From: Candidatus Nitronereus thalassa
GTDB taxonomy: Bacteria > Nitrospirota > Nitrospiria > Nitrospirales > UBA8639
Assembly (NCBI RefSeq): GCF_032191465.1
Contig: NZ_JAQOUE010000001.1
Span: 3,131,501 to 3,195,500 of the forward strand
DNA length: 64,000 nucleotides
Direction: 5' to 3'
The stretch's first letter is position 1, and every line of letters begins with the position of its first letter. A program made the translations under genes and the position numbers. The notes under the pieces were generated by a model. It did not search any database, was not told where the DNA came from, and saw nothing but the letters and a program-made list of their open reading frames with translations. This document shows, in pieces, positions 1-64,000 of this stretch.

Positions 1-161
1 ACTTCTGGTTGGCCCAGGGTACCCCCATTGTCGCCGGAAATAAACCGAACCGGCTTTAATTCGACCGTTTGCCCTTCTTCGGCATCAAGGTTTTCCACCT
101 GTAGCGTGGAACCTGGTTCCACACGATATTGTTTTCCACCTGTTTCAAGAATTGCATACAT
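1..161 (-). CDS. rplU: 50S ribosomal protein L21, N-terminal part (cut by window edge)
   Basis: Reading the minus strand from position 161 gives a protein starting MYAILETGGKQYRVEPG, the conserved opening of ribosomal protein L21, a 23S rRNA-binding protein of the large subunit. Only about 53 codons are present; the rest lies beyond the window edge. A strong Shine-Dalgarno, AGGAGG, lies 9-10 bases before the ATG (around 172-178). A promoter-like pair lies just upstream at 190-219, and the gene diverges from ilvE. In most bacteria rplU is followed by rpmA, which would be outside the window. Confidence 0.93.
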   Translation of the reverse strand, partial: MYAILETGGKQYRVEPGSTLQVENLDAEEGQTVELKPVRFISGDNGGTLGQPE

Positions 162-189
162 AGTGTAATCTTTCCTCCTGAGCCGTGCA

Positions 190-219
190 GGAATATCATG
201 CAGGCTCAGATCCTGTCAA
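190..219 (-). promoter_or_regulatory. sigma-70-like promoter for rplU
   Basis: On the minus strand TTGACA (214-219) is followed after 18 bases by TATTCC (190-195). The predicted start point would leave a short leader of about 20 bases carrying the AGGAGG ribosome site of rplU. Identified by eye. Confidence 0.5.
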
Positions 220-255
220 CCCATGGGGGGGAATTGGTCTCTTCTGCGCTCTTAA

Positions 256-285
256 TTGACAGGGTTTTATCCGCTGGGCTATATA
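256..285 (+). promoter_or_regulatory. sigma-70-like promoter for ilvE
   Basis: TTGACA at 256-261, an 18-base spacer, then TATATA at 280-285, about 60 bases before the ilvE start codon. The match to the sigma-70 consensus is good. It diverges from the rplU promoter. Confidence 0.6.
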
Positions 286-345
286 CGCGGCTGGATGAAG
301 AAGTCGCAGCGACACCTGTTATTAAATAGAGGATAACCACAGGAC

Positions 346-1260
346 ATGGTTACCGCAAGTGAAAAAATTTGGATGGATGGCCAATTCGTCAATTGGAATG
401 AGGCCAATGTTCATGTCCTGACCCATTCCCTGCATTATGGGCTGGCCGCCTTTGAGGGTATTCGGTGCTATAAGGGCGCCAAAGGGTCTGCCATTTTTCG
501 GTTGAAAGAGCACGTTGATCGATTGTTTGAGTCCGCCCATATCATGGCCATGAAAGTTCCCTATAGTAAAAAAGAAGTGGCGGATGCGATTATTGAGACA
601 GTTCGGATGAACCGGTTGGAATCGTGTTACATACGTCCCCTATTGTACATAGGCTACGGCGAAATGGGTTTGTATCCGGGAAACAACCCAATCAAATTAA
701 GCATTGCGGCTTGGCCGTGGGGAACGTATTTGGGGGAAGATGCGTTGGTTCAGGGTATTCGGGCCAAGTTATCTTCTTTTACTCGTCACCATGTGAATGT
801 GTCGATGACGCGTGCCAAGGTCTCTGGATATTACGTAAATTCTATCTTGGCCAAATGTGAAGCCAAAAACTCAGGCTATGATGAGGCTATTCTTCTCGAT
901 CCCGAGGGATATGTGGCTGAAGGAACCGGGGAGAATGTGTTTATCATGAGCAAAGGGGTTCTCAAAACCACTCCGCTTACCTCGATTCTCGAAGGCATCA
1001 CGCGTGATGCCATCATGACCCTGGCCAGAGAACGAAAAATTCCTGTGGTGGAAGAACGCTTCACTCGTGATGCCATGTACGTAGCGGACGAAGTGTTTCT
1101 TACAGGAACGGCTGCCGAAGTGACCCCTGTCCGGGAGATTGACGACCGCACCGTTGGTGAAGGTAAACGCGGTCCCGTGACCACACTTTTGCAACAAGCC
1201 TTCTTTGATATCGTCAAGGGTGAAGACCCGACGCACCTGAATTGGCTGGCGCCAGTTTAA
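346..1260 (+). CDS. ilvE: branched-chain amino acid aminotransferase
   Basis: A fold-type IV PLP aminotransferase (304 aa) that transfers the amino group between glutamate and the 2-oxo acids of leucine, isoleucine and valine, the last step of their synthesis in the cytoplasm. The N-terminus contains the family block HSLHYGLAAFEGIR (about 28-40). Lys158, in AKVSGYYVNS, is the expected PLP Schiff-base lysine, and AEGTGENVF (about 191-199) is the phosphate-binding block. Length is normal. The ATG start fits the known IlvE opening and follows AGAGGA. The gene is monocistronic and runs convergently towards secG. Confidence 0.95.
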   Translation: MVTASEKIWMDGQFVNWNEANVHVLTHSLHYGLAAFEGIRCYKGAKGSAIFRLKEHVDRLFESAHIMAMKVPYSKKEVADAIIETVRMNRLESCYIRPLLYIGYGEMGLYPGNNPIKLSIAAWPWGTYLGEDALVQGIRAKLSSFTRHHVNVSMTRAKVSGYYVNSILAKCEAKNSGYDEAILLDPEGYVAEGTGENVFIMSKGVLKTTPLTSILEGITRDAIMTLARERKIPVVEERFTRDAMYVADEVFLTGTAAEVTPVREIDDRTVGEGKRGPVTTLLQQAFFDIVKGEDPTHLNWLAPV

Positions 1261-1307
1261 CGCACTAGTCCTGCCTTTTTTCCTTCGATCCACCTTTTCC
1301 ATCACAA

Positions 1308-1388
1308 TTTACTTCTTTGATGCAGAAGTAATTTCGAAACACGAGTATCGAAGTCCGAAACAAATTCAAATTTTGGATTTCGGCTTTT
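1308..1388. terminator. two weak stem-loops between convergent ilvE and secG
   Basis: The gap between the two convergent genes holds a perfect 8-bp hairpin TTACTTCT/AGAAGTAA (1309-1331). A second stem CCGAAA/TTTCGG (1355-1360 with 1378-1383) has a 17-base loop and is followed by CTTTTT on the plus strand. The second may terminate ilvE, but its stem is short. Confidence 0.35.
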
Positions 1389-1413
1389 TGAAATTGAAGG
1401 CTGACCGAACGGG

Positions 1414-1761
1414 TTACTTTGAATGTTCTTCTGAATCGTGAGTTGAGGATTCAGTAGCTGTGGCTGGGGGTGCGGAAGCTGGAGCGGTTGCCGGTTCGCT
1501 CGAAGTAAGAGGAATCACCGAGGATAGAGAGTGTTCTTTTTTAGAAAGTATGGCCAAGCTCAACGACGTCAACATAAAGATTACCGCGGCTCCTACTGTG
1601 ATTTTGCTCAGGAAGGTTCCTGGCCCACGACTACCAAACACCGTTTGACTCGATCCGCCAAATGCCGCACCGATTTCTGCCCCTTTTCCTGACTGAAGCA
1701 AGATGGCGGCAATCATGAGAAAGCAAACAATGAGGTGCAGAATGACAGTGAGAGTGTACAT
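1414..1761 (-). CDS. secG: preprotein translocase subunit SecG
   Basis: A small two-helix subunit of the SecYEG channel (115 aa). Helix 1 is near residues 3-22. It is followed by the conserved block LLQSGKGAEIGAAFGGSSQTVFG (split here as LLQSGKGAEIG and AFGGSSQTVFG), then helix 2 (about 52-72). A low-complexity Ala/Pro/Ser/Glu tail, typical of SecG, ends the protein. It follows tpiA by 21 bases, the common tpiA-secG order, and is the last gene of the gap-pgk-tpiA-secG operon. Confidence 0.93.
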   Translation of the reverse strand: MYTLTVILHLIVCFLMIAAILLQSGKGAEIGAAFGGSSQTVFGSRGPGTFLSKITVGAAVIFMLTSLSLAILSKKEHSLSSVIPLTSSEPATAPASAPPATATESSTHDSEEHSK

Positions 1762-1782
1762 AGTTTTTGGTTCGTTGAATGT

Positions 1783-2553
1783 TTAGGTTGAGGCCGATAC
1801 TGCAAGGCTGCAAATCTTAGCAAAGGTTGCGGGGTCAAGACAAGCTTTTCCTATCAAGGCCCCATCGATTTCCGCACAGCCGAACAACGCCTCGGCATTT
1901 TGTGGACCAACACTTCCCCCGTACAAGATTCGAACATCCTGAACCTCGCGTCCCCATTCGGATGTGAGGGTAGCGCGAATAAAGGTATGCACCTCTTCTG
2001 CTTGTTCAATAGTCGCGGCTCGTCCTGTGCCAATGGCCCAAACGGGTTCATATGCGATAGTGATCTTGGACACTTTTTCAGCGGAGAGTCCTGAGAGTCC
2101 CTTGAGTAACTGATCCTTCACAATGGCTTGGGTCTTTCCTGCGTCGCGTTCCTCCAAGGTCTCGCCAATACATACGATGGGACCCAATCCATGTTCTAAT
2201 GCGGCGTTTACTTTATTGTTGACATCAGCATTGGATTCTCCAAACAGCTGACGTCGTTCAGAATGTCCTACCAGCACAAAGGTGCATCCCAAAGCTTTAA
2301 GCATCGGTCCGGAGATTTCACCCGTGAATGCTCCCTCCTTCTCCCAATGAAGATTTTGGCCTGCCAGGGTAAATCGGTCATTGGCTGTCATGGTTTGATG
2401 AATGGCAAAGAGGCTGACAAACGGAGGCGCCAGGAGAATGTCGATGGCCGTAGAGGATGGCATGGCCTGTCGGAAATCATTCACGAACTCCACCGCTTCC
2501 GCGACGGTTTTGTGCATTTTCCAATTTCCGGCAATAAGGCGCGTTCTCATCAT
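1783..2553 (-). CDS. tpiA: triosephosphate isomerase
   Basis: Interconverts dihydroxyacetone phosphate and glyceraldehyde 3-phosphate in glycolysis/gluconeogenesis and the triose steps of carbon fixation. The (beta/alpha)8 protein (256 aa) has the substrate lysine in AGNWKMHKT (about 8-16), the catalytic histidine in VLVGHSERR (about 94-102) and the catalytic glutamate in IAYEPVWAIGTG (about 165-176). The C-terminal phosphate-binding ILYGGSVGPQN is present. Two ATG codons in tandem allow a start at 2553 or 2550. It is third in the gap-pgk-tpiA-secG block. Confidence 0.96.
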   Translation of the reverse strand: MMRTRLIAGNWKMHKTVAEAVEFVNDFRQAMPSSTAIDILLAPPFVSLFAIHQTMTANDRFTLAGQNLHWEKEGAFTGEISGPMLKALGCTFVLVGHSERRQLFGESNADVNNKVNAALEHGLGPIVCIGETLEERDAGKTQAIVKDQLLKGLSGLSAEKVSKITIAYEPVWAIGTGRAATIEQAEEVHTFIRATLTSEWGREVQDVRILYGGSVGPQNAEALFGCAEIDGALIGKACLDPATFAKICSLAVSAST

Positions 2554-2586
2554 ATTTTCGCTAGAGGTTGTCTGTGTTGGGGAAGC

Positions 2587-3780
2587 TTAGCGATCGGGGA
2601 GTGCAGCGAGGCCGGGCATTTCCCCGCCTTCAAGAAGTTGAAGCGCTGCTCCACCACCAGTAGAAATAAACGACATGCTATCGGTTTCTCCTGACCGATG
2701 AACGGCTAGAGCTGTATCACCTCCACCGACGATGGTGAGGGCATAGGCATTGGCCACGGCATGGGCAATGGCCTGCGTGCCTCGTGCAAAGGCATCTCGC
2801 TCAAACATGCCCATGGGGCCGTTCCATAAGATGGTTTTGGCATTTTGAATGGCCTCGGAAAATAATTTCACCGAAGCTGGGCCGATATCCATGCCATACC
2901 AGCCTTCAGGAATTTCCTGGGTTGGCACAATTTTGGTTTCGGCTCCGGGATCGAGACTGGCGGCCACTACGCAATCGACGGGTAAATAAAATTTTACCCC
3001 CCGTTCGAGGGCATGTTGGTGTATGCCTTTCGCAAATTCCAACATATCGTCTTCGACCATGGAACGACCAATTTCCAACCCCATGGCTTTGATAAACGTG
3101 AAGGCCATGCCGCCGCCGATAATCACTTTGTCGACTTTCTTTCCTAAGTTTTCGATGACGCCAATTTTTCCTGACACCTTGGCGCCGCCTAGAATAGCGA
3201 CAAAGGGACGGATGGGTTTTTCCACCGCTCCTTCGAGGTATTCCACCTCGCGTTTCATCAGATAGCCGGCGGCAGAAGTTTTGATAAATTTCGTGATTCC
3301 CGCTGTTGAGGCATGCGAACGATGGGCTGCGCCAAAGGCTTCATTAATATACACGTCGCCTAAAGATGCGAGTTCTGCAGCAAACTGTTCATCGTTGGAT
3401 TCTTCTTCCGGATGGAAGCGAAGGTTTTCAAGAAGGAGGACGTCGCCAGGTTTGAGTTGACTCACCAGGTTTTTCACCTTTGGGCCCACGCAGTCTGGAG
3501 AGAAAATGACCTCTTTCCCTAAGAACCGTTTTAAGCGCTTGGCTACAGGCGCGAGGCTCAATTCTGGAGAGGGTTTTCCTTTGGGGCGACCAAGATGGGA
3601 GCAGAGAATGACCATCCCACCTTCGTCAACGGTATGATTGATGGTGGGCAATGCGGCGCGAATCCGGGAATCGTCTGTGATTTGTAAGGTGTCATCAAGG
3701 GGAACATTAAAGTCTACCCGAATGATGACGCGCTTGCCGCGAAGGTCAACCTGATCGATGGTTTGTTTGGTGATATGCAC
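2587..3780 (-). CDS. pgk: phosphoglycerate kinase
   Basis: Transfers phosphate between 1,3-bisphosphoglycerate and ADP. The 397-aa length is standard. The N-domain has RVDFNVPLD (about 22-30) and the substrate arginine region with CSHLGRPKGKPSPE (about 60-73). The C-domain has the hinge and nucleotide block ILWNGPMGMFE and the terminal STGGGAALQLLEG. AAAGGA lies upstream of the ATG. It lies between gap and tpiA on the same strand and is probably co-transcribed with them. Confidence 0.96.
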   Translation of the reverse strand: MHITKQTIDQVDLRGKRVIIRVDFNVPLDDTLQITDDSRIRAALPTINHTVDEGGMVILCSHLGRPKGKPSPELSLAPVAKRLKRFLGKEVIFSPDCVGPKVKNLVSQLKPGDVLLLENLRFHPEEESNDEQFAAELASLGDVYINEAFGAAHRSHASTAGITKFIKTSAAGYLMKREVEYLEGAVEKPIRPFVAILGGAKVSGKIGVIENLGKKVDKVIIGGGMAFTFIKAMGLEIGRSMVEDDMLEFAKGIHQHALERGVKFYLPVDCVVAASLDPGAETKIVPTQEIPEGWYGMDIGPASVKLFSEAIQNAKTILWNGPMGMFERDAFARGTQAIAHAVANAYALTIVGGGDTALAVHRSGETDSMSFISTGGGAALQLLEGGEMPGLAALPDR

Positions 3781-3843
3781 GCGAAATCCTTTCTCCCATC
3801 CTCGCTGCCTTCCCGCAGTCTAGAGGGCAGAAAAGACGAAGGA

Positions 3844-4896
<1,053 letters not shown>

Positions 4897-4898
4897 TC

Positions 4899-4927
4899 AT
4901 AGTACTTTTGGGGGGGTAGTAAGTCAA
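4899..4927 (-). promoter_or_regulatory. sigma-70-like promoter for the gap-pgk-tpiA-secG operon
   Basis: On the minus strand TTGACT (4922-4927) is followed after exactly 17 bases by TACTAT (4899-4904). This leaves a leader of about 45 bases before the gap ATG at 4848. The spacer contains a run of seven C. Confidence 0.6.
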
Positions 4928-5014
4928 GGAATCTTCCTCACCCTGGTTTTTTCGGTGACGGGATCGTGGAACTAAAGAGAAAGGAGAAAAACTAAATAAA
5001 AGAGGGCTTTGGGG

Positions 5015-6016
5015 TTAAATCTTCATCGCCTCTTTCACTTCAGAAAGTGTTTGCTGGGAAACTTTGGTGGCATGTTCCCCACCACTTTGCACGATGTCCT
5101 CAAGTCGTTTGGGGTTGGCCTCGAGGGACTTTCGGGATTCCCAGATTGGTGCGAGTTGCTCAACCATAGTGTTCGCGACCAACGATTTACAGTCGATGCA
5201 TCCGATTTCAGCGGTCCGGCATTCTTTGTCGATTTGCTTGATGACATCGGACCCTGAGTAAATTTTGTGGAAGTCGAATACCGCGCAGACTTCGGGATTG
5301 CCCGGATCTTTTCGCCTGACGCGGGCAGGGTCGGTGACCATGGTTTTCAGTTTTTGGCGAACTTCTGGTTCCGAGTCGGATAGGTTGATGGTGTTTCCAT
5401 AGCTTTTACTCATTTTCCGTCCGTCGGTACCCATGACCTTCGGGAATTGCGTGAGCATTTCCTTGGGTTCGACCAGAACCGGTGAATAGAGGCTGTTGAA
5501 TCGCCTGGCGATTTCCCGGGTGAGTTCGAGATGAGGGAGTTGGTCTTTGCCGACGGGAACGGCATCGGCTTTATACAGCAAGATATCCGCGGCCTGGAGA
5601 ACCGGGTATCCCAAAAACCCGTAAGTGTGAAGATCTCGACCCTCAATTTGTTCCTGTTTTTCTTTGTACGTGGGGTTCCGCTCCAGCCAAGATACTGGGG
5701 TGATCATCGAAAGCAGCAAATTCAAAATCGCATGTTCGGGAACATGGGATTGAATAAACACGGTGGCGCGGTCCGGATTAATCCCTGCGGCTAACCAATC
5801 AATCAAGATTTCGCGAACGAACGTTTTGAGTTGACGGGTATCCTCGTAATTGGTGGACAGGGCATGCCAGTCCGCCACAAAAAAGAAGCATTCATTGTGT
5901 TCTTGGAGCTTCTTCCAATTTTCCAATGCTCCCAAAAGATTGCCGAGATGCAGCCTTCCGCTGGGTTGCATACCGCTTAAGACTCGTTGTGACACCACCA
6001 TACTCCTTCGTAACAA
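5015..6016 (-). CDS. trpS: tryptophanyl-tRNA synthetase
   Basis: A class I aminoacyl-tRNA synthetase (333 aa) that charges tRNA-Trp. The HIGH-type motif is HLGN (about 23-26) in the context SGMQPSGRLHLGN, and the KMSKS loop appears as GRKMSKSYGN (about 198-207). The length matches the bacterial short form. The gene begins one base after the M50 protease stop codon, so the two are very probably co-transcribed and may be translationally coupled. Confidence 0.95.
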   Translation of the reverse strand: MLRRSMVVSQRVLSGMQPSGRLHLGNLLGALENWKKLQEHNECFFFVADWHALSTNYEDTRQLKTFVREILIDWLAAGINPDRATVFIQSHVPEHAILNLLLSMITPVSWLERNPTYKEKQEQIEGRDLHTYGFLGYPVLQAADILLYKADAVPVGKDQLPHLELTREIARRFNSLYSPVLVEPKEMLTQFPKVMGTDGRKMSKSYGNTINLSDSEPEVRQKLKTMVTDPARVRRKDPGNPEVCAVFDFHKIYSGSDVIKQIDKECRTAEIGCIDCKSLVANTMVEQLAPIWESRKSLEANPKRLEDIVQSGGEHATKVSQQTLSEVKEAMKI

Positions 6017-6733
6017 TTAGGACGACATGAGCTCGCTCGGGAGGATCGTCGCTGTGAGGATTTGAAACACGGACATTAAAATGGTCCGGATAATATGCGT
6101 GTAAGGGTCCGCCATTATCAACCCAAGGATAATGAACATGCCATATGGTTCTAGCTGTCGAAGAAACAGAGCGGGCTGAGGAGGCAAGAGACTCGTCATA
6201 ATGCGTCCGCCATCTAAGGGGGGAATTGGGATCAAATTGATGACCATTAAAATGGTGTTGATCAAAATTGAAAATTGGGCCATCGCGGCGATGGGCAATA
6301 GGATAGTGTGCGCGAGATTGGATTGAGATTCGCCTCCGGGTTGAATGGTGGGCGAAGTGTCAAAGGCTAAGATGAGGCTGAGCACAACGGCGCTGGCGAT
6401 GAGCAGAAAGAAGTTCATGGCAGGACCCGCTGCTGCGACGAATGCCATGTCCCTTCGTGGCTTATGCAACCTTGTAGAATTGATCGGGACGGGCTTGGCC
6501 CACCCAAAGAGAAAATTTCCTGGTGCCAATAGGCACATCGCCGGGACCAGAATGGTGCCTAAGGGATCGATATGTCGAAGGGGATTCATGGTCAGCCGCC
6601 CAAGATCTTTGGCCGTGGAGTCTCCAAAGAAATTGGCCACCCATCCATGGGCATATTCGTGGAGGACGATTGCCAACAGTAACGGCAATGCCATGATTGA
6701 AATTGACGAGAGAATTTGGCTCAAAGAATTCAT
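6017..6733 (-). CDS. site-2 protease family (M50) membrane zinc metalloprotease
   Basis: A membrane protein of 238 aa with several hydrophobic helices. The zinc-binding HExxH motif is HEYAH at 25-29, inside the first helix. The second metal-ligand motif, NLIPIPPLDGGR (about 168-179), matches the NxxPxxxxDG signature of the family. This is the short, PDZ-less class of site-2 protease homologues often placed next to trpS. Substrate unknown. It lies between the LpoA-like gene and trpS. Confidence 0.88.
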   Translation of the reverse strand: MNSLSQILSSISIMALPLLLAIVLHEYAHGWVANFFGDSTAKDLGRLTMNPLRHIDPLGTILVPAMCLLAPGNFLFGWAKPVPINSTRLHKPRRDMAFVAAAGPAMNFFLLIASAVVLSLILAFDTSPTIQPGGESQSNLAHTILLPIAAMAQFSILINTILMVINLIPIPPLDGGRIMTSLLPPQPALFLRQLEPYGMFIILGLIMADPYTHIIRTILMSVFQILTATILPSELMSS

Positions 6734-6805
6734 GAAGGTGACTGTGGAAATGGACTCAAGTTCGCGCAGGAAAGCACGGATGGAAATGGTCTGTCAATCG
6801 AGGAT

Positions 6806-8794
6806 CTAGTTCACCTGAACAAAGCGACCGTTAGCGACCTGGATCATATATACTTTTCGGTCGAGTACACCACCGTCTCCAAACGCGGCGAGTCCTCCCA
6901 AGGTAGGAAAATCATGACGAATGAATAATTGGTCTCGCACTTCCCTTCCGGTGGTGGCCCCATGGCGGATGGTATCCAAAATGACCCGCATGGCATCATA
7001 GGCTTGGGCGGCGAAAATGGATGGATCGAGCTGAAATTTTTCTCGATATTTTTGAATAAACTCCTGGACATCAGGGTCCGTACTTTGGAGAAAAAGTGCA
7101 TCACCAAATGTGCTTCTTTCCAACGTGCTGCGTCCCCATTTCAGTAAGTCAGGATGATTCCAGGTGTTACTGCCCAACAAAGGGGTTTTGACATCGAAGT
7201 AGGCCAATTGTGCGGAAAGAAAAGCGACATCCGTTGGGTGTCCGGGAAGGAACATGGCATCAAAGCCGGGGGTATAGACCAATTGTTCTTCCCCTGGTTT
7301 TGGGGCCTTTTGGGTATCAGGGTATTCAAAGGGTAGCATTTCACCGTAGAGGCTTAGATCTCTGTCTTTTAACCTCTGAATTTGGGCCGAAGCATCGGTG
7401 GTTCCCCGTTGGTAGGATTCGGCAGCAATGATTTCGCCCCCATTTCGTCGAACGATGTCATAAAAATTTCTCGCCAATTCCCTACCATAGCTCGTGTCTG
7501 GCGCGAGAATGCAAAAACGTGAAAAGCCCAAGGTTCGCATTGCGTGGTCAACCAACTTGGTGACTTGCAGCCGCGTGGTCAAGGCGGTACTGAACCAAAA
7601 CCGTCCGAATTGTTTGACATTGGAAATGCTCGCGGTTGGAGTCACAAACGGGACCTCGGCCCAGTCGGGCAAATCCGCGACTTGCTGGACTTGTCGAGCC
7701 AAGAGCGGACCAATTAATGCAATGGGTTTAAATTCGCGTAAGACCTGTTCGACTTCATGAGGAAGTTGGGCTGGTGGAATGGCACTATCTTTGACCACAA
7801 TGCCAAGGGTGTTCGACCCCAAGTGAGTACGTCCTTCTTCCAATGCTAGGCGAATGCCATTCAGGGCATCACTTCCAAAGGGTTTCATTTTTCCTGAAAA
7901 TGGCAGCACGGCAGCAATGACATACTGATGGGCTTTAATTTTTGAGATAAATGATTGCATGAGCGCCACAGCCGTTTGTGCATAGGGATGATTTGGAAAC
8001 CGATGTAAAAACGCTTGAATGTCTCGTTCGGCGAGGACTTCATCACCTTGGGCCGTATGCAATTCAATTAAGCGAATCAGGGCGAGGTCTCCGGGGAATT
8101 TTGTGGAGAAGGTGTCCAGGAGATCTCCTAGAGATCGTTCCGACATTTTTTGCAAAATGAGACCTTGGATATAATCGATCAACTCCCCCCGCTGGTCATC
8201 TGGAGTTTTATTCATCTGCTTCAAGGCCATTTGGACAGCCTTGGTGTACTCGCCCTTTAATTCATACGCTTGGCGGAGGAGTTGCCACCCTTGAGTTTGC
8301 GTGGTGGGGTCTAATGATCGATTCAAGGCATTGGTGAGGACCGTGATGGCTCGGTTGGCCTGGGTGGTTTGTATATATAACTGGCCCAATAATAATCGGG
8401 CCTCGTCTGTCCGGGAAGAAATAGGGTATTCCTCAAGAAATTGTTCTAAGATGATGATGGCATGCTTGGTTTCGCCCTTGGCTTGAACTGCTTTAGCTTG
8501 AAGTAGTGTAAAGGCGTCGGCTAGGGGAGCGTCGGATCCCGACTCGAGTAACGGTTCGAGCATGGCCAAGGCCTGATCAGGCTGCCCCTGTTCCAAGAGA
8601 AATTTGATGCGTTGAATGCGTTCATTCTCCGCTTCATGCTCAACGGCAACCAGGGGGTTGGGGTCTTCTATCGGCGTTTCGTCAATTTGGGCAACCAGAG
8701 GGGCTGGCCATGTCAGCGCAAGGCAGGCACACCAAAAAAAACAGCCGAATGCGGCGAGAAGTCGTCGAGTAGATAATTGGGGGTTGAATGGCAT
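6806..8794 (-). CDS. periplasmic TPR plus type 1 ligand-binding protein (LpoA-like / ABC substrate-binding-like)
   Basis: An exported protein of 662 aa with a hydrophobic signal segment at about 12-36. Residues 50-260 contain helical TPR-like repeats (for example DEARLLLGQLYIQ). From about 295 there is a type 1 periplasmic binding domain beginning AAVLPFSGKMKPFGSDALNG, the pattern of the Leu/Ile/Val-binding family. A TPR region joined to such a domain resembles LpoA, the outer-membrane activator of penicillin-binding protein 1A, but I see no lipobox, so the role is inferred. A consensus promoter lies at 8831-8859. It leads the operon with the M50 protease and trpS. Confidence 0.75.
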   Translation of the reverse strand: MPFNPQLSTRRLLAAFGCFFWCACLALTWPAPLVAQIDETPIEDPNPLVAVEHEAENERIQRIKFLLEQGQPDQALAMLEPLLESGSDAPLADAFTLLQAKAVQAKGETKHAIIILEQFLEEYPISSRTDEARLLLGQLYIQTTQANRAITVLTNALNRSLDPTTQTQGWQLLRQAYELKGEYTKAVQMALKQMNKTPDDQRGELIDYIQGLILQKMSERSLGDLLDTFSTKFPGDLALIRLIELHTAQGDEVLAERDIQAFLHRFPNHPYAQTAVALMQSFISKIKAHQYVIAAVLPFSGKMKPFGSDALNGIRLALEEGRTHLGSNTLGIVVKDSAIPPAQLPHEVEQVLREFKPIALIGPLLARQVQQVADLPDWAEVPFVTPTASISNVKQFGRFWFSTALTTRLQVTKLVDHAMRTLGFSRFCILAPDTSYGRELARNFYDIVRRNGGEIIAAESYQRGTTDASAQIQRLKDRDLSLYGEMLPFEYPDTQKAPKPGEEQLVYTPGFDAMFLPGHPTDVAFLSAQLAYFDVKTPLLGSNTWNHPDLLKWGRSTLERSTFGDALFLQSTDPDVQEFIQKYREKFQLDPSIFAAQAYDAMRVILDTIRHGATTGREVRDQLFIRHDFPTLGGLAAFGDGGVLDRKVYMIQVANGRFVQVN

Positions 8795-8830
8795 TGTCGG
8801 GGGTTGGGGCAGTATTTTTTCCTAATTTCG

Positions 8831-8859
8831 TATATAAGGCCAGCCCTCTCTACTGTCAA
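8831..8859 (-). promoter_or_regulatory. near-consensus sigma-70 promoter for the 8794-5015 operon
   Basis: On the minus strand TTGACA (8854-8859), a 17-base spacer and TATATA (8831-8836). This is one of the best promoter matches in the window and lies about 37 bases before the start codon at 8794. Confidence 0.65.
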
Positions 8860-8937
8860 GAAAACTCTTTGCTGTGGACCTGAACCGACCAGGTGTTGGC
8901 TGTAGAACGTTCCTCATCCTTCACGAAAGCCTTTTGA

Positions 8938-9897
8938 ATGGAACAAACCAAGAAAAACCCGATGACAGAAGGAAGTGAACTTGACCGATTGCTGTATCAC
9001 TATACCACCATCTTACAGGCTGAACGTGGTCTTGCCCGCAATACCCTGGAGGCGTATCGCCGAGATTTGGGGAAGTTTCAGCAGTATTATGCGAAGATCG
9101 GCCTTCAAAATCCACATGCATTGACGACTGCAGTCGTTTTGGGATTTCTTGAATTTCTTCGGAGCCAGGAGTTGTCCGCGACCTCGGTGGCGCGTTGCAT
9201 GGCGGCGATTCGGGGTTTCTGTCGGTTTTTGAGCCTGGAACATGGGATTCCCGATGTGCTGGCCCAGATTCCACGATCTCCGAAACAATGGCTGAAGTTA
9301 CCCAAAACGTTGACGGAATCCGAAATCACCAACTTGTTGGAATTGCCTGCAGGGGAGGGGCCGGAAGAAATGCGTGATGTGGCAATGGTCGAACTTTTAT
9401 ATGCGACGGGCTTGCGTGTCTCCGAACTCATCAGCGTGGATCTTGCACAGGTGAATTTGGAGGTCGGGTATTTGTTAGCCACGGGGAAGCGTGATAAGCA
9501 ACGCGTCGTCCCCATGGGAGAAACGGCCAGAAAGAAAATTTCCGAATATTGTCAGGACGCCAGACCTGTTCTGCTGAAACATCACAATTCATCGGCGCTC
9601 TTTGTGACTCGTCGCGGCACAGCCATGACCAGGCAAAGTTTTTGGGGGATTCTCCGGAAGCGGGCTCTTCGGGCGGGTATTACTAAACGCATTTCCCCCC
9701 ATATGTTGCGGCATTCATTTGCCACCCATCTTTTGGAGCATGGGGCCGATCTCCGCGCCGTCCAAATGATGCTTGGTCATGCCGACATTGCCACCACTCA
9801 AATTTATACTCATGTTGAGCAGCGCCGGCTGAAAGACATGCATACCGCGCATTTCCCAAGGACCCAGCGACGGGGGGCAAAGGGAAAATCATCGTGA
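8938..9897 (+). CDS. xerD: tyrosine recombinase XerC/XerD family
   Basis: A site-specific recombinase of 319 aa, of the type that resolves chromosome dimers at dif with FtsK. The N-terminal SAM-like DNA-binding domain spans about 15-105. The catalytic domain has all the expected residues: Arg160 (ATGLRVSEL), Lys184 (ATGKRDKQR), His255 and Arg258 (HMLRHSFATHL), His281 (MLGHADI) and the nucleophile Tyr290 (TTQIYTHV). Full length and chromosomal context suggest a housekeeping Xer rather than an integrase. Choice between XerC and XerD is uncertain. An alternative ATG exists at 8962. Confidence 0.9.
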   Translation: MEQTKKNPMTEGSELDRLLYHYTTILQAERGLARNTLEAYRRDLGKFQQYYAKIGLQNPHALTTAVVLGFLEFLRSQELSATSVARCMAAIRGFCRFLSLEHGIPDVLAQIPRSPKQWLKLPKTLTESEITNLLELPAGEGPEEMRDVAMVELLYATGLRVSELISVDLAQVNLEVGYLLATGKRDKQRVVPMGETARKKISEYCQDARPVLLKHHNSSALFVTRRGTAMTRQSFWGILRKRALRAGITKRISPHMLRHSFATHLLEHGADLRAVQMMLGHADIATTQIYTHVEQRRLKDMHTAHFPRTQRRGAKGKSS

Positions 9898-10245
9898 TCT
9901 GTAATGCGTGGGTGTGATTCCTACCGAACAAATATGTTTTTCCCTCCTGATTTGTTCTAACTACTCCTTGAGTTTTTATTCACAAATTGTATGTTGCGGG
10001 TTTTCGCCTGACCGCGACGAGTCACTGTTGTTTCGCCAAAAGTGACCAAAACCATTTTTGCCTGTGCGCACCCAACACCGGAGACGAAGTGAACCATTTA
10101 CAGGGTGTCGCTATTTCTCCCCGACACTTCACGCATTAAATCTTGCAATTCACAGCGTCCCTAGGTTGCATTGAAAAAATCCACTATGGCAGGTTTAGGA
10201 ATGACAATGCGTTCGGATGTTTAGGGTCCCTGAAGGAGGATAACG
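9898..10245. other. 348-bp non-coding gap holding a degenerate repeat copy
   Basis: No credible ORF. It contains the third, decayed copy of the structured repeat (9994-10072). The last 15 bases before the zinc ribbon gene carry a strong AAGGAGG ribosome site. No convincing promoter was seen. Confidence 0.6.
9994..10072 (+). repeat. degenerate third copy of the covarying hairpin repeat
   Basis: Shares the core GCGACGAGTCACT with the copy at 15357. The shared part continues through the hairpin, the CCAAAACCATT tract and GCGC. The main hairpin is GTCACTGTTG, loop TTTCGC, CAAAAGTGAC (10021-10046), with one mismatch. The second half of the repeat, seen in the other two copies, is absent here. Confidence 0.75.
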
Positions 10246-10431
10246 ATGAAGATGAAGCGGCAGGTGCATTATGTGAGAGGGGTGTTTGTCTGCCCTCAAT
10301 GTAATCAAACGTTTGTTCAAGAAAAATGGGTGGAAGAGTTTCGAGTTCGGTGCCATAAATGTGACTACCGAGGGACCCTGACCCATGTGTCTGTGGAAGA
10401 GCATATGGAAGAAGAGACCGAGCGCATTTAG
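10246..10431 (+). CDS. small zinc-ribbon protein
   Basis: A 61-aa protein with two CxxC knuckles, VCPQC (about 16-20) and RCHKC (about 36-40), which should bind one zinc ion as a zinc ribbon. The rest is basic at the start and acidic at the end. The excellent AAGGAGG ribosome site at about 10234 supports translation. No partner gene is obvious; flanking genes are spaced by more than 170 bases. The function is unknown; nucleic acid binding is possible but not shown. Confidence 0.8.
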   Translation: MKMKRQVHYVRGVFVCPQCNQTFVQEKWVEEFRVRCHKCDYRGTLTHVSVEEHMEEETERI

Positions 10432-10604
10432 CCCTTGGACCCCTGGTTCAGGGATTTTCCGATTTCTTGGATTCGGAAAAAACCCTGTGGTCTTCATGAC
10501 GGTGGCAAGGTGAGATGTGAAGTGCTTATCTCTGGTCGCCAAAAGAACGTTCTAATTCACTCCAAAAAATTCCCCCCAATTTCTGCGTCGCGCGAGTGAT
10601 CGTC

Positions 10605-11228
10605 ATGCCATCAAAATTTCTTGTAAGAGGGTTGTTGATTTTCTTCTTCTGGTTGCCCTTTGGGGCAGTGGTTTCACACGTTCATGCCGAACAATTTGTT
10701 ACCGTGTTGGTTGCCTACCATTCAATGACTGGGCATACGGAAAAAATGGCGCAAGCGGTGGCTGATGGGGCGCAATCGGTTCCCGGAACTCGTGTGCGAG
10801 TGGAACGAGTCGAGAACGTCACGGCCGAAGTCCTATTTTCCGCTGATGGATTAGTCGTGGGTTCTCCAGTGTATTGGTCGAACATGGCTGGGGAAGTGAA
10901 GACCTTTTTTGATAATTGGCAATTCAAGTTTGGTGTGTGGCCGGAATTCAAAATGCGGAATAAGGTCGGGGCCGCGTTTGCTACTGGCGGACAGGTGTCC
11001 AGTGGTAAAGAAGTGACCATGCTCACAATTTTGGCGGCCATGCTCGGCAATCAAATGATTGTGGTCAGCGATGGCGGAGCCTTTGGGGCGTCGGCGACAA
11101 CGGAGGGGAAGAGTCCTGGCATTGACCAGGATGAATTAGCCGATGCCCGCGCGCTGGGGAAGCGTGTCGCGGAAGTGGCGTGGATGGTGAAGCGCGGGGA
11201 AATACATCATGCTGAGGCGGTTCAATAA
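10605..11228 (+). CDS. flavodoxin / WrbA-like quinone reductase with export signal
   Basis: The core matches the flavodoxin and NAD(P)H:quinone oxidoreductase (WrbA) fold. The FMN phosphate loop is AYHSMTGHTEKMA, followed by VVGSPVYWSNMAGEVKTFFD and ATGGQVSSGKE. Unlike cytoplasmic WrbA it begins with a hydrophobic segment ending SHVHAEQF, which looks like a Sec signal peptide with cleavage after AHA/HAE-type residues. No twin-arginine is present, which is odd for an FMN protein. Start taken at ATG 10605; GTG 10596 is possible, and neither has a strong ribosome site. Confidence 0.8.
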   Translation: MPSKFLVRGLLIFFFWLPFGAVVSHVHAEQFVTVLVAYHSMTGHTEKMAQAVADGAQSVPGTRVRVERVENVTAEVLFSADGLVVGSPVYWSNMAGEVKTFFDNWQFKFGVWPEFKMRNKVGAAFATGGQVSSGKEVTMLTILAAMLGNQMIVVSDGGAFGASATTEGKSPGIDQDELADARALGKRVAEVAWMVKRGEIHHAEAVQ

Positions 11229-11255
11229 GCGTTTTAATGAGAGACGGAGTTATCC

Positions 11256-11954
11256 ATGAGTGGCATCCCTGATATTAGCGACATGCAGTGGCCTATCTAT
11301 TGGGAGCGTGAATATACTACCGCGATTGCCCCGGAACGGCTGAAGCTAGAGATGAATCCCCATCGTCCGCTGATGACCAATATGCCGTTATCTGAACAAC
11401 GAAAATTGGCGGAAAGTGGATACAAAGTGCTGCCTGATGATTGTGGGCCCGTGCGGATGGTGAGCCAATATGGCTGGTTGATCCGCTGTCCAGTTGATTG
11501 CAAATTGCGGCGCACCAAGGACGGTTTTAAATGGCAAGCACCGGAGATTAAACCCGAAGAACGGTTGCTTGGGTATAAATCCTTTTCCGGGATGTATGTG
11601 GATACGATCCTTAATAGCGGCTATGCCAAGCTCTGTTGCGGAATACGCTTTTATTATCCCAAACAAATCGGAATCATGCTGAAAGATATTCCCAATCATT
11701 TTTATCATTATCCTGACCGCACGTTTTCCGTATGGGAGGGGATCAAATCACAGGAATACAAACTCACGCCGAATCTCTATGACTTTCTTCCGGACTACGA
11801 TGCGTTTGTCACCAATGTGTTGTTGCAGTTAAACAAGCCCACCACGCTCAAGCGGGGAGATCCTGTGGCCCTGGTGGTTCCGGTTCTGCTTCCCAAACAA
11901 TTTCGCTTAGAAGAACTAACTCCAGAACGAAAACAGTCCAGCCCCCAAAGTTAA
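11256..11954 (+). CDS. unknown conserved protein, possibly DUF6065-like
   Basis: A 232-aa soluble protein rich in Pro, Tyr and Trp, without signal peptide or membrane segment. Visible landmarks are YGWLIRCPVD (about 68-77), LNSGYAKLCCGI and a C-terminal GDPVALVVPVLLPKQF. The pattern of a two-domain beta-rich protein with GDP-xA-xV-P near the end reminds me of DUF6065-type proteins, but the recall is weak. It follows the flavodoxin gene by 27 bases with GAGACGGAG upstream, so the two may be co-transcribed. Function unknown. Confidence 0.75.
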   Translation: MSGIPDISDMQWPIYWEREYTTAIAPERLKLEMNPHRPLMTNMPLSEQRKLAESGYKVLPDDCGPVRMVSQYGWLIRCPVDCKLRRTKDGFKWQAPEIKPEERLLGYKSFSGMYVDTILNSGYAKLCCGIRFYYPKQIGIMLKDIPNHFYHYPDRTFSVWEGIKSQEYKLTPNLYDFLPDYDAFVTNVLLQLNKPTTLKRGDPVALVVPVLLPKQFRLEELTPERKQSSPQS

Positions 11955-12031
11955 GCTCCATTTTGTTGTGACGAACCGGAGTTCTTCAGTTCGAAGATTC
12001 TGAGGAAGAATAGCCGTTTTTTCTGACCATC

Positions 12032-13006
12032 ATGATTCTTCCAACCTTTGAGCATGTGCAGCGGGCCGCGTCAGTCCTTCAAGGGGTTGTGCATCGCACT
12101 CCTATTCACACCTCCCGTCAACTCGATGACTGCTCTCGGGCTACAGTCTTTCTCAAATGCGAGAATTTTCAACGAGTCGGTGCCTTTAAATTTCGGGGTG
12201 CCTACCATGCGGTGGCCCATCTCAAATCCCAGAAACCTGTGGTGGCGTTATCTTCTGGAAATCACGCCCAGGGTATTGCACTGGCTTGTCAATTATTAGG
12301 CAAAGCGGCGCATCTCGTGATGCCAGAGCCCATCAATAGGGTGAAGCGCGCGGCGGTCCAAGATTATGGGGGCATCGTCCATGTTCCCCCTCGTCCTCAA
12401 GACGCAGAATCGTTTGCGGAGAATCTTGTGCAAACCCTGGGGGCAGAATGGATTGAAGCGTTTAACGATGTTCACGTGATTGCCGGACAGGGAACGGCTG
12501 CTTTGGAATTTCTGGACCAGGTGGAAGACCTCGATCTCATTCTCGGCCCCATTGGCGGAGGGGGGTTATTGTCGGGAACCGGGTTGGCCACGCATGGCGT
12601 CAATCCGAAGGCCCAAGTCTACGCGTGCGAGCCAGTCGGTGCGCTGGATGCCATGTATTCCGTCAAAGAAAATCGAATTGTGCCGCAAGAACATCCTCAG
12701 ACCATTGCAGAGGGATTACGAACGAGTGTGGGTACGCTCACGCTGCCCATTCTCCGGAGTCATCTTGCTGGATTTTTCGTGGTGGAAGAACATGAAATTT
12801 TAGAAGCCATGCGTTTTATTTACGAACGTATGAAATTGGTGATTGAACCCGCCAGTGCAGTGGCCGTGGCTCCGCTTCTTCGGAAAGAGCGGATATTACA
12901 AGGGAAACGTGTCGGGGTTATAATTTCGGGAGGCAATGTGGATTTGGGGCAATATGTTGCCGGGTTTGCGACTCAGGCGCATGGCGTGGAAAGTGAGGGT
13001 TGCTAG
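12032..13006 (+). CDS. threonine ammonia-lyase / serine-threonine dehydratase family
   Basis: A fold-type II PLP enzyme of 324 aa. Lys53 in RVGAFKFRGA is the PLP lysine, SSGNHAQGIA (about 72-81) binds the cofactor phosphate side and GPIGGGGLLSG (about 173-183) is the glycine loop. There is no C-terminal ACT or regulatory domain, so it resembles the short catabolic TdcB type and serine racemase-like enzymes rather than feedback-regulated IlvA. It probably deaminates threonine to 2-oxobutanoate and may feed isoleucine synthesis. Its TAG stop overlaps the next start codon by one base. Confidence 0.88.
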   Translation: MILPTFEHVQRAASVLQGVVHRTPIHTSRQLDDCSRATVFLKCENFQRVGAFKFRGAYHAVAHLKSQKPVVALSSGNHAQGIALACQLLGKAAHLVMPEPINRVKRAAVQDYGGIVHVPPRPQDAESFAENLVQTLGAEWIEAFNDVHVIAGQGTAALEFLDQVEDLDLILGPIGGGGLLSGTGLATHGVNPKAQVYACEPVGALDAMYSVKENRIVPQEHPQTIAEGLRTSVGTLTLPILRSHLAGFFVVEEHEILEAMRFIYERMKLVIEPASAVAVAPLLRKERILQGKRVGVIISGGNVDLGQYVAGFATQAHGVESEGC

Positions 13007-13842
13007 TGCCATTTTTTAAACGTCGAAGGCCTGTGAGGGATCCGATTCCCACCGACTCCAAGGTTTCCAAGAAACGCGACCAAGCTGTTGCGAAACGGTT
13101 TGAGCGCACTTGGCGTCGGTTGCAGCTGCTTTGCCCTGATCCCGATAGCCAGCATCGATTAAAGTGGCTCCAACAGCAATTTGAAAAGAAGCAGCGGGGC
13201 TCAATGGAATCGGCTCAAGCGGAACTTGATATTGCCACACTTTTGGCCAACGCGGGGTTTTCTCTTTCGTTTGTCAAAGAAACCGAAACGGCGACTGCGG
13301 ATTTAGAATGTTACTTGGGGAATGATCGATTGTTTGTGGAGGTGACGGTTATTGTTCCGACTGATCCTGGCCGATTGAGAGACGCAAAAAATTTTCCTGA
13401 TCCTAAAACTGAAGAAGAGGGTGTGGATTTCTTGAAAGATGGGTTGGTGAAACGCCTTCTCGCTCGGATCAATGAAAAAGCCAATCAGCTTGCCGACTAT
13501 TGTGCTCCAGTGGTGTTAGCCATCACCATTGTGCATCAAGAACAGAGTCTGTTGACCAACGGAAACCGCAACGGACGAAAGATGGTCCTGGATCTTCAGC
13601 AGTTAGGGGGAGTGACCACCCAAGCCTTGGGAAATGCGCCTCATCTAAGCGCAGTGATGCTCACATTGTGGAATATTCATCCGGCTGAATCCCGCTCCAA
13701 TATTCGCCTCAGCAACGTGTCTGTCGGGGAATGGGTCTCGGACCCAAATGGAATTTCTCAGGTCCGCTCTTTTGCGGTAAACCCGATGGCCAGTTATCCC
13801 ATTGAAACCGAGGCCTATCTCGCGCTCCAGCGAGTCCTATAA
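13006..13842 (+). CDS. unknown protein with a PD-(D/E)XK-like core
   Basis: About 278 aa, soluble, with a basic N-terminus. GTG at 13006 overlaps the previous stop and follows GTGAGGG; TTG at 13000 is in frame but less likely. Residues around 65-115 show a helix starting ELDIATLLANAGF, then a strand with an Asp, ADLECYLGNDRLFVEVTV. That is the spacing of the nuclease-like motif (E...D...ExK), but the last position is Thr rather than Lys. Catalytic activity is therefore doubtful. Translational coupling to the threonine dehydratase is likely. Confidence 0.7.
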   Translation: MPFFKRRRPVRDPIPTDSKVSKKRDQAVAKRFERTWRRLQLLCPDPDSQHRLKWLQQQFEKKQRGSMESAQAELDIATLLANAGFSLSFVKETETATADLECYLGNDRLFVEVTVIVPTDPGRLRDAKNFPDPKTEEEGVDFLKDGLVKRLLARINEKANQLADYCAPVVLAITIVHQEQSLLTNGNRNGRKMVLDLQQLGGVTTQALGNAPHLSAVMLTLWNIHPAESRSNIRLSNVSVGEWVSDPNGISQVRSFAVNPMASYPIETEAYLALQRVL

Positions 13843-13971
13843 AACCGATAGCGGCATACCCATTCCTGTGCTATCGTTCTCTATCCACTTCACAGGTGAC
13901 AATTCTCATGCTGGCTTGAATGGAATCCTGCCGTCCAATTTTTTCTCCCTGAGATAGCAAAAAATAAATAA

Positions 13972-15336
13972 ATGATGGAAGCCATGGAAAGTTTTCTCAC
14001 TACCCTCAGCGGAATTATTTGGGGCCCTATCATGCTCATCCTTCTGGTAGGAGTGGGTATATATTTGACGATTGGGCTCAGGGCCGTTCCCTGGCGTCGC
14101 TTAATCTATAGTTTTCGATTGCTGTGGAAAGGACGATCCTCCACCGCGCAGGACCTTGGGGAGATCTCCTCATTTCAGGCGCTGATGACTGCGCTGGCCG
14201 CAACGGTTGGCAGTGGAAACATTGCAGGCGTGGCGACCGCTATTTTTCTAGGCGGTCCGGGGGCGGTGTTTTGGATGTGGGTGACGGCCCTGTTCGGCAT
14301 GGCGACGAAATATGCGGAGGCGGTCTTGGCCGTCCATTTTCGCGAAGTGGACGAACTTGGCCAACATGTGGGTGGTCCGATGTATTACATCCAAAACGGA
14401 TTAGGCGCACATTGGCGATGGCTGGCCATGGCCTTTAGTCTCTTTGGCATGCTGGCGGCGTTTGGGATCGGGAACACGGTTCAAGCCAATACGGTTGCCA
14501 GTGCCGTGGAGTCATCCTTCGATATTCCACCTTGGGTTTCAGGCCTTGTCATGGCAAGTCTCACGGGAATGGTTATCATTGGCGGTATCAAGCGTCTGGG
14601 GTCTGTAGCCGCACGCTTAGTCCCTGTTATGGCAGGGTTCTACATCATCGGAGCCTTAATGATTATCCTGACAAATATCGATCAGGTCCCCTCAGCATTG
14701 ATGACTATCGTGTTGCATGCGTGGACGGGGAGCGCCGCAGTTGGAGGATTCGCTGGGGCGACGGTGATGATGGCGATTCAATTTGGGGTGGCGCGTGGAC
14801 TTTTTTCGAATGAAGCGGGGTTGGGAAGTGCTCCTATCGCTCATGCCGCGGCTAAAACCAATGATCCTGTGCGGCAAGGCCTAATCGCGATGCTCGGAAC
14901 CTTTATTGACACTATTGTCGTGTGCAGCATGACCGCCCTGGTGATTGTCATGACCGGTGTGTGGACCGAAGGAAATACCGGAGCCGCTCTGACGACGCAA
15001 GCTTTTGAAAGTGGGTTGTCACAGGTGGGTGGAATAGTGGTGACGCTTGCGCTAATGCTGTTCGCGTTTACGACATTGTTGGGTTGGAGTTATTACGGTG
15101 AGCGGTGCACGGAATATTTATTTGGTGTTGGAGTGATTAAGATCTATCGCGTGTTGTGGATTATTGCAATTCCGATTGGGGCCATGGGGAAGTTGGGGCT
15201 TGTGTGGCTGATCGCCGATATTTTAAATGGCCTCATGGCAATTCCTAATTTGATTGCGCTGTTGGCGTTAAGCCCTTTGATTTTTCGGCTGACGCGTGAA
15301 CATTTTGGTTCTTTGGGAAAAGGGCGTGCAGGGTGA
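13972..15336 (+). CDS. sodium:alanine symporter family (AGCS) transporter
   Basis: An integral membrane protein of 454 aa with about 10-11 hydrophobic segments. The AGCS signature GSGNIAGVATAIFLGGPGAVFW is visible in two pieces (GSGNIAGVATAI and GGPGAVFWMW) near residues 80-105, followed by ALFGMATKYAE. FSNEAGLGSAPIAHAAAKT (about 280-298) is the second conserved region. It should import alanine or glycine with sodium. ATG codons at 13972, 13975 and 13984 are all in frame. It stands alone, and a structured repeat begins 20 bases after its stop. Confidence 0.92.
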   Translation: MMEAMESFLTTLSGIIWGPIMLILLVGVGIYLTIGLRAVPWRRLIYSFRLLWKGRSSTAQDLGEISSFQALMTALAATVGSGNIAGVATAIFLGGPGAVFWMWVTALFGMATKYAEAVLAVHFREVDELGQHVGGPMYYIQNGLGAHWRWLAMAFSLFGMLAAFGIGNTVQANTVASAVESSFDIPPWVSGLVMASLTGMVIIGGIKRLGSVAARLVPVMAGFYIIGALMIILTNIDQVPSALMTIVLHAWTGSAAVGGFAGATVMMAIQFGVARGLFSNEAGLGSAPIAHAAAKTNDPVRQGLIAMLGTFIDTIVVCSMTALVIVMTGVWTEGNTGAALTTQAFESGLSQVGGIVVTLALMLFAFTTLLGWSYYGERCTEYLFGVGVIKIYRVLWIIAIPIGAMGKLGLVWLIADILNGLMAIPNLIALLALSPLIFRLTREHFGSLGKGRAG

Positions 15337-15356
15337 AAGGAAGGTTTTATTTTTAA

Positions 15357-15543
15357 GCGGGGTTTCGGCCCCGCGCGACGAGTCACTTTTGTTTCGGCAA
15401 AAGTGACCAAAACCATTTTCGCCCGGGCGCGGCCCTACGGGTGCCTGGTCCGCCACCCCGAATCAAGATGGCTCAGAAACTCGCTCCGCTCAGACAGTCT
15501 TCGCCAGAGAGGTAGGATTCGGGGCGGCGGCCCAGCCGCGCCC
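15357..15543 (+). repeat. structured repeat, left copy of an inverted pair around the TIR gene
   Basis: About 187 bp. It starts with hairpin GCGGGG-TTTCGG-CCCCGC (15357-15374) and a second hairpin GTCACTTTTG-TTTCGG-CAAAAGTGAC (15382-15407). It then runs through CCAAAACCATTTTCGCC and a tract centred on TCGCTCCGCTCAGACAGTCT (15481-15500). The reverse complement of 17281-17465 aligns along its whole length. The 15471-15520 tract differs at only two or three positions, while the hairpin stems differ by compensating changes. Resembles large REP-type elements. Confidence 0.88.
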
Positions 15544-15858
15544 AAGGCGGGGAAGTGTCAAGACCCAAGGACTAAATGAAATTGGTTGCCAATAAAGGGT
15601 AACGTCCCCTTTTCCGGAAAAGGACGGTTTTTAGAGGTGCTCTCAATAAAAACTCAATACACTTGTTCTCCCAAAAATCATGCGCCTTAAAATAAAGAGA
15701 AGCGACACCTTTTCTGGCACTTATATTCGGATACTCGACACGATGATAGTCGGATCCCCCAATAGAGACTGTACATATTCCATCTAGTCAGTCCACTTCG
15801 AAGCCTAACGGCTTGTACTTTATGGCGTTGGCTGTAGCACTTTGTTGAGACTCAACGC
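15544..15858. other. 315-bp gap between the left repeat and the TIR gene
   Basis: No credible ORF. A hairpin with arms GTCC/TTTTCC and GGAAAAGGAC (about 15604-15625), followed by GGTTTTT, could end transcripts coming from the left. The rest looks AT-richer than the neighbours and featureless. It includes the region just downstream of the minus-strand TIR gene. Confidence 0.4.
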
Positions 15859-17091
15859 CTACGGGTTTAAGTTGCGCAATATTTTCTTACCGAAGTACGC
15901 AATTTTCCGAGCCAAAGAGATTCCCGCGTACGCACTATTCGCGTATGAGTAGAAATCCTCGTCGATTCCAGGGGCAGTAATTCCGCCCATATTGCCAAGT
16001 AGTGTGCGTATGTAACGACGTGGTGTGTTTATCTCATCGGGAATGCCAACACTCTCGAAAAATAATTCCATATCTTCGAGCTGGTCAAAGGATTCTTCGT
16101 TTATCGGAAGGAAGAAATCGGCTTGGTTGCACCATTGAAGGGTCTCAATCGCTTTTTTTGATTTCCGGTAAAAGATATAGACTGTCGTCAGGTCGAATCG
16201 GTCCGTCTGGGCAACACCAAGACTGGCAAAAAGAGAAATCATCCCTGAATCGAAATCATCGAACTGAATCCCTTTTAGGTGTGCGATAGGGGGCGGCGGT
16301 TTGATCCCATCCAGCAATATTGGGATAATTTTCGGAGTGCCGTCAGAGTGAAAGAGCATTATGGCATTATCCAGCTCTGTCTTTATCCAGGGTCTACCGA
16401 TAGAATTCTGTGACAGAATAACTATTAAGTGAGTGGCTGATCTCAAGCCTCTAGCTATTTCATCCGGAATTGAATCTCCTCCAACTATATCCTTATCATC
16501 TCTCCAAGTAGCTATTCCTGCCGCCTCAACTTCTCGTGAAATGGCGGTTGCAAGAGGCTTGTCTACGGTACCATGAGATACAAAGAGCTTTATTCCTGTG
16601 GATGTAGATGCGAAACCTTCAGTGCCTTTCTTCCAGAAACCGTCAATAGCCTTTCTTACTTCATCAACAGTTCCCAATGCATCAGAAATAGATTGATCAA
16701 CCAAAAATTTGATTGACTGGCATATATTATCCGCCTTCCTTAGTGCTTTACATAAGGGCGCGTCCGAGTCATCCATGTAAACCTGTGGTCTCGCCTTCTC
16801 TACAAAATCATTAAACTCTTTGATCAACCTGCATTGCTCACGGTGAACAGTTAGCAATGCCTTAGTCGAATGGTCATCCATACCCAATACTGCTACTCCC
16901 CAAGCCGCACGACTTTTCAATGCAATAAAATATGCGTTATCCTTTTCAATGTCAGCAATCGTGGCGAGTTGACATAGAAAGGCCTTAACCTCAGGAGTGT
17001 ATTGGCTTGCACCGGACAATCGAATTAAAACCGGCAGAATCACGGCGTATTGCGCGAGGAAGATAAGATTGTGCTTCTTGTCGGTCGACAT
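15859..17091 (-). CDS. TIR-domain protein
   Basis: A 410-aa protein with a central TIR domain at about 167-292. It opens GIKLFVSHGTVDKPLA, continues with AGIATWRDDKDIVGGDSIPDEI (here in two parts AGIATWRDDKDI and GGDSIPDEIARGL), SATHLIVILSQNS, and PWIKTELDNAI. Glu239 is in the position of the NAD-cleaving glutamate of enzymatic TIR domains. The first 160 residues are helical and unrecognised, as are the last 110. Bacterial TIR proteins often deplete NAD or make cyclic ADP-ribose signals in phage defence; that role is inference here. It lies alone between inverted repeats. No strong ribosome site seen. Confidence 0.87.
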   Translation of the reverse strand: MSTDKKHNLIFLAQYAVILPVLIRLSGASQYTPEVKAFLCQLATIADIEKDNAYFIALKSRAAWGVAVLGMDDHSTKALLTVHREQCRLIKEFNDFVEKARPQVYMDDSDAPLCKALRKADNICQSIKFLVDQSISDALGTVDEVRKAIDGFWKKGTEGFASTSTGIKLFVSHGTVDKPLATAISREVEAAGIATWRDDKDIVGGDSIPDEIARGLRSATHLIVILSQNSIGRPWIKTELDNAIMLFHSDGTPKIIPILLDGIKPPPPIAHLKGIQFDDFDSGMISLFASLGVAQTDRFDLTTVYIFYRKSKKAIETLQWCNQADFFLPINEESFDQLEDMELFFESVGIPDEINTPRRYIRTLLGNMGGITAPGIDEDFYSYANSAYAGISLARKIAYFGKKILRNLNP

Positions 17092-17280
17092 TTAGTGCGT
17101 TCTGACCGTAATCCGTTTCTTGAGCCCAACACTGTTTAAATGGATCGGTGTAAGAGGAGGATATTCAGGCTTCTGTCTGGATAACACGCCATCAATTCTT
17201 CCGAAGAATACGCCGGAACTGAGATCTTTTCAATTGGTACTGTCCGTGGTTTTGTTTTTTACGGCATCTCCTGCGTTGGG
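17092..17280. other. gap with a possible signal-peptide gene remnant
   Basis: Upstream region of the TIR gene. On the plus strand 17213-17287 reads as a typical signal peptide (FQLVLSVVLFFTASPALGADG) that runs straight into the right repeat copy and then has no plausible mature protein. This looks like the start of a secreted-protein gene truncated by the repeat, but no full ORF or ribosome site supports expression. Confidence 0.35.
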
Positions 17281-17465
17281 GGCGGATGGGCCAGGGCCTC
17301 GAATCCGACCTCTCTGGCGAAGACTGTCTGAGCGGAGCGAGTTCCTGAGCCATTTTAATTCAGGGTGAAGCCGGAGGAACCCGGAGGGTCGCGCACAGGC
17401 AAGAATGGTTTTGGGTCCTTTTGCCGAAACAAAAGGACCTCGTCATGCAGGGGCGAAACCCTGCA
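17281..17465 (-). repeat. structured repeat, right (inverted) copy
   Basis: About 185 bp, inverted relative to 15357-15543. Its main hairpin is GGTCCTTTTG-CCGAAA-CAAAAGGACC (17414-17439) and the outer one TGCAGGG-GCGAAA-CCCTGCA (17446-17465). Compared with the left copy the loops are kept and the stems change on both arms. The shared tract around GCGAAGACTGTCTGAGCGGA (17318-17337) is nearly identical. Confidence 0.88.
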
Positions 17466-17542
17466 CCTAATTAATTCTCTAACAGACCAAGTTTTCAAAA
17501 CCTAACTTAATCTTTTCAATTTTTGTAGGGGTGTCTTTTCTC

Positions 17543-17585
17543 TTGCCCCGTCACCCCTTCTGTTATAACATAGGTGGTAACGTGA
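17543..17585 (+). promoter_or_regulatory. possible promoter/operator of the AbrB-Doc module
   Basis: TATAAC (17564-17569) lies 15 bases after TTGCCC (17543-17548), a short spacer. The -10 overlaps the palindrome GTTATAAC, with a related GGTAAC 6 bases further on. Such repeated half-sites at the -10 would suit autorepression by the AbrB-like antitoxin. Weak evidence. Confidence 0.3.
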
Positions 17586-17600
17586 AGGAGGGCTGTATCT

Positions 17601-17828
17601 ATGCTTGATTTGAAGGTCAGAAAAGTTGGGAATTCGTTGGGAGTAGTGTTGCCAAAGGAGGTGCTGTCTCGGTTGAACCTAGAAGATGGAGACCGGGTTT
17701 TTCTGACGGAAGCGCCGGATGGGAGTTATCGGATTACGCCGTATGATCCTGAGTTTGAATCGTATGTAAAGATCGCCAAAAAAGGTATGGCGAAATACCG
17801 GAATACTCTTCGCGCCTTGGCTAAGTAA
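17601..17828 (+). CDS. AbrB/MazE-family antitoxin
   Basis: A 75-aa protein starting MLDLKVRKVGNSLGVVLPKEVLSRLNL, here read as KVRKVGNSLGVVLPKEVL, the swapped-hairpin AbrB/MazE/SpoVT DNA-binding fold (about 1-48). It continues GDRVFLTEAPDGSYRITPYD, and a helical C-terminal tail probably binds the toxin. The AAGGAGG ribosome site is strong. The Doc-type gene starts 41 bases later, so this is the antitoxin of a type II module and likely represses its own promoter as a complex with the toxin (family knowledge). Confidence 0.88.
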   Translation: MLDLKVRKVGNSLGVVLPKEVLSRLNLEDGDRVFLTEAPDGSYRITPYDPEFESYVKIAKKGMAKYRNTLRALAK

Positions 17829-17869
17829 GTTCTCTCCATTGGTAAAGGTATGAAAACGATGATGGTTCT

Positions 17870-18250
17870 ATGAAAGAGCCTGCTTGGGTTCTTCATGATT
17901 TTGTTCTCGCATTACATGAAGACTTGTTGTCAGGGTTTGGGGGCGCATCCGGTATTCGAGATGGCGCGCTTTTAGAATCTGCTCTGGCTCGCCCTCACCA
18001 ATTATTTGCTTATGAAAAGCCTGATTTGTTTATCCTGGCGGCGTCCTACATCTCCGGTCTTGTTCGCAATCATCCCTTTATCGATGGGAATAAGCGAACA
18101 GCTTTTATGGTTGGCTATTCCTTCTTAAGCAGAAATGGCAAAGAGTTGAATGCTCCTGAACCAGAAGCGACAGCGGTCATTGTGGATCTGGCGCCCAGGA
18201 AAATTACGGAAGAAGATTTAGCAATGTGGCTTCGGCAGAATTGCGAGTAA
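17870..18250 (+). CDS. Doc/Fic-family toxin (death-on-curing)
   Basis: A 126-aa Doc-type protein. The Fic core NHPFIDGNKRTAF places HPFIDGNKRT at 68-77, matching the HxFx(D/N)GNKR motif used for phosphate or nucleotide transfer. The N-terminal GIRDGALLESALARP is typical of Doc relatives. Phage P1 Doc inactivates EF-Tu by phosphorylation; the same target here is only inferred. Paired with an AbrB-type antitoxin instead of Phd, a combination often seen in chromosomal modules. No strong ribosome site precedes the ATG, so expression may depend on the antitoxin gene. Confidence 0.9.
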   Translation: MKEPAWVLHDFVLALHEDLLSGFGGASGIRDGALLESALARPHQLFAYEKPDLFILAASYISGLVRNHPFIDGNKRTAFMVGYSFLSRNGKELNAPEPEATAVIVDLAPRKITEEDLAMWLRQNCE

Positions 18251-18286
18251 GGAAAAATTTCCTTAGCGGAAATCTCGGAATTTATT

Positions 18287-18598
18287 TTATAGCGAATCTC
18301 TCAACTCTTCCAAATTTTTAATGACCAGCAAGTCGCCGTTTGTGGTAGCGACTTCGATGCCTTGAGCGCAGACTTCCCGACAGCGATCGGGCTGGTCATT
18401 ATTTTTTAGGCATTGGGCCAATGCAAAGATAGCGGCGGAATACGTGGGTTTGACCTTGATGCAGCTTTCTAACGCAGGGATGGCTTCTGCCCAATTTTCA
18501 TCTGCCATATAGGCTTTTCCTAAACCAAACCACAGGGTTTCGTCGTTAGGGTCCATCTTCAGGACTTTAATAAACTTTTCTATTTTGGGGTCTGGCAT
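18287..18598 (-). CDS. small TPR-repeat protein
   Basis: A 103-aa soluble protein made of about three tetratricopeptide repeats: ETLWFGLGKAYMADENWAEAI (about 20-40, split as LWFGLGKAYM and ENWAEAIPAL) and SAAIFALAQCLKNND. A family of short tandem-TPR proteins of this size occurs in many bacteria with no assigned role. No signal peptide. It converges with the doc gene and diverges from the deacetylase gene, so it is a single-gene unit. Confidence 0.8.
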   Translation of the reverse strand: MPDPKIEKFIKVLKMDPNDETLWFGLGKAYMADENWAEAIPALESCIKVKPTYSAAIFALAQCLKNNDQPDRCREVCAQGIEVATTNGDLLVIKNLEELRDSL

Positions 18599-18672
18599 AA
18601 TTCGTTCTCTCCAAATTGCATTTGATGAAAGGTATTCGCTGAATGATCGACTCTAGCATTGCCCCCTTCGCG

Positions 18673-18701
18673 TTGTCTAACGCCATACCCTGTGTTACCA
18701 T
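18673..18701 (+). promoter_or_regulatory. sigma-70-like promoter for the deacetylase operon
   Basis: TTGTCT (18673-18678), a 17-base spacer, TACCAT (18696-18701), about 76 bases before the start codon at 18778. It is the only good promoter before the four-gene run ending at the terminator at 22414. Confidence 0.45.
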
Positions 18702-18777
18702 CCGATGCTCGAATTTTTCTTATCTCCCTCCTTGCTGAAAACGGCGAGGAGAAAAATCCCTCTAGAAGGATTGGATC

Positions 18778-19722
18778 ATGGGCCGGGTTGGCATTGTTAC
18801 GCATCCTGCGTATTTGGAACATGATATGGGTCCGGGGCATCCGGAATCACCGGAACGGTTGCGGGTCATCAACGCGCAGCTAGAGGCGACCGGTATCATG
18901 GCTAAGTTGACTCGAATCGAACCCCGAAAAGCGGCTACGGAGTGGATTACGCGCATTCATGATCCCGCCTATGTGCAATGCTTGGAAGAGAAAGCCCCGA
19001 GTGTGGGGTATGTCTCGCTAGACCCAGATACCTCGATGTCCCCTGGGTCGTTGACGGCGGCATATCTGGCGGCTGGTGGGGCGATGGCTGCAGTTGATGC
19101 CATTATGGATAACCAAGTCGATCAGGTCTTCTGTGCGGTGCGTCCGCCGGGGCATCATGCCGAAGCGACTCATGCTAAAGGCTTTTGTCTATTTAATACC
19201 GTGGCCATTGCTGCACGGTATATTCAAGAACGACATGGATTGAAACGCATCCTGATTGTGGATTGGGATGTGCATCATGGCAATGGCACACAGCATGTGT
19301 TTGAAGATGATCCGTCAGTGCTCTTTTTTAGCACGCACCAATTTCCGTTTTATCCTGGTACGGGTGCGTTCGTGGAACGTGGCCGGGGGGCTGGAGAAGG
19401 GGCCACCATTAATATGCCCTTGGATGGCGGACAAGGTCCCGATGATTACCGAGCCATATTTGAGCAGGTTTTGGTGCCGGCGGCCAAGGCGTTTCATCCG
19501 GAGTTTGTGCTCATCTCGGCAGGCTTCGATGCGCATCAGGATGATCCTTTGGCGAGTATGGCCTTGACGGATGAAAGCTATGGCGAACTTACTCGTCTTG
19601 TCACTGGCATTGCGAATGCCCATTGTCATGGTCGGATTGTGTCATGTTTGGAAGGGGGCTATGCCCTCCGAGCCTTGGCGGGTTCAGTCGAACAACATAT
19701 TTTAGCCTTAATGGAAGCATAA
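18778..19722 (+). CDS. histone deacetylase / acetylpolyamine amidohydrolase family
   Basis: A zinc-dependent deacetylase of 314 aa. The substrate histidines are in RPPGHHAEA (His126-His127), and the zinc ligands are Asp164 and His166 in VDWDVHHGNG and the Asp in SAGFDAHQDDP (about 254). Bacterial members act on acetylated polyamines, acetoin-related compounds or lysines; the substrate here cannot be told from sequence. First gene of a tight plus-strand run: the cytochrome gene starts 3 bases after its stop. AGAAGGAT precedes the ATG. Confidence 0.92.
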   Translation: MGRVGIVTHPAYLEHDMGPGHPESPERLRVINAQLEATGIMAKLTRIEPRKAATEWITRIHDPAYVQCLEEKAPSVGYVSLDPDTSMSPGSLTAAYLAAGGAMAAVDAIMDNQVDQVFCAVRPPGHHAEATHAKGFCLFNTVAIAARYIQERHGLKRILIVDWDVHHGNGTQHVFEDDPSVLFFSTHQFPFYPGTGAFVERGRGAGEGATINMPLDGGQGPDDYRAIFEQVLVPAAKAFHPEFVLISAGFDAHQDDPLASMALTDESYGELTRLVTGIANAHCHGRIVSCLEGGYALRALAGSVEQHILALMEA

Positions 19723-19725
19723 CTC

Positions 19726-21048
19726 ATGGTGCGAGGACGACGAAGACGGCGAAGTCGAGGAGGGTGGGCAGTTCTTTTAGGATTAATCGTGGTGGCTTCG
19801 GTATCCGTCTATTATTTTTATACGGAAATTCGCCCCACTGTCATATTTGGCTTGCGGGATGATTATGCCCGAGCCATACCCTTTCAATCGGTCCCGGTTG
19901 GATTGGAAAGCCTCAAAGCGGAGGAATGTGGGCAATGCCATCAGGACATCTACCAAGAGTGGAAGACCAGTATTCACGCTCACGCCTACAAAGATCCATT
20001 CTTCCAAGCCTATTGGAAAAAGGATGACAACATTTGGGTTTGCCTCAACTGTCACACGCCGCTAGAAAATCAACAACCGACTCTCATTCAGAGCATTCCT
20101 AATAATCGTGTGGAAAGGGCCGTGCAAATTGAAAACCCAATGTATGACCCTGCCTATCAGCAAGAGGGAGTGACCTGCGCGGCTTGCCATGTGCGCGATG
20201 GGGTGATTTTTGGACCGTACGATGACTCCGTGGCTCCACATCCAACGGAATTTGATCCGGCCTTTCGGACCACGGCTATGTGCTATCGCTGCCACAATGT
20301 GGTGTCCGGGCCTTTTCAATTTTACAATGTGGGGCCTTGCGGTACCTATGCGGAATACGAAGGCGAATTCTTCATGAAGGAAAAAGGGTTTACCTGCCAA
20401 TCCTGTCATATGCCGGAAATATCGAGGCCGGTGGCGGAAGGCGGCCCCATTCGCCAGGGGCGACAGCATTTATGGCGTGGGGGACATGACCCTGAAATGA
20501 TTAAGCGTGCGGTGGCGATCCAAGTCCAGGCTGATCCGCCGAATCCCAAACCCGGGGATACGGTGAATATGACGCTCACGTTGATCAACGCCGGCGCTGG
20601 TCACAAAATTCCGACCGGCGATCCTGACCGTCACTTTACGGTGGAATTTTTTGTGAAGGATAACACCGGCGCCGTCATTGCGGAACATACTGAAACGATG
20701 GGCCGGTGGATTCTCTGGCAACCGGTCATCGTGGAGCTTTATGACAACCGATTGCTGCCTTTGGCCAGCCGGGACTACCAATTTTCCTATCAAATTCCTC
20801 AAGGGAGGGACGACTTGGTTGTGGAGGCTCGAGTTCGCTATCATATCCTCACAGATGGACAGCATGCCATGTTGCGGGGCAGCTATGGATTGCGATCCGA
20901 TGATCCCTATCGATTTATGATTTATCAGCGAGATTTTCCACTCAGCGAGAAACTGAGTGTGGCGTTGATTGATCAACCCGTCGATACCCGCATTGGATGT
21001 GCCAAGGATTCTTCCGATGTCGTGATGCCCCATGGCCCTTTAAGTTAA
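19726..21048 (+). CDS. membrane-anchored pentahaem cytochrome c
   Basis: A 440-aa protein. A basic N-terminus and one membrane helix (about 14-33) place the rest in the periplasm. Five CxxCH haem sites are visible: CGQCH (68-72), CLNCH (106-110), CAACH (151-155), CYRCH (186-190) and CQSCH (224-228). After about 250 there is an immunoglobulin-like beta domain with GHKIPTGDPDRHFTVEFFV, common in multihaem cytochromes related to cytochrome c554. Its redox partner is unknown. It is the second gene of the deacetylase-cytochrome-rhodanese-SmbP operon; no ribosome site is seen, so coupling to the upstream gene is likely. Confidence 0.9.
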   Translation: MVRGRRRRRSRGGWAVLLGLIVVASVSVYYFYTEIRPTVIFGLRDDYARAIPFQSVPVGLESLKAEECGQCHQDIYQEWKTSIHAHAYKDPFFQAYWKKDDNIWVCLNCHTPLENQQPTLIQSIPNNRVERAVQIENPMYDPAYQQEGVTCAACHVRDGVIFGPYDDSVAPHPTEFDPAFRTTAMCYRCHNVVSGPFQFYNVGPCGTYAEYEGEFFMKEKGFTCQSCHMPEISRPVAEGGPIRQGRQHLWRGGHDPEMIKRAVAIQVQADPPNPKPGDTVNMTLTLINAGAGHKIPTGDPDRHFTVEFFVKDNTGAVIAEHTETMGRWILWQPVIVELYDNRLLPLASRDYQFSYQIPQGRDDLVVEARVRYHILTDGQHAMLRGSYGLRSDDPYRFMIYQRDFPLSEKLSVALIDQPVDTRIGCAKDSSDVVMPHGPLS

Positions 21049-21074
21049 TTTAGCAGAGGAATAGGAACAGATTT

Positions 21075-21944
21075 ATGTCGAGTGCATGGTTAATTGATAC
21101 AGAAACTTTGGCGCAGAATTTGGGTCGGAAAGATCTCGTTGTTATTGATGTGCGTGGTGAGGCCGCCTATTCGTCGCATATTCCAGGGGCCATCAATTCC
21201 ACCTGGCATGCCTATAGTGATCCCGAGGCGGTGGCCAAAGGGGTGTTGGATCCCGATATTTCTCGACTGGAACGCCGGTTGCAGGCATTGGGCATTAATA
21301 ATTCCAGCGATATTGTAATCTATTCCAACCCCTTTGATAATTGGGGTGATGAGGGTCGAATGTTTTGGATGCTTCAGTATCTTGGCCATTCGAGCGTCAA
21401 AATACTGGATGGGGGTTGGGTGAAATGGACGACCGAAGCCAGACCGTATCAACACGATCCTATTCAACTCCCTCCTGGGGATTTTAAAGCCACTCCCCAT
21501 ACGGAAATCATGATTCTCAAAGATGAGCTGAAAAAACTCGTGAAGCGACCACATCCAGAGTCCATTCTCATTGATGCTCGGAGCATCGAAGAATATGCGG
21601 GAAAAGAAATTGATGGGTTGCCCCGAGCGGGTCATATTCCTTCCGCGGTCAATATCCCCTGGAATGGCTTCCTCAATCGGGATGGAACGGTCAAAGATTT
21701 CGAAACCATCAGAAATATTTTCTTGGACAATGGACTTCGACCTGAACAAGAAATTATTACCTATTGCTTAGGGGGAGTTCGGTCAGCTTGGCTCTATTTT
21801 GTGCTGCGACTGGTCGGCTATGAGAAGGTAAGGAATTATCCTGGCTCCTGGTGGGAATGGAGTCGAGATTTTGCGGCACCTACGGAAAAAGATGTCAAAC
21901 TGCTGCATAAAGTGACCGCCCAGTCCCCTGCGCAATCTTCTTGA
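21075..21944 (+). CDS. two-domain sulfurtransferase (rhodanese)
   Basis: Two rhodanese domains in 289 aa, like thiosulfate or 3-mercaptopyruvate sulfurtransferases. The C-terminal domain has the active loop CLGGVRS with Cys231. The N-terminal domain has Ser84 at the matching place (YSNPFDNW) and is probably inactive, as is usual. CxxGxR is closer to thiosulfate-type than to the CG[S/T]GVT of 3-mercaptopyruvate enzymes. No signal peptide, so cytoplasmic. It follows the cytochrome by 26 bases, with GAGGAATAGGA upstream. Confidence 0.9.
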   Translation: MSSAWLIDTETLAQNLGRKDLVVIDVRGEAAYSSHIPGAINSTWHAYSDPEAVAKGVLDPDISRLERRLQALGINNSSDIVIYSNPFDNWGDEGRMFWMLQYLGHSSVKILDGGWVKWTTEARPYQHDPIQLPPGDFKATPHTEIMILKDELKKLVKRPHPESILIDARSIEEYAGKEIDGLPRAGHIPSAVNIPWNGFLNRDGTVKDFETIRNIFLDNGLRPEQEIITYCLGGVRSAWLYFVLRLVGYEKVRNYPGSWWEWSRDFAAPTEKDVKLLHKVTAQSPAQSS

Positions 21945-22042
21945 TGAAATACCAAAACCATGCGAGGATATTCCCATGAACGGTGTTATATTGGGGCGTT
22001 CTGGTTTTTTTTATCTTTAACCTTATTTGGTGGAGGTCTGAA

Positions 22043-22384
22043 ATGGGGCGAAATCTACTTTTCGCGGTGATGGTTATGGGTATGACCTGCATGTTGACGG
22101 CCAGCCCAGTGCTGGCGGGTGGAAATGAGCATGTTCATGAGGCAATCGAACATGCCGAAGAAGCCGTGGAACATGGCGGCATGGGGCATGCTGATGCGAT
22201 TGTGAAGCATGCGGGTGTGGCGCTACAACATGCACATGCAGCTCAAAAAGAAGTAAAAAATCCTCATCTCGACGAAGGGGTGCACGAGTTAGAGGAAGCC
22301 ATCACGCATGGAAAACAAGGTCATGCGGAAGTGGCGACCAAACATGCGAACAGTGCCGTCATGCATCTTAAAGAAGTGCATTGA
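22043..22384 (+). CDS. smbP: SmbP-like small histidine-rich metal-binding protein
   Basis: A 113-aa exported protein. The signal peptide ends about ASPVLA-GG (residue 25). The mature part, about 88 residues, contains 15 histidines in heptad-like steps (HVHEAIEH, AEEAVEHGGMGHAD, KHAGVALQHAH, HANSAVMHLKEVH). This matches SmbP of Nitrosomonas europaea, a periplasmic copper and divalent-metal binding helical protein. ATG 22043 is preferred over 21983 because GGTGGAGG lies just before it. The gene is last in its operon, ended by a strong terminator. Confidence 0.88.
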   Translation: MGRNLLFAVMVMGMTCMLTASPVLAGGNEHVHEAIEHAEEAVEHGGMGHADAIVKHAGVALQHAHAAQKEVKNPHLDEGVHELEEAITHGKQGHAEVATKHANSAVMHLKEVH

Positions 22385-22413
22385 TTGACTCGAAGTTAAA
22401 GAAAAAATCGTAG

Positions 22414-22446
22414 AAAAACGGGCAGGTAAATCCTGCCCGTTTTTGT
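22414..22446 (+). terminator. Rho-independent terminator after smbP-like gene
   Basis: Perfect 11-bp stem AAACGGGCAGG (22416-22426) and CCTGCCCGTTT (22432-22442), loop TAAAT, followed by a T-rich end. It separates the SmbP operon from the amidase gene. Confidence 0.93.
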
Positions 22447-22468
22447 TTCAGGAGGTCAGAGAAAGAGT

Positions 22469-23257
22469 ATGAAGGTTGGGTATTTCCAATCACACCCACT
22501 ATTTGGCGAGGTGGAAAAAAATATTGAAGGGTTTGGGGTGCGCCTGACTTCAGTTGAATGTGATCTGCTCGTGCTTCCTGAATTGGCCTTTTCGGGGTAT
22601 CAATTTGTCAGTCAGGAGGAAGTGCTGAAGTTGTCCGAACCTGTTCCTGAAGGCTTTACGACCCAAACGTGCATTGAATTGGCTCGCAAACACAACATGC
22701 ATTTGGTTGTGGGATTGCCAGAACGGGATGGAGACCGGTGTTATAATTCCGCCATCATTGTCGGGCCTTCCGGGTATGTGGGGTGCTATAGGAAGACGCA
22801 CTTATTTTTTGAGGAAACCTTGTTCTTTACTCCAGGCAATTCCGGTTTTCAGGTTTGGGATATTGGTCAGGCGTGCATTGGAGTCATGATTTGTTTCGAT
22901 TGGTACTATCCTGAGGCAGCGAGGACCTTGGCGCTCAAGGGTGCGGATATTCTGTGCCATCCGTCCAATTTGGTATTACCCCATTGTCCTGATGCCATGG
23001 TAACGCGGTCCCTGGAAAATCGGATCTTTAGCATTACCGCTAATCGCATTGGTCGAGAAGCCAGAGGAGAGGGTCGACCCCTCACGTTTATTGGTAAAAG
23101 CGAGGTGGTTTCCCCGAAAGGGAAGATCCTTCATCGGGCCCCGATTGATCAGGAAGAATTGATAACCGTGGATATCGCCCTCCTTGAAGCCAGGGACAAA
23201 TCCATAAATCCATACAATGATTTGTTGAAAGACCGGCGACCTGAGATGTATTCGTGA
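22469..23257 (+). CDS. carbon-nitrogen hydrolase (nitrilase superfamily)
   Basis: A 262-aa cytoplasmic amidase of the nitrilase superfamily. The catalytic triad is visible: Glu38 in LPELAFSGY, Lys in YRKTHLFFEE (about 112) and Cys in GVMICFDWYYPE (about 144). The size fits omega-amidase, N-carbamoyl hydrolase or Nit-like enzymes; the substrate is not evident. CAGGAGG lies before the ATG. It follows the terminator of the previous operon and converges with uppP. Confidence 0.9.
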   Translation: MKVGYFQSHPLFGEVEKNIEGFGVRLTSVECDLLVLPELAFSGYQFVSQEEVLKLSEPVPEGFTTQTCIELARKHNMHLVVGLPERDGDRCYNSAIIVGPSGYVGCYRKTHLFFEETLFFTPGNSGFQVWDIGQACIGVMICFDWYYPEAARTLALKGADILCHPSNLVLPHCPDAMVTRSLENRIFSITANRIGREARGEGRPLTFIGKSEVVSPKGKILHRAPIDQEELITVDIALLEARDKSINPYNDLLKDRRPEMYS

Positions 23258-23298
23258 GATGGGAAGCGTAAAGACGTATTCTAAGTAACGCCTTACGA

Positions 23299-24183
23299 TT
23301 ACAGTATCATCAGGATGATGGTGCCGAGGACAATTCGGTAATACCCAAAGACTTTCAAGGTATGTCGCTTGACGTAGGTGAGGAACGAGGCGATCACCAC
23401 CCAAGCTACAAGGAAAGAAACTACCATTCCAATCAATAGGGCAATGATATCACTTGCACTAAACAGATGGAACGACTGCAGAAGTTTGTATCCTGTTGCG
23501 GCAAACATGGTGGGGAGGGCAAGAAAAAATGAGAATTCGGTAGCGACTTTTCGGTCCAGGCCAATTAACAAACCTCCCACAATGGTCGATCCAGACCGTG
23601 ACATGCCGGGGATTAGAGCCACGCATTGTGCAAGACCCACACCGATGGCAGCTGGAAGCCCTACCTGTTCCAGTTGAGAAATTTTGACAGTTTTGGGCCA
23701 CGTTTCCACCACCAAGATGATGATTCCACCAATGATCAAGCTGATGGCTACCGTCTTAGGAGAAAAGAGGTGAGCTTCGATCCAATCATGAGCGATGAGC
23801 CCGACGATGGCTGCAGGGATAAAAGCAGCCCCCAATCCTAAAAGGAACCAGAGGTTTCGATGCTGGACCATGGAGTGACGCAGAGTTGATTGCCAGGAAT
23901 GCGGAGTGCCGGGCTCCTGGGGAGCCATGAGGCGTTGCCGAAATTCCCGTTGTTCAAGAAGCCCTTGGCGAAGTAACCCCGCGATTTTTTTTCGCTCGTA
24001 GACAACCACGGCTAAGACGGCTCCTATTTGAATGCAGATTTCCACACTCACCGCGATGTCACCCGTAAACCCGAGCCAATGCCCCAGAAGGATAAGGTGT
24101 CCTGTGGACGAGACGGGCAAATATTCAGTGAGGCCTTCCAAAAATCCGAGGAGTGCGGCTAAGCCTGGTCCAAATTGGTCCAT
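23299..24183 (-). CDS. uppP: undecaprenyl-diphosphatase (BacA type)
   Basis: Removes one phosphate from undecaprenyl diphosphate so that the lipid carrier can be reused for peptidoglycan and O-antigen. The membrane protein (294 aa) has the two family motifs: the E-rich GLTEYLPVSSTGHLIL (about 18-33) and PGMSRSGSTIVGGLLIGLDR (about 190-210). Length is typical. It diverges from the coiled-coil lipoprotein gene and converges with the amidase gene. Confidence 0.95.
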   Translation of the reverse strand: MDQFGPGLAALLGFLEGLTEYLPVSSTGHLILLGHWLGFTGDIAVSVEICIQIGAVLAVVVYERKKIAGLLRQGLLEQREFRQRLMAPQEPGTPHSWQSTLRHSMVQHRNLWFLLGLGAAFIPAAIVGLIAHDWIEAHLFSPKTVAISLIIGGIIILVVETWPKTVKISQLEQVGLPAAIGVGLAQCVALIPGMSRSGSTIVGGLLIGLDRKVATEFSFFLALPTMFAATGYKLLQSFHLFSASDIIALLIGMVVSFLVAWVVIASFLTYVKRHTLKVFGYYRIVLGTIILMIL

Positions 24184-24318
24184 GAAAAAAAGTCTTTCCG
24201 GGAATATTTCGAAATTATTTGGAGATGGGTGTCTCTGAAAGGACTCTTTCGGCGGATTGGGTACTGAAATAGAGAGGGGGCAATATTAGCGTCGTTTCTT
24301 TTGTTCCGTGCAAAGCTA

Positions 24319-24401
24319 TTGACAAAAATATGTTCCCATTTCATGCTAGGGGCCTCTACCTAGTGAGGCCCCGACATCTTAAATTACTGAAACTGTTTCA
24401 G
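24319..24401 (+). promoter_or_regulatory. promoter, leader hairpin and 15-bp palindrome before the lipoprotein gene
   Basis: TTGACA (24319-24324) with a weak -10 (CATGCT or ATGCTA) 17-18 bases later. The predicted transcript would start at a hairpin GGGGCCTC-tacctagt-GAGGCCCC (24349-24372). At 24387-24401 is a perfect inverted repeat CTGAAAC-T-GTTTCAG, a possible operator. All are seen directly, but their function is inferred. Confidence 0.4.
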
Positions 24402-24470
24402 AATGGGAAGACGGCAAAGTGTAGGGCGATGTTATGGTGAATACAACCTTTTTGACATAATGAGGACTAG

Positions 24471-25256
24471 ATGAACTGGAAACACACTGAACATGTTCGG
24501 GTTGCCCAATTTCCAATGGTCATTGGCCTGATGATGCTGGCAGGTTTGTTACTGAGTGGTTGTGTCGTGTCAACCAAGAAGTATGAAGCGGCTGTGGCCG
24601 ATATGGAATCTGCGAAAACCGATCTTGAGAAAAGCCGCATGATGCGGGAGGCGGTGGAACAGGAAAATGAAAAACTGAAAAAGGAAAATGAAAAAGTGGC
24701 CCTGGATTTAGAATTAATGGCCTCGGAAATTCAGAGGATTAAAGAGGGGAGGGAAAGTGAGCGTGACCTCTTGACGGCGCGTGAGGCCGAGGTCGTCAAA
24801 AAAGGCCAGATCCTCACGGCAAAATATGGAAAAATTCAGCAAGAATACCAGAAACTTAAAAGCCAAAATCGCGCCTTGAAAGATACTATTCAGCGTTATC
24901 AAAAAGAATTGAAAGAGGCGCGTCAGGCAAAAGTGGAACGAGAAGCTGAGGCTCCCGAAACGATGTCTTCTACAATGACTTCCTCAGAACCGAATTCTGT
25001 CGTGGCTTCTATTCCCAAAACCTCGTCTGAACCAGCGCCTGTGGTGACTCCGAGCAAAGGAGCCCTGGCGCCCGTAAATATCAATACAGCGTCAGCCAAT
25101 GATTTAGTTCTCTTTTTGGGGCTCACCAAAAATATGGCGGAAAAAGTTATTGCCAACCGTCCGTACCGTCTTCGAGGAGAGTTGGTCGCCAAACAGGTGG
25201 TTCCCAAGGCCACGTTTGATGTGATTAAGGATAGGATTACCGCCGCAGCGAAGTGA
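24471..25256 (+). CDS. coiled-coil lipoprotein with C-terminal helix-hairpin-helix domain
   Basis: A 261-aa lipoprotein. The lipobox LLSGC puts the acylated Cys at 31. Residues 35-160 are a long charged coiled coil (EAVEQENEKLKKENEKVALD region). After a Ser/Pro/Thr linker the last 60 residues form a ComEA-like helix-hairpin-helix: VNINTASANDLVLFLGL and MAEKVIANRPYRLRGEL. HhH domains usually bind DNA, which is unexpected on an outer-membrane lipoprotein, although ComEA is also periplasmic. Role unknown. Confidence 0.85.
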   Translation: MNWKHTEHVRVAQFPMVIGLMMLAGLLLSGCVVSTKKYEAAVADMESAKTDLEKSRMMREAVEQENEKLKKENEKVALDLELMASEIQRIKEGRESERDLLTAREAEVVKKGQILTAKYGKIQQEYQKLKSQNRALKDTIQRYQKELKEARQAKVEREAEAPETMSSTMTSSEPNSVVASIPKTSSEPAPVVTPSKGALAPVNINTASANDLVLFLGLTKNMAEKVIANRPYRLRGELVAKQVVPKATFDVIKDRITAAAK

Positions 25257-25259
25257 GAC

Positions 25260-25300
25260 GTGATAACTTATGCGTGACGTGTGAAGCGTAGAATAAAAGT
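25260..25300. repeat. short degenerate GTGAAGCG-type intergenic motif
   Basis: TGCGTGACGTGTGAAGCGTA lies between convergent genes. Similar words occur at 23261 (GGGAAGCGTAAA) and 44487 (GCGTGAAGCGCAAA), both also at gene ends. Possibly a small dispersed repeat. Confidence 0.35.
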
Positions 25301-25332
25301 TAATTTTCGTAGCAAGCTTGGGAGTTTGCGTG

Positions 25333-26037
25333 TCACGAGTCTGGTTCCCCGGCAATTTTCCCATCCACCATATGAATGACCCGATCTGCTTGCTCGGCAA
25401 GGCGTTCGTTGTGCGTCACAATGACAAAGGCCGTGCCTCGTTTTTGATTCAACGTTTTTAATAATTCAAAAATCGTCTCTCCGGTGTGAGTATCTAGATT
25501 ACCCGTTGGTTCATCAGCCAAAACCAGGTCCGGGCTTTGAATTAAAGCGCGCGCCACCGCCACACGTTGTTGTTCCCCTCCCGAAAGTTCTCCGGGCTTG
25601 TGATGGAGGCGATGTCCCAACCCGACATCGGAGAGCAGAGCCTTGGCCTCTTGCAACATTTCTTGCTTGGGACGATTTTGCATCAACGCGGGAAGAAACG
25701 TATTTTCCAGCGCCGTAAATTCAGGAAGCAAATGATGGAATTGAAATACAAACCCGATCCGGCGGTTTCGGAAAGTGGCTAATTCCGTTTCGGACAACCG
25801 GAACACATCTTGTCCTTCGAACAATACTGTGCCGGTGGTGGGCCGATCGAGGGTGCCCAGAATATGGAGAAACGTGCTTTTGCCAGCACCGGAAGCCCCG
25901 ATCATCGCCAGCATTTCTCTTCGGCGAAGAGTCAAATGGATTCCCTTCAATACCTCGACGGTTTGGTGGTCAAGCCTGAACGATTTGCACACGTCGTTCA
26001 CTTGGAGAAATGGACTGTCCATTTTAGGGTGAGCCAT
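25333..26037 (-). CDS. lolD: lipoprotein-releasing system ATP-binding protein
   Basis: An ABC ATPase of 234 aa of the LolD/MacB group. Walker A is GASGAGKST (about 42-50), the signature is LSGGEQQRVA (about 145-154) and Walker B is LVLADEPTGNLD. It lies 5 bases after the LolC/E-type permease gene, with which it would form the inner-membrane complex that extracts mature lipoproteins for transfer to LolA. Last gene of the lnt-prfB-lysS-lolC-lolD run. Confidence 0.93.
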   Translation of the reverse strand: MAHPKMDSPFLQVNDVCKSFRLDHQTVEVLKGIHLTLRRREMLAMIGASGAGKSTFLHILGTLDRPTTGTVLFEGQDVFRLSETELATFRNRRIGFVFQFHHLLPEFTALENTFLPALMQNRPKQEMLQEAKALLSDVGLGHRLHHKPGELSGGEQQRVAVARALIQSPDLVLADEPTGNLDTHTGETIFELLKTLNQKRGTAFVIVTHNERLAEQADRVIHMVDGKIAGEPDS

Positions 26038-26042
26038 ACAAT

Positions 26043-27302
26043 TTATTCATATCGGAGGGCACTAACCGGAGCGAGTTTCGCGGCTTGCCAGGATGGATAG
26101 ACGGTTGCCGCAAAGCTGATGAGAATGGCCGAGCAGGCCACCAAAAGGACATCCAAGCCTTGGACATGAACGGGAATGTGGGAGATGTAATAGACGGTCT
26201 GGTCAAACGTCCAATAATTTTCAATGAGATAAAGGAACGTATATCCCAACGGTATGCCAATGATTGTCCCAGTTAATCCAATGACCAACCCGTTGAGCAT
26301 AAAGATCCGCATGATGGCTTTGGGGGTCGCCCCCATGGCTTTGAGAATCGCAATCTCCCGCTGTTTTTCATTCACGATCATGGTGAGCGTACCCACGATA
26401 TTAAAGGAGGCGACTAACGTGATCAGGACCAATAGGAGGAACATCATGGTCTTTTCGAGTTTCAAGGCAGAGAACAGATTGCGATTCAATTCCATCCAAT
26501 CCCTGGCGGAATAACCGAGGCCGAGAGCGTCGTCGATGCGTGAGGCAATGGCGTTGGCAGCGAAGACTTCAGTCACTTTCACTTGAATGCCTGTCACTGT
26601 GTGACCCAACCCAAAAAACTTCTGGGCTTCTTGGAGCGAAATATACGCCAATGATGAATCGTATTCGTACATTCCTGATTCAAAAATGCCGACCACTTGA
26701 AAGGGCCGAATTTTTGGTGTCATGCCCAACGCACTGATTGGACCCACAGGCGAAACTACGTTCACACTGTTTCCCACAAACAATCCAAGGCGCAAGGCCA
26801 ATTCTTTACCCAAAATAATGCCTGGTTGGGGAGTGGCCAACGAACCGTCATCCTTGGTGACAGCGGGCGGATTGGCTAAATCATTTAGGTTTCCATGCTT
26901 TACATTGTCTGCAACTTCTGTGACATCTGGTTCTTTGGCAGGGTCGATTCCGCGAAGAATGATCCCTTGAACTCCGGTTTTCGAAGTCAGCAACACTTGT
27001 TTGAAAATATAGGGCGTGGCCGCAATGACCCCAGGGACGGCTTCCACTTTGGTGACGAGGTCCGTATACCCAGCCATGGTTTGGTGACCGCGCTCCTGAA
27101 CCACGACGTGTGATGTTGTACCTAAAATTTTTGCCTGCATATCCTCTTTAAACCCCGTCATGATACCGAGAGTCCCGATGAGTGCGGCCACGCCAAGCGT
27201 GATTCCCGTAATCGAAATGAAGGTATTAAACGAAATGGTACGTGTTCGGCGTTTGGCGCGAAGATAGCGAAGCCCGACAAAAATTTCATAGGGTAGGGTC
27301 AC
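26043..27302 (-). CDS. lolC: lipoprotein-releasing system permease (LolC/LolE family)
   Basis: A 419-aa permease with one N-terminal helix (about 25-50), a large periplasmic domain (about 50-270) and three C-terminal helices (FtsX/MacB arrangement). The opening [12 protein letters not shown] and [19 protein letters not shown] are typical of LolC/LolE. Only one permease gene is present, so a homodimer (LolF-type) is likely. Its ATG overlaps the lysS stop by four bases (ATGA), indicating translational coupling. Confidence 0.93.
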
Positions 27303-28786
27303 GGATGTTTCTCCGGGCGGAGCTGCGGAAAGAGAATGACATCCCGAATAGACGCTTGGTTGGTAAATAACATGACTAGGCGATCGATGCCGATGCCCTC
27401 GCCAGCAGTTGGAGGCATGCCATATTCCAAGGCACGGACAAAGTCTTCATCGAGATAATGGGCCTCTTCGTCACCGGCTTCTCGCTGAGCCATTTGGGTT
27501 TCAAAGCGTTGGCGTTGATCGATCGGGTCATTCAACTCAGAAAACCCATTCGCGATTTCACGGCTGGCAATAAACAATTCAAATCGGTCTGTGAGGGAAG
27601 GATCGGAATCCTTTCGCCGCGAAAGTGGGGAAATTTCCGTGGGGTAATCGGTGATGAACGTCGGCTGCGTTAATTTCGACTCCACGGTTTCTTCAAAGAT
27701 GATATTCAAAATGCCGATGAGGGTGGCATCTTTGGGAATGTCCAGGTTGAGGGTTTTTGCCGCGTCTGCCGCAGTCTCACGACTTTCTAGCACCCTTCGA
27801 TCAAATTGATTAAATTCTAAGATGGCCTCAAAATACGGGAGTCGTCGCCAAGGGGGTGAGAAATCGATCGTCTGGCCTTGGTATTCCAATGTCATGGTCC
27901 CGCAGATGTCTTGTGCCAATTTTCCCAAGAGCTGTTCTGTCAAAACCATTAAATCATGGTAATCCGCATAGGCTTGGTAGAATTCGAGCATTGTAAATTC
28001 GGGGTTATGAATGGTGGAGATCCCTTCGTTTCGAAAGTTTCTATTGATTTCGAATACTCGGCGAAACCCACCAACGATTAATCGCTTGAGATACAATTCC
28101 GGCGCAACTCGCAAATATAAATCGGTGCTTAAGGCATTATGGTGTGTGACGAAGGGTTTGGCTGTTGCGCCACCGGGAATGGGATGCATCATCGGAGTTT
28201 CCACTTCAAGAAACCCCTGTTCTGTGAAATAGTTGCGGATGCCGGTGATCAATCGGCTACGGGTTTCAAATATTTTGTGTACCTCAGGGTTTGCAATCAG
28301 ATCGACATATCGTTGTCGATAGCGTGTCTCAATGTCAGTCAGCCCATGCCATTTCTCGGGAAGCGGGCGAAGGCCTTTCGACAAAAACGTCATCTTCTGG
28401 ACTTCGATGGTGAGTTCATCGGTTTTGGTTCGAAACAAATGTCCTTCGACGCCGATCCAATCGCCCAAATCCAATTCTTGAGAAACCCGAAAGCTATCAT
28501 CTCCGAGAACATCTTTTTTCAGATACACCTGCATACGATGCGCGCCGTCCTGCAACGAGGCAAACGCGGCTTTCCCAAACCGGCGAAGTGCCACAATGCG
28601 TCCGGCAAGACGACAGTCGATTTTCTGTTGTTCAAGTTCCTCTTTGGTTTTGGATCCGTGAGTAGCCATGAGAGGTTCAATGTGATGTGTGACGTCAAAG
28701 CGCGTGCCATAGGGCTGAATACCCATATTTCGTAGGGTATCGAGTTTTTGAATCCGGAGCGTGCGTTGTTCGTTTAATTCTTCCAT
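27299..28786 (-). CDS. lysS: lysyl-tRNA synthetase, class II
   Basis: Charges tRNA-Lys. The 495-aa class IIb enzyme has an N-terminal OB-fold anticodon domain (about 60-160) and a catalytic domain. Motif 2 is [15 protein letters not shown] (about 243-257) and motif 3 is [11 protein letters not shown] near the C-terminus. [15 protein letters not shown] is a standard lysine-site block. It lies between prfB and lolC on the minus strand. Confidence 0.96.
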
Positions 28787-28846
28787 GGGCCCATTCCAAT
28801 GTCTGTATAGATGAAAGTCAGATTGTTGTTGACGAGAAGAAATGCC

Positions 28847-29957
28847 TTAGGGGGTCGAGTCTGCCATCTTGAATTTTAAATAGGCTTCGATAAACGGATC
28901 AATGGCGCCATCCATCACGACCGAGATATTGCCGGATTCATGATTCGTTCGGTGATCCTTGACCATTTGATAGGGTTGAAATACATACGACCGAATTTGG
29001 CTGCCCCAGGCAATATCCTTTTTTTCTCCAATAATATTTTGAAACTCCGCGTCTTTCTTTTGTTGTTCCACTTCAAAAAGTTTGGCTTTGAGCACCTTCA
29101 TGGCGCCCAATCGGTTTTGTAATTGCGAGCGTTCATTTTGACATTGCACGACAATGCCCGTGGGAAGGTGGGTCATGCGAATGGCCGTCTCAACCTTATT
29201 TACGTTTTGTCCGCCCGCGCCACCAGCCCGAAAGGTGTCGATCCGTATGTCTTTATCATCAATCTCAATTTCTACATCGTCATCAAGTTCCGGGCACACT
29301 GACACCGCAGCAAAAGAGGTATGACGACGTTTATTCGCATCAAAAGGCGAGATGCGGACCAAACGGTGAACTCCCGCTTCGGATTTCAGGTAGCCATAGG
29401 CATATTCACCTTCAACGCCCAGGGTGACGCTCTTTATGCCAGCTTCGTCACCGGGGAGCAAATCGATCGTGTTGACCTTGAAGCCATGTCGTTCAGCCCA
29501 GCGGACATACATCCGCATGAGCATTTGTGCCCAGTCTTGTGATTCCGTTCCACCTGCGCCAGGATTTATACCGAGGATAGCCGAATTGGCATCATGTTTC
29601 CCCGACAACAACTGTTCCGTGTGCAGTTGATCAAGGAAAGTTTCTAACTCTTCAAGTCCCTGGGTGAGCTCGGATTGAAGGTCGGGATCGTCCGCTTCCC
29701 CTATAAGTTCGAGGGTGGCCTCCAAATCCGATTGCCGACGCTCAAAATCTGTGATGCGGGAGAGATCACGTTCTATATTGGCTTTGCGACGCCCAACCTT
29801 GGTGGCATTTTGTGAGTTGGTCCAAAAGTCGGGTTGTGCACTTTCCTGTTCGAGTTCTTCTAATTCGTTGCGAAGCCGAGGCAGGTCAAAGACGCCTCCG
29901 TAAATCTTGGATAGTGTCTCCAGTGGTTTCTAAACGGCTCCGAATGTCGTCAAGCAT
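28847..29957 (-). CDS. prfB: peptide chain release factor 2, with programmed +1 frameshift
   Basis: Releases the peptide at UGA and UAA stops. Reading starts at ATG 29957 after AAAAGGAG and reaches an in-frame TGA at codon 24 (29888-29886). The site reads GGAGG-CGT-CTT-TGA-C, the classic RF2 autoregulatory slippery site. Skipping one T gives ...[18 protein letters not shown] and joins the long frame to 28847. The catalytic GGQ is in [10 protein letters not shown] and the stop-recognition loop lies upstream of it ([10 protein letters not shown] region). A gene finder without frameshift handling would report only the frame from 29725. It starts three bases after the lnt stop. Confidence 0.95.
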
Positions 29958-29960
29958 TCT

Positions 29961-31589
29961 TTACTCCTTTTCGAGTGAACGTGGTGTTGGAAACTGAAAG
30001 ATGGTGTCCACCGCGGTTGGTTTGCGGAAAAATCGAGTAAACCATAGCAAAAACAGCGTCATTATAACACAGCCCCATGCAAACACATCGCCAAATTGCG
30101 TGTACCAGGATGAGGGGTTGCCAAGAGGAAGAGCGTAGGTGATGGCCTGCTCTGTAAAAATCGGCGTGGCATCCACAATTTTCCCTGAAGGGTCGATTAT
30201 CCCGGAAATACCGGTATTTGCTGCGCGAGCAAATGCCATACGGTTTTCCACAGCTCGGAAGACTACCATGGCAAAATGTTGGTAGGGGGCTACCGTCTCT
30301 CCGAACCAGGCATCATTCGTGATGGTGACCAGGAAATTCGCACCTTCTTTAGCGAGTTTCCGAACCAGGTCAGGAAAAATGACCTCATAGCAAATAGCCA
30401 CGCCAAAAAGTGCCTGGTTTTGATCTGCACCATGGCGAATCGACAAGAGTGTCGGTCCAGGACCTGGCTGAAAATCCCCAATGCCTACCACGAGTTTTTC
30501 TAGAAAAAAGAGTAATTGTTTGAGGGGAATGTATTCTCCAAATGGCACGAGATGTTGTTTGTCATACCGACCGGTGAGTGTTCCATCGGGATTCAACACA
30601 TAGGCACTGTTGAGCAGATAGGGTCTACCATCGTCGTGCCGACGAACCGCAGGGCTCCCAAAAATCAGGGGAACTTGGGCCTTTTTCACAATATCGAGAA
30701 CCAGCGATTGGTAGCCTGGTTCTTGTTCAAAGAGAAACGGTGTCGCAGCCTCTGGCCAAATGACCACGTCGGCCTGTGGCGAGATGGCTTCGGTAAGCCG
30801 TGCATAGCGCTCAATCGTATCGACTCGATAAGCGGTGTCCCATTTCAACGCTTGGTCAATATTGGCTTGTACTACGCCGACGTTGAGTGTCCGCGAATTT
30901 AGAGAGCTCGAGGAAAAATTTGTAAGAGCGACAGACCCATAAAACCAGATTGCGAGAAAACTCCCTAGGGTAACGGCTAAAGGTTTCCATGGAGGAAGAA
31001 GTGTGGCGCGAAGTTTTGATTTCGCCAAGACCCAACGTAACAATAAAAATATTGCCACGTTGACTAACACCAGAACAAACGACACGCCATAGACGCTGGT
31101 GATATCAGCAATTTGAATAATCGGGAGCCATTGAAATTGGGAATATCCGAAGAGTCCCCAGGGTAACCCACTCAAGGCATAGGTTCGGAGGAATTCTAGG
31201 GAAACCCATAAGCAGGGAGCGAACATCCAGGCCATGTTGGACCAGCGTTTTTCCATCCAGAGGAACCCCCACGCATACACCCCTACAAAAAGGCCAAGGT
31301 ACGTGGTCAGCAAAAACATGAGAGCGATGCTGATGGGGAGTGGGACTTGTCCATAGAGATGCATGGCCACCACGACCCAGTACATCGTTCCTACAAAAGA
31401 GAAAAATCCCGCCAGCCATCCCCGAAAAAATCCCTGACGGGGTGTGATGTCCAGCAATATGCGATGGAGGGGCAATAGCGCTATCCACGCCAAACTTCCC
31501 CAAGGAAATCCATCAGGAAGATTTGACACGGAGAGGGAGTAGGCAACGCCGGTGAGCAGGGCATAAAACCCCACGCGCTTTTTTGACAT
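29961..31589 (-). CDS. lnt: apolipoprotein N-acyltransferase
   Basis: Adds the third acyl chain to the N-terminal cysteine of lipoproteins in the inner membrane. About 542 aa: roughly six membrane segments, then a nitrilase-type domain with Glu in VIWPEAATPF, Lys in YDKQHLVPFGEYIP and Cys in GVAICYEVIFPD. ATG 31589 (MSKKRVGFYALL) is chosen; the open frame extends upstream to 31967, but that part overlaps the preceding gene and has no Lnt character. A further membrane helix closes the C-terminus. It works with the LolC-LolD genes downstream. Confidence 0.94.
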   Translation of the reverse strand: MSKKRVGFYALLTGVAYSLSVSNLPDGFPWGSLAWIALLPLHRILLDITPRQGFFRGWLAGFFSFVGTMYWVVVAMHLYGQVPLPISIALMFLLTTYLGLFVGVYAWGFLWMEKRWSNMAWMFAPCLWVSLEFLRTYALSGLPWGLFGYSQFQWLPIIQIADITSVYGVSFVLVLVNVAIFLLLRWVLAKSKLRATLLPPWKPLAVTLGSFLAIWFYGSVALTNFSSSSLNSRTLNVGVVQANIDQALKWDTAYRVDTIERYARLTEAISPQADVVIWPEAATPFLFEQEPGYQSLVLDIVKKAQVPLIFGSPAVRRHDDGRPYLLNSAYVLNPDGTLTGRYDKQHLVPFGEYIPLKQLLFFLEKLVVGIGDFQPGPGPTLLSIRHGADQNQALFGVAICYEVIFPDLVRKLAKEGANFLVTITNDAWFGETVAPYQHFAMVVFRAVENRMAFARAANTGISGIIDPSGKIVDATPIFTEQAITYALPLGNPSSWYTQFGDVFAWGCVIMTLFLLWFTRFFRKPTAVDTIFQFPTPRSLEKE

Positions 31590-31648
31590 GACGCGGTACG
31601 GTAGGGGAAACCACCCATTGATGCAAGCGTGAACACCGAGAAGGTAAG

Positions 31649-32647
31649 TTAATTGGATCCCATGACAAGAGACCCAAGAGGGCCTGCGAGTACAGGGGCG
31701 AGCATGATGCCGATTTGAGGAAGTTGTTCGCCCAGCGTGATGGAAAGGTCGTGGTCTTTGAGCCAGGCTTGAGGGTCGTGAATTCTTCCCTCGTGGTGAT
31801 CCCGTTGAAGAATGTGACGAGCCTGGGCACTCAGCGTTGTGGCGGCGGGTCCATACGTGGCCATAAGCATTAATGTGAAACTGGTTCCCCAGAAAACCGT
31901 GATGGCCAGGGCCGTGTTGGATGCTGCCGATTGGAAGGATGCATCCTGGAAAAGTGAGGCTGGCCATTGCAGCCAGGCATGCATATGTAAAATCCCAGCG
32001 ACCAAGGCAATGGATCCAATGTTGAGGGTATTTCGTAATTGATGCATCTGAGTCGAGAGGGTATCCAGTGTGGAGGGAGACTTATCTGGGGGTGTGGCGA
32101 GGGCGCTGCTGGCTGCAAGGATAATAATGGCTGGTACAATGACCGCAAAAGTGTTCAATATGAGGAGAATGAATTTGACATTCGAGAGAAACTGAGGATG
32201 GAAAAGACCTGAATGAGAAAACGTTGTAAATGTGAACCCAAAGATCAGGCGATACATGGCGGCTTCGGATTGCACTTGATAGATCAAGCCAAGTATTCCG
32301 ATTCCCATTAGGACAGTCCCGATAGAAAGAATAAGGGGCAGACGGCTTCGGAAATGACTGTGCCAAATAATCTGGCATCCTGCTACGGTTCCATAGACAA
32401 ATGCCACCAAACTCAATAACGCCATGGCGAGCCAAGCATATCGGCCTCTGCCTTCTTGGAGAACCCGAATATCCAGAGATTCGGGGTTTTGGTGGGCCAG
32501 GCGTTCGAGAGCGGTGGTGACTCCTGTCATTGAAGGGGCAGAGGTGATTTCAAATAACAATTGTGCCAGACCCAATATTAACAGGGGTGGAATGAGAGCT
32601 AGCAAATAACTGTGTGGGGTTAATTTGGAGGAAGTATTCATGAACAA
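31649..32647 (-). CDS. unknown integral membrane protein
   Basis: A 332-aa protein with about six hydrophobic helices: near residues 13-35, 68-92, 101-125, 160-185, 205-225 and 245-270. A hydrophilic C-terminal region of about 60 residues follows (SAQARHILQRDHHEGRIHDP). I do not recognise the family. The gene lies 59 bases upstream of lnt on the same strand and may share its transcript. Start at 32647 or at the ATG 6 bases later. Confidence 0.75.
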   Translation of the reverse strand: MFMNTSSKLTPHSYLLALIPPLLILGLAQLLFEITSAPSMTGVTTALERLAHQNPESLDIRVLQEGRGRYAWLAMALLSLVAFVYGTVAGCQIIWHSHFRSRLPLILSIGTVLMGIGILGLIYQVQSEAAMYRLIFGFTFTTFSHSGLFHPQFLSNVKFILLILNTFAVIVPAIIILAASSALATPPDKSPSTLDTLSTQMHQLRNTLNIGSIALVAGILHMHAWLQWPASLFQDASFQSAASNTALAITVFWGTSFTLMLMATYGPAATTLSAQARHILQRDHHEGRIHDPQAWLKDHDLSITLGEQLPQIGIMLAPVLAGPLGSLVMGSN

Positions 32648-32837
32648 CGTGAGTCAGATGATTTTTAATGAAGAACTAATTGTGCATGTGAAACTACAGA
32701 TACCTTCAATACTTGTGTGACTGTCGCAAAGTCCATGACCCTGAAGGAAATCGTCGGCTATTCTAGGGAGAGTGGGTCTAAGGGTCAATCAAATTTGAAA
32801 CATGAAAGCCAAGGGATGCTGGTGACTCATAGATACA

Positions 32838-32876
32838 GGGCGGGCGCTGCAAGGGTTATTCTCGCAGCGCCCGATT
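32838..32876. terminator. GC-rich hairpin after the DUF1194 gene
   Basis: Perfect 10-bp stem CGGGCGCTGC (32841-32850) and GCAGCGCCCG (32864-32873), 33 bases after the stop of the gene ending at 32909. No T-run follows on either strand, so it may be a pause or mRNA-end stabiliser rather than a full terminator. Confidence 0.5.
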
Positions 32877-32908
32877 TGGTGAAGTGAAAGGCGAAGCCGC
32901 CAGAAAGT

Positions 32909-33697
32909 TTAAGCTCGTTTGGTCATACGATAGCCAACCAACCCGATCAGTCCTGATCCCAAGAGAATCATAGAGGAAGGCTCTGGAGTTGGTGTGGTCC
33001 CGCCAATTTCGTTTACGAGTTTGGCAGTAATGGCCGATTCGAAATCCCCAAATCCATTGGCCACTTGCACGAAGGCATCTGTACCGCCAATGACATTATT
33101 GGTGTAGTAATCATCCAAATTCGGAAAGGAGGATGTGACAATGGGCAAGCCATTGATGATAATGCCCGATGCCACTGCCAAGTCTCGTTGTTGAGTGACG
33201 GAAGTTGGATTGGCTCCGACGTTTTCCTCCCCATCGCCTGACACATCCATAACCATTTTCAGTCCCTCAAACCCATTATTGCTAAGCAAGTTCGCCGCCG
33301 AAATCTGAATGCCACGAGCGATGCTGGTTGAAAGGCCCGTGTTTTCTCTGCCTAAGGTGCTGAGAAAAGTTCCAAAATTGCTGGCGGTGGCGCTCGTGAC
33401 CAAATTCCAGCCTGTGGAAACTATCGCGTTGGTTCCGAATTGAACGACTTGAACTGCAATGCTTTGGTTCGTTCCACTGTTAATGGCATTTTGGACGGCC
33501 GCGCTTTGGAAGGCATTGGCATAGCCTTGTCGTTGGAGGTCATATTCAGATGCGCTGATGCTTCCAGAGACATCCCACACGAGAGACAATTCCACGTCCA
33601 CAGGCACGGCCTGTGCTTGAGAGGTCATGGCGAGGCACAGGGCAGAGATTGCAAAGAAAGAGACAGCGGCTTTTTTCATGTTGGTCATTGTGATCAT
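32909..33697 (-). CDS. DUF1194 (von Willebrand A-like) protein with PEP-CTERM sorting signal
   Basis: An exported 262-aa protein. Signal peptide ends about AQA-VPVD (residue 31). Then the DUF1194/VWA-like domain: metal-site start VWDVSGSIS (DxSxS), VMDVSGDGEENVG, INGLPI and DYYTNNVIGGTDAFV. The C-terminus TPEPSSMILLGSGLIGLVGY plus a basic tail is a PEP-CTERM signal, processed by an exosortase (family knowledge; the exosortase is not in the window). Strong AGGAGG ribosome site. Paralogue of the gene at 34239. Confidence 0.9.
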   Translation of the reverse strand: MITMTNMKKAAVSFFAISALCLAMTSQAQAVPVDVELSLVWDVSGSISASEYDLQRQGYANAFQSAAVQNAINSGTNQSIAVQVVQFGTNAIVSTGWNLVTSATASNFGTFLSTLGRENTGLSTSIARGIQISAANLLSNNGFEGLKMVMDVSGDGEENVGANPTSVTQQRDLAVASGIIINGLPIVTSSFPNLDDYYTNNVIGGTDAFVQVANGFGDFESAITAKLVNEIGGTTPTPEPSSMILLGSGLIGLVGYRMTKRA

Positions 33698-34238
33698 GGC
33701 ATTCCTCCTATGGTTGGCTTTTTAATCTCTAGGAAATTTTGGCGCTTCCCAGACTTTCTTGTTGTTCGCATCCTGCTTTTAGGTAAAGCAGAATGTGTGC
33801 CAGAGGAATATTAGGATAGGCGTTGGAGCCAACTCGTCCTCGTTATTAACCATTATGGGTGGATCCGAATAGAAGGCATACGTATCCTTAAAAAAAGAAG
33901 GTATCTGAGCCAGAGGATGGGTGTGAAAGTGTAAAAGAATTTAACGGGAAACTGCGTCTCTGGATGATGAATGAGAAATTGTTACGCGAAATGACGTAGT
34001 TAGATGGAGGGGGGAGTGGGAAAAATTCCTGACAGGGTTATTCTAGGAGAGTGCCACAATCAGGGAGGTTCTCAATCATCCATAAAAAACAAATACCAAT
34101 CCAAATCAACATGCCTAGTAAGGATGGCGACAAGAGGGGATAAAGTGATTAAGGAAACCGAGAGGCGAAATGAAAACGGCCGGCTTGGATGAAAGTCCAA
34201 GCCGGCCGTTTTTTTAAGAACAATCCGGGGTTCGTGTC
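33698..34238. other. 541-bp gap between the two DUF1194 genes
   Basis: No credible gene. It holds the long terminator hairpin at 34173-34215 and the untranslated leader of the 32909 gene. I saw no clear promoter; a -10-like TAATAT at about 33810 on the minus strand has no matching -35. Confidence 0.5.
34173..34217. terminator. strong bidirectional terminator hairpin
   Basis: A perfect 17-bp stem AAAACGGCCGGCTTGGA (34173-34189) pairs with TCCAAGCCGGCCGTTTT (34196-34212), loop TGAAAG. Flanking T runs lie on the plus strand (TTTTTTT) and, through the A run, on the minus strand. It should end the minus-strand transcript of the DUF1194 gene at 34239. Confidence 0.93.
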
Positions 34239-35012
34239 TTACGCTTGTTTTTTCATACGATAGCCAACCAACCCGATCAAGCCTGATCCCAAGAGGATCA
34301 TCGTTGAAGGTTCGGGCACGGGGTTGCCGCTAATTTCCGATACGAGTTTTTGCTCAATGGCTGCTTGGAAGTCCGCAAAACTGCCAGCCAAGATCACAAA
34401 GGAATCTGTCCCACCTTGGACATTGTTTTGGTACCAAGTTTCTAAACTCGATCCACCGATGGGTAAACCGTTGATTTGGTCGATTCCTGCTAACAGGGCT
34501 GCGTTGCGAGCTGCGCTGGTCGAGGCGCCATTGTTCTGCGTGCCATCTCCGGATACGTCCATAACCTGGAGCGCGCCATCGAAACCATTGCCGCTAAATT
34601 CACCGACCCCGAAGTTAATCGCGGAACCTGGGGCGGTGAGTCCTGAATATGGGCGCCCGGCGGCAAGGAGAGTGGTTTCAAAAGTGTTGGCAGAAGCCAA
34701 ACTGTTCATTTCCATCCAATCCACGGCCACTGATTGTTGGCCACTTCCGGACCAATATATTAATTGAACGGCTATCGATCCAATGGTCCCATTGCTGATG
34801 GCCGTTTGGACAGCGGCGCTTTTAAACGCATTGATATAGCCAGTTCGTTGCAGGGCGAATTCGGTGCTATCCACACTGCCAGAAATGTCCACGAGGAGCT
34901 GTAATTCAACATCGACGGCGGTGGCTTGGGCTTGGGTTGTCATGGCCAAGCACAGGGCGGACATGGCGAAGAAGGAAAGGGCAGTTTTCTTAATGTGTGA
35001 GAAGTTGATCAT
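34239..35012 (-). CDS. second DUF1194 protein with PEP-CTERM sorting signal
   Basis: A 257-aa paralogue of the protein at 32909. It has a signal peptide (ending AQATA), VDISGSVDS (DxSxS metal site), the block AVQLIYWSGSGQQSVAVDW, VMDVSGDGTQNNG, INGLPIGG and WYQNNVQGGTDSFV. It ends VPEPSTMILLGSGLIGLVGY plus a basic tail, the PEP-CTERM signal. This copy keeps the WSG block typical of DUF1194 better than the other. AAGGAGG precedes the ATG. Likely a cell-surface or exopolysaccharide-associated protein, function unknown. Confidence 0.9.
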   Translation of the reverse strand: MINFSHIKKTALSFFAMSALCLAMTTQAQATAVDVELQLLVDISGSVDSTEFALQRTGYINAFKSAAVQTAISNGTIGSIAVQLIYWSGSGQQSVAVDWMEMNSLASANTFETTLLAAGRPYSGLTAPGSAINFGVGEFSGNGFDGALQVMDVSGDGTQNNGASTSAARNAALLAGIDQINGLPIGGSSLETWYQNNVQGGTDSFVILAGSFADFQAAIEQKLVSEISGNPVPEPSTMILLGSGLIGLVGYRMKKQA

Positions 35013-35552
35013 GGCGGACCTCCTTGAGAATGAGTGAGTAAGTTACGAACAGTTTGTGTTCCGGTTCGTTTGGCGTCTTGCCATGACATAAAGCATAAGG
35101 TGTGCCATTTCCCGCGCAGCGCGTGGAACTCTAGGTGTTTGGTGTTCCTGACAAATGTTTGTGTCAATTGATGTCGGATACTGATGGAGAATTTAGAACA
35201 AAGTTGTGAGGTAACATCGGGCAAAGGCAAAACTATTGTAAGGGATACCGACAGGTTATGGCCTATTACCAGGATGGTTCACGTAAAGATAGCTGGAAAA
35301 TCAGTTGGTTCGGTGGGCAATGGCAATTGATAAGTCTTTTGACGTATGGAAAAGGGAACTCAATGAAAAAAGAAAAGCCTCACAAAATCAAATGGTAACC
35401 GGAGGAATCTTACGTCAACGTCTAGTGAAAATTTTCCTGACACCTCTTTCTGAATTTCTGAATTAAGGAGGGCAATGAATTTGGGAAAGATAGTCATTGG
35501 TAACGTCCAGATAAATTAGGAAAAGTAAATCGTTATCGAACGATTGAAACAA
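35013..35552. other. 540-bp gap, mostly featureless
   Basis: No credible ORF. A small hairpin AATCGTT-ATCG-AACGATT (35528-35545) lies just after the stop of the hydrolase gene on the minus strand and is followed there by TTACTTTT, a weak terminator candidate. The remainder is the long leader region of the DUF1194 gene at 34239. Confidence 0.4.
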
Positions 35553-36464
35553 TTAGTTCAGGTGGGCGGTAAAGAAGTCCAAGACTCGGAGTTCGTAGTG
35601 AAATCCTGCTATTGCATGTGCCTGTCCATGGTCTGCTCCTGGAATGAGCCAAAGGGTCGTGTGAGTTTGATTCGCGTTAGTGAAAATTGCCTGGGAATGA
35701 TCGGTTTGGATTTGGGAGTCGTCTTCTCCATGAATGAGTAAGAGAGGGGTCTCGAGGGTGTGCACAGTTTTTTCAGGTGATGCGTGATCCATTTCCAATC
35801 CGAAGAGCATTCGGGCGTACAGACCGGTGAGGTTGACCATGAAATTATTTAAGGGGCGGGGCACGAAGAAATACTGGTGCTCTACGATTTTGGCGAGCGA
35901 GGCGTAGGGACTGTCCGCAACAATGGCTCGAATGCGTGGATCTTGAGTTAACACAAAAATTGCCGCACTCATTGAAAAGCCCATGGCCCCGATTCGGGTC
36001 GTATCGATATCGCCGCGTTGATTTAGATAGTCCAGAGCGGCTTTCACGTCGAGTGGTTCTCGAATGCCTACCGTAGTGATCCAGCCTTCGCTTTCCCCGA
36101 AATATCGAAAATCCATCAAGAGCAAATGAAACCTTTGGTGTAAAAAGAGGACGTGTCTCAGAATATTGGCTTTGTCGAATGGGTAGCCATGTCCCACAAC
36201 TATGGTAGGAATAGTTTTTAGGGATTTTTGAGTGGGTGTGGGGGCTGAAGGGGATGCTGGAATAAACCAACCACGGATGACCAAATGATCCGCCGTGGTA
36301 AATTCGACAGGTTCATAGGCCAGCCCAAAATGACTCGGATCTACATCGGTCTTAAACGTCAACGGATGGAGACCCAACAGAAGGTTGAGCAAAGGAAGAA
36401 ACAAGATGAATCCGAGCAAGAAGAACAAAAATTTGGACATGAAGGATTTCAGCGAGGATGCCAT
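35553..36464 (-). CDS. membrane-anchored alpha/beta hydrolase
   Basis: A 303-aa protein with an N-terminal membrane anchor (about 10-33), then an alpha/beta hydrolase domain. The nucleophile is Ser164 in AMGFSMSAA, the acid is probably in LLIHGEDDSQ (about 250) and the His in PGADHGQAH (about 278). The oxyanion region is VVGHGYPFDKAN. The type is common as putative peptidase or esterase (S9-like, BAAT-like); the substrate is not evident. It stands alone. Confidence 0.87.
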   Translation of the reverse strand: MASSLKSFMSKFLFFLLGFILFLPLLNLLLGLHPLTFKTDVDPSHFGLAYEPVEFTTADHLVIRGWFIPASPSAPTPTQKSLKTIPTIVVGHGYPFDKANILRHVLFLHQRFHLLLMDFRYFGESEGWITTVGIREPLDVKAALDYLNQRGDIDTTRIGAMGFSMSAAIFVLTQDPRIRAIVADSPYASLAKIVEHQYFFVPRPLNNFMVNLTGLYARMLFGLEMDHASPEKTVHTLETPLLLIHGEDDSQIQTDHSQAIFTNANQTHTTLWLIPGADHGQAHAIAGFHYELRVLDFFTAHLN

Positions 36465-36601
36465 TCAACCTAACAATCTGGGATCACAATAATAGAGGGA
36501 AATGCGAATCGTAATCAGAAAATCGGATATGGGCTCGTGATTCTTCTCAGCATCATCCAACCCTGGGAAGTAGTCAACAAATGTGGGAGAGATCTTTAGA
36601 C

Positions 36602-36630
36602 TTGCGCAAAGGGTCATGTCTCCCTAGGAT
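36602..36630 (+). promoter_or_regulatory. possible promoter for the BtuF-like gene
   Basis: TTGCGC (36602-36607), 17-base spacer, TAGGAT (36625-36630), about 45 bases before the start codon. Moderate match. Confidence 0.3.
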
Positions 36631-36674
36631 TCAAACGCCGTCAATATTCTCCAATTGTTCAAGGAAGTGCCTGA

Positions 36675-37589
36675 ATGCCACGTGTGGTGTCATTAATCCC
36701 AAGTGCCACTGAGCTTGTCTGTGCCCTAGGCGCTCAAGATGATTTGGTGGGCCGCTCGCATGAATGCGATTTCCCTCCGAATGTAAACCATCTTCCGATA
36801 TGTACTTCACCCAAATTCGATCCTCAAGGCAGCAGCCAAGAAATTGATACTCGGGTAAAAAATCTCCTGCGTGAGGCGGTGTCGGTATATCGTATTGAGG
36901 CCCAGCAACTTCGGGACTTACGACCTGATTGTATTCTCACACAGGCACAGTGTGAAGTTTGTGCGGTCAGTTTGGCGGAAGTGGAGGAATTAGTCGAAGG
37001 GTGGGGTGGGACTCGACCCTCCATCGTGTCGCTTTCGCCGAATCAATTGTCCGATGTATGGAATGATATTCGGCGAGTGGCGCAGGCTCTGAGGCGGTCC
37101 CAAGTCGGTGAAGAACTGATTGTTCAATATCAACAGCGCGTGAAGTCGATCAGTTCACAAACGGAACGGATCACCACTCGACCGACAGTCATATGTATTG
37201 AATGGCTAAACCCTTTAATGGCATCGGCCAATTGGATGCCCGAACTGATTAACTACGCTGGCGGACAGAACGTATTTGGGCAGGCAGGAGAACATGCACC
37301 GTGGATTACGTGGGAATCGGTTCAACAGGAAGATCCCGATATTCTATTATTGCTCCCTTGCGGATTTTCCATTGCACGGACGCGCAAAGAAATTCATTTG
37401 TTGACTGATCGTCCGGGGTGGAAGGACCTCAAGGCAGTACAACAAAAAAAAGTGTTTCTCACGGATGGAAATCAATATTTTAATCGTCCAGGACCTCGGC
37501 TGGTCGACTCAATCGAAGTTTTGGCAGAAATCTTTCATCCAAATATGTTTACCTTTGGATATGAAGGGCGAGGTTGGGAGCGGTTGTAG
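36675..37589 (+). CDS. cobalamin/iron-type ABC substrate-binding protein (BtuF-like)
   Basis: A 304-aa protein of the class III metal-chelate binding fold: RVVSLIPSATELVCALGAQDDLVGRSHECDFP at the N-terminus (read here as SLIPSATELVCALGA and VGRSHECDFP), then RPDCILTQAQCEVCAVS and the long interdomain helix. No signal peptide or lipobox is visible, so it may be cytoplasmic or annotated with a wrong start. No transporter genes are adjacent. Similar orphan proteins are usually labelled cobalamin-binding. The ligand is not proven. Confidence 0.82.
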   Translation: MPRVVSLIPSATELVCALGAQDDLVGRSHECDFPPNVNHLPICTSPKFDPQGSSQEIDTRVKNLLREAVSVYRIEAQQLRDLRPDCILTQAQCEVCAVSLAEVEELVEGWGGTRPSIVSLSPNQLSDVWNDIRRVAQALRRSQVGEELIVQYQQRVKSISSQTERITTRPTVICIEWLNPLMASANWMPELINYAGGQNVFGQAGEHAPWITWESVQQEDPDILLLLPCGFSIARTRKEIHLLTDRPGWKDLKAVQQKKVFLTDGNQYFNRPGPRLVDSIEVLAEIFHPNMFTFGYEGRGWERL

Positions 37590-37644
37590 GGGGCTCTTTA
37601 AGCCCAGGATCTAAGCCCACCATAAGATTTCGCAAAAAATAGGG

Positions 37645-37905
37645 TTAATCCCGGTGAGTATTCTCTTCCTGATCACTTCCAATGTTCCGGGCCCGTTGAA
37701 TAAGTCGACCAAGTTCGTCCATAGCTCCATAGGCCCGTTTCAGCATTTCCTGGAAACGGTCGTGATGGTTCAGGTCTGCCAAATCGCGGACAAGGCGTGC
37801 ATAGCCGTGTCGAGTGCGTTCGTCCATGGACGGGATCCATACCCTTTGGAGTGGTTGGGGGTCTTGCGATGTTTGATCGCAGGTTCTTGTTTGTCTTTTC
37901 GTCAT
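37645..37905 (-). CDS. small unknown protein
   Basis: About 86 aa, charged and helical (RLVRDLADLNHHDRFQEMLKR), with no motif I know. ATG at 37905 (MTKRQTR) is chosen; the open frame continues upstream to 37983, but that part overlaps the likely leader of the next gene. No ribosome site is seen, so confidence is limited. Converges with the BtuF-like gene and diverges from the PagL-like gene. Confidence 0.55.
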   Translation of the reverse strand: MTKRQTRTCDQTSQDPQPLQRVWIPSMDERTRHGYARLVRDLADLNHHDRFQEMLKRAYGAMDELGRLIQRARNIGSDQEENTHRD

Positions 37906-38028
37906 TTTTGAAAATTTTCTTGCAATCAAAGTGTTGATTGCTCTTTTTGAGATCTGTAAGATGCCGCCCCAAGAGTTTGTCAAGAATTAAATGGCTGCAG
38001 GATGTGGCCGTGTTGGGTAAGGAAACAC

Positions 38029-38649
38029 ATGAATATTTTTTGGCATCGTTGGCTAGGCATTCTTTTGTTATTGGGAATTCTGAGTAGCATCCCGGCTCAT
38101 TCTTTGGCAGCGGTGGAAGCGCAGAATGTCATTAAATTTGGGACCATTGAATTGGGTATCCAGTCTGGATATTGGCAAGCGTTCACGGGATTGGGGAATG
38201 CCGTGTCCTCTAACCGAAGTGCGGTGTTTGTCCTTCCACAGATCGGGGTTGTTGTCACGGACAAAATTGAAGCGGGCTATTTCAGTGGGGCCATCGAGGT
38301 TCTCGCCGAACCAGTTGGGGCCCATTTCTTTGAACCCTTTAGTGCCTCGTTGGCAGGATTTTCTATCGTGGGACGATATAACTTTTTGGCTTTTGGTCGT
38401 TTGATGCCCTATTGGGATTTTGGCATGGGTGTTTCTTGGACGGATTTAGCCCCACGAATTCCTGAGCAAAGCACGCCCTTTGAATTTTTGCTTGAAACGG
38501 GTCCAGGGCTTCAATATTTCTTGACTCAAAACTTTGCGCTCACCGGCGCTCTTCGATTGCATCATATCTCCAATGCCAATATTGGCTCGAGAAACACTGG
38601 GATCAATGCCGTGCTCGGGCTCCTTGGTGTGTCTTACTATTTTGATTAG
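38029..38649 (+). CDS. acyloxyacyl hydrolase / PagL-like lipid A deacylase
   Basis: A 206-aa exported protein with signal peptide (about 1-27, ending HSLAA) and a beta-barrel-like body. Near the C-terminus LHHISNANIG contains the His-x-Ser-Asn motif (His179, Ser181) that matches the catalytic residues of PagL, an outer-membrane enzyme that removes the 3-O acyl chain of lipid A. Length is slightly above PagL. TAAGGAAA precedes ATG 38029. Modification of LPS is inferred from the family. Confidence 0.8.
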   Translation: MNIFWHRWLGILLLLGILSSIPAHSLAAVEAQNVIKFGTIELGIQSGYWQAFTGLGNAVSSNRSAVFVLPQIGVVVTDKIEAGYFSGAIEVLAEPVGAHFFEPFSASLAGFSIVGRYNFLAFGRLMPYWDFGMGVSWTDLAPRIPEQSTPFEFLLETGPGLQYFLTQNFALTGALRLHHISNANIGSRNTGINAVLGLLGVSYYFD

Positions 38650-38681
38650 CCGGGTGGTCCCGCCTAGATAACTTGTCTTTC

Positions 38682-39257
38682 ATGAACCCCTTCCCGTCCT
38701 CAACTTCGGGATTCCACTTCTACAATGAGATGGAATCCCGACTTCCTAGGTTGGGCCTTATTCAAGGGACACCAAGTCAGTCCAGCCTCATTCGAGACAT
38801 TCAGAATGCCCCATTAGATAAACTGCTTGGTTCGGCCGTTCAGAACCAATCAATGGCAGAGGCAGTGAAGGCAGGTTTGTGTGTGGGCTTGGATGCCTGG
38901 GAAGAGGCCCATGCCATTGCGCAGGACCTCGATACCGTCGAGGGGAGTTATTGGCATGGCATCGTTCACCGGCGAGAACCAGATCCTGGCAATGCCAAAT
39001 ATTGGTTTCGTCGTGTAGGACTTCATCCTGTTTTGAAACAATTAGGGAGTCAGGAAACCCTGGAAGAATTAGCATCCCTGACTGTCTTTGACATCATTGT
39101 TCAATCGGGCTCATGGGTCCCTGGCCGTTTTATCGATTTGTGCATGGAATGTGAGCGTGGGGAAACTCCGGAAATTAAACCCGAGTTGCAAGCGCTTCAA
39201 AAGAAAGAAATTGAACTCCTGCTGACCTATTGCATCCAAAACGCGATGGGTGCATAA
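38682..39257 (+). CDS. conserved unknown protein
   Basis: About 191 aa, soluble, no signal. A well-conserved-looking core runs AGLCVGLDAWEEAHAIAQD, then GSYWHGIVHRREPDPGNAKYW and FRRVGLHPVL (about 65-125). The His-rich GSYWHGIVHRREPD block suggests an enzyme active site or metal site, but I do not know the family's function. I recall similar proteins in Acidobacteria and Planctomycetes. ATG 38682 preferred to TTG 38673. Confidence 0.78.
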   Translation: MNPFPSSTSGFHFYNEMESRLPRLGLIQGTPSQSSLIRDIQNAPLDKLLGSAVQNQSMAEAVKAGLCVGLDAWEEAHAIAQDLDTVEGSYWHGIVHRREPDPGNAKYWFRRVGLHPVLKQLGSQETLEELASLTVFDIIVQSGSWVPGRFIDLCMECERGETPEIKPELQALQKKEIELLLTYCIQNAMGA

Positions 39258-39315
39258 ATTTTCTTTCCCTCATATTGTCCCACTCCCCCTCCCCAAAGTA
39301 GGGAATAAAAACATC

Positions 39316-40275
39316 ATGAATCTCTCTCAGGATATCATCCAGAAATTCCGCGAAGAATATCTCACCTCCCTTCCTCCCATCATTGACCGTGCCTCGACCG
39401 TGCGTTTATCTCACCGCTGGGATGGGTTGTTTCAGTGTTCGATCACGCCTAGGGCTGAGTTAATATCGCCAGACTTGCTTTCTTCCATGTTGGATTTGTA
39501 CCAGGTGCCATCCTTCGAACAACTCCTTCCTAAGTATTTAGGTGAGGATGCTCAATGGGGGGGCATCGTATCTCCCCGTGTCGCCAATATCACTCGTGAA
39601 CCCATTGCCTATGTGGAGCAGTGGTTTGTCTCTGACCCTGGTGACCTAAAAACATTAATTGAGGCCATCAAAACTCGGTGGCCTTTCCCTTTCGCCGCTA
39701 TTTGGATTCCCCTGTCTCCGCGGCATCGATGTGCTTCAATTCTTCCGGGGTGGGAGTCAGCGCGGTTGGCGGAATGTGCCTATGTGGCCGATTGGGGTTG
39801 CACTCGGCCCGATGTGCCGTCGGTGACAAAATTCAACCAATTTTCTTGCGCCTTGAATCAAGGATTGGATGAATGGTGGCCAGACCTGTTCCAAGAATTG
39901 AATCGAGACATCTCAGCTTCAAAAGCAGACTCCGAAATTTCATCACTCAAGAACAGTCTGGAGTCTTGCCTGAGAACTGGAGGAATTCTCACTCTCCACG
40001 ATGTTAGGGGAATGGCGGCTGTTATATCTTGGGCTCGGGGCAGTGACGCAGAATTGTTGATTCCTCAATGCTGGAATATTCCGTGTATTTTTGTTCGGCC
40101 TGATCTTCGAGGTCAGGGTTTGGCCAAACACCTCTACGCTCTTGCCTCTCAGAATATGCTCCTTGAAGAAAATCCATTCATGTGCGCGCGTGTTCATGGT
40201 GAAAACCAGGCGAGCTGTAAAGCTTTGGAGTCTGTGGGCGCTGAACGGGTGATGGAAATCTTTACGGTGGAATAA
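39316..40275 (+). CDS. GNAT-family N-acetyltransferase
   Basis: About 319 aa. The C-terminal half has the acetyl-CoA binding motif A: IPCIFVRPDLRGQGLAKHLYALA (read as VRPDLRGQGLAKHLY), and later GENQASCKALESVGAERV, both typical of GNAT folds. The N-terminal half (about 1-190) is unlike GNAT and unrecognised; it may be a degenerate GNAT repeat. ATG 39316 is favoured; GTG 39250 would overlap the upstream gene. Ends 9 bases from the convergent NSS transporter gene. Substrate unknown. Confidence 0.8.
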   Translation: MNLSQDIIQKFREEYLTSLPPIIDRASTVRLSHRWDGLFQCSITPRAELISPDLLSSMLDLYQVPSFEQLLPKYLGEDAQWGGIVSPRVANITREPIAYVEQWFVSDPGDLKTLIEAIKTRWPFPFAAIWIPLSPRHRCASILPGWESARLAECAYVADWGCTRPDVPSVTKFNQFSCALNQGLDEWWPDLFQELNRDISASKADSEISSLKNSLESCLRTGGILTLHDVRGMAAVISWARGSDAELLIPQCWNIPCIFVRPDLRGQGLAKHLYALASQNMLLEENPFMCARVHGENQASCKALESVGAERVMEIFTVE

Positions 40276-40284
40276 GTTCTGAAA

Positions 40285-41649
40285 TTAAAACACGCCAATG
40301 GCATGAATTAGTACGATGGAGACCGCAATGGGGGCGATGAAGCGAATGAGGATCTGCCAAAGGGAATAGCCAGCCTCAGTGTTCATATTCAGTTCGGCAT
40401 GACTGGTGTCCTTAGTCATGAGCCAGCCAGCAAAGATCGCAATGCCAATCCCACCTATGGGGAGCATGAGGTTAGACGTTAGGAAGTCGAGGAGATCGAA
40501 AAAGGTCATTCCAAAGACTTTGACGTTGGTCCAGAGATTAAAGGAAAAGGCCGTGCCCAGTCCCAGAAGCCAGGTAGCCAATCCGGTCCACAGCGCGGCT
40601 TGTTTCCGAGTCATGTTGAAATTTTCGATCATCATGGTAACAGCAGGTTCAATGAGTGAAATCGAAGACGTCCAAGCAGCGACCAGAAGCAGCACAAAAA
40701 ACAATGTACCAAACAACATGCCCGCGGCCATGTGCCCGAAAGCCACAGGGATGGTCTCAAAAATAAGGCTGGGCCCGGCTCCGGGTTCGAGCGTATTTGC
40801 AAATACGATGGGAAAAATCGCCATGCCCGCAAGAAGGGCGACCATGGAATCGGCAAGAGCAATGGCCACGGAGGTACTTGCGATGGATGTGCCCTTGGGC
40901 ACATATGAGCCGTAAATCATGATGGTTCCCATGCCCAGGCTCAGGCTGAAAAATGCTTGCCCCATAGCGGTAAGCATACTTGTTCCTGAGAAATGGCTGA
41001 AGTCTGGAGTAAATAAAAAGGCCAACCCTTTCATGAAATATCCGGTTGTCATGGCGTATCCCACGAGAGTGAGCAGTAGCACAAAAAGCGCGGGCATGAG
41101 GTAGGTCACGGCTTTTTCTAGTCCGCTTTGAACCCCTCGGCCAACAATATACATGGTGATGATCATGAATAGCGTATGCCAGCCCACTTGAATCAATGGA
41201 CTTCCGACAAATTCTTGGAAAAGAGCCGATGCCCCCTCTCCGTTCAGGCCGGAGAAACTCCCCGTAGCGGAATGGATGATATACCCAATCGTCCATCCTC
41301 CGATTACGCTGTAATAGGAAAGGATGAGCATGCCGGCAAGGGTTCCGCTCCATCCGATGAGTTGCCAGCTTTGGCTGGCGTTGTTTTCCTGAGCCAGCGC
41401 ACGCATGGTGTTGATCGGTGTTTGGCGTCCCCGCCTTCCTATCATGACTTCCGCCATCATCATGGGAATGCCTAACGCGGCTACGCAGAGGATATAGACC
41501 AACACAAAAGCGCTGCCACCATGAATTCCTGTGAGGTATGGAAATTTCCAGATGTTTCCCAGCCCTACGGCTGCGCCAGTTGCGGCCATGATAAAAGTCC
41601 AACGTGAGGACCATTGACCATGGATGGATTGTTGATCGTTGCTAATCAT
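40285..41649 (-). CDS. sodium-dependent neurotransmitter-symporter family (NSS) transporter
   Basis: A 454-aa LeuT-fold transporter with about 11-12 membrane helices. The hallmark of helix 1 is GLGNIWKFPYLTGIHGGSAF (about 31-50), with the unwound GNxWKFPY sequence that binds sodium and substrate. FSLSLGMGTIMIYGSY is the helix 6 region. It should take up an amino acid with sodium. The substrate cannot be read from sequence. Single-gene unit. Confidence 0.93.
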   Translation of the reverse strand: MISNDQQSIHGQWSSRWTFIMAATGAAVGLGNIWKFPYLTGIHGGSAFVLVYILCVAALGIPMMMAEVMIGRRGRQTPINTMRALAQENNASQSWQLIGWSGTLAGMLILSYYSVIGGWTIGYIIHSATGSFSGLNGEGASALFQEFVGSPLIQVGWHTLFMIITMYIVGRGVQSGLEKAVTYLMPALFVLLLTLVGYAMTTGYFMKGLAFLFTPDFSHFSGTSMLTAMGQAFFSLSLGMGTIMIYGSYVPKGTSIASTSVAIALADSMVALLAGMAIFPIVFANTLEPGAGPSLIFETIPVAFGHMAAGMLFGTLFFVLLLVAAWTSSISLIEPAVTMMIENFNMTRKQAALWTGLATWLLGLGTAFSFNLWTNVKVFGMTFFDLLDFLTSNLMLPIGGIGIAIFAGWLMTKDTSHAELNMNTEAGYSLWQILIRFIAPIAVSIVLIHAIGVF

Positions 41650-41811
41650 GCCTGTGTTGATCAGCTTTCTTTGCGGCGGCTTGGTTTATTGGAACGGGTG
41701 TATGTAGATAAGTACAAAAAGACATTCTTTATTGCCGGCGGAGTGTAGCCGTCAGTATAAGGGGTTGCAAGGGTTTTTTCTTACAATAGTTCGGGTTGAA
41801 AAAGGGACGAC

Positions 41812-41840
41812 TTGAGATCGAATCGTCGGCTGACTATAGT
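41812..41840 (+). promoter_or_regulatory. sigma-70-like promoter for the ThyX-like gene
   Basis: TTGAGA (41812-41817), exactly 17 bases, TATAGT (41835-41840). A leader of about 50 bases with GTAGGAGG precedes the start codon at 41898. Confidence 0.6.
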
Positions 41841-41897
41841 GAACCGCTTTGATGCCCTCTGGATTTCCAATGGAGGACAGTAGGAGGATTTTGCCCC

Positions 41898-43391
41898 ATG
41901 TCAGATAAGGAAAAAGCTACGCGTCGGATTGTCGTCCTGGCTCCGATGCCGCCGGAAAAATCGGCGTATGCCCTGGCGCGGTATAGCCGGTCTCCGGATT
42001 CCATTGAAGAGAGCTTACAGTGGGTCCACGGTCATTCGTCGGAAAAGTTTTGGGAACAATTTTATTTTGCCTATGGTCATGGCTCCATTGCCGATCTTGG
42101 GCATGTGACGATCTCCTTGGAAAATATTTCCGAATTAGCTGCGATTCGTGTGGAAGACGAACCGTTGTGGGATGGGCAGGCCAAGTCGAGTCGCTACCAA
42201 AATTTTGCGGTATCCGGGTGTTACATGCCCTCGAATATCGAAGGCACGGAAACCGAGGCGCTGTATCGTGGCGTGTTGGGCAGCCTTTTTAATCTGTACC
42301 AGACCTTTCACAACCCCTTACAGCAGTTTCTTCGCGAACAATCCCCCAAGCCCGATGCGATGAAGCAAAGTGATTATGACCGAACCATTGCTGCGCGTAC
42401 TTTTGATGTCACGCGGTACCTGTTGCCGCTGGCTGCGAAAACGAATGTGGGTCAGGTGGTGAGTATTCGTACATTGGAAAAACAAATTACCCGCCTGCTT
42501 TCAGCGCAGTTGCCGGAATTAAAAGCTATTGGGGAAGAATTAAAAGATGCCTGTGCGAAGCGGCCCTCGGATGTTTGGCCCACGCTTTGCGGAAGTGATG
42601 GTTCTGGACTCGAACCCCTCGCTCCTACCTTAGCACGTCATGCGAATGCCAATGCGTATCAAGCGGAGGTATATCGAGATCTCCAACGCTATGCCAAGAA
42701 GGTGTTGAGAAAAGCGGGCCTTGATACCCCAACAGCCTGGGCTCATCGAAATGACCCTGTGGATTTAATTGAACCCCATCCTTTGCAAGATGAATTAGTT
42801 GCGACCCTGCTGTATCGGGCAAGTCATGCGCCGTATCGCAGTATCTTGGAGGTGGTGCAAGGCATGTCGATTGAGGAAAAAGAAGAGACCATTCAAGTCG
42901 CCTATCGACACCGAGGTCCCTATGATGAACTGATTAAGGAATTTCGATGTGGGTATCCCTTAATTTTTGATGTGCTGATGGATATAGGCGGGTGGCGCGA
43001 TATGCACCGCCATCGTCGTTGTCAGCAAGTGCAACAGAATTTCACAACCATGCATGGGTACGATATGCCCAAACCGTTGGTCGAAGCAGGATTGGACCGG
43101 GATTATCAATTGGCCATGGATGCGGTGAAGCAAGACTTGGAACGTATGCGCGGGCTGGATCAAGAGTCTGCGATTTATGCAATCCCCTTTGGTTTCAAAG
43201 TGCGCTGCTTGTTTAAAATGGATTACGCGGAAGCCGAGTACATTTCGCAACTGCGCTCTGGGGTCAAGGGCCATTGGTCGTATCGGACCATTGCTTGGCT
43301 GATGAAGAAAAAAATGACGGAGCAATATCCCTACCTAGGGGAGTTGATCCAAGCCACGCCTCCTGATGTCGAAGATACTCTCACACGATGA
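41898..43391 (+). CDS. duplicated ThyX-like (FAD-dependent thymidylate synthase family) protein
   Basis: A 497-aa protein, twice the length of classical ThyX (about 220-250 aa). Half 1 has FAYGHGSIADLGHVTISLENIS and DGQAKSSRYQNF (in part the ThyX SxRY block). Half 2 has RASHAPYRSI and MHRHRRCQQVQQNF, matching the RHRxxSxxxxSxR region but with Cys and Gln in place of the conserved serine. It reads as an ancient tandem duplication in which each half keeps part of the motif. ThyX makes dTMP from dUMP with FAD; activity here is uncertain. AGGAGG upstream. Confidence 0.85.
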   Translation: MSDKEKATRRIVVLAPMPPEKSAYALARYSRSPDSIEESLQWVHGHSSEKFWEQFYFAYGHGSIADLGHVTISLENISELAAIRVEDEPLWDGQAKSSRYQNFAVSGCYMPSNIEGTETEALYRGVLGSLFNLYQTFHNPLQQFLREQSPKPDAMKQSDYDRTIAARTFDVTRYLLPLAAKTNVGQVVSIRTLEKQITRLLSAQLPELKAIGEELKDACAKRPSDVWPTLCGSDGSGLEPLAPTLARHANANAYQAEVYRDLQRYAKKVLRKAGLDTPTAWAHRNDPVDLIEPHPLQDELVATLLYRASHAPYRSILEVVQGMSIEEKEETIQVAYRHRGPYDELIKEFRCGYPLIFDVLMDIGGWRDMHRHRRCQQVQQNFTTMHGYDMPKPLVEAGLDRDYQLAMDAVKQDLERMRGLDQESAIYAIPFGFKVRCLFKMDYAEAEYISQLRSGVKGHWSYRTIAWLMKKKMTEQYPYLGELIQATPPDVEDTLTR

Positions 43392-43438
43392 TAATAGGTA
43401 GGAGTTACAATCATTCATGAATATATTACGAGAACAAC

Positions 43439-44464
43439 ATGTCTGACGGGGCGAAAGTTGAGGACGCCATTACCCAAGGTAATTGGGAGCAAGCCTGGGA
43501 TGTGGCCACGCAATGGTCCCAATCCGAATCCGCTGGTCCTCCCGCATTTTTTGTGCTGAATGTGCTTCATCTCTTGAGGGGAGAGTTTGCCCTAGCGTGG
43601 AAAATGCACGCCAAATCGCTTCATGAGGAAGAGGATATTCAGCAAGTGCGGGCCTGGGTGGATGGTCTGCTTGAGAAATATCCACGCGAAGGCTATGTGC
43701 ACTTATTTCTTGGATTGTTTCTCGCACAATCCGGGCAGTCGGAGAAGTCTTTGGAAAGTTATCAAGAGGCGTCCCGCCTGAGGCCAGAGTCCCCCTTTCC
43801 TTATTTTTTTCAAGCCCAAATTTATCAATGGATGCGAAAGACGGATCAAGTGATCAAGGCCTATCGTCAGGCCGTCAAACTAGATCCGAATTATATCGCT
43901 GCACGGTTAAATTTAGGAGTGGCCTATCAAGAGCATGGTCAATTGGAAATGGCCATTCCGCAATATAGGGAAATCATTAAACTTAGGCCGGACGAAACCT
44001 TGGGACATAGTAATCTGGCCTGTGCGTTGGCCGAACAAGGTAAAATTGATGCGGCGATAAAGGAATATAAAACGGCCCTGGAATTAAATTCGGAAGATGC
44101 CGAACTTCACTTTGCCTTAGCGGGAGTCTATGAACAAAAGGGGCGGATGGATATGGCCCTTCGGGAATATCAGGAGACACTACGGATCAACAAGGAGTTT
44201 GCCCCGGCTGCTACCGCCGTTGGGTGGATTCTCATGGAAAAAGGTAGAGTGGATGAAGCCTTGGATAATTTTAGTACTGCATTGAAGTCCAATCCCGATG
44301 ATGCCCAAGCCACGTTCGGCGTGGGTCGCGTGTATGACAGAAAGGGTAAACCAGATCTGGCCGGCGACCATTTCCAGCGGGCGTTACAATTGGAAAAAGA
44401 TCCCACCAAGAAAACAGCCATTTTGAATTTTATTGACAAGATTGTGGGCGGGTATCACGATTAA
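43439..44464 (+). CDS. TPR-repeat protein
   Basis: A 341-aa soluble protein built of about seven TPR motifs in residues 75-330, for example PYFFQAQIYQWMRKTDQVIK, AARLNLGVAYQEHGQLEMAI and LGHSNLACALAEQGKIDAAI. The first 75 residues are helical and less regular. No signal peptide. Located 47 bases after the ThyX-like gene and probably co-transcribed. Acts presumably as a protein-interaction scaffold; partner unknown. Confidence 0.87.
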   Translation: MSDGAKVEDAITQGNWEQAWDVATQWSQSESAGPPAFFVLNVLHLLRGEFALAWKMHAKSLHEEEDIQQVRAWVDGLLEKYPREGYVHLFLGLFLAQSGQSEKSLESYQEASRLRPESPFPYFFQAQIYQWMRKTDQVIKAYRQAVKLDPNYIAARLNLGVAYQEHGQLEMAIPQYREIIKLRPDETLGHSNLACALAEQGKIDAAIKEYKTALELNSEDAELHFALAGVYEQKGRMDMALREYQETLRINKEFAPAATAVGWILMEKGRVDEALDNFSTALKSNPDDAQATFGVGRVYDRKGKPDLAGDHFQRALQLEKDPTKKTAILNFIDKIVGGYHD

Positions 44465-44486
44465 GTTGTGATGCGTTAACTAGTAG

Positions 44487-44571
44487 GCGTGAAGCGCAAA
44501 AAAATAGATTGTTAGGAATAATAAATGGGCAACAGAAGAAACACTTCTTGGGTGCTTCACTCTACACGAAG
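44487..44571. repeat. GTGAAGC inverted motif between convergent genes
   Basis: GCGTGAAGCGCAAA at 44487-44500 and its inverse GGTGCTTCACTC at about 44551-44562 flank a short AT-rich tract. Similar GTGAAGCG words occur at two other convergent gene borders (23261, 25281). Confidence 0.35.
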
Positions 44572-44574
44572 ATT

Positions 44575-44949
44575 CTAAATGTCCTGAATCGACTGTCGAA
44601 GTGAAGTGATTTGTTTCGGTGGGTCCCCGAGTTTGCCGAGTTCGGCCTTGATTTGGTCTTTTAGGTAGGATGAATACCCGACGCGATCTAAGAAAAATTC
44701 AAGCAGCTTGTCGCCCAGAATCGCGCTTTGTTTTTTCAATTCTTCGACGTCTTCATCGCTGACCGGCACATAGGTGCTGCCAATGTGCAACAACACCTTA
44801 TAATAATCACCTTCTGCTCGCCGTTCGAATCGTAACCCGTTCATCATCATAAATAACCGGTTGTTTTTTCCTTTCCGATGCCTGGCGGTCCGCATTGTAT
44901 GCAAACCGGCCTTGGGAAGACAAGAGAGAAGGAATGAGGTATTGGGCAT
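44575..44949 (-). CDS. small unknown protein
   Basis: Up to 124 aa. The conserved-looking part is FERRAEGDYYKVLLHIGSTYVPVSDEDVEELKKQ (strand-rich, then helix) followed by a charged helical tail. No known motif and no signal peptide. The start is uncertain: ATG 44949 follows GAAGG closely, but an internal ATG at 44895 (MRTARHRKG) would give 106 aa. It converges with the TPR gene. Confidence 0.6.
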   Translation of the reverse strand: MPNTSFLLSCLPKAGLHTMRTARHRKGKNNRLFMMMNGLRFERRAEGDYYKVLLHIGSTYVPVSDEDVEELKKQSAILGDKLLEFFLDRVGYSSYLKDQIKAELGKLGDPPKQITSLRQSIQDI

Positions 44950-45107
44950 AGCCTTCTATTGTGACGGGTGGCACTCACAATCCTTGACCCCCATGAGGGT
45001 GTAGTGGTAGCGTAGGTTCCTTCCAAACTGCACCGTGACTCGATCCTCTGTTTTCCCAGTTTAACAGATTTGATAGGAAGAAGATTTTCTTGGTTTTGAG
45101 GTAAATT

Positions 45108-45136
45108 TTGCGTAGGATCTATTCGGGTTTTATCAC
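45108..45136 (+). promoter_or_regulatory. possible promoter for serC-serA
   Basis: TTGCGT (45108-45113), 17-base spacer, TATCAC (45131-45136), about 85 bases before the serC ATG. Confidence 0.35.
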
Positions 45137-45222
45137 AAAGCGTAGATCGTCGATGACGATACTCTGTGTGGGGCTGATGTTGGAGATATTGGGAGTGTTA
45201 CAAAATTTGGAGAAAGAATTGT

Positions 45223-46305
45223 ATGGGTAGAAAATATAATTTTAGTGCTGGACCGGCCATGTTACCGGAGGCGGTGTTACAGCAAGCTCAAGAGGAATTG
45301 TCGAATTGGCATGGTGCTGGGGCTTCCATTATGGAGATGAGCCATCGGGGTAAAGAATTCGTGTCAGTTCATGCCGAAGCGGAAAATGATGTCCGTGAGC
45401 TATTAAGTATTCCTACCAATTACAAGGTGCTTTTTTTACAGGGTGGGGCAACGGCGCAATTCGCGACTATTCCCATGAACCTGTTACGTGGGAAATCCAA
45501 GGCGGATTACGTATTAACGGGGTCTTGGGGGAAAAAAGCGATCAGCGAGGCGAAGAAATATTGTACGGTGAACCTTGCGGCTTCGCCTGATGGAGATAAA
45601 TTTACTTCGATTCCGCCGAATGAACGTTGGTCCCTGAGTCAGGACGCGGCTTATGTCCATTACACGCCCAATGAAACGATTGAAGGCGTTGAATTTCACT
45701 GGATTCCCAAGACCGGCGATGTGCCACTGGTCGCGGATTTTTCTTCCACAATTTTGTCAAGACCGATTGATGTTAGCAAATTTGGCCTGATTTACGCTGG
45801 TGCGCAAAAAAATATTGGTCCAGCGGGGTTGACCCTAGTCATTGTGCGGGACGACCTCATTGGGAATGTGTTGCCGATTACCCCAAGTCCCTTTGATTAT
45901 GCGAAGCAAGCCGAAGCGGATTCCATGTTAAACACCCCACCAACCTTTGGGGTGTATTTGGCAGGATTGGTGTTTAAGTGGCTCAAAACTCAAGGCGGGC
46001 TTTCAGCGATGGCCAAGGTCAATGAACGCAAGGCTCAGAAGCTCTATGCGGCAATCGATAATTCTAGTTTCTATAGCAATCCGGTGGAAAAGGCCTCACG
46101 CTCCTGGATGAACGTGACCTTTATCCTGGCGAATGCTGAATTGGATAAAGAGTTTCTGGCCGGTGCGGAGGCTGCTGGATTAACGACCCTCCAAGGACAT
46201 CGGTCAGTGGGTGGCATGCGAGCCAGTATTTATAACGCCATGCCGGAAGCGGGAGTAGATGCCCTCATTAGCTATATGGCGGATTTTGAGAAACGGAAAG
46301 CCTAA
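45223..46305 (+). CDS. serC: phosphoserine aminotransferase
   Basis: Converts 3-phosphohydroxypyruvate and glutamate to phosphoserine; also used in vitamin B6 synthesis in many bacteria. The 360-aa PLP enzyme starts [13 protein letters not shown], has [18 protein letters not shown] (about 69-86) and the PLP lysine in [14 protein letters not shown] (about 191-204). The C-terminal [16 protein letters not shown] is standard. GGAGAAAG precedes the ATG. It is followed by serA, so two steps of serine synthesis are adjacent. Confidence 0.96.
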
Positions 46306-46379
46306 TCCTCGCAGCGAGCATTAAGGGTGTCAGGGGAATACATTGTTTCAGATCTGAGTGAAAGAATAGGGAAGATTAT

Positions 46380-47972
46380 ATGAAGATTCTGGTGAGTGAT
46401 AGTTTATCGACACGTGGCGTAGAAGTTCTGCAACAGGCTGGGTATACCGCGGATGTTAAGACGAAATTGAGCAAAGAAGAATTGCTCGAGGAAATCAAAA
46501 ACTATGATGGCATCATTGTACGGTCGGCAACCAAGGTAACCGCGGAGGTCATTGAGGCCGGGGCTCAACTGAAAATCATCGGACGTGCCGGATCGGGTTT
46601 GGATAATGTGGATAAAGAGGCTGCAACTCGTCGCGGCATTGTGGTGATGAATACCCCGGGTGGGAATACAATCACAACGGCTGAACATACGATTGCCATG
46701 CTGGTGGCCATGAGCAGAAAAATACCTCAAGCCACTGCCTCGACTAAAGCCGGCAAGTGGGAAAAAAGTAAATTCATGGGCACGGAACTCTATAACAAGA
46801 CCCTTGGTCTTGTCGGTCTCGGACAAATTGGAACCGTGGTGACCAAGCTCGCGCAGGGGCTTTCTCTGAATGTCATTGGTTACGATCCTTTTCTGGCTTC
46901 TGAACGGGCGAAAGAACTCGGTATTGAACTGGTGGAATTGCCTGAATTATTTCGGCGGTCCGACATTATTTCCGTACATACGCCGCTCACCAATGAAACT
47001 CGGTCCATTATTAATGCCGCGGCCTTTCAGCAAATGAAAGATGGGGTCATGATCGTTAATTGCGCGCGTGGAGGAATTGTCAACGAGCAAGATTTGTTTG
47101 ACGCGTTGCAAAGTAAAAAAGTGGCTTCGGCAGCGTTCGATGTGTTTGAAGAAGAGCCGGTGAAGCCGGATCATCCGTTACTCTCGCTGGATAATTTTAT
47201 TTGCTCTCCCCACATCGGAGCCTCGACTGAAGAGGCCCAGGAAAATGTAGCTATCGCCATTGCCGAGCAATTCGTTGATTATTTCAAAAAAGGTGTGGCT
47301 CGCGGAGCTGTCAATATTGCTTCGGTTCCACCGGAAGCCCTGCCTATGCTGCAACCCTATCTGGGCCTAGCCGAGCGGATGGGATTATTTCAAGCACAAC
47401 TTATTGATGGGGCAATTGAGGGAATAACCGTTGAATATTGTGGCGAAGTGTCCAATTTAACGGTGGCTCCTCTCACGGTGGCCGTGCTGAAGGGCTTGCT
47501 GTCGCCGATTTTGGAAACAGTGGTCAATACCGTCAATGCACCGTTCATTGCCAAAAAACGTGGCATCGAAGTGAAAGAAATTAAAAGTAGTGATGCTGGT
47601 GAATATACTAGCCTCATTCGAATTCATGTGGAGGCGGGAAAACAGACGCATCGTTTGGCGGGAACATTAATTCATAAAAAAGATCCTCGCATTGTGGAAA
47701 GCAATGCCTATCCTGTTGAAGTCATTCCCGAAGGCTATATGTTGCTGATTTATAATGTTGATCGTCCTGGAGTCATTGGGATGGTAGGCCAAATACTTGG
47801 CCAGTTTGACGTCAACATTGCGCGCATGCAATGTGCTCGGGCCAAAAAAGGTGAGAATGCTTTGTTGATCATTGGCATGGATGGTCCACCTCCACCCAAA
47901 GTCATCGAAACGATTAAGCAAGAAAAAGATATTTTGTCCGTGCGACTTGTTGATTTGACCCAGTCGCCGTAA
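46380..47972 (+). CDS. serA: D-3-phosphoglycerate dehydrogenase
   Basis: Oxidises 3-phosphoglycerate with NAD, the first committed step of serine synthesis. The 530-aa long form has the NAD fold GLVGLGQIGTVVTKLA (about 145-160), catalytic Arg (NCARGGIV region, about 235), Glu and His (SPHIGASTEEAQENV). An intervening domain follows, then a C-terminal ACT domain YNVDRPGVIGMVGQILGQFD (about 458-477) that usually senses serine. It follows serC by 74 bases. ATG start without strong ribosome site. Confidence 0.96.
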   Translation: MKILVSDSLSTRGVEVLQQAGYTADVKTKLSKEELLEEIKNYDGIIVRSATKVTAEVIEAGAQLKIIGRAGSGLDNVDKEAATRRGIVVMNTPGGNTITTAEHTIAMLVAMSRKIPQATASTKAGKWEKSKFMGTELYNKTLGLVGLGQIGTVVTKLAQGLSLNVIGYDPFLASERAKELGIELVELPELFRRSDIISVHTPLTNETRSIINAAAFQQMKDGVMIVNCARGGIVNEQDLFDALQSKKVASAAFDVFEEEPVKPDHPLLSLDNFICSPHIGASTEEAQENVAIAIAEQFVDYFKKGVARGAVNIASVPPEALPMLQPYLGLAERMGLFQAQLIDGAIEGITVEYCGEVSNLTVAPLTVAVLKGLLSPILETVVNTVNAPFIAKKRGIEVKEIKSSDAGEYTSLIRIHVEAGKQTHRLAGTLIHKKDPRIVESNAYPVEVIPEGYMLLIYNVDRPGVIGMVGQILGQFDVNIARMQCARAKKGENALLIIGMDGPPPPKVIETIKQEKDILSVRLVDLTQSP

Positions 47973-47988
47973 CCCCACGATACGTTCC

Positions 47989-49356
47989 ATGGCTTCTCGT
48001 CAACCTCAACCCGTGGAACGCCGGTCCTTTCTGCTAGGCAATCCCACTCGCTCCCTTATTCCCATGGGCATGGCCACCTTGCTGCCGGATGCCGCACAGC
48101 GGGTTCGACATCTGGAAGCCATGATTTTTGAAGGCTTCGGTCGTTGGGGGTATCGCGAAATCATTCCCCCGACATTTGAATATCTTGACGTCCTCTCGAC
48201 GGGCTTACCTGCCGAAACCCTTGAAAAATGTTATAAGTTTGCGGATTGGACCACGGGAAGGATTCTCGTGCTTCGTCCGGATGTGACGGCCCAAATTGCG
48301 AGAATCGTGGCTATGGGAATGGCAGGGCAAGGCCTTCCACTTCGCCTAAGTTACCGCACCACAGTATTTCGTTATGAACCCGAACATGCGGGACGAGAGC
48401 GAGAGGTGTTTCAGTTAGGCGTGGAGCTTATTGGGGTGGATCAGGCTTCGATGGATGCTGAAATCCTGACCCTTCTCGTGGAATCCTTGAAAACTTTAGG
48501 AGTCTCGGACTTCAAAGTCTCTCTCGGCCATGTGGGCTTTTACCAAGGGTTGTTGGCCAAGTCAGGCATGTCGCCTCAAGGACAAAAACAAGCCGAGATT
48601 GCGGCTGCCCACAAGGATATTCCCAATCTTGAGCGAATCCTCAAATGGGAAAAGGTCCCATCCACTCTGTCCAAGGCTATTCTTGAGGCACCGGGACGAT
48701 ATGGCCGGGAGGAGGTATTGGAATGGGGTCGTCGGGTAGCCGGTCGGGATTTGCGTCTTGTGAAACCAATCGAACGGCTCACGCAAGTGTATCGATTGCT
48801 CGAAGGTACAGGGATTCAAGAGCATCTTCTTTTGGATCTCGGAGAATTTCGTGGCTTTGATTACTATGATGGCATTGTATTCGATGTATTTTCAGGGAAA
48901 GTCGGCTGTGAATTAGGAGGAGGCGGGCGTTATAATCACTTGATCGGTCGGTTTGGCCGGGAATTGCCTTCAACGGGATTTGCCTTGGATATCGACCGGG
49001 TGTTTCATGCATTGGATCATGTTAGCAGCGAGCAAATTTTATCTTCCTCATCGGTGCTACTCATGTCTCCTCACGTTCGTTATGGGGAGGCATTTAAGGC
49101 GGCGCAATATCTTCGATCCAAAGGATTGACCGTGCTTCAGGAGACATTATCGAGTCCAGCCTCTTCGCAGAATCGAGTGGCTCGGAAGCGAGCCATGGAA
49201 GCTTCTGTTGGTTGGTTGGTCTTGTTAGGTCACCCTCGTACCAAGTCTCAAGCCTTTGTCGCCATTCGCATGGGAGCGAAAGGGAATCCACAACGAACTC
49301 TTCGGCTTGAAGAGTTACCGGGCTTGATTCAGAAGGAAACTCATGCCTCAGACTGA
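47989..49356 (+). CDS. hisZ: ATP phosphoribosyltransferase regulatory subunit
   Basis: A 455-aa HisRS paralogue that pairs with the short HisG to start histidine synthesis. The class II core is clear: PMGMATLLPDAAQRVRHLE (read as MATLLPDAAQRVRH), WGYREIIPPTFEYLD, LRPDVTAQIARIVA and motif 2-like YRTTVFRYEPEHAGREREVFQLGVELIG (split as TVFRYEPEHAGR, EVFQLGVELIG). Changed residues at the tRNA-synthetase active site (EPEHAGRERE) favour HisZ over HisS. It overlaps dnaB by 14 bases; serA lies 16 bases upstream. Confidence 0.87.
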   Translation: MASRQPQPVERRSFLLGNPTRSLIPMGMATLLPDAAQRVRHLEAMIFEGFGRWGYREIIPPTFEYLDVLSTGLPAETLEKCYKFADWTTGRILVLRPDVTAQIARIVAMGMAGQGLPLRLSYRTTVFRYEPEHAGREREVFQLGVELIGVDQASMDAEILTLLVESLKTLGVSDFKVSLGHVGFYQGLLAKSGMSPQGQKQAEIAAAHKDIPNLERILKWEKVPSTLSKAILEAPGRYGREEVLEWGRRVAGRDLRLVKPIERLTQVYRLLEGTGIQEHLLLDLGEFRGFDYYDGIVFDVFSGKVGCELGGGGRYNHLIGRFGRELPSTGFALDIDRVFHALDHVSSEQILSSSSVLLMSPHVRYGEAFKAAQYLRSKGLTVLQETLSSPASSQNRVARKRAMEASVGWLVLLGHPRTKSQAFVAIRMGAKGNPQRTLRLEELPGLIQKETHASD

Positions 49357-50689
49357 TCACTCCGAACTTCGTCTCCCTCCTCAGAACCTTGAAGCTGAAC
49401 AGTCGGTTCTTGGCGCCATATTGTTGGATAATACCTCCCTGAGCAAGGCCTTTGAGGTCATCACAGAAGAAGACTTTTATCGAGGGTCCCATCGGATGAT
49501 CTATCAGGCCATGGTCGAATTATCCGAATCTAATGAAGTCGTGGACCAAATTACTTTAACCGCACTGCTGAAATCCAAGGGACAGCTAGAGCAAGTGGGG
49601 GGAGGAGCCTATGTGGCCGAGCTGGTTCAGGCCGTCCCGAGTGCGTCCAATATTCGTTATCACTGCAAAATTGTTCGTGAAAAAGCCTTGTTACGCGGGT
49701 TGATCCGAACGGCAACAGAAGTGGTCACGAGGGGCTATGATGAGGTTGGCCAATCCGATGATTTGTTAGAATATGCGGAACGAGAAATCTTTCAACTTGC
49801 CCAAGGTCGATTGGGACGCTCCTTTGTCCCGGTGAATCAAATCATTAAGGAAAGTATCGAGATTGTCGATCGGTTATATAACCGGAAAGAAAAAATCACG
49901 GGTGTCCCGACAGGGTTTACGGAATTAGATGAAATCACAGCAGGGCTCCAAGCCTCAGATCTCATTATTATTGCGGGTCGTCCCAGCATGGGAAAAACCA
50001 GCCTTGCATTGAGTATGGCAGAACATGCCGCGATCAGAGCGGAAATGTCGGTGGGGATTTTTAGCTTGGAAATGTCCAAGGCGCAGTTAGTCCTGCGGAT
50101 GCTGAGTTCACAGGCTTCGCTGGATTCCCATGCTTTGCGGACTGGCCAATTGACGGAAAAAGATTGGCGCTATCTCTGTGATGCGGCTGACCGGCTTGAG
50201 CGGGCCAAAATCTTTATCGATGATTCCGGGGCTCTCACTGTGCAACAAATGCGAGGAAAGGCCAGGCGCCTCATTGCGGAGCATGGTCTAGATTTGCTGA
50301 TCATTGATTATTTACAATTAATGCAAGGGCGGAGTGATTCGGAATCTCGCCAGCAAGAAATTTCGGATATTAGTCGTGCCCTGAAAGCTTTGGCCAAGGA
50401 GCTCAATATTCCAGTCGTGGCCCTTTCTCAGTTGAGCCGTGCAGTGGAAAATCGGACGGATAAACGGCCGGTTCTATCAGATCTTCGGGAATCTGGAGCG
50501 ATTGAGCAGGATGCGGATGTGGTCATGTTCATTTATCGCGACGAGGTTTATAATCCTGATACAGAGGATAAAGGTATAGCCGACATTCTTGTCCGAAAAC
50601 ATCGGAATGGTCCCACTGGTGACCGACAGCTGTTCTTTCATGACCGCTATGCTAAATTTGCCGACATTGCTAGAAATGAAGTGACCTAA
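49343..50689 (+). CDS. dnaB: replicative DNA helicase DnaB
   Basis: The hexameric helicase at the replication fork (448 aa). The N-terminal domain (LPPQNLEAEQSVLGAILLD, about 10-28) binds primase, and the RecA-like motor has Walker A GRPSMGKTSLA (about 210-220), Walker B LLIIDYLQLM and the SQLSRAVENR block with the arginine finger region. No intein interrupts the motor. It overlaps the end of hisZ and is followed by a TPR lipoprotein gene 34 bases on. Confidence 0.96.
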   Translation: MPQTDHSELRLPPQNLEAEQSVLGAILLDNTSLSKAFEVITEEDFYRGSHRMIYQAMVELSESNEVVDQITLTALLKSKGQLEQVGGGAYVAELVQAVPSASNIRYHCKIVREKALLRGLIRTATEVVTRGYDEVGQSDDLLEYAEREIFQLAQGRLGRSFVPVNQIIKESIEIVDRLYNRKEKITGVPTGFTELDEITAGLQASDLIIIAGRPSMGKTSLALSMAEHAAIRAEMSVGIFSLEMSKAQLVLRMLSSQASLDSHALRTGQLTEKDWRYLCDAADRLERAKIFIDDSGALTVQQMRGKARRLIAEHGLDLLIIDYLQLMQGRSDSESRQQEISDISRALKALAKELNIPVVALSQLSRAVENRTDKRPVLSDLRESGAIEQDADVVMFIYRDEVYNPDTEDKGIADILVRKHRNGPTGDRQLFFHDRYAKFADIARNEVT

Positions 50690-50723
50690 CCAGCCGGGAA
50701 ATCTTGAAGGGAGGCAATTCGAC

Positions 50724-52538
50724 ATGTTCAATCGGGTATTATTATCCCCGCGAAAACATCCCCTCGTCCGGAGGTGGCAAGAGCGCTTGCTGGTCACGTT
50801 TTTAGTCGTTCCGGTGGCCGTGGTGTCCTGTGCAGCGGTGCCAGAGCCTGCATCAGAATCCATGCCTCAACCAGTTTCTTCTGAACTCGCACTTCCCCCG
50901 TTAGCCTACTATCATTTTCTGCAAGGGTACTTGGCTGAACTGGATGAAGATTTCCCTGGAGCCCTTGAGCAGTATCGCGCGGGGCTCCAATTCGATCCCA
51001 ATTCTGCCTATTTGCGGTTTCGAATGGCGAGCTTATATTTCACCTCTGGAAACATTCAAAAATCCATGGATTTGTTGGAACAAATAGATGTGAATGCGTT
51101 TAGCGATACTAGGGTGTTGACCCAAATGGCTAAAATGTTTGCAGGTGCGGGGAAAACCGAGTCCGCTCTGGAATTATTTGATCAGGCGATTGAAAAAGGT
51201 CCTGATCGCTCTCAAAGTTACCTTGAAAAAGGGATCTTTTTACTGAATATGAAACAATTGGCTGATGCCGAGACCTTCATGGCTCGAAGTGTCGAATTGG
51301 CCCCTCATGTTCCTATTGGGTATTTCTATTTAGGCAAGGTCTATCAGGAGCAGGGAAAAACTGAAGAAGCCAAAGAGAATTATCGGCAAACTATTGCTCG
51401 CGCTCCGTATTTTGAGCGGGGACACCGTGAATTGTTTCAATTGTTGGAATCAAATGGTCAAGTGCAAGAAGCCGTGTTGGTTCTCGAGGAATATCTCTCA
51501 GAGGTAAATCCCCACCACAAAAAATTTCGGCAAGAACTGATTCGATTGCTATTGAGCCAAAAAGAATATTCCCGTGCCTTACAAGAATTAGACTTTATGA
51601 TTGAAGATGATCCTGAGGATTTAAACGCCCAGGTGCGCCGAGCTTTGGTTTTCGCGGAAATGAAGGATGCTCCCCGAGCCATTGAGGAAATGACGAGTAT
51701 CGTGAAACTTCATCCTTCAAAGTTACAAGTTCGAGATTATTTGGGCTTGCTTCATGAACAGACCGAGCAATTTGATCGAGCCATCAAAGTCTATCAAACC
51801 AATATTGACCTAGATCCCACATTCTATGATAGTCGGATTCATCTGGGATATTTATTGTACCGACTGAAGCGGTATGACGAAGCCGTACCTCATCTCCACC
51901 ATGCGGTGGAACTGAATCCTGGAAATGCGGAGCCGCATTTGTTGTTGGGTCTTACCTATACTCAATCGGAAAAGCATCGATTGGCTTTGGATACATTTGA
52001 GCAAGGCCTTGAGCGACATCCTAAAAATGTGGATCTACGATTTAATCTTGGCGCAGCGTATGACAAGGTAGGACGATTCCCCGATGTGGTTCGTGAAATG
52101 GAAGCGGTATTGGAACTCAATCCAGATCATGCGGATGCCTTGAATTATCTTGGGTATAGTTATGCGGATCGTGATGTCAATATTGAAAAAGCGGTAGCCT
52201 TAACCCGACGAGCAGTCGCGCTGAAACCTGACAATGGATATTATGTCGATAGCTTAGGCTGGGCGTTGTTTAAAATGGGGCGCATCAAAGAAGCTCTCAA
52301 TGAAATCAAGCGTGCCGCAGAGTTAGTCAAGGATGACCCCGTGATTTTCGAGCATATGGGTGAAATTTACTTAAAGGAAAATGATCGCGATAATGCGAGA
52401 CAAGCCTGGCTGCGATCGCTCAAATTGGATCCCACCAATGGAAAGTTGAAAGATCGCTATAAAGGGGAGGGTTTTGGGGACCCCGGAGTCGCCAGTGAAT
52501 CATCGGCCCAGCCCCAGGTGAGTCAATATGCGGAGTAA
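50724..52538 (+). CDS. large TPR lipoprotein
   Basis: A 604-aa protein with a signal sequence and lipobox VVSC (Cys about 38), so likely lipid-anchored in the envelope. From about 60 to 580 it is almost entirely TPR repeats (AYLRFRMASLYFTSGN, PIGYFYLGKVYQEQGKTEEA, ADALNYLGYSYADRDVN). The DALNYLGYSYAD block is common in large bacterial TPR proteins of unknown role in envelope or secretion. GGAGG precedes the ATG. It is followed by a pilin gene but the link is not proven. Confidence 0.88.
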   Translation: MFNRVLLSPRKHPLVRRWQERLLVTFLVVPVAVVSCAAVPEPASESMPQPVSSELALPPLAYYHFLQGYLAELDEDFPGALEQYRAGLQFDPNSAYLRFRMASLYFTSGNIQKSMDLLEQIDVNAFSDTRVLTQMAKMFAGAGKTESALELFDQAIEKGPDRSQSYLEKGIFLLNMKQLADAETFMARSVELAPHVPIGYFYLGKVYQEQGKTEEAKENYRQTIARAPYFERGHRELFQLLESNGQVQEAVLVLEEYLSEVNPHHKKFRQELIRLLLSQKEYSRALQELDFMIEDDPEDLNAQVRRALVFAEMKDAPRAIEEMTSIVKLHPSKLQVRDYLGLLHEQTEQFDRAIKVYQTNIDLDPTFYDSRIHLGYLLYRLKRYDEAVPHLHHAVELNPGNAEPHLLLGLTYTQSEKHRLALDTFEQGLERHPKNVDLRFNLGAAYDKVGRFPDVVREMEAVLELNPDHADALNYLGYSYADRDVNIEKAVALTRRAVALKPDNGYYVDSLGWALFKMGRIKEALNEIKRAAELVKDDPVIFEHMGEIYLKENDRDNARQAWLRSLKLDPTNGKLKDRYKGEGFGDPGVASESSAQPQVSQYAE

Positions 52539-52690
52539 TACACCGAGGGATTTCCCACCAGAGCTCAGATCGGCTAGATCCAACATCGAAGGTTAAGTTA
52601 GGCTAAAATCTACCGATGATCTCTATCGACGCTAGGTCAGGGCCGAATTTCTCTAGGCCATATCCACTCGGCAACTTAAAGGAGAGTCCC

Positions 52691-53137
52691 ATGTTCAGTA
52701 CGAATCATCCTCAACGGGGGTTCAGCTTGACCGAGCTGATGATCGTAGTGGCCATTATCGGGATTTTAGCCGCGATCGCCATCCCCAATTTCATGCGGTA
52801 CCAAGCCAGGGCAAAACAATCAGAAGCCAAAAGCAATCTCGTCGCAATCCATACCGGGGAAATCGCCTATTTTGCAGAGAATAATAGCTATATTGATGAT
52901 TTTAATGCCATTGGTTTTGCGGTGACCGGATCTTCTCAGCGGTATTACTATGAGCTTGGTAATACGAGTTCAGGAACTCTACCACCTGGCTGTACTGCGT
53001 CGACGCTTGATAATGTGTCGACGTCAGGATTTACCGCTGTGGCGATTGGAAATATCGACGGAGATCCAACCTGTGATGTTTGGACCATTGATGAAGGAAA
53101 AACTTTAGTCAACGTCATCAACGATGTTTCGTCCTGA
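52691..53137 (+). CDS. type IV pilin-like prepilin
   Basis: A 148-aa prepilin. The class III leader [10 protein letters not shown] is followed by the cleavage site G-FSLTE (Glu5 present) and the hydrophobic helix [20 protein letters not shown]. The globular part ends with two cysteines (PPGCTA and DPTCDVW) that probably form the disulfide loop. It resembles PilA-like major or minor pilins. ATG 52691 follows GGAGAG; an in-frame upstream ATG at 52616 is rejected. No pilus assembly genes are nearby. Confidence 0.9.
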
Positions 53138-53268
53138 TGGCCAGGCCCGCACCCTTTCCCCGATAATAAAAATTCTCTATTCAACAATCATAACAATGTG
53201 GCCTAGTCGGAAATGGGATTATGTTGGGTGCTTGAATAAGGTTGTCTTCGTGTCCTATCCCATTTCTC

Positions 53269-53297
53269 TTGACCAACTTCGACCCCTCTGGTATAAG
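53269..53297 (+). promoter_or_regulatory. sigma-70-like promoter for shc
   Basis: TTGACC (53269-53274), exactly 17 bases, TATAAG (53292-53297). A leader of about 100 bases precedes the shc ATG at 53407. No gene lies in this 269-bp gap. Confidence 0.6.
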
Positions 53298-53406
53298 CCA
53301 CCAGGTGTCGACCCCTATGTGGTAGGTTTTCGTCGTATGTCGTTGATATTGTGATTGTTCTAAGCATCCACCCTCACAATATTTTCATTAAAAATGCGCT
53401 TCTATC

Positions 53407-55575
53407 ATGGATCTATTTAAGAATATTTTAGGGCGTTTATCTGACAGCTTTTTCACTTCGGTTCAAGTCGGATTAAAGTCCAGGCCACGAAAACGAAAGA
53501 GTCCTTCCCTGAAACTTGTTTCTGACAATCCCAATCCCGTCCCGATGGTTGAGCCCCTCCTCGCGAAATCGGGGCATTCTCCCGTTGGCCATGCAGAAGC
53601 TATTGAAGAGACGTTGCAGCGAAGTAAGGCCTGGTTATTGAGCCAGCAGGATGTTGAAGAGGGATTTTGGGTAGAAGAATTAGAAGCAGACACCACGTTG
53701 ACCTCAGAATATCTTATGCTTCGCCGCTATCTTGGTCTGGCAGATGCGGAACGAGAAGCAAAAGCCATTCGATATTTACAGCATACTCAATTGGAAGATG
53801 GAGGATGGCCAATTTTTAATGGGGGTCCTATCGATATTAGCGCTTCAGTGAAGGCCTATTTTGCACTCAAATTAGCTGGGGTGTCTCAGGATGAGCCCTA
53901 TATGCAAAAAGCCCGTCAGGTCATTTTGGACAAGGGGGGAGTGGTTTCAGCAAATGTGTTTACCAAAATCACCTTGGCGTTGTTTGGGCAATATGATTGG
54001 CGGGGAATCCCGAGTATGCCCCCTGAAATCATTTTAGCTCCCAAGGGATTTTATTTTAATCTCTATGCTGTTTCCTATTGGTCCAGGGTTGTCATCGTTC
54101 CCTTGCTCATTATTTTTGCCTTTAGACGAACGTGCGAAATATCTCCGGAAGAAGGCATTGATGAGCTGTTTCTCATTCCACGTGACCAGGTTCAGTATCG
54201 AGTCGAACCTCCATTCCAAAAGGATCGCTCCTTGTGCAGCTGGAGAAACTTTTTCGTTTGGGTTGATGGCATTCTGAAAGTCTATGAACAGTATCCCATT
54301 AATTCATTACGCAAAAGAGCTATTAAAAAGGCAGAGGCATGGATGCTGGAGCATATGGAAGGCGATGGGGGTATCGGTGCCATCTATCCAGCCATGGCTA
54401 ATTCTGTTTTTGCCCTTTGTGCACTTGGCTATCCCACCACACATCCTCTCATTGCCAAAGCCCTTCGTGAAATTGAAGCGTTGGAAATTGAAACTCCTAT
54501 TACTGAAAATGGGCAATGCCTCGATCGGCTTCATATGCAACCTTGTCATTCCCCTGTATGGGATACGGCTCTGACATTAAATACGCTTATTGAAGCTGGC
54601 CTCCCTTTGGATCATCCTGCACTTCTTAAGGGCGCTTCTTGGTTGCGGTCCTGCCAAACCTCGACGGTGGGCGATTGGATTGTTTCTTCACCGTCCGCCA
54701 AACCCGGCGGGTGGTATTTCCAGTTTGAAAATGAGTGGTATCCTGATGTCGATGATACCGCAGCGGTGGTGACCGCGTTAACCAAGCTTTCCCCTCATCA
54801 TCCGGCTGATGTAGACGAGGCAGTTCGGCGTGGAAGCGAGTGGGCCCTCGCCATGCAAAGTTCCAATGGTGGATGGGGCGCGTATGACAAGAATAATGAT
54901 CGACTAATTTTTAATAGAATTCCCTTTGCAGACCATCAAGCGTTACTTGATCCTCCGACCTCGGACTTAACGGGTCGTTGCCTGGAAATGCTGGGTACGT
55001 TTGGCTATGACCAATCTCATCCGTCGGTGGCTCCCGCTTTAGAATTTCTACGAAAAGAACAAGAGGACGATGGCAGCTGGTATGGCCGCTGGGGAGTGAA
55101 TTATTTGTACGGGACCTGGTGTGTCTTGGCCGGTCTTGAGGCGATTGGGGAAGACATGTCCTCCCCCTGGATTCAAAAGGCGGTGGCCTGGTTGGAGTCA
55201 AAGCAAAATGTGGATGGCGGGTGGGGCGAGTCGTGTACCTCCTATGCCGATCCTTCCTGGTCTGGCGAAGGCGAAAGCACCGCGTCACAAACGGCTTGGG
55301 CACTCATGGCTTTGCTTTCTGCGGGTGTCGCCGACTCCCTTAGTGTCGTGCGTGGCGTCAATTACCTTCTCCGTCATCAGCAATCTGAGGGTACCTGGCA
55401 GGAGCCGTTTCATACGGGCACGGGTTTTCCTCGTGTATTCTATCTTCGATATCATGGATACAGTAAATATTTTCCAATGTGGGCGTTAGCCATGTATCGG
55501 AATGTCCGAAGCCATGGTTGTACCAGGGCGGAAGAAATCCGTCATAAGGCCCAACTCTCCAGAAGGCCGAAATAA
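53407..55575 (+). CDS. shc: squalene-hopene cyclase
   Basis: Cyclises squalene to hopene, the core step of hopanoid synthesis, on the membrane surface. The 722-aa protein has the catalytic aspartate motif PDVDDTAAVV (DxDDTA, about 439-448) and several QW repeats: QLEDGGWPIFNGG, QSSNGGWGAYDKN, QEDDGSWYGRWGVNYLYGTW and KQNVDGGWGES. The N-terminal extension of about 55 residues is unusual in length but low in complexity. First gene of the hopanoid block; the next gene overlaps its end. Confidence 0.96.
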   Translation: MDLFKNILGRLSDSFFTSVQVGLKSRPRKRKSPSLKLVSDNPNPVPMVEPLLAKSGHSPVGHAEAIEETLQRSKAWLLSQQDVEEGFWVEELEADTTLTSEYLMLRRYLGLADAEREAKAIRYLQHTQLEDGGWPIFNGGPIDISASVKAYFALKLAGVSQDEPYMQKARQVILDKGGVVSANVFTKITLALFGQYDWRGIPSMPPEIILAPKGFYFNLYAVSYWSRVVIVPLLIIFAFRRTCEISPEEGIDELFLIPRDQVQYRVEPPFQKDRSLCSWRNFFVWVDGILKVYEQYPINSLRKRAIKKAEAWMLEHMEGDGGIGAIYPAMANSVFALCALGYPTTHPLIAKALREIEALEIETPITENGQCLDRLHMQPCHSPVWDTALTLNTLIEAGLPLDHPALLKGASWLRSCQTSTVGDWIVSSPSAKPGGWYFQFENEWYPDVDDTAAVVTALTKLSPHHPADVDEAVRRGSEWALAMQSSNGGWGAYDKNNDRLIFNRIPFADHQALLDPPTSDLTGRCLEMLGTFGYDQSHPSVAPALEFLRKEQEDDGSWYGRWGVNYLYGTWCVLAGLEAIGEDMSSPWIQKAVAWLESKQNVDGGWGESCTSYADPSWSGEGESTASQTAWALMALLSAGVADSLSVVRGVNYLLRHQQSEGTWQEPFHTGTGFPRVFYLRYHGYSKYFPMWALAMYRNVRSHGCTRAEEIRHKAQLSRRPK

Positions 55576-56410
55576 CGGCGCGCGATTTTTTTTCATCGCT
55601 ATACTCTCAATCTCCACCCCCAATCTGGAGTGCCTCCTGCAACGGATTGCCATTTTTACAGCAACTCGGTGGGAATTTCAGGCCATTCAGCAGGCCCTAG
55701 CTGGAGGGCGAACTAAAAAGACGGAAGGCCTGCGCCAATATACTGTAGATTGGCCCAGTGGGTCTGCAACGGTGATTCAAACGGGGATCGGCCTTCAAAA
55801 AGCTAAGAAGGCATGTCGACAAATCTTGACCGGGACACATTATGATTTGGCCATTTCTTCTGGTTTTGCTGGGGCGCTTATTTCTTCTTCCATTGGGGCC
55901 TTGGTGATACCGAATGTTGTCGTCCTGGGTAGGGGCGAATCTGCCGAGGGATCGGAGTCGTTCTCCTACCATTGTAATGTAGAATATTCCTCGATTATCC
56001 GTCGGGTTCAAAAGAGTCTTAATCTCCAGTGTGTGTCGGATGCGTTAGTGTCGGTCTCTTGGATTGTCTGTTCAGCTTCAGAAAAACGAGCGCTTTCCAA
56101 GAAATATCAAGCCAGCGCTTTGGATATGGAAAGTGCAGGGATTGCAGCGGTGGCACAGGAATATCAAGTTCCTTTTTTAGTTATTAGAACGGTTTCGGAT
56201 TTAAATGATGAAACTCTACCGCAAGAGTTCAATTTTTTTCTTTCACCGACTTTCTGGATGAAGGGTCTCTGGCGAATGGTGAGTCGTCCTGCACTTTGGT
56301 GGCATGTTTACCGACTTCGACAGCAGTCGAAGGTTGCTTCCAGAGAATTGACGCGATTTTTTGAAATGTTTGTCACCCATCTCAGACAACGTGAGACATG
56401 TCAACTGTGA
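55502..56410 (+). CDS. hpnG: HpnG-like nucleosidase (phosphorylase superfamily)
   Basis: A purine nucleoside phosphorylase/MTA-nucleosidase fold protein (up to 302 aa). The core starts IAIFTATRWEFQAI (about 48-61) and has VIQTGIGLQKAKKA, SSGFAGAL and the substrate block SALDMESAGIAAVAQE. HpnG removes adenine from adenosylhopane to give ribosylhopane. No ATG, GTG or TTG exists in frame between 55514 and the core, so the start must be 55502 or 55514, overlapping shc by about 60-74 bases, or a rare codon. The position after shc supports the hopanoid role. Confidence 0.83.
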   Translation: MSEAMVVPGRKKSVIRPNSPEGRNNGARFFFIAILSISTPNLECLLQRIAIFTATRWEFQAIQQALAGGRTKKTEGLRQYTVDWPSGSATVIQTGIGLQKAKKACRQILTGTHYDLAISSGFAGALISSSIGALVIPNVVVLGRGESAEGSESFSYHCNVEYSSIIRRVQKSLNLQCVSDALVSVSWIVCSASEKRALSKKYQASALDMESAGIAAVAQEYQVPFLVIRTVSDLNDETLPQEFNFFLSPTFWMKGLWRMVSRPALWWHVYRLRQQSKVASRELTRFFEMFVTHLRQRETCQL

Positions 56411-56435
56411 AAAAGTCTTGGGGGCAAAGAAGGTG

Positions 56436-57203
56436 ATGCTGTGGATAATTGGAATTGGAGAACGTACGCTAGCGCTCGTTCAAAGTATGGGCCATATGGT
56501 GTTGTTTCTTCTTCGTGCCATTGCATGGTTTTTTCGTCCCCCTTTTCGGTTTCACCAGATTCTCAAACAATTACATTTCATTGGATATAAGTCCACTTTT
56601 GTAGTGGTTCTTACTGCCGTGTTTACGGGAATGGTGTTAGCTCTTCAGGGGTACTATTCCTTACAAAAATTCGGGTCAGAAGCGCTGCTAGGATCAGCGG
56701 TGGCACTGAGCATGATTAGGGAGCTTGGCCCAGTGTTGGCATCCTTGATGGTAACCGCCAGGTCAGGGTCCGCAATGACGGCGGAAATCGGAATCATGCG
56801 GATTACCGAGCAGATTGATGCCATGGAAACCATGGCGATTAATTCCTTGCAATATCTGATTTCTCCGAAAATAATAGCCGCTCTGGTTGCTGTTCCGCTG
56901 CTGGTGGCTATTTTTGATGTCGTAGGGATTTATGGCGGCTATCTCGTTGGGGTGAAGCTATTGGGTGTGAGCGGAGGATCCTATTGGAGTTCCATCGAAT
57001 CCGCAGTGGAATGGCGTGATGTGTATGGGGGCATTATAAAGTCTCTAAGTTTTGGGCTTATTATCAGCTGGGTCTGTTGTTATAAAGGGTATTTTACGAA
57101 GATGAGTGCCGAAGGACTGGGGAAGGCGACCACGGAAGCCGTGGTCTTGTCTTCAGTGTTTATTCTTGTCTGGGATTATTTTCTCACATCGGTCTTGCTC
57201 TGA
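56436..57203 (+). CDS. mlaE: MlaE-family lipid ABC permease
   Basis: A permease of about 255 aa with five or so membrane helices. The typical MlaE blocks are visible: TGMVLALQGYYSLQKFG, REL GPVLASLMVTARSGSAMTAEIG (here RELGPVLASLMVTARSG) and QIDAMETMAINSLQYLISPKI. With MlaF, MlaD and MlaC it forms the transporter moving phospholipids between the membranes. ATG 56436 is preferred; the open frame extends upstream into hpnG. AAGAAGG precedes it. Confidence 0.93.
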   Translation: MLWIIGIGERTLALVQSMGHMVLFLLRAIAWFFRPPFRFHQILKQLHFIGYKSTFVVVLTAVFTGMVLALQGYYSLQKFGSEALLGSAVALSMIRELGPVLASLMVTARSGSAMTAEIGIMRITEQIDAMETMAINSLQYLISPKIIAALVAVPLLVAIFDVVGIYGGYLVGVKLLGVSGGSYWSSIESAVEWRDVYGGIIKSLSFGLIISWVCCYKGYFTKMSAEGLGKATTEAVVLSSVFILVWDYFLTSVLL

Positions 57204-57279
57204 TGAACACATTCGGCTTGGTCTTCATATTTGACGTCCTCGATCCCTTCCCGATGCTACAAATGATTGGGTGTAATTC

Positions 57280-58017
57280 ATGATTACTCTAAAAGGTGTC
57301 GAAAAGAATTTTGGCAAGCAACGTATTCTCCAGGGGGTGGATCTGATTATACCCACGGGGAAACTCACCACCATTATCGGTCCGAGCGGTGAAGGAAAAA
57401 GCGTACTGTTGAAACACATGATAGGATTACTGAAACCGGATCGTGGTGAAGTCTGGGTGGATGATGTTGAAATTTCCCATCTGAATGATCGAGACCTCAA
57501 TGAAGTCCGTCGTCGTTTTGCCATGTTGTTTCAAGCGGCGGCGTTGTTTGATTCCATGAATGTTTTTGATAACGTGGCCTTTCCGCTCCGGGAAAAAGGA
57601 TTGGCTCCCGAATCTGACATTCCCCGAATTGTCGATGGTCTGTTGGAGCGCGTGGGGTTAGTGGGAATGGGGCACAAGCATCCCTCTGAGCTTAGCGGAG
57701 GCATGAAAAAACGCGTTGGGTTAGCTCGTGCCTTGGTGATGGGACCGGAGATTATCCTATTTGATGAACCGACGACCGGGTTAGATCCCTTGATGGCTAA
57801 GACGATTCATGATTTAATTCGTTCCATGCATCGAGTATTTGGGTTTACCGCGGTTATGGTGAGCCATGAAATTCCTGAAATCTTTGCCATCTCTGATTGG
57901 GTGGCCATGTTGAAACACGGCAAAGTTATTGCCATGGCTCCATCGAAAGAATTTCAATCTATTAAAGATCCCATAGTTCGTGAGTTTATCTCGGTGAACG
58001 AGGGAAGCGTTGCTTAA
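57280..58017 (+). CDS. mlaF: MlaF-family lipid ABC ATPase
   Basis: A 245-aa ABC ATPase. Walker A GPSGEGKSVLLKH (about 33-45), signature LSGGMKKRVGLARA (about 140-153), Walker B IILFDEPTTGLDP. The LSGGMKKR signature is typical of the MlaF/Ttg2A group. It powers the MlaE permease encoded just upstream and is followed by mlaD. Confidence 0.94.
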   Translation: MITLKGVEKNFGKQRILQGVDLIIPTGKLTTIIGPSGEGKSVLLKHMIGLLKPDRGEVWVDDVEISHLNDRDLNEVRRRFAMLFQAAALFDSMNVFDNVAFPLREKGLAPESDIPRIVDGLLERVGLVGMGHKHPSELSGGMKKRVGLARALVMGPEIILFDEPTTGLDPLMAKTIHDLIRSMHRVFGFTAVMVSHEIPEIFAISDWVAMLKHGKVIAMAPSKEFQSIKDPIVREFISVNEGSVA

Positions 58018-58108
58018 GAAGTTTGAGGACCCGCAACTTCCGTCCGGTTAAGCCCGTGACGAAGGTTGCCTGTTGGGCATGGAAAGGGAGAAGGTAGGAA
58101 ATTCATAT

Positions 58109-58549
58109 ATGGAACGACGTCTTGAATTTTCCGTTGGGGTGTTTGTCCTGATTGGGCTGGTTTGTTTGAGTTATTTAGCCGTCCAACTAGGAAAACTTGA
58201 GTTGGTTGGTGGGGACTATTATGAAGTTCAAGCCGAGTTCTCTTCCACATCTGGACTTAAATCTGGAGCCCCCATTGAAATAGCCGGCGTGCAAGTAGGG
58301 AGAGTCCGCGGCATCAAATTACAAGATTATCATGCGTCGGTAACCTTGGCTGTTGATGAGGGCGTCAAGGTCTATAGCGATGCTATTGCGTCCATAAAAA
58401 CCCGAGGTATTATTGGTGAAAAATTCATGGAATTATCACCCGGTGGTTCTGGAGAGGTACTGAAGCCTGGAGATACGATTCAAGATACCGAAGCCGGGAT
58501 TGACCTTGAACAGGTCATTGGGCAGTTCATTCATGGAAATGTGGAGTGA
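58109..58549 (+). CDS. mlaD: MlaD-family (MCE domain) lipid-binding protein
   Basis: About 146 aa: an N-terminal membrane helix (VGVFVLIGLVCLSYLAV) and one MCE domain (about 38-120) with SGLKSGAPIEIAGVQVGRV and IKTRGIIGEKFMELSPGG. In other bacteria MlaD hexamers form a ring on MlaE and pass lipids. ATG 58109 chosen because known MlaD proteins start just before the helix; an upstream ATG at 58079 is possible. Confidence 0.92.
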   Translation: MERRLEFSVGVFVLIGLVCLSYLAVQLGKLELVGGDYYEVQAEFSSTSGLKSGAPIEIAGVQVGRVRGIKLQDYHASVTLAVDEGVKVYSDAIASIKTRGIIGEKFMELSPGGSGEVLKPGDTIQDTEAGIDLEQVIGQFIHGNVE

Positions 58550-58600
58550 GGGTTTCAGTTGTTCAAGAATGTCCTATCTTTCTAGGGAAGGAAATTTGTC

Positions 58601-59260
58601 ATGAGCCATTGGTGGTGTAAACGGGTACGCTCTTTGTGTCGGTGGAGTCAGGCGATGGCTTTTTTGGTTTTTTCGGCTCTTGGTGCCTTCGTCATGTTTC
58701 CCGAATCAGTTGCCGCAGTGGAAGCAGGTTCGGCAACAGAAGCTCTCAAGGAAACGATTGATCGGGTGCTGTTGGTATTGGGTGATGAGCAATTGAAGAA
58801 ACCCGAGCGCGTGGACGATCGGGTCGCGGCCTTGGAAAAAATTATCGAAAAACGGTTTGATTATGAGGAGATGGGAAAGCGCACTCTTGGCCTAGAATGG
58901 CAAAAGCTTTCTCCTGATCAACAGAAAGAGTTTGTTGGTTTATTTCAGAAGTTTCTCTCAAGTACTTATGCTGGCAATGTCGATGGGTATTCTGGGGAAC
59001 AGGTGGAATATCTCAAGGAGCGTCGAAAGGGAGATTTTGCGGAAGTTCAAACCAAGGTATCTTCTAAAAAACTTGTGGTGCCCTTGGATTATCGCCTCCT
59101 GAAAAACTCTAGTACTTGGCGCGTGTATGATGTCGTCATCGATGGCGTTAGTTTAGTAAAAAATTTCCGTGGTCAGTTTAGCCGGATCATGAAGGCCAAC
59201 GGATATGAAGGTCTGGTGGGGAAGCTCCGAGCAAAAACGAGTAAAGGTGGCGTGAAATAA
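58601..59260 (+). CDS. mlaC: MlaC/HpnM-family periplasmic lipid-binding protein
   Basis: A 219-aa exported protein with signal peptide (about 14-40, ending SVAAVE). The body has the Ttg2D/MlaC pattern FDYEEMGKRTLGLEWQKLSPDQQKEF and VSLVKNFRGQFSRIM. MlaC ferries lipid between MlaD and the outer membrane. The same family is called HpnM when found beside hopanoid genes, as here; either name fits. GAAGGAAA precedes the ATG. Confidence 0.9.
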   Translation: MSHWWCKRVRSLCRWSQAMAFLVFSALGAFVMFPESVAAVEAGSATEALKETIDRVLLVLGDEQLKKPERVDDRVAALEKIIEKRFDYEEMGKRTLGLEWQKLSPDQQKEFVGLFQKFLSSTYAGNVDGYSGEQVEYLKERRKGDFAEVQTKVSSKKLVVPLDYRLLKNSSTWRVYDVVIDGVSLVKNFRGQFSRIMKANGYEGLVGKLRAKTSKGGVK

Positions 59261-59295
59261 TTATCCTTCTCCCCTTATCACTCGCGGATGTTGAA

Positions 59296-60009
59296 ATGTG
59301 TCGTCGGGCGTGGCTTTATGTAGGGTTTATAGTTGGGTTATTTGTTCTGCCTTTTTCTAGTCTTTCCAACCCATTGGACTCTAAGGATATTGATTACCCC
59401 GCCTCTCTCGAAGCTCATTTGCAAGAATTACATCAGGCGTATCTTGACTCTCCCAATAATTTCACAATTTTGATAAACCTTGCGAGCACCTATCTCGATG
59501 CGGGGGATGATTTTTATATCGACACCGTCAAGCGGATAGAAGCCTATCAGGCTGGGGCTGATTTTGCGAAAAAAGCCCTTGCTTTAAATCAACAAGATGC
59601 CCAGGCCCATTTTTTGTATGCGGCGAATCTTGGTCATATAGCTCAACTCCAAAGTGTCTTGGTTTCGGCGTTTCTCATTCGTGAAATCAAGGGGCATGTG
59701 GAAGAATCGATTCGATTGTCGCCCAATTATGCTCCAGCGTTACATATGATGGGAATGATCTTGGATGGGTTGCCGTGGTTCTTAGGAGGAGATGCGGATG
59801 AATCGGTTTCCTATCTGGAGCGCGCTGTGGCCGCCGATCCTCATTATACTCATGCCAGGCTCAACTTGGGAAAAATCTATCTTAAGCAGGGCCGAAAGCA
59901 AGCAGCCCAGGAACAATTTTTATTAGTCACGCAGGCTTCATCCCCGAGGGGAAGATATGCCTGGACTCACCGTTACAATCCTGAAGCGCAAAGACTTCTT
60001 CGTCAATAA
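59296..60009 (+). CDS. exported TPR protein
   Basis: A 237-aa protein with an N-terminal signal segment (about 5-24, ending SSLSNP). It carries TPR-like repeats: NFTILINLASTYLDAGDDF, AQAHFLYAANLGHIAQL, APALHMMGMILDGL and THARLNLGKIYLKQGRKQAA. It ends the mla run, 35 bases after mlaC, so it may assist lipid or hopanoid transport; this is inference from position only. Confidence 0.82.
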   Translation: MCRRAWLYVGFIVGLFVLPFSSLSNPLDSKDIDYPASLEAHLQELHQAYLDSPNNFTILINLASTYLDAGDDFYIDTVKRIEAYQAGADFAKKALALNQQDAQAHFLYAANLGHIAQLQSVLVSAFLIREIKGHVEESIRLSPNYAPALHMMGMILDGLPWFLGGDADESVSYLERAVAADPHYTHARLNLGKIYLKQGRKQAAQEQFLLVTQASSPRGRYAWTHRYNPEAQRLLRQ

Positions 60010-60170
60010 GTTGTGAGCCTCTTAGGATTGTAAGTGGGGCAGAATGTGGAGTAGTTTTTTTGTATAAAAAGTTGCTGGCTACTGTAGATAGGGAGTAATG
60101 TGTCCAAAATTGTGCCTCACAGAAGTGATATATTTCTGGCCGATCGAGTTATTTTGTCCCTCACGATTCC

Positions 60171-60199
60171 TTGACAGTCTATGGTAAGTATGCAAACAT
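60171..60199 (+). promoter_or_regulatory. possible promoter for dxs-ispG
   Basis: Perfect TTGACA (60171-60176), 17-base spacer, weak AAACAT (60194-60199), about 80 bases before the dxs ATG. The 269-bp gap before dxs contains no gene. Confidence 0.4.
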
Positions 60200-60278
60200 T
60201 TGAATGTTTTGGAAATTTTTCATTTTCTTAATTGTGAACACTCCCACCTGAACGATATTCCATAAAGAGGTAATCGGT

Positions 60279-62174
60279 ATGTCCATCCTAAACAGGATTG
60301 AAAGCCCCAGTGATTTAAAAAAACTCACCGCTGAACAGCTTCCACAACTCTGCGAAGAAATTCGGCAGCAGATTATTCCGGTGATAGCCAATGTGGGCGG
60401 CCATTTGGCGTCTAATCTTGGTGTGGTGGAGTTAACAGTTGCGCTCCATTATTTGCTGAATACCCCAGAGGATCTCATCGTGTGGGATACCAGTAATCAG
60501 GCCTACACCCATAAACTCTTGACGGGTCGTCGGGAACAGTTTCATACCATCCGACAATTTGGCGGAATGAGTGGATTCTGTAAACGCGAAGAAAGCCCCT
60601 ACGATACGTTTAATGCCGGCCACGCCGGAACAGGTGTTTCTGCCGCGGTTGGCTTTATGGCGGCGCGTGAACAAAAAGGACAATCGCATAAAGTCGTGTG
60701 CGTGGTTGGGGACGGTGCTTTGACCTCGGGATTAACACTTGAAGGATTGCAACAAGCCGGTGGTTTGCAAAAAGATCTTTTGGTGATTTTGAATGATAAC
60801 CAGATGTCGATCTCCAAAAATGTCGGAGCAATCTCTGCTTATCTGAATCGCACCATTACTGGGGAGTTCTATTCCAAGATCAAGCATGAAACTTCACAAA
60901 TTTTAGGATCGATTCCACAAATTGGCGGGCCGGTCAAGAAAATGGCAAGTCGCGCCCAAGAACTGGCCAAAGGATTGGTGTTGCCAGGATTGCTATTTGA
61001 GGAATTAGGCTTCCAGTATGTTGGCCCCCTTGAAGGCCACAATTTTGAGCATTTACTGCCGACCCTTGAAAATGTCCTCAAACTCAAAGGTCCTACGTTA
61101 TTGCATGTGGTCACCAAAAAAGGGTTAGGCTATGAGCCGGCTATGAAGAATCCCGTGTGGTTCCATGCCTGTTCGCCCTTTGATATTGAAACTGGAAAAC
61201 CCGCGAAAAAACCTACAAGGCCCTCCTATAGCTCCGTGGCCATGGGGACCTTGGTGGAACTCGCCAAGACCGATAAGCGCATTGTGGCCATTACTGCTGC
61301 GATGTGTGAAGGAACAGGGTTAAGCGTGTTTGAAAGGGCTTTTCCAGAACGGCTGTATGATGTGGGTATAGCCGAGCAGCATGCCGTGACCTTTGCCGCA
61401 GGGTTAGCTGCACAGGGAATGCATCCAGTCATTCCGATTTATTCCACCTTCCTTCAAAGGGCCTATGATCAAGTAGTCCATGATGTGGCGACACAAAATC
61501 TTCCGGTGACCCTTTGCATCGATCGAGGTGGATTGGTTGCTGAGGATGGGACAACACATCATGGTGCGTTTGATTTTGCATATCTGCGCCATATTCCTAA
61601 TATAGCCATTATGGCGCCGAAAGATGAAAATGAACTGCAGCATATGATGAAAACGTGCGTGACGTATAATGCGCCCTCTGCTGTACGTTACCCACGTGGT
61701 TCGGTACTCGGCGTGGAAATGGATCCTGTGGCGGAATCTTTGCCAATCGGAAAAGGCGAGTTGTTGAGATCAGGTCACGATATTGCCCTCGTCGCAATTG
61801 GGATCACTGTTCATCAAGCAGAGGAAGCGGCTGAACGCCTGGCGCAGGAAGGTATTTCTACGGCAGTGATTAATGCGCGGTTTGTCAAACCTTTGGACGG
61901 CGACCTGATTCGGCAGATTGCTCAGCAAGTAAAGTGCCTCCTCACTATTGAAGAATCTTCACGAATGGGTGGGTTTGGCTCAGCGGTGCTGGAATTTTTA
62001 TCCGACGAGGGTATTGTGAATATACCTACCAAATGCCTTGGGTTGCCAGATTGGTATATAGAACAGGGCCCGCAGGATTTACTGCGAGAAAAGTATGGCT
62101 TAACTGCGGATGGTATTTATGAGCAGGCCAGGCAATTACTCGATCGTGTTTCCGCGCATACCGTTCTTACCTAG
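60279..62174 (+). CDS. dxs: 1-deoxy-D-xylulose-5-phosphate synthase
   Basis: Condenses pyruvate and glyceraldehyde 3-phosphate, the first and rate-setting step of the MEP isoprenoid pathway. The 631-aa ThDP enzyme has the Mg/ThDP block VVGDGALTSGLTLEGLQQAG (about 147-166) with the NDNQMSIS tail, the transketolase pyrimidine-binding region with DVGIAEQHAVTFAAG (catalytic Glu), and a C-terminal domain. AGAGGT precedes the ATG. Followed 18 bases later by ispG. Confidence 0.96.
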   Translation: MSILNRIESPSDLKKLTAEQLPQLCEEIRQQIIPVIANVGGHLASNLGVVELTVALHYLLNTPEDLIVWDTSNQAYTHKLLTGRREQFHTIRQFGGMSGFCKREESPYDTFNAGHAGTGVSAAVGFMAAREQKGQSHKVVCVVGDGALTSGLTLEGLQQAGGLQKDLLVILNDNQMSISKNVGAISAYLNRTITGEFYSKIKHETSQILGSIPQIGGPVKKMASRAQELAKGLVLPGLLFEELGFQYVGPLEGHNFEHLLPTLENVLKLKGPTLLHVVTKKGLGYEPAMKNPVWFHACSPFDIETGKPAKKPTRPSYSSVAMGTLVELAKTDKRIVAITAAMCEGTGLSVFERAFPERLYDVGIAEQHAVTFAAGLAAQGMHPVIPIYSTFLQRAYDQVVHDVATQNLPVTLCIDRGGLVAEDGTTHHGAFDFAYLRHIPNIAIMAPKDENELQHMMKTCVTYNAPSAVRYPRGSVLGVEMDPVAESLPIGKGELLRSGHDIALVAIGITVHQAEEAAERLAQEGISTAVINARFVKPLDGDLIRQIAQQVKCLLTIEESSRMGGFGSAVLEFLSDEGIVNIPTKCLGLPDWYIEQGPQDLLREKYGLTADGIYEQARQLLDRVSAHTVLT

Positions 62175-62192
62175 GCCCTAAGGTGTGTTTTT

Positions 62193-63356
62193 ATGCACAT
62201 TACACGACGTCCAACTAAATCCATTCGCGTCGGTTCCGTCAAAATCGGTGGCGGGGCTCCAATCTCTGTGCAATCAATGACCATACCACATCCTCGCGAT
62301 GTGAAAGCGACTGTGTCGCAAATTCACCAGTTGGAAGAAGCTGGCTGCGAATTGGTCCGAGTTGCCGTTCCAGATGATGAGGCAGCTAATGCCTTGCCTG
62401 CTATCAAATCACAAGTGTCCATTCCCATCATTGCTGATATTCACTTCGACCATCGATTGGCCTTGAAGGCGGCGAAAACCGTGGATTGCGTAAGAATCAA
62501 TCCCGGAAATATTGGGCCGTGGTGGAAAATGGCGGAAGTTCTGCAAGCCTTGAGGGATAATGATATTCCTCTTCGGGTGGGTGTGAATGGTGGATCTCTT
62601 GAACGTCCCCTGTTAGAGAAATATGGTTACCCCACCGCCCAAGCCTTGGCCGAATCGGCCCTGAATGCCGTTCATGCCATTGAAGATGCCGGATTTACGA
62701 ATATGAAAGTTTCGTTAAAGGCCTCTGATGTGCACATGGCGGTTGATGCCTATTGGTTGTTTGCCCATCAATCAAACTATCCCTTGCATATTGGAATTAC
62801 GGAAGCGGGAACTGCCATGACGGGCGCTGTAAAATCGTCTATTGGCCTGGGGTGGCTTCTTTCTCACGGCATTGGAGATACTCTCCGAGTGTCCTTAGCC
62901 GCAGATCCGGTGGAGGAAGTCCGAGTGGGCTTCGAAATTCTTAAATCTCTCGAATTGCGGCATCGAGGAGTGAATGTCATTGCCTGCCCCACCTGTGGGC
63001 GGGTAGAGATCGATGTTGTTCGTATGGCCAATGAATTGGAAAAACGGTTGGGACATATTACCAAGCCCTTGAACGTTTCCGTATTGGGGTGTGTAGTCAA
63101 TGGGATTGGAGAAGGCAAGGAAGCGGATATCGGCATTGCTGGTGGCCAAGGCATGGGCATTCTGTTTAAAAAAGGAAAGCTCGTAAAAAAGGTCCCTTCT
63201 GAAGAATTAGTTGATCGTTTGATCGAAGAAGTTGAAATAATGGCGCTTGAAACGGAAGAAGAAACGTCAGCGTCCCTCGCCGCATTGCCTGATTTTGAAA
63301 ATGCCCTTTCTCTTCCTGATTCTGATCGAGAACTTCCCGTCTTGCCCAATCGATAA
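62193..63356 (+). CDS. ispG: 4-hydroxy-3-methylbut-2-en-1-yl diphosphate synthase (ferredoxin/flavodoxin)
   Basis: The [4Fe-4S] enzyme (387 aa) of the penultimate MEP step, converting MEcPP to HMBPP. The TIM-barrel opening is VQSMTIPHPRDVKATVSQIH, RINPGNIG is present, and the iron-sulfur ligands appear as NVIACPTCGRVEID and VLGCVVNGIGEGKEADIG. The C-terminal 30 residues are acidic and extra. It directly follows dxs. Product feeds squalene and hopene made by Shc. Confidence 0.96.
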   Translation: MHITRRPTKSIRVGSVKIGGGAPISVQSMTIPHPRDVKATVSQIHQLEEAGCELVRVAVPDDEAANALPAIKSQVSIPIIADIHFDHRLALKAAKTVDCVRINPGNIGPWWKMAEVLQALRDNDIPLRVGVNGGSLERPLLEKYGYPTAQALAESALNAVHAIEDAGFTNMKVSLKASDVHMAVDAYWLFAHQSNYPLHIGITEAGTAMTGAVKSSIGLGWLLSHGIGDTLRVSLAADPVEEVRVGFEILKSLELRHRGVNVIACPTCGRVEIDVVRMANELEKRLGHITKPLNVSVLGCVVNGIGEGKEADIGIAGGQGMGILFKKGKLVKKVPSEELVDRLIEEVEIMALETEEETSASLAALPDFENALSLPDSDRELPVLPNR

Positions 63357-63419
63357 TATTCTCTTCTGTGTTGAATGCCTACAAGTTGATTGCGCGCGCT
63401 GTTGAAACTTCCGTTTTCC

Positions 63420-63449
63420 TTGTCAGGCTGTAGGGGGCCTCGTTATAAT
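63420..63449 (+). promoter_or_regulatory. strong promoter for tRNA-Cys
   Basis: TTGTCA (63420-63425), 18-base spacer and a perfect TATAAT (63444-63449). The predicted start lies only a few bases before the tRNA. Confidence 0.7.
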
Positions 63450-63458
63450 GCCGACGTT

Positions 63459-63534
63459 GGCGCCGTACCCAAGTGGCTAAGGGAGCAGTCTGCAAAACTG
63501 CGATTCAGCGGTTCGAACCCGCTCGGCGCCTCCA
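63459..63534 (+). tRNA. tRNA-Cys (anticodon GCA)
   Basis: Acceptor arm GGCGCCG pairs with CGGCGCC. The anticodon stem GCAGT/ACTGC (63485-63501) carries loop CTGCAAA with anticodon GCA (63492-63494). The T arm GCGGTTCGAACCCGC is intact, discriminator T, and CCA is encoded (63532-63534). The discriminator U73 fits cysteine tRNA. Confidence 0.95.
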
Positions 63535-63621
63535 ATATTTGTTTAGGATAACCGATCGAAAGGGAGGTTACCCTTTGTGTTTGAATCTGATTTCTTCTTC
63601 TTTTACCTTCTGCAGATTCAA

Positions 63622-63650
63622 TTGACCGCTATCAGGGCGGGTGGTACTAT
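63622..63650 (+). promoter_or_regulatory. sigma-70-like promoter for hpnH
   Basis: TTGACC (63622-63627), exactly 17 bases, TACTAT (63645-63650). About 60 bases before the hpnH ATG, so hpnH has its own promoter rather than relying on ispG. Confidence 0.6.
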
Positions 63651-63710
63651 CCCAGTGTTTTAGGGCGAAATTTTTACGGTTTGTCCGATAGAGTTTCTAA
63701 GGAGAATCAA

Positions 63711-64000
63711 ATGGCCGTTCCCATATCCCAGATGTTTACCGTTTCAAGTTATGTGATTGCGCAAAAACTCAAAGGTGTAAAGCGGTACCCGCTGGTATTA
63801 ATGCTCGAGCCAATTTTTCGATGCAATTTGGCATGTGCAGGATGCGGAAAAATCCAATACCCGGACCACGTCCTGGATCGACGGTTGACCCCCGAACAAT
63901 GTTGGGCCGCCGCCGATGAATGTGGTGCCCCCATTGTCAGCATTCCCGGGGGTGAGCCCCTCATTCATCCCGAAATGCCTGAAATTGTGCGTGGATTAGT
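63711..64000 (+). CDS. hpnH: adenosyl-hopene transferase HpnH, N-terminal part (cut by window edge)
   Basis: The reading from ATG 63711 gives MAVPISQMFTVSSYVIAQKL and then the radical SAM cluster motif FRCNLACAGCGK (CxxxCxxC, three cysteines for the [4Fe-4S] cluster), followed by IPGGEPLIHPEM. HpnH adds a 5-prime-deoxyadenosyl group to hopene to give adenosylhopane. AAGGAGA at 63699-63705 is a strong ribosome site. The gene runs off the window; about 96 codons are visible. It completes the pathway with shc and the hpnG-like gene. Confidence 0.93.
   Translation, partial: MAVPISQMFTVSSYVIAQKLKGVKRYPLVLMLEPIFRCNLACAGCGKIQYPDHVLDRRLTPEQCWAAADECGAPIVSIPGGEPLIHPEMPEIVRGL

Follow-up and report, generated by a model that had tools for sequence, protein, structure and literature searches.

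The segment between positions 15357 and 17464 of the window (the whole stretch of 64,000 nucleotides that was analysed) is probably one of a family of non-autonomous gene cassettes mobilised in trans, similar to mobile insertion cassettes (MICs) and TIMEs and having unusual structured ends (Table 1). The family is marked by inverted pairing of its repeats, co-segregation of the two arms, empty sites, turnover of cargo, spread of solo copies and a module shared upstream of the cargo, and it is from sequence comparisons that we infer mobility in trans. The unit would consist of two inverted structured ends of about 200-260 bp, with hairpin P1 outermost, together with one or a few cargo genes and the module. 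Its two ends would act jointly as the ends of one element, either empty (about 500-545 bp) or loaded, whose usual landing place would be intergenic DNA close behind stop codons, chiefly where two genes converge. These ends would be recognised, perhaps as folded single strands, by a transposase or recombinase provided in trans, which would move the unit; the cassette's own promoter would allow expression of the captured gene at the landing site, and turnover of the cargo would provide the host with exchangeable defence and toxin-antitoxin genes.

Table 1. Features of the cassette at 15357-17464 and a related partial repeat (positions in the window)
Feature	Position	Strand	Evidence or remark
Partial repeat (P1, P2 and conserved linker only)	9996..10074	+	Profile E 1.3e-21, model positions 1-79
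A/T-rich stretch, 20 nt	15337..15356	+	Separates the left repeat from the stop codon of the Na+/alanine symporter gene
Left terminal repeat, short form 'B'	15357..15559	+	Profile E 1.9e-60; covariation; DNA fold z -5.0, outward strand
P1, outermost hairpin	15357..15374	+	Two-sided compensatory changes at three pairs
P2, hairpin around CTTTTGTTTCGGCAAAAG	15382..15407	+	Core sequence common with Gammaproteobacteria
Cargo TIR-domain protein, 410 aa	15859..17091	-	Pfam TIR_2 E 1.6e-21
Shared upstream module (leader), about 95 nt	17124..17216	-	Profile E 1.1e-22; just upstream of the cargo start codon
Sigma-70-like promoter TTGAAA-17-TATTCT	17205..17233	-	Pattern scan
Right terminal repeat, short form 'B', opposite in orientation to the left one	17257..17464	-	Profile E 3.6e-57

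The repeat search found the window pair as two arms of 195 nt (15357-15551 and 17270-17464) that are 81% complementary, far beyond chance, and the profile built from all copies extended them to the limits given in Table 1. The preliminary description had placed inverted copies of 185 bp at 15357-15543 and 17281-17465; the inverted pairing stands and the length does not, the arms reaching about 203-208 bp by the profile. In a global alignment the two arms are identical at 167 of 210 aligned positions, and the interior between them spans 1,697 nt, the TIR ORF taking up 1,233 nt of this. The left repeat is composed, in order, of hairpin P1, hairpin P2, a conserved CCAAAACCATT and a large stem (P3-P5). 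Inspection of the flanks of all copies showed that A/T- or T-rich stretches precede most of them, and at two solo sites in a sister species a T-rich stretch of 15-17 nt outside P1 is missing from the empty site; such a stretch outside the repeat may belong to the element. Elsewhere in the window, a tyrosine-recombinase-like gene (8938-9897) precedes the partial repeat by 98 nt, and an antitoxin gene of the MazE type and, after it, a Fic/Doc gene (17601-18250) adjoin the cassette outside the repeats and are conserved in G001, a genome of the same genus.

About 50 copies of the repeat were found by profile search in this Nitrospirales genome (4.01 Mb, two contigs), through which about fifteen to twenty cassettes are scattered, each with a different gene, frequently of a phage-defence type. 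Clusters were of the types '+-' (14), '+--' (3), '++' (2) and '--' (2), and none was '-+'. The order '+ cargo -' was present in 14 of the 18 two-copy clusters (P = 4e-6 for at least 14 of 18), and the 14 '+-' pairs carry inverted terminal repeats at both ends, with arms of about 200-260 bp. Convergent genes, as a rule housekeeping genes, flank 11 of 17 paired clusters and divergent genes flank none, and the outer end of a cassette typically lies 10-190 nt from the nearest gene end; genes were called as longest ORFs, mostly on MAG contigs, at loci selected for carrying repeats. The ends in this genome occur in a long form, with an extra stem, and a short form, and 13 of the 14 clean pairs combine a long with a short end (P = 0.003). 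Both ends of the window pair are short, and G001 and G009 have several such short/short pairs; having two different ends is thus a tendency and not obligatory. A clean phylogenetic split between long and short ends was rejected, the tree being mixed. Often, a cassette end lies directly against one of two further dispersed repeats, TCCCCGACGTTCTTTATCGGGGATCCAGG-like and GTCATCCTGAGCGGAGTGAAGGATCT-like (L009, L010, L012, L025, L018, L021 and L028).

The preliminary description had read the region as a cargo cassette carrying the TIR gene, and this part of it is borne out: different cargo lies between many further inverted pairs of the genome, relatives have empty sites, and arms related to each other are seen both loaded and empty. 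Neither of the contrary patterns that it named, a TIR gene carried by all relatives without repeats or repeats never paired around cargo, was seen, as a good match to the TIR protein is present in only 3 of 49 family genomes (own included) and repeats elsewhere are regularly paired. The TIR domain occupies residues 170-280, after an N-terminal region of about 165 aa; comparison with PADLOC gave PDC-S66 (7.5e-16) and ThsB (3.9e-11, weak at 41 bits), and the nearest solved chain is the TIR protein 3h16 (2.9e-9). The gene is a candidate for phage defence, a function predicted from its sequence. No ThsA partner of a Thoeris system was found beside it, the TIR gene being the sole ORF called within the cassette besides a read-through over the module and repeat. 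In G023, a full-length homologue (34%) lies close to a partial repeat. Cassettes usually bracket one or two unrelated ORFs. In a Pfam scan of 40 cargo proteins from this genome and its relatives, plus the TIR protein, the families named were TIR, Pycsar-type TIR, AbiU2 HEPN, HNH, staphylococcal nuclease, Schlafen AlbA_2, HigB, ParE, nucleotidyltransferase, HicB-like, ORF6N and DUF4238; more than half of the scanned proteins matched no Pfam family, and no transposase, recombinase or integrase family occurred among the 40 annotated cargo proteins. The interiors have a G+C content of 41.3%, compared with 49.6% in the flanks (Wilcoxon P = 6e-5, n = 16).

The secreted-protein remnant that had also been proposed, at 17120-17368, had to be abandoned: it has no Pfam hit, and its first 45 codons match the module in other cassettes (L034, L012 twice, and L028) because this ORF is the translated shared module running into the repeat. 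A module profile built from ten cassettes gave 20 matches over all loci examined (a few of which duplicate or overlap). Nearly all of these matches lie at most 440 nt from a repeat, directly ahead of the cargo start, and face inward. The module was found in at least ten of the cassettes examined, and it is also present in G014 and other Nitrospirales records. It ends in CTAAACATTGTT, beyond which the sequence turns cargo-specific, and RNAalifold returned no pairs for it, so no conserved fold. Six cassettes share hexamers of the TTGAAA-17-TATTCT type with 17-nt spacing, as read from the alignment, and the pattern scan is weak alone (5 found versus 2.8 expected over the region). We interpret the module as combining a cassette-borne promoter, whose activity is predicted, with a leader. 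A cassette at L117 (2275-4526) contains two ORFs with an upstream module before each, so that module and ORF may be a stackable sub-unit.

Empty sites and other cargo, which the preliminary description had proposed to look for in related genomes, were both found, including the pheT-rplT site and empty units of 500-545 bp. Between pheT and rplT, this genome and G001 have a repeat-bracketed cassette, and in 11 relatives the stop codons of the two genes face each other 0-116 nt apart, which represents the empty site. Where der meets an M20-type peptidase gene (names assigned by eye), the arms surround a nuclease gene in this genome, and G001 has an empty unit of 543 bp with only about 60 nt between the arms; two further empty units, of about 544 and 500 bp, lie elsewhere in G001. 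The profile search found no repeat in the corresponding junction stretches of G015, G024, G018 and G012. When the loaded unit (L014) was compared with the empty ones (L261, L260 and L231), scores were 163-315 bits between left arms, 129-280 bits between right arms and mostly 54-98 bits between left and right arms, with one exception of 134 bits within L231. Left arms thus resemble left arms and right arms resemble right arms, and therefore, in these four related units, the two arms travel as one element. Moreover, four sites (the window site, L019, L022 and L031) have other cargo in G001 than in this genome. The window site in G001 comprises the symporter gene, a repeat, a different ORF of 225 aa and MazE, and its right repeat is not detectable. 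A maf-side site holds three different cargoes, one each in G004, G009 and G014. Some of the shared sites have conserved junctions (L022 left, L023 right), and therefore part of the pattern reflects vertical inheritance with local cargo change and not fresh insertion.

Conserved junctions with different cargo would also fit an alternative in which a single repeat of about 200 bp is the mobile unit, pairs form at opposing stop codons, and homologous recombination via the repeats or the flanking core genes swaps whatever genes lie in between. Solo copies predominate in genus g4, where G005, G012 and G021 each carry about twenty of them, about 90% identical between G005 and G012; the sisters G015, G018 and G024 have essentially no copies, and G015 and G024 are about 87% identical in coding DNA. 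From these sequences, the single repeat has evidently spread recently in the sister species and genus. G005 also has a solo repeat at the der/M20 junction, where this genome has a loaded cassette, and genus g9 has long same-orientation arrays, some flanking restriction-modification-like genes (as read by eye), all of which speaks for the single repeat as the unit. We nevertheless regard this alternative as unlikely, given the co-segregation of arms and the empty units at several sites, the inverted orientation that is kept also in non-convergent contexts (the window, L018 and L009), and the long-form ends, which were found in pairs and were absent among the solo copies measured in this genome. 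One solo insertion in G012, compared with three empty relatives, is an insert of about 238 bp with AAGAAGTCG and AAGATGTCG on its two sides, giving a 9-bp target duplication (8 of 9 identical) that is a single case from a solo copy and not a pair; at the pairs of this genome no target-site duplication was evident by eye, and none is general.

The repeat alignment showed covariation, with both-sided changes in 16 of the 36 consensus pairs. In the large stem (P3 and P4) of full-length repeats, read from P1 inward, A.C mismatches numbered 49 and G.T mismatches 12, counts that are not independent, and in P1 and P2 they were even (10 to 11). Because A.C outnumbers G.T in P3/P4, the bias suggests that the folding strand is the one read from the cargo outward, as RNA or single-stranded DNA alike. 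Folded as RNA, the outer 144 nt by themselves did no better than shuffles (z -1.2), and a DNA-parameter fold of the full repeat gave z -5.0; these values come from different lengths and are therefore no test of RNA against DNA. A Rho-independent terminator was rejected, since no T run follows the hairpins when the flanks of copies are read outward, and in Rfam nothing over the repeats reached the gathering threshold, FsrA at E 0.13 being the sole match.

No transposase was present in any cassette examined, and no autonomous element with the same ends was found among the paired loci examined. The Y1 (HUH) transposase is absent from G000, G005, G010, G012, G017 and G021, an integron integrase over the cut-off is absent from these six genomes and from G020, and the reverse transcriptase (RVT_1) expected of a SINE-like retroelement is absent from G000, G012, G017 and G020. 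As each of the three enzymes is missing from several repeat-rich genomes, none of them is the general resident mobiliser; the exclusion covers these three, and XerC/D and DDE transposases remain candidates. Integron integrases over the cut-off occur only in G001 and G007 of 25 genomes. Three intact or near-intact copies are present in G001 (L064 and other contigs), and the genome of the window has only partial or weak matches.

The integrases of G001 are in agreement with an integron-like system, in which the repeats or the module would be sites for a tyrosine recombinase acting on folded single-stranded DNA and the cargo would be gene cassettes, as are the direct arrays with toxin-antitoxin cargo in g9, the strand-specific folding of P3-P4 and the end of the module, whose partial resemblance to attC (RYYYAAC ... 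GTTRRRY) is a lead only. However, the seven genomes named above have no integrase over the cut-off, the ends in this genome are inverted and not direct, and the module was not found 3' of the cargo, which makes this reading very improbable. That the repeats are structured 3'-UTR RNA elements insulating or stabilising transcripts, and not mobile ends, seems scarcely credible, since their position just past stop codons, the covariation and the strand-specific wobble in P3-P4 would suit such a role but the folding strand is antisense to the adjoining convergent gene, copies have spread recently, and an RNA role leaves the foreign cargo between pairs unexplained.

The cassette family is best described as being of the MIC, MITE and TIME kind, set apart by its long structured ends and cassette-borne module. 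MIC231 of the Bacillus cereus group is an example of an MIC. In such cassettes a passenger gene is enclosed by transposable-element ends, no transposase is present, and movement can occur in trans (PMC3129680). The cassettes described here likewise have a passenger gene between ends and no transposase inside, but their ends are about 200-260 bp long, multi-hairpin and covarying, no cognate insertion sequence was found, and they share an upstream module. TIMEs and TIME-COMP elements of the Tn3 family are small and non-autonomous, favour A/T-rich DNA and can enclose cargo between elements that point the same way or opposite ways; their inverted repeats are 38 bp long and of Tn3 type, their duplications measure 5-6 bp, and a genome usually has a single copy (PMC4133298). 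Non-autonomy, A/T-rich preference and cargo bracketing are common to both, whereas here no Tn3-type ends were recognised, there are about 50 copies, and a single 9-bp duplication was observed. Bacterial MITEs are short, multicopy, intergenic, structured and non-coding when empty (PMC10969869). The present elements are also multicopy, intergenic, structured and without coding capacity when empty, and differ in their very long asymmetric arms, solo half-units and cargo-loaded forms. Sedentary chromosomal integrons contain many single-gene cassettes with toxin-antitoxin and orphan genes and have folded sites, which recalls the cargo and folding seen here, but here inverted pairs lie at scattered sites and most repeat-rich genomes have no integrase. 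REP/REPIN sequences with RAYT are similar as inverted intergenic palindromic repeats, whereas here the unit is a multi-stem repeat of 200 bp and several repeat-rich genomes have no Y1 transposase.

The literature searched contained no description of this repeat or cassette family, which does not prove its absence. We can propose only tentatively that it is a distinct mobile cassette class, with long ends recognised as one particular folded strand, a built-in expression module taking arbitrary single genes, exchangeable defence cassettes in Nitrospirales, single repeats in some Gammaproteobacteria, and a mobilising enzyme so far tied to none of the known transposase families. Trans-mobilised cassettes of this kind would be a vehicle through which individual genes for defence and toxin-antitoxin systems turn over in a major group of nitrifier relatives; the paired structured ends together with the upstream module offer a sequence handle for finding new candidate defence genes. 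Should the ends be recognised in the form of folded single strands, there would be a new enzyme of transposition or recombination to discover. The copy number, the paired ends, the promoter-like module and the solo copies go beyond what the preliminary description had seen.

Many Nitrospirales carry the P2 core, as do Gammaproteobacteria (Xanthomonas, Acinetobacter, Sedimenticola and others), and in the Acinetobacter and Xanthomonas genomes tested the matches are mostly scattered singles and not close inverted pairs. The repeat search in plasmids and the exact-pattern search in viral contigs found none, and two Acinetobacter phage records matched over 41 nt only. At L044-L049 (G010, G017 and G020), arrays of 4-12 repeats, nearly all in one orientation, have small toxin-antitoxin-like genes between them and flank both sides of restriction-modification-like stretches, with the polarity '- - - [core] + + +'. 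Additionally, loci from Acinetobacter (L174, L142 and L147) and Xanthomonas (L156 and L162) carry dispersed single related structured repeats with an identical P2 core and linker.
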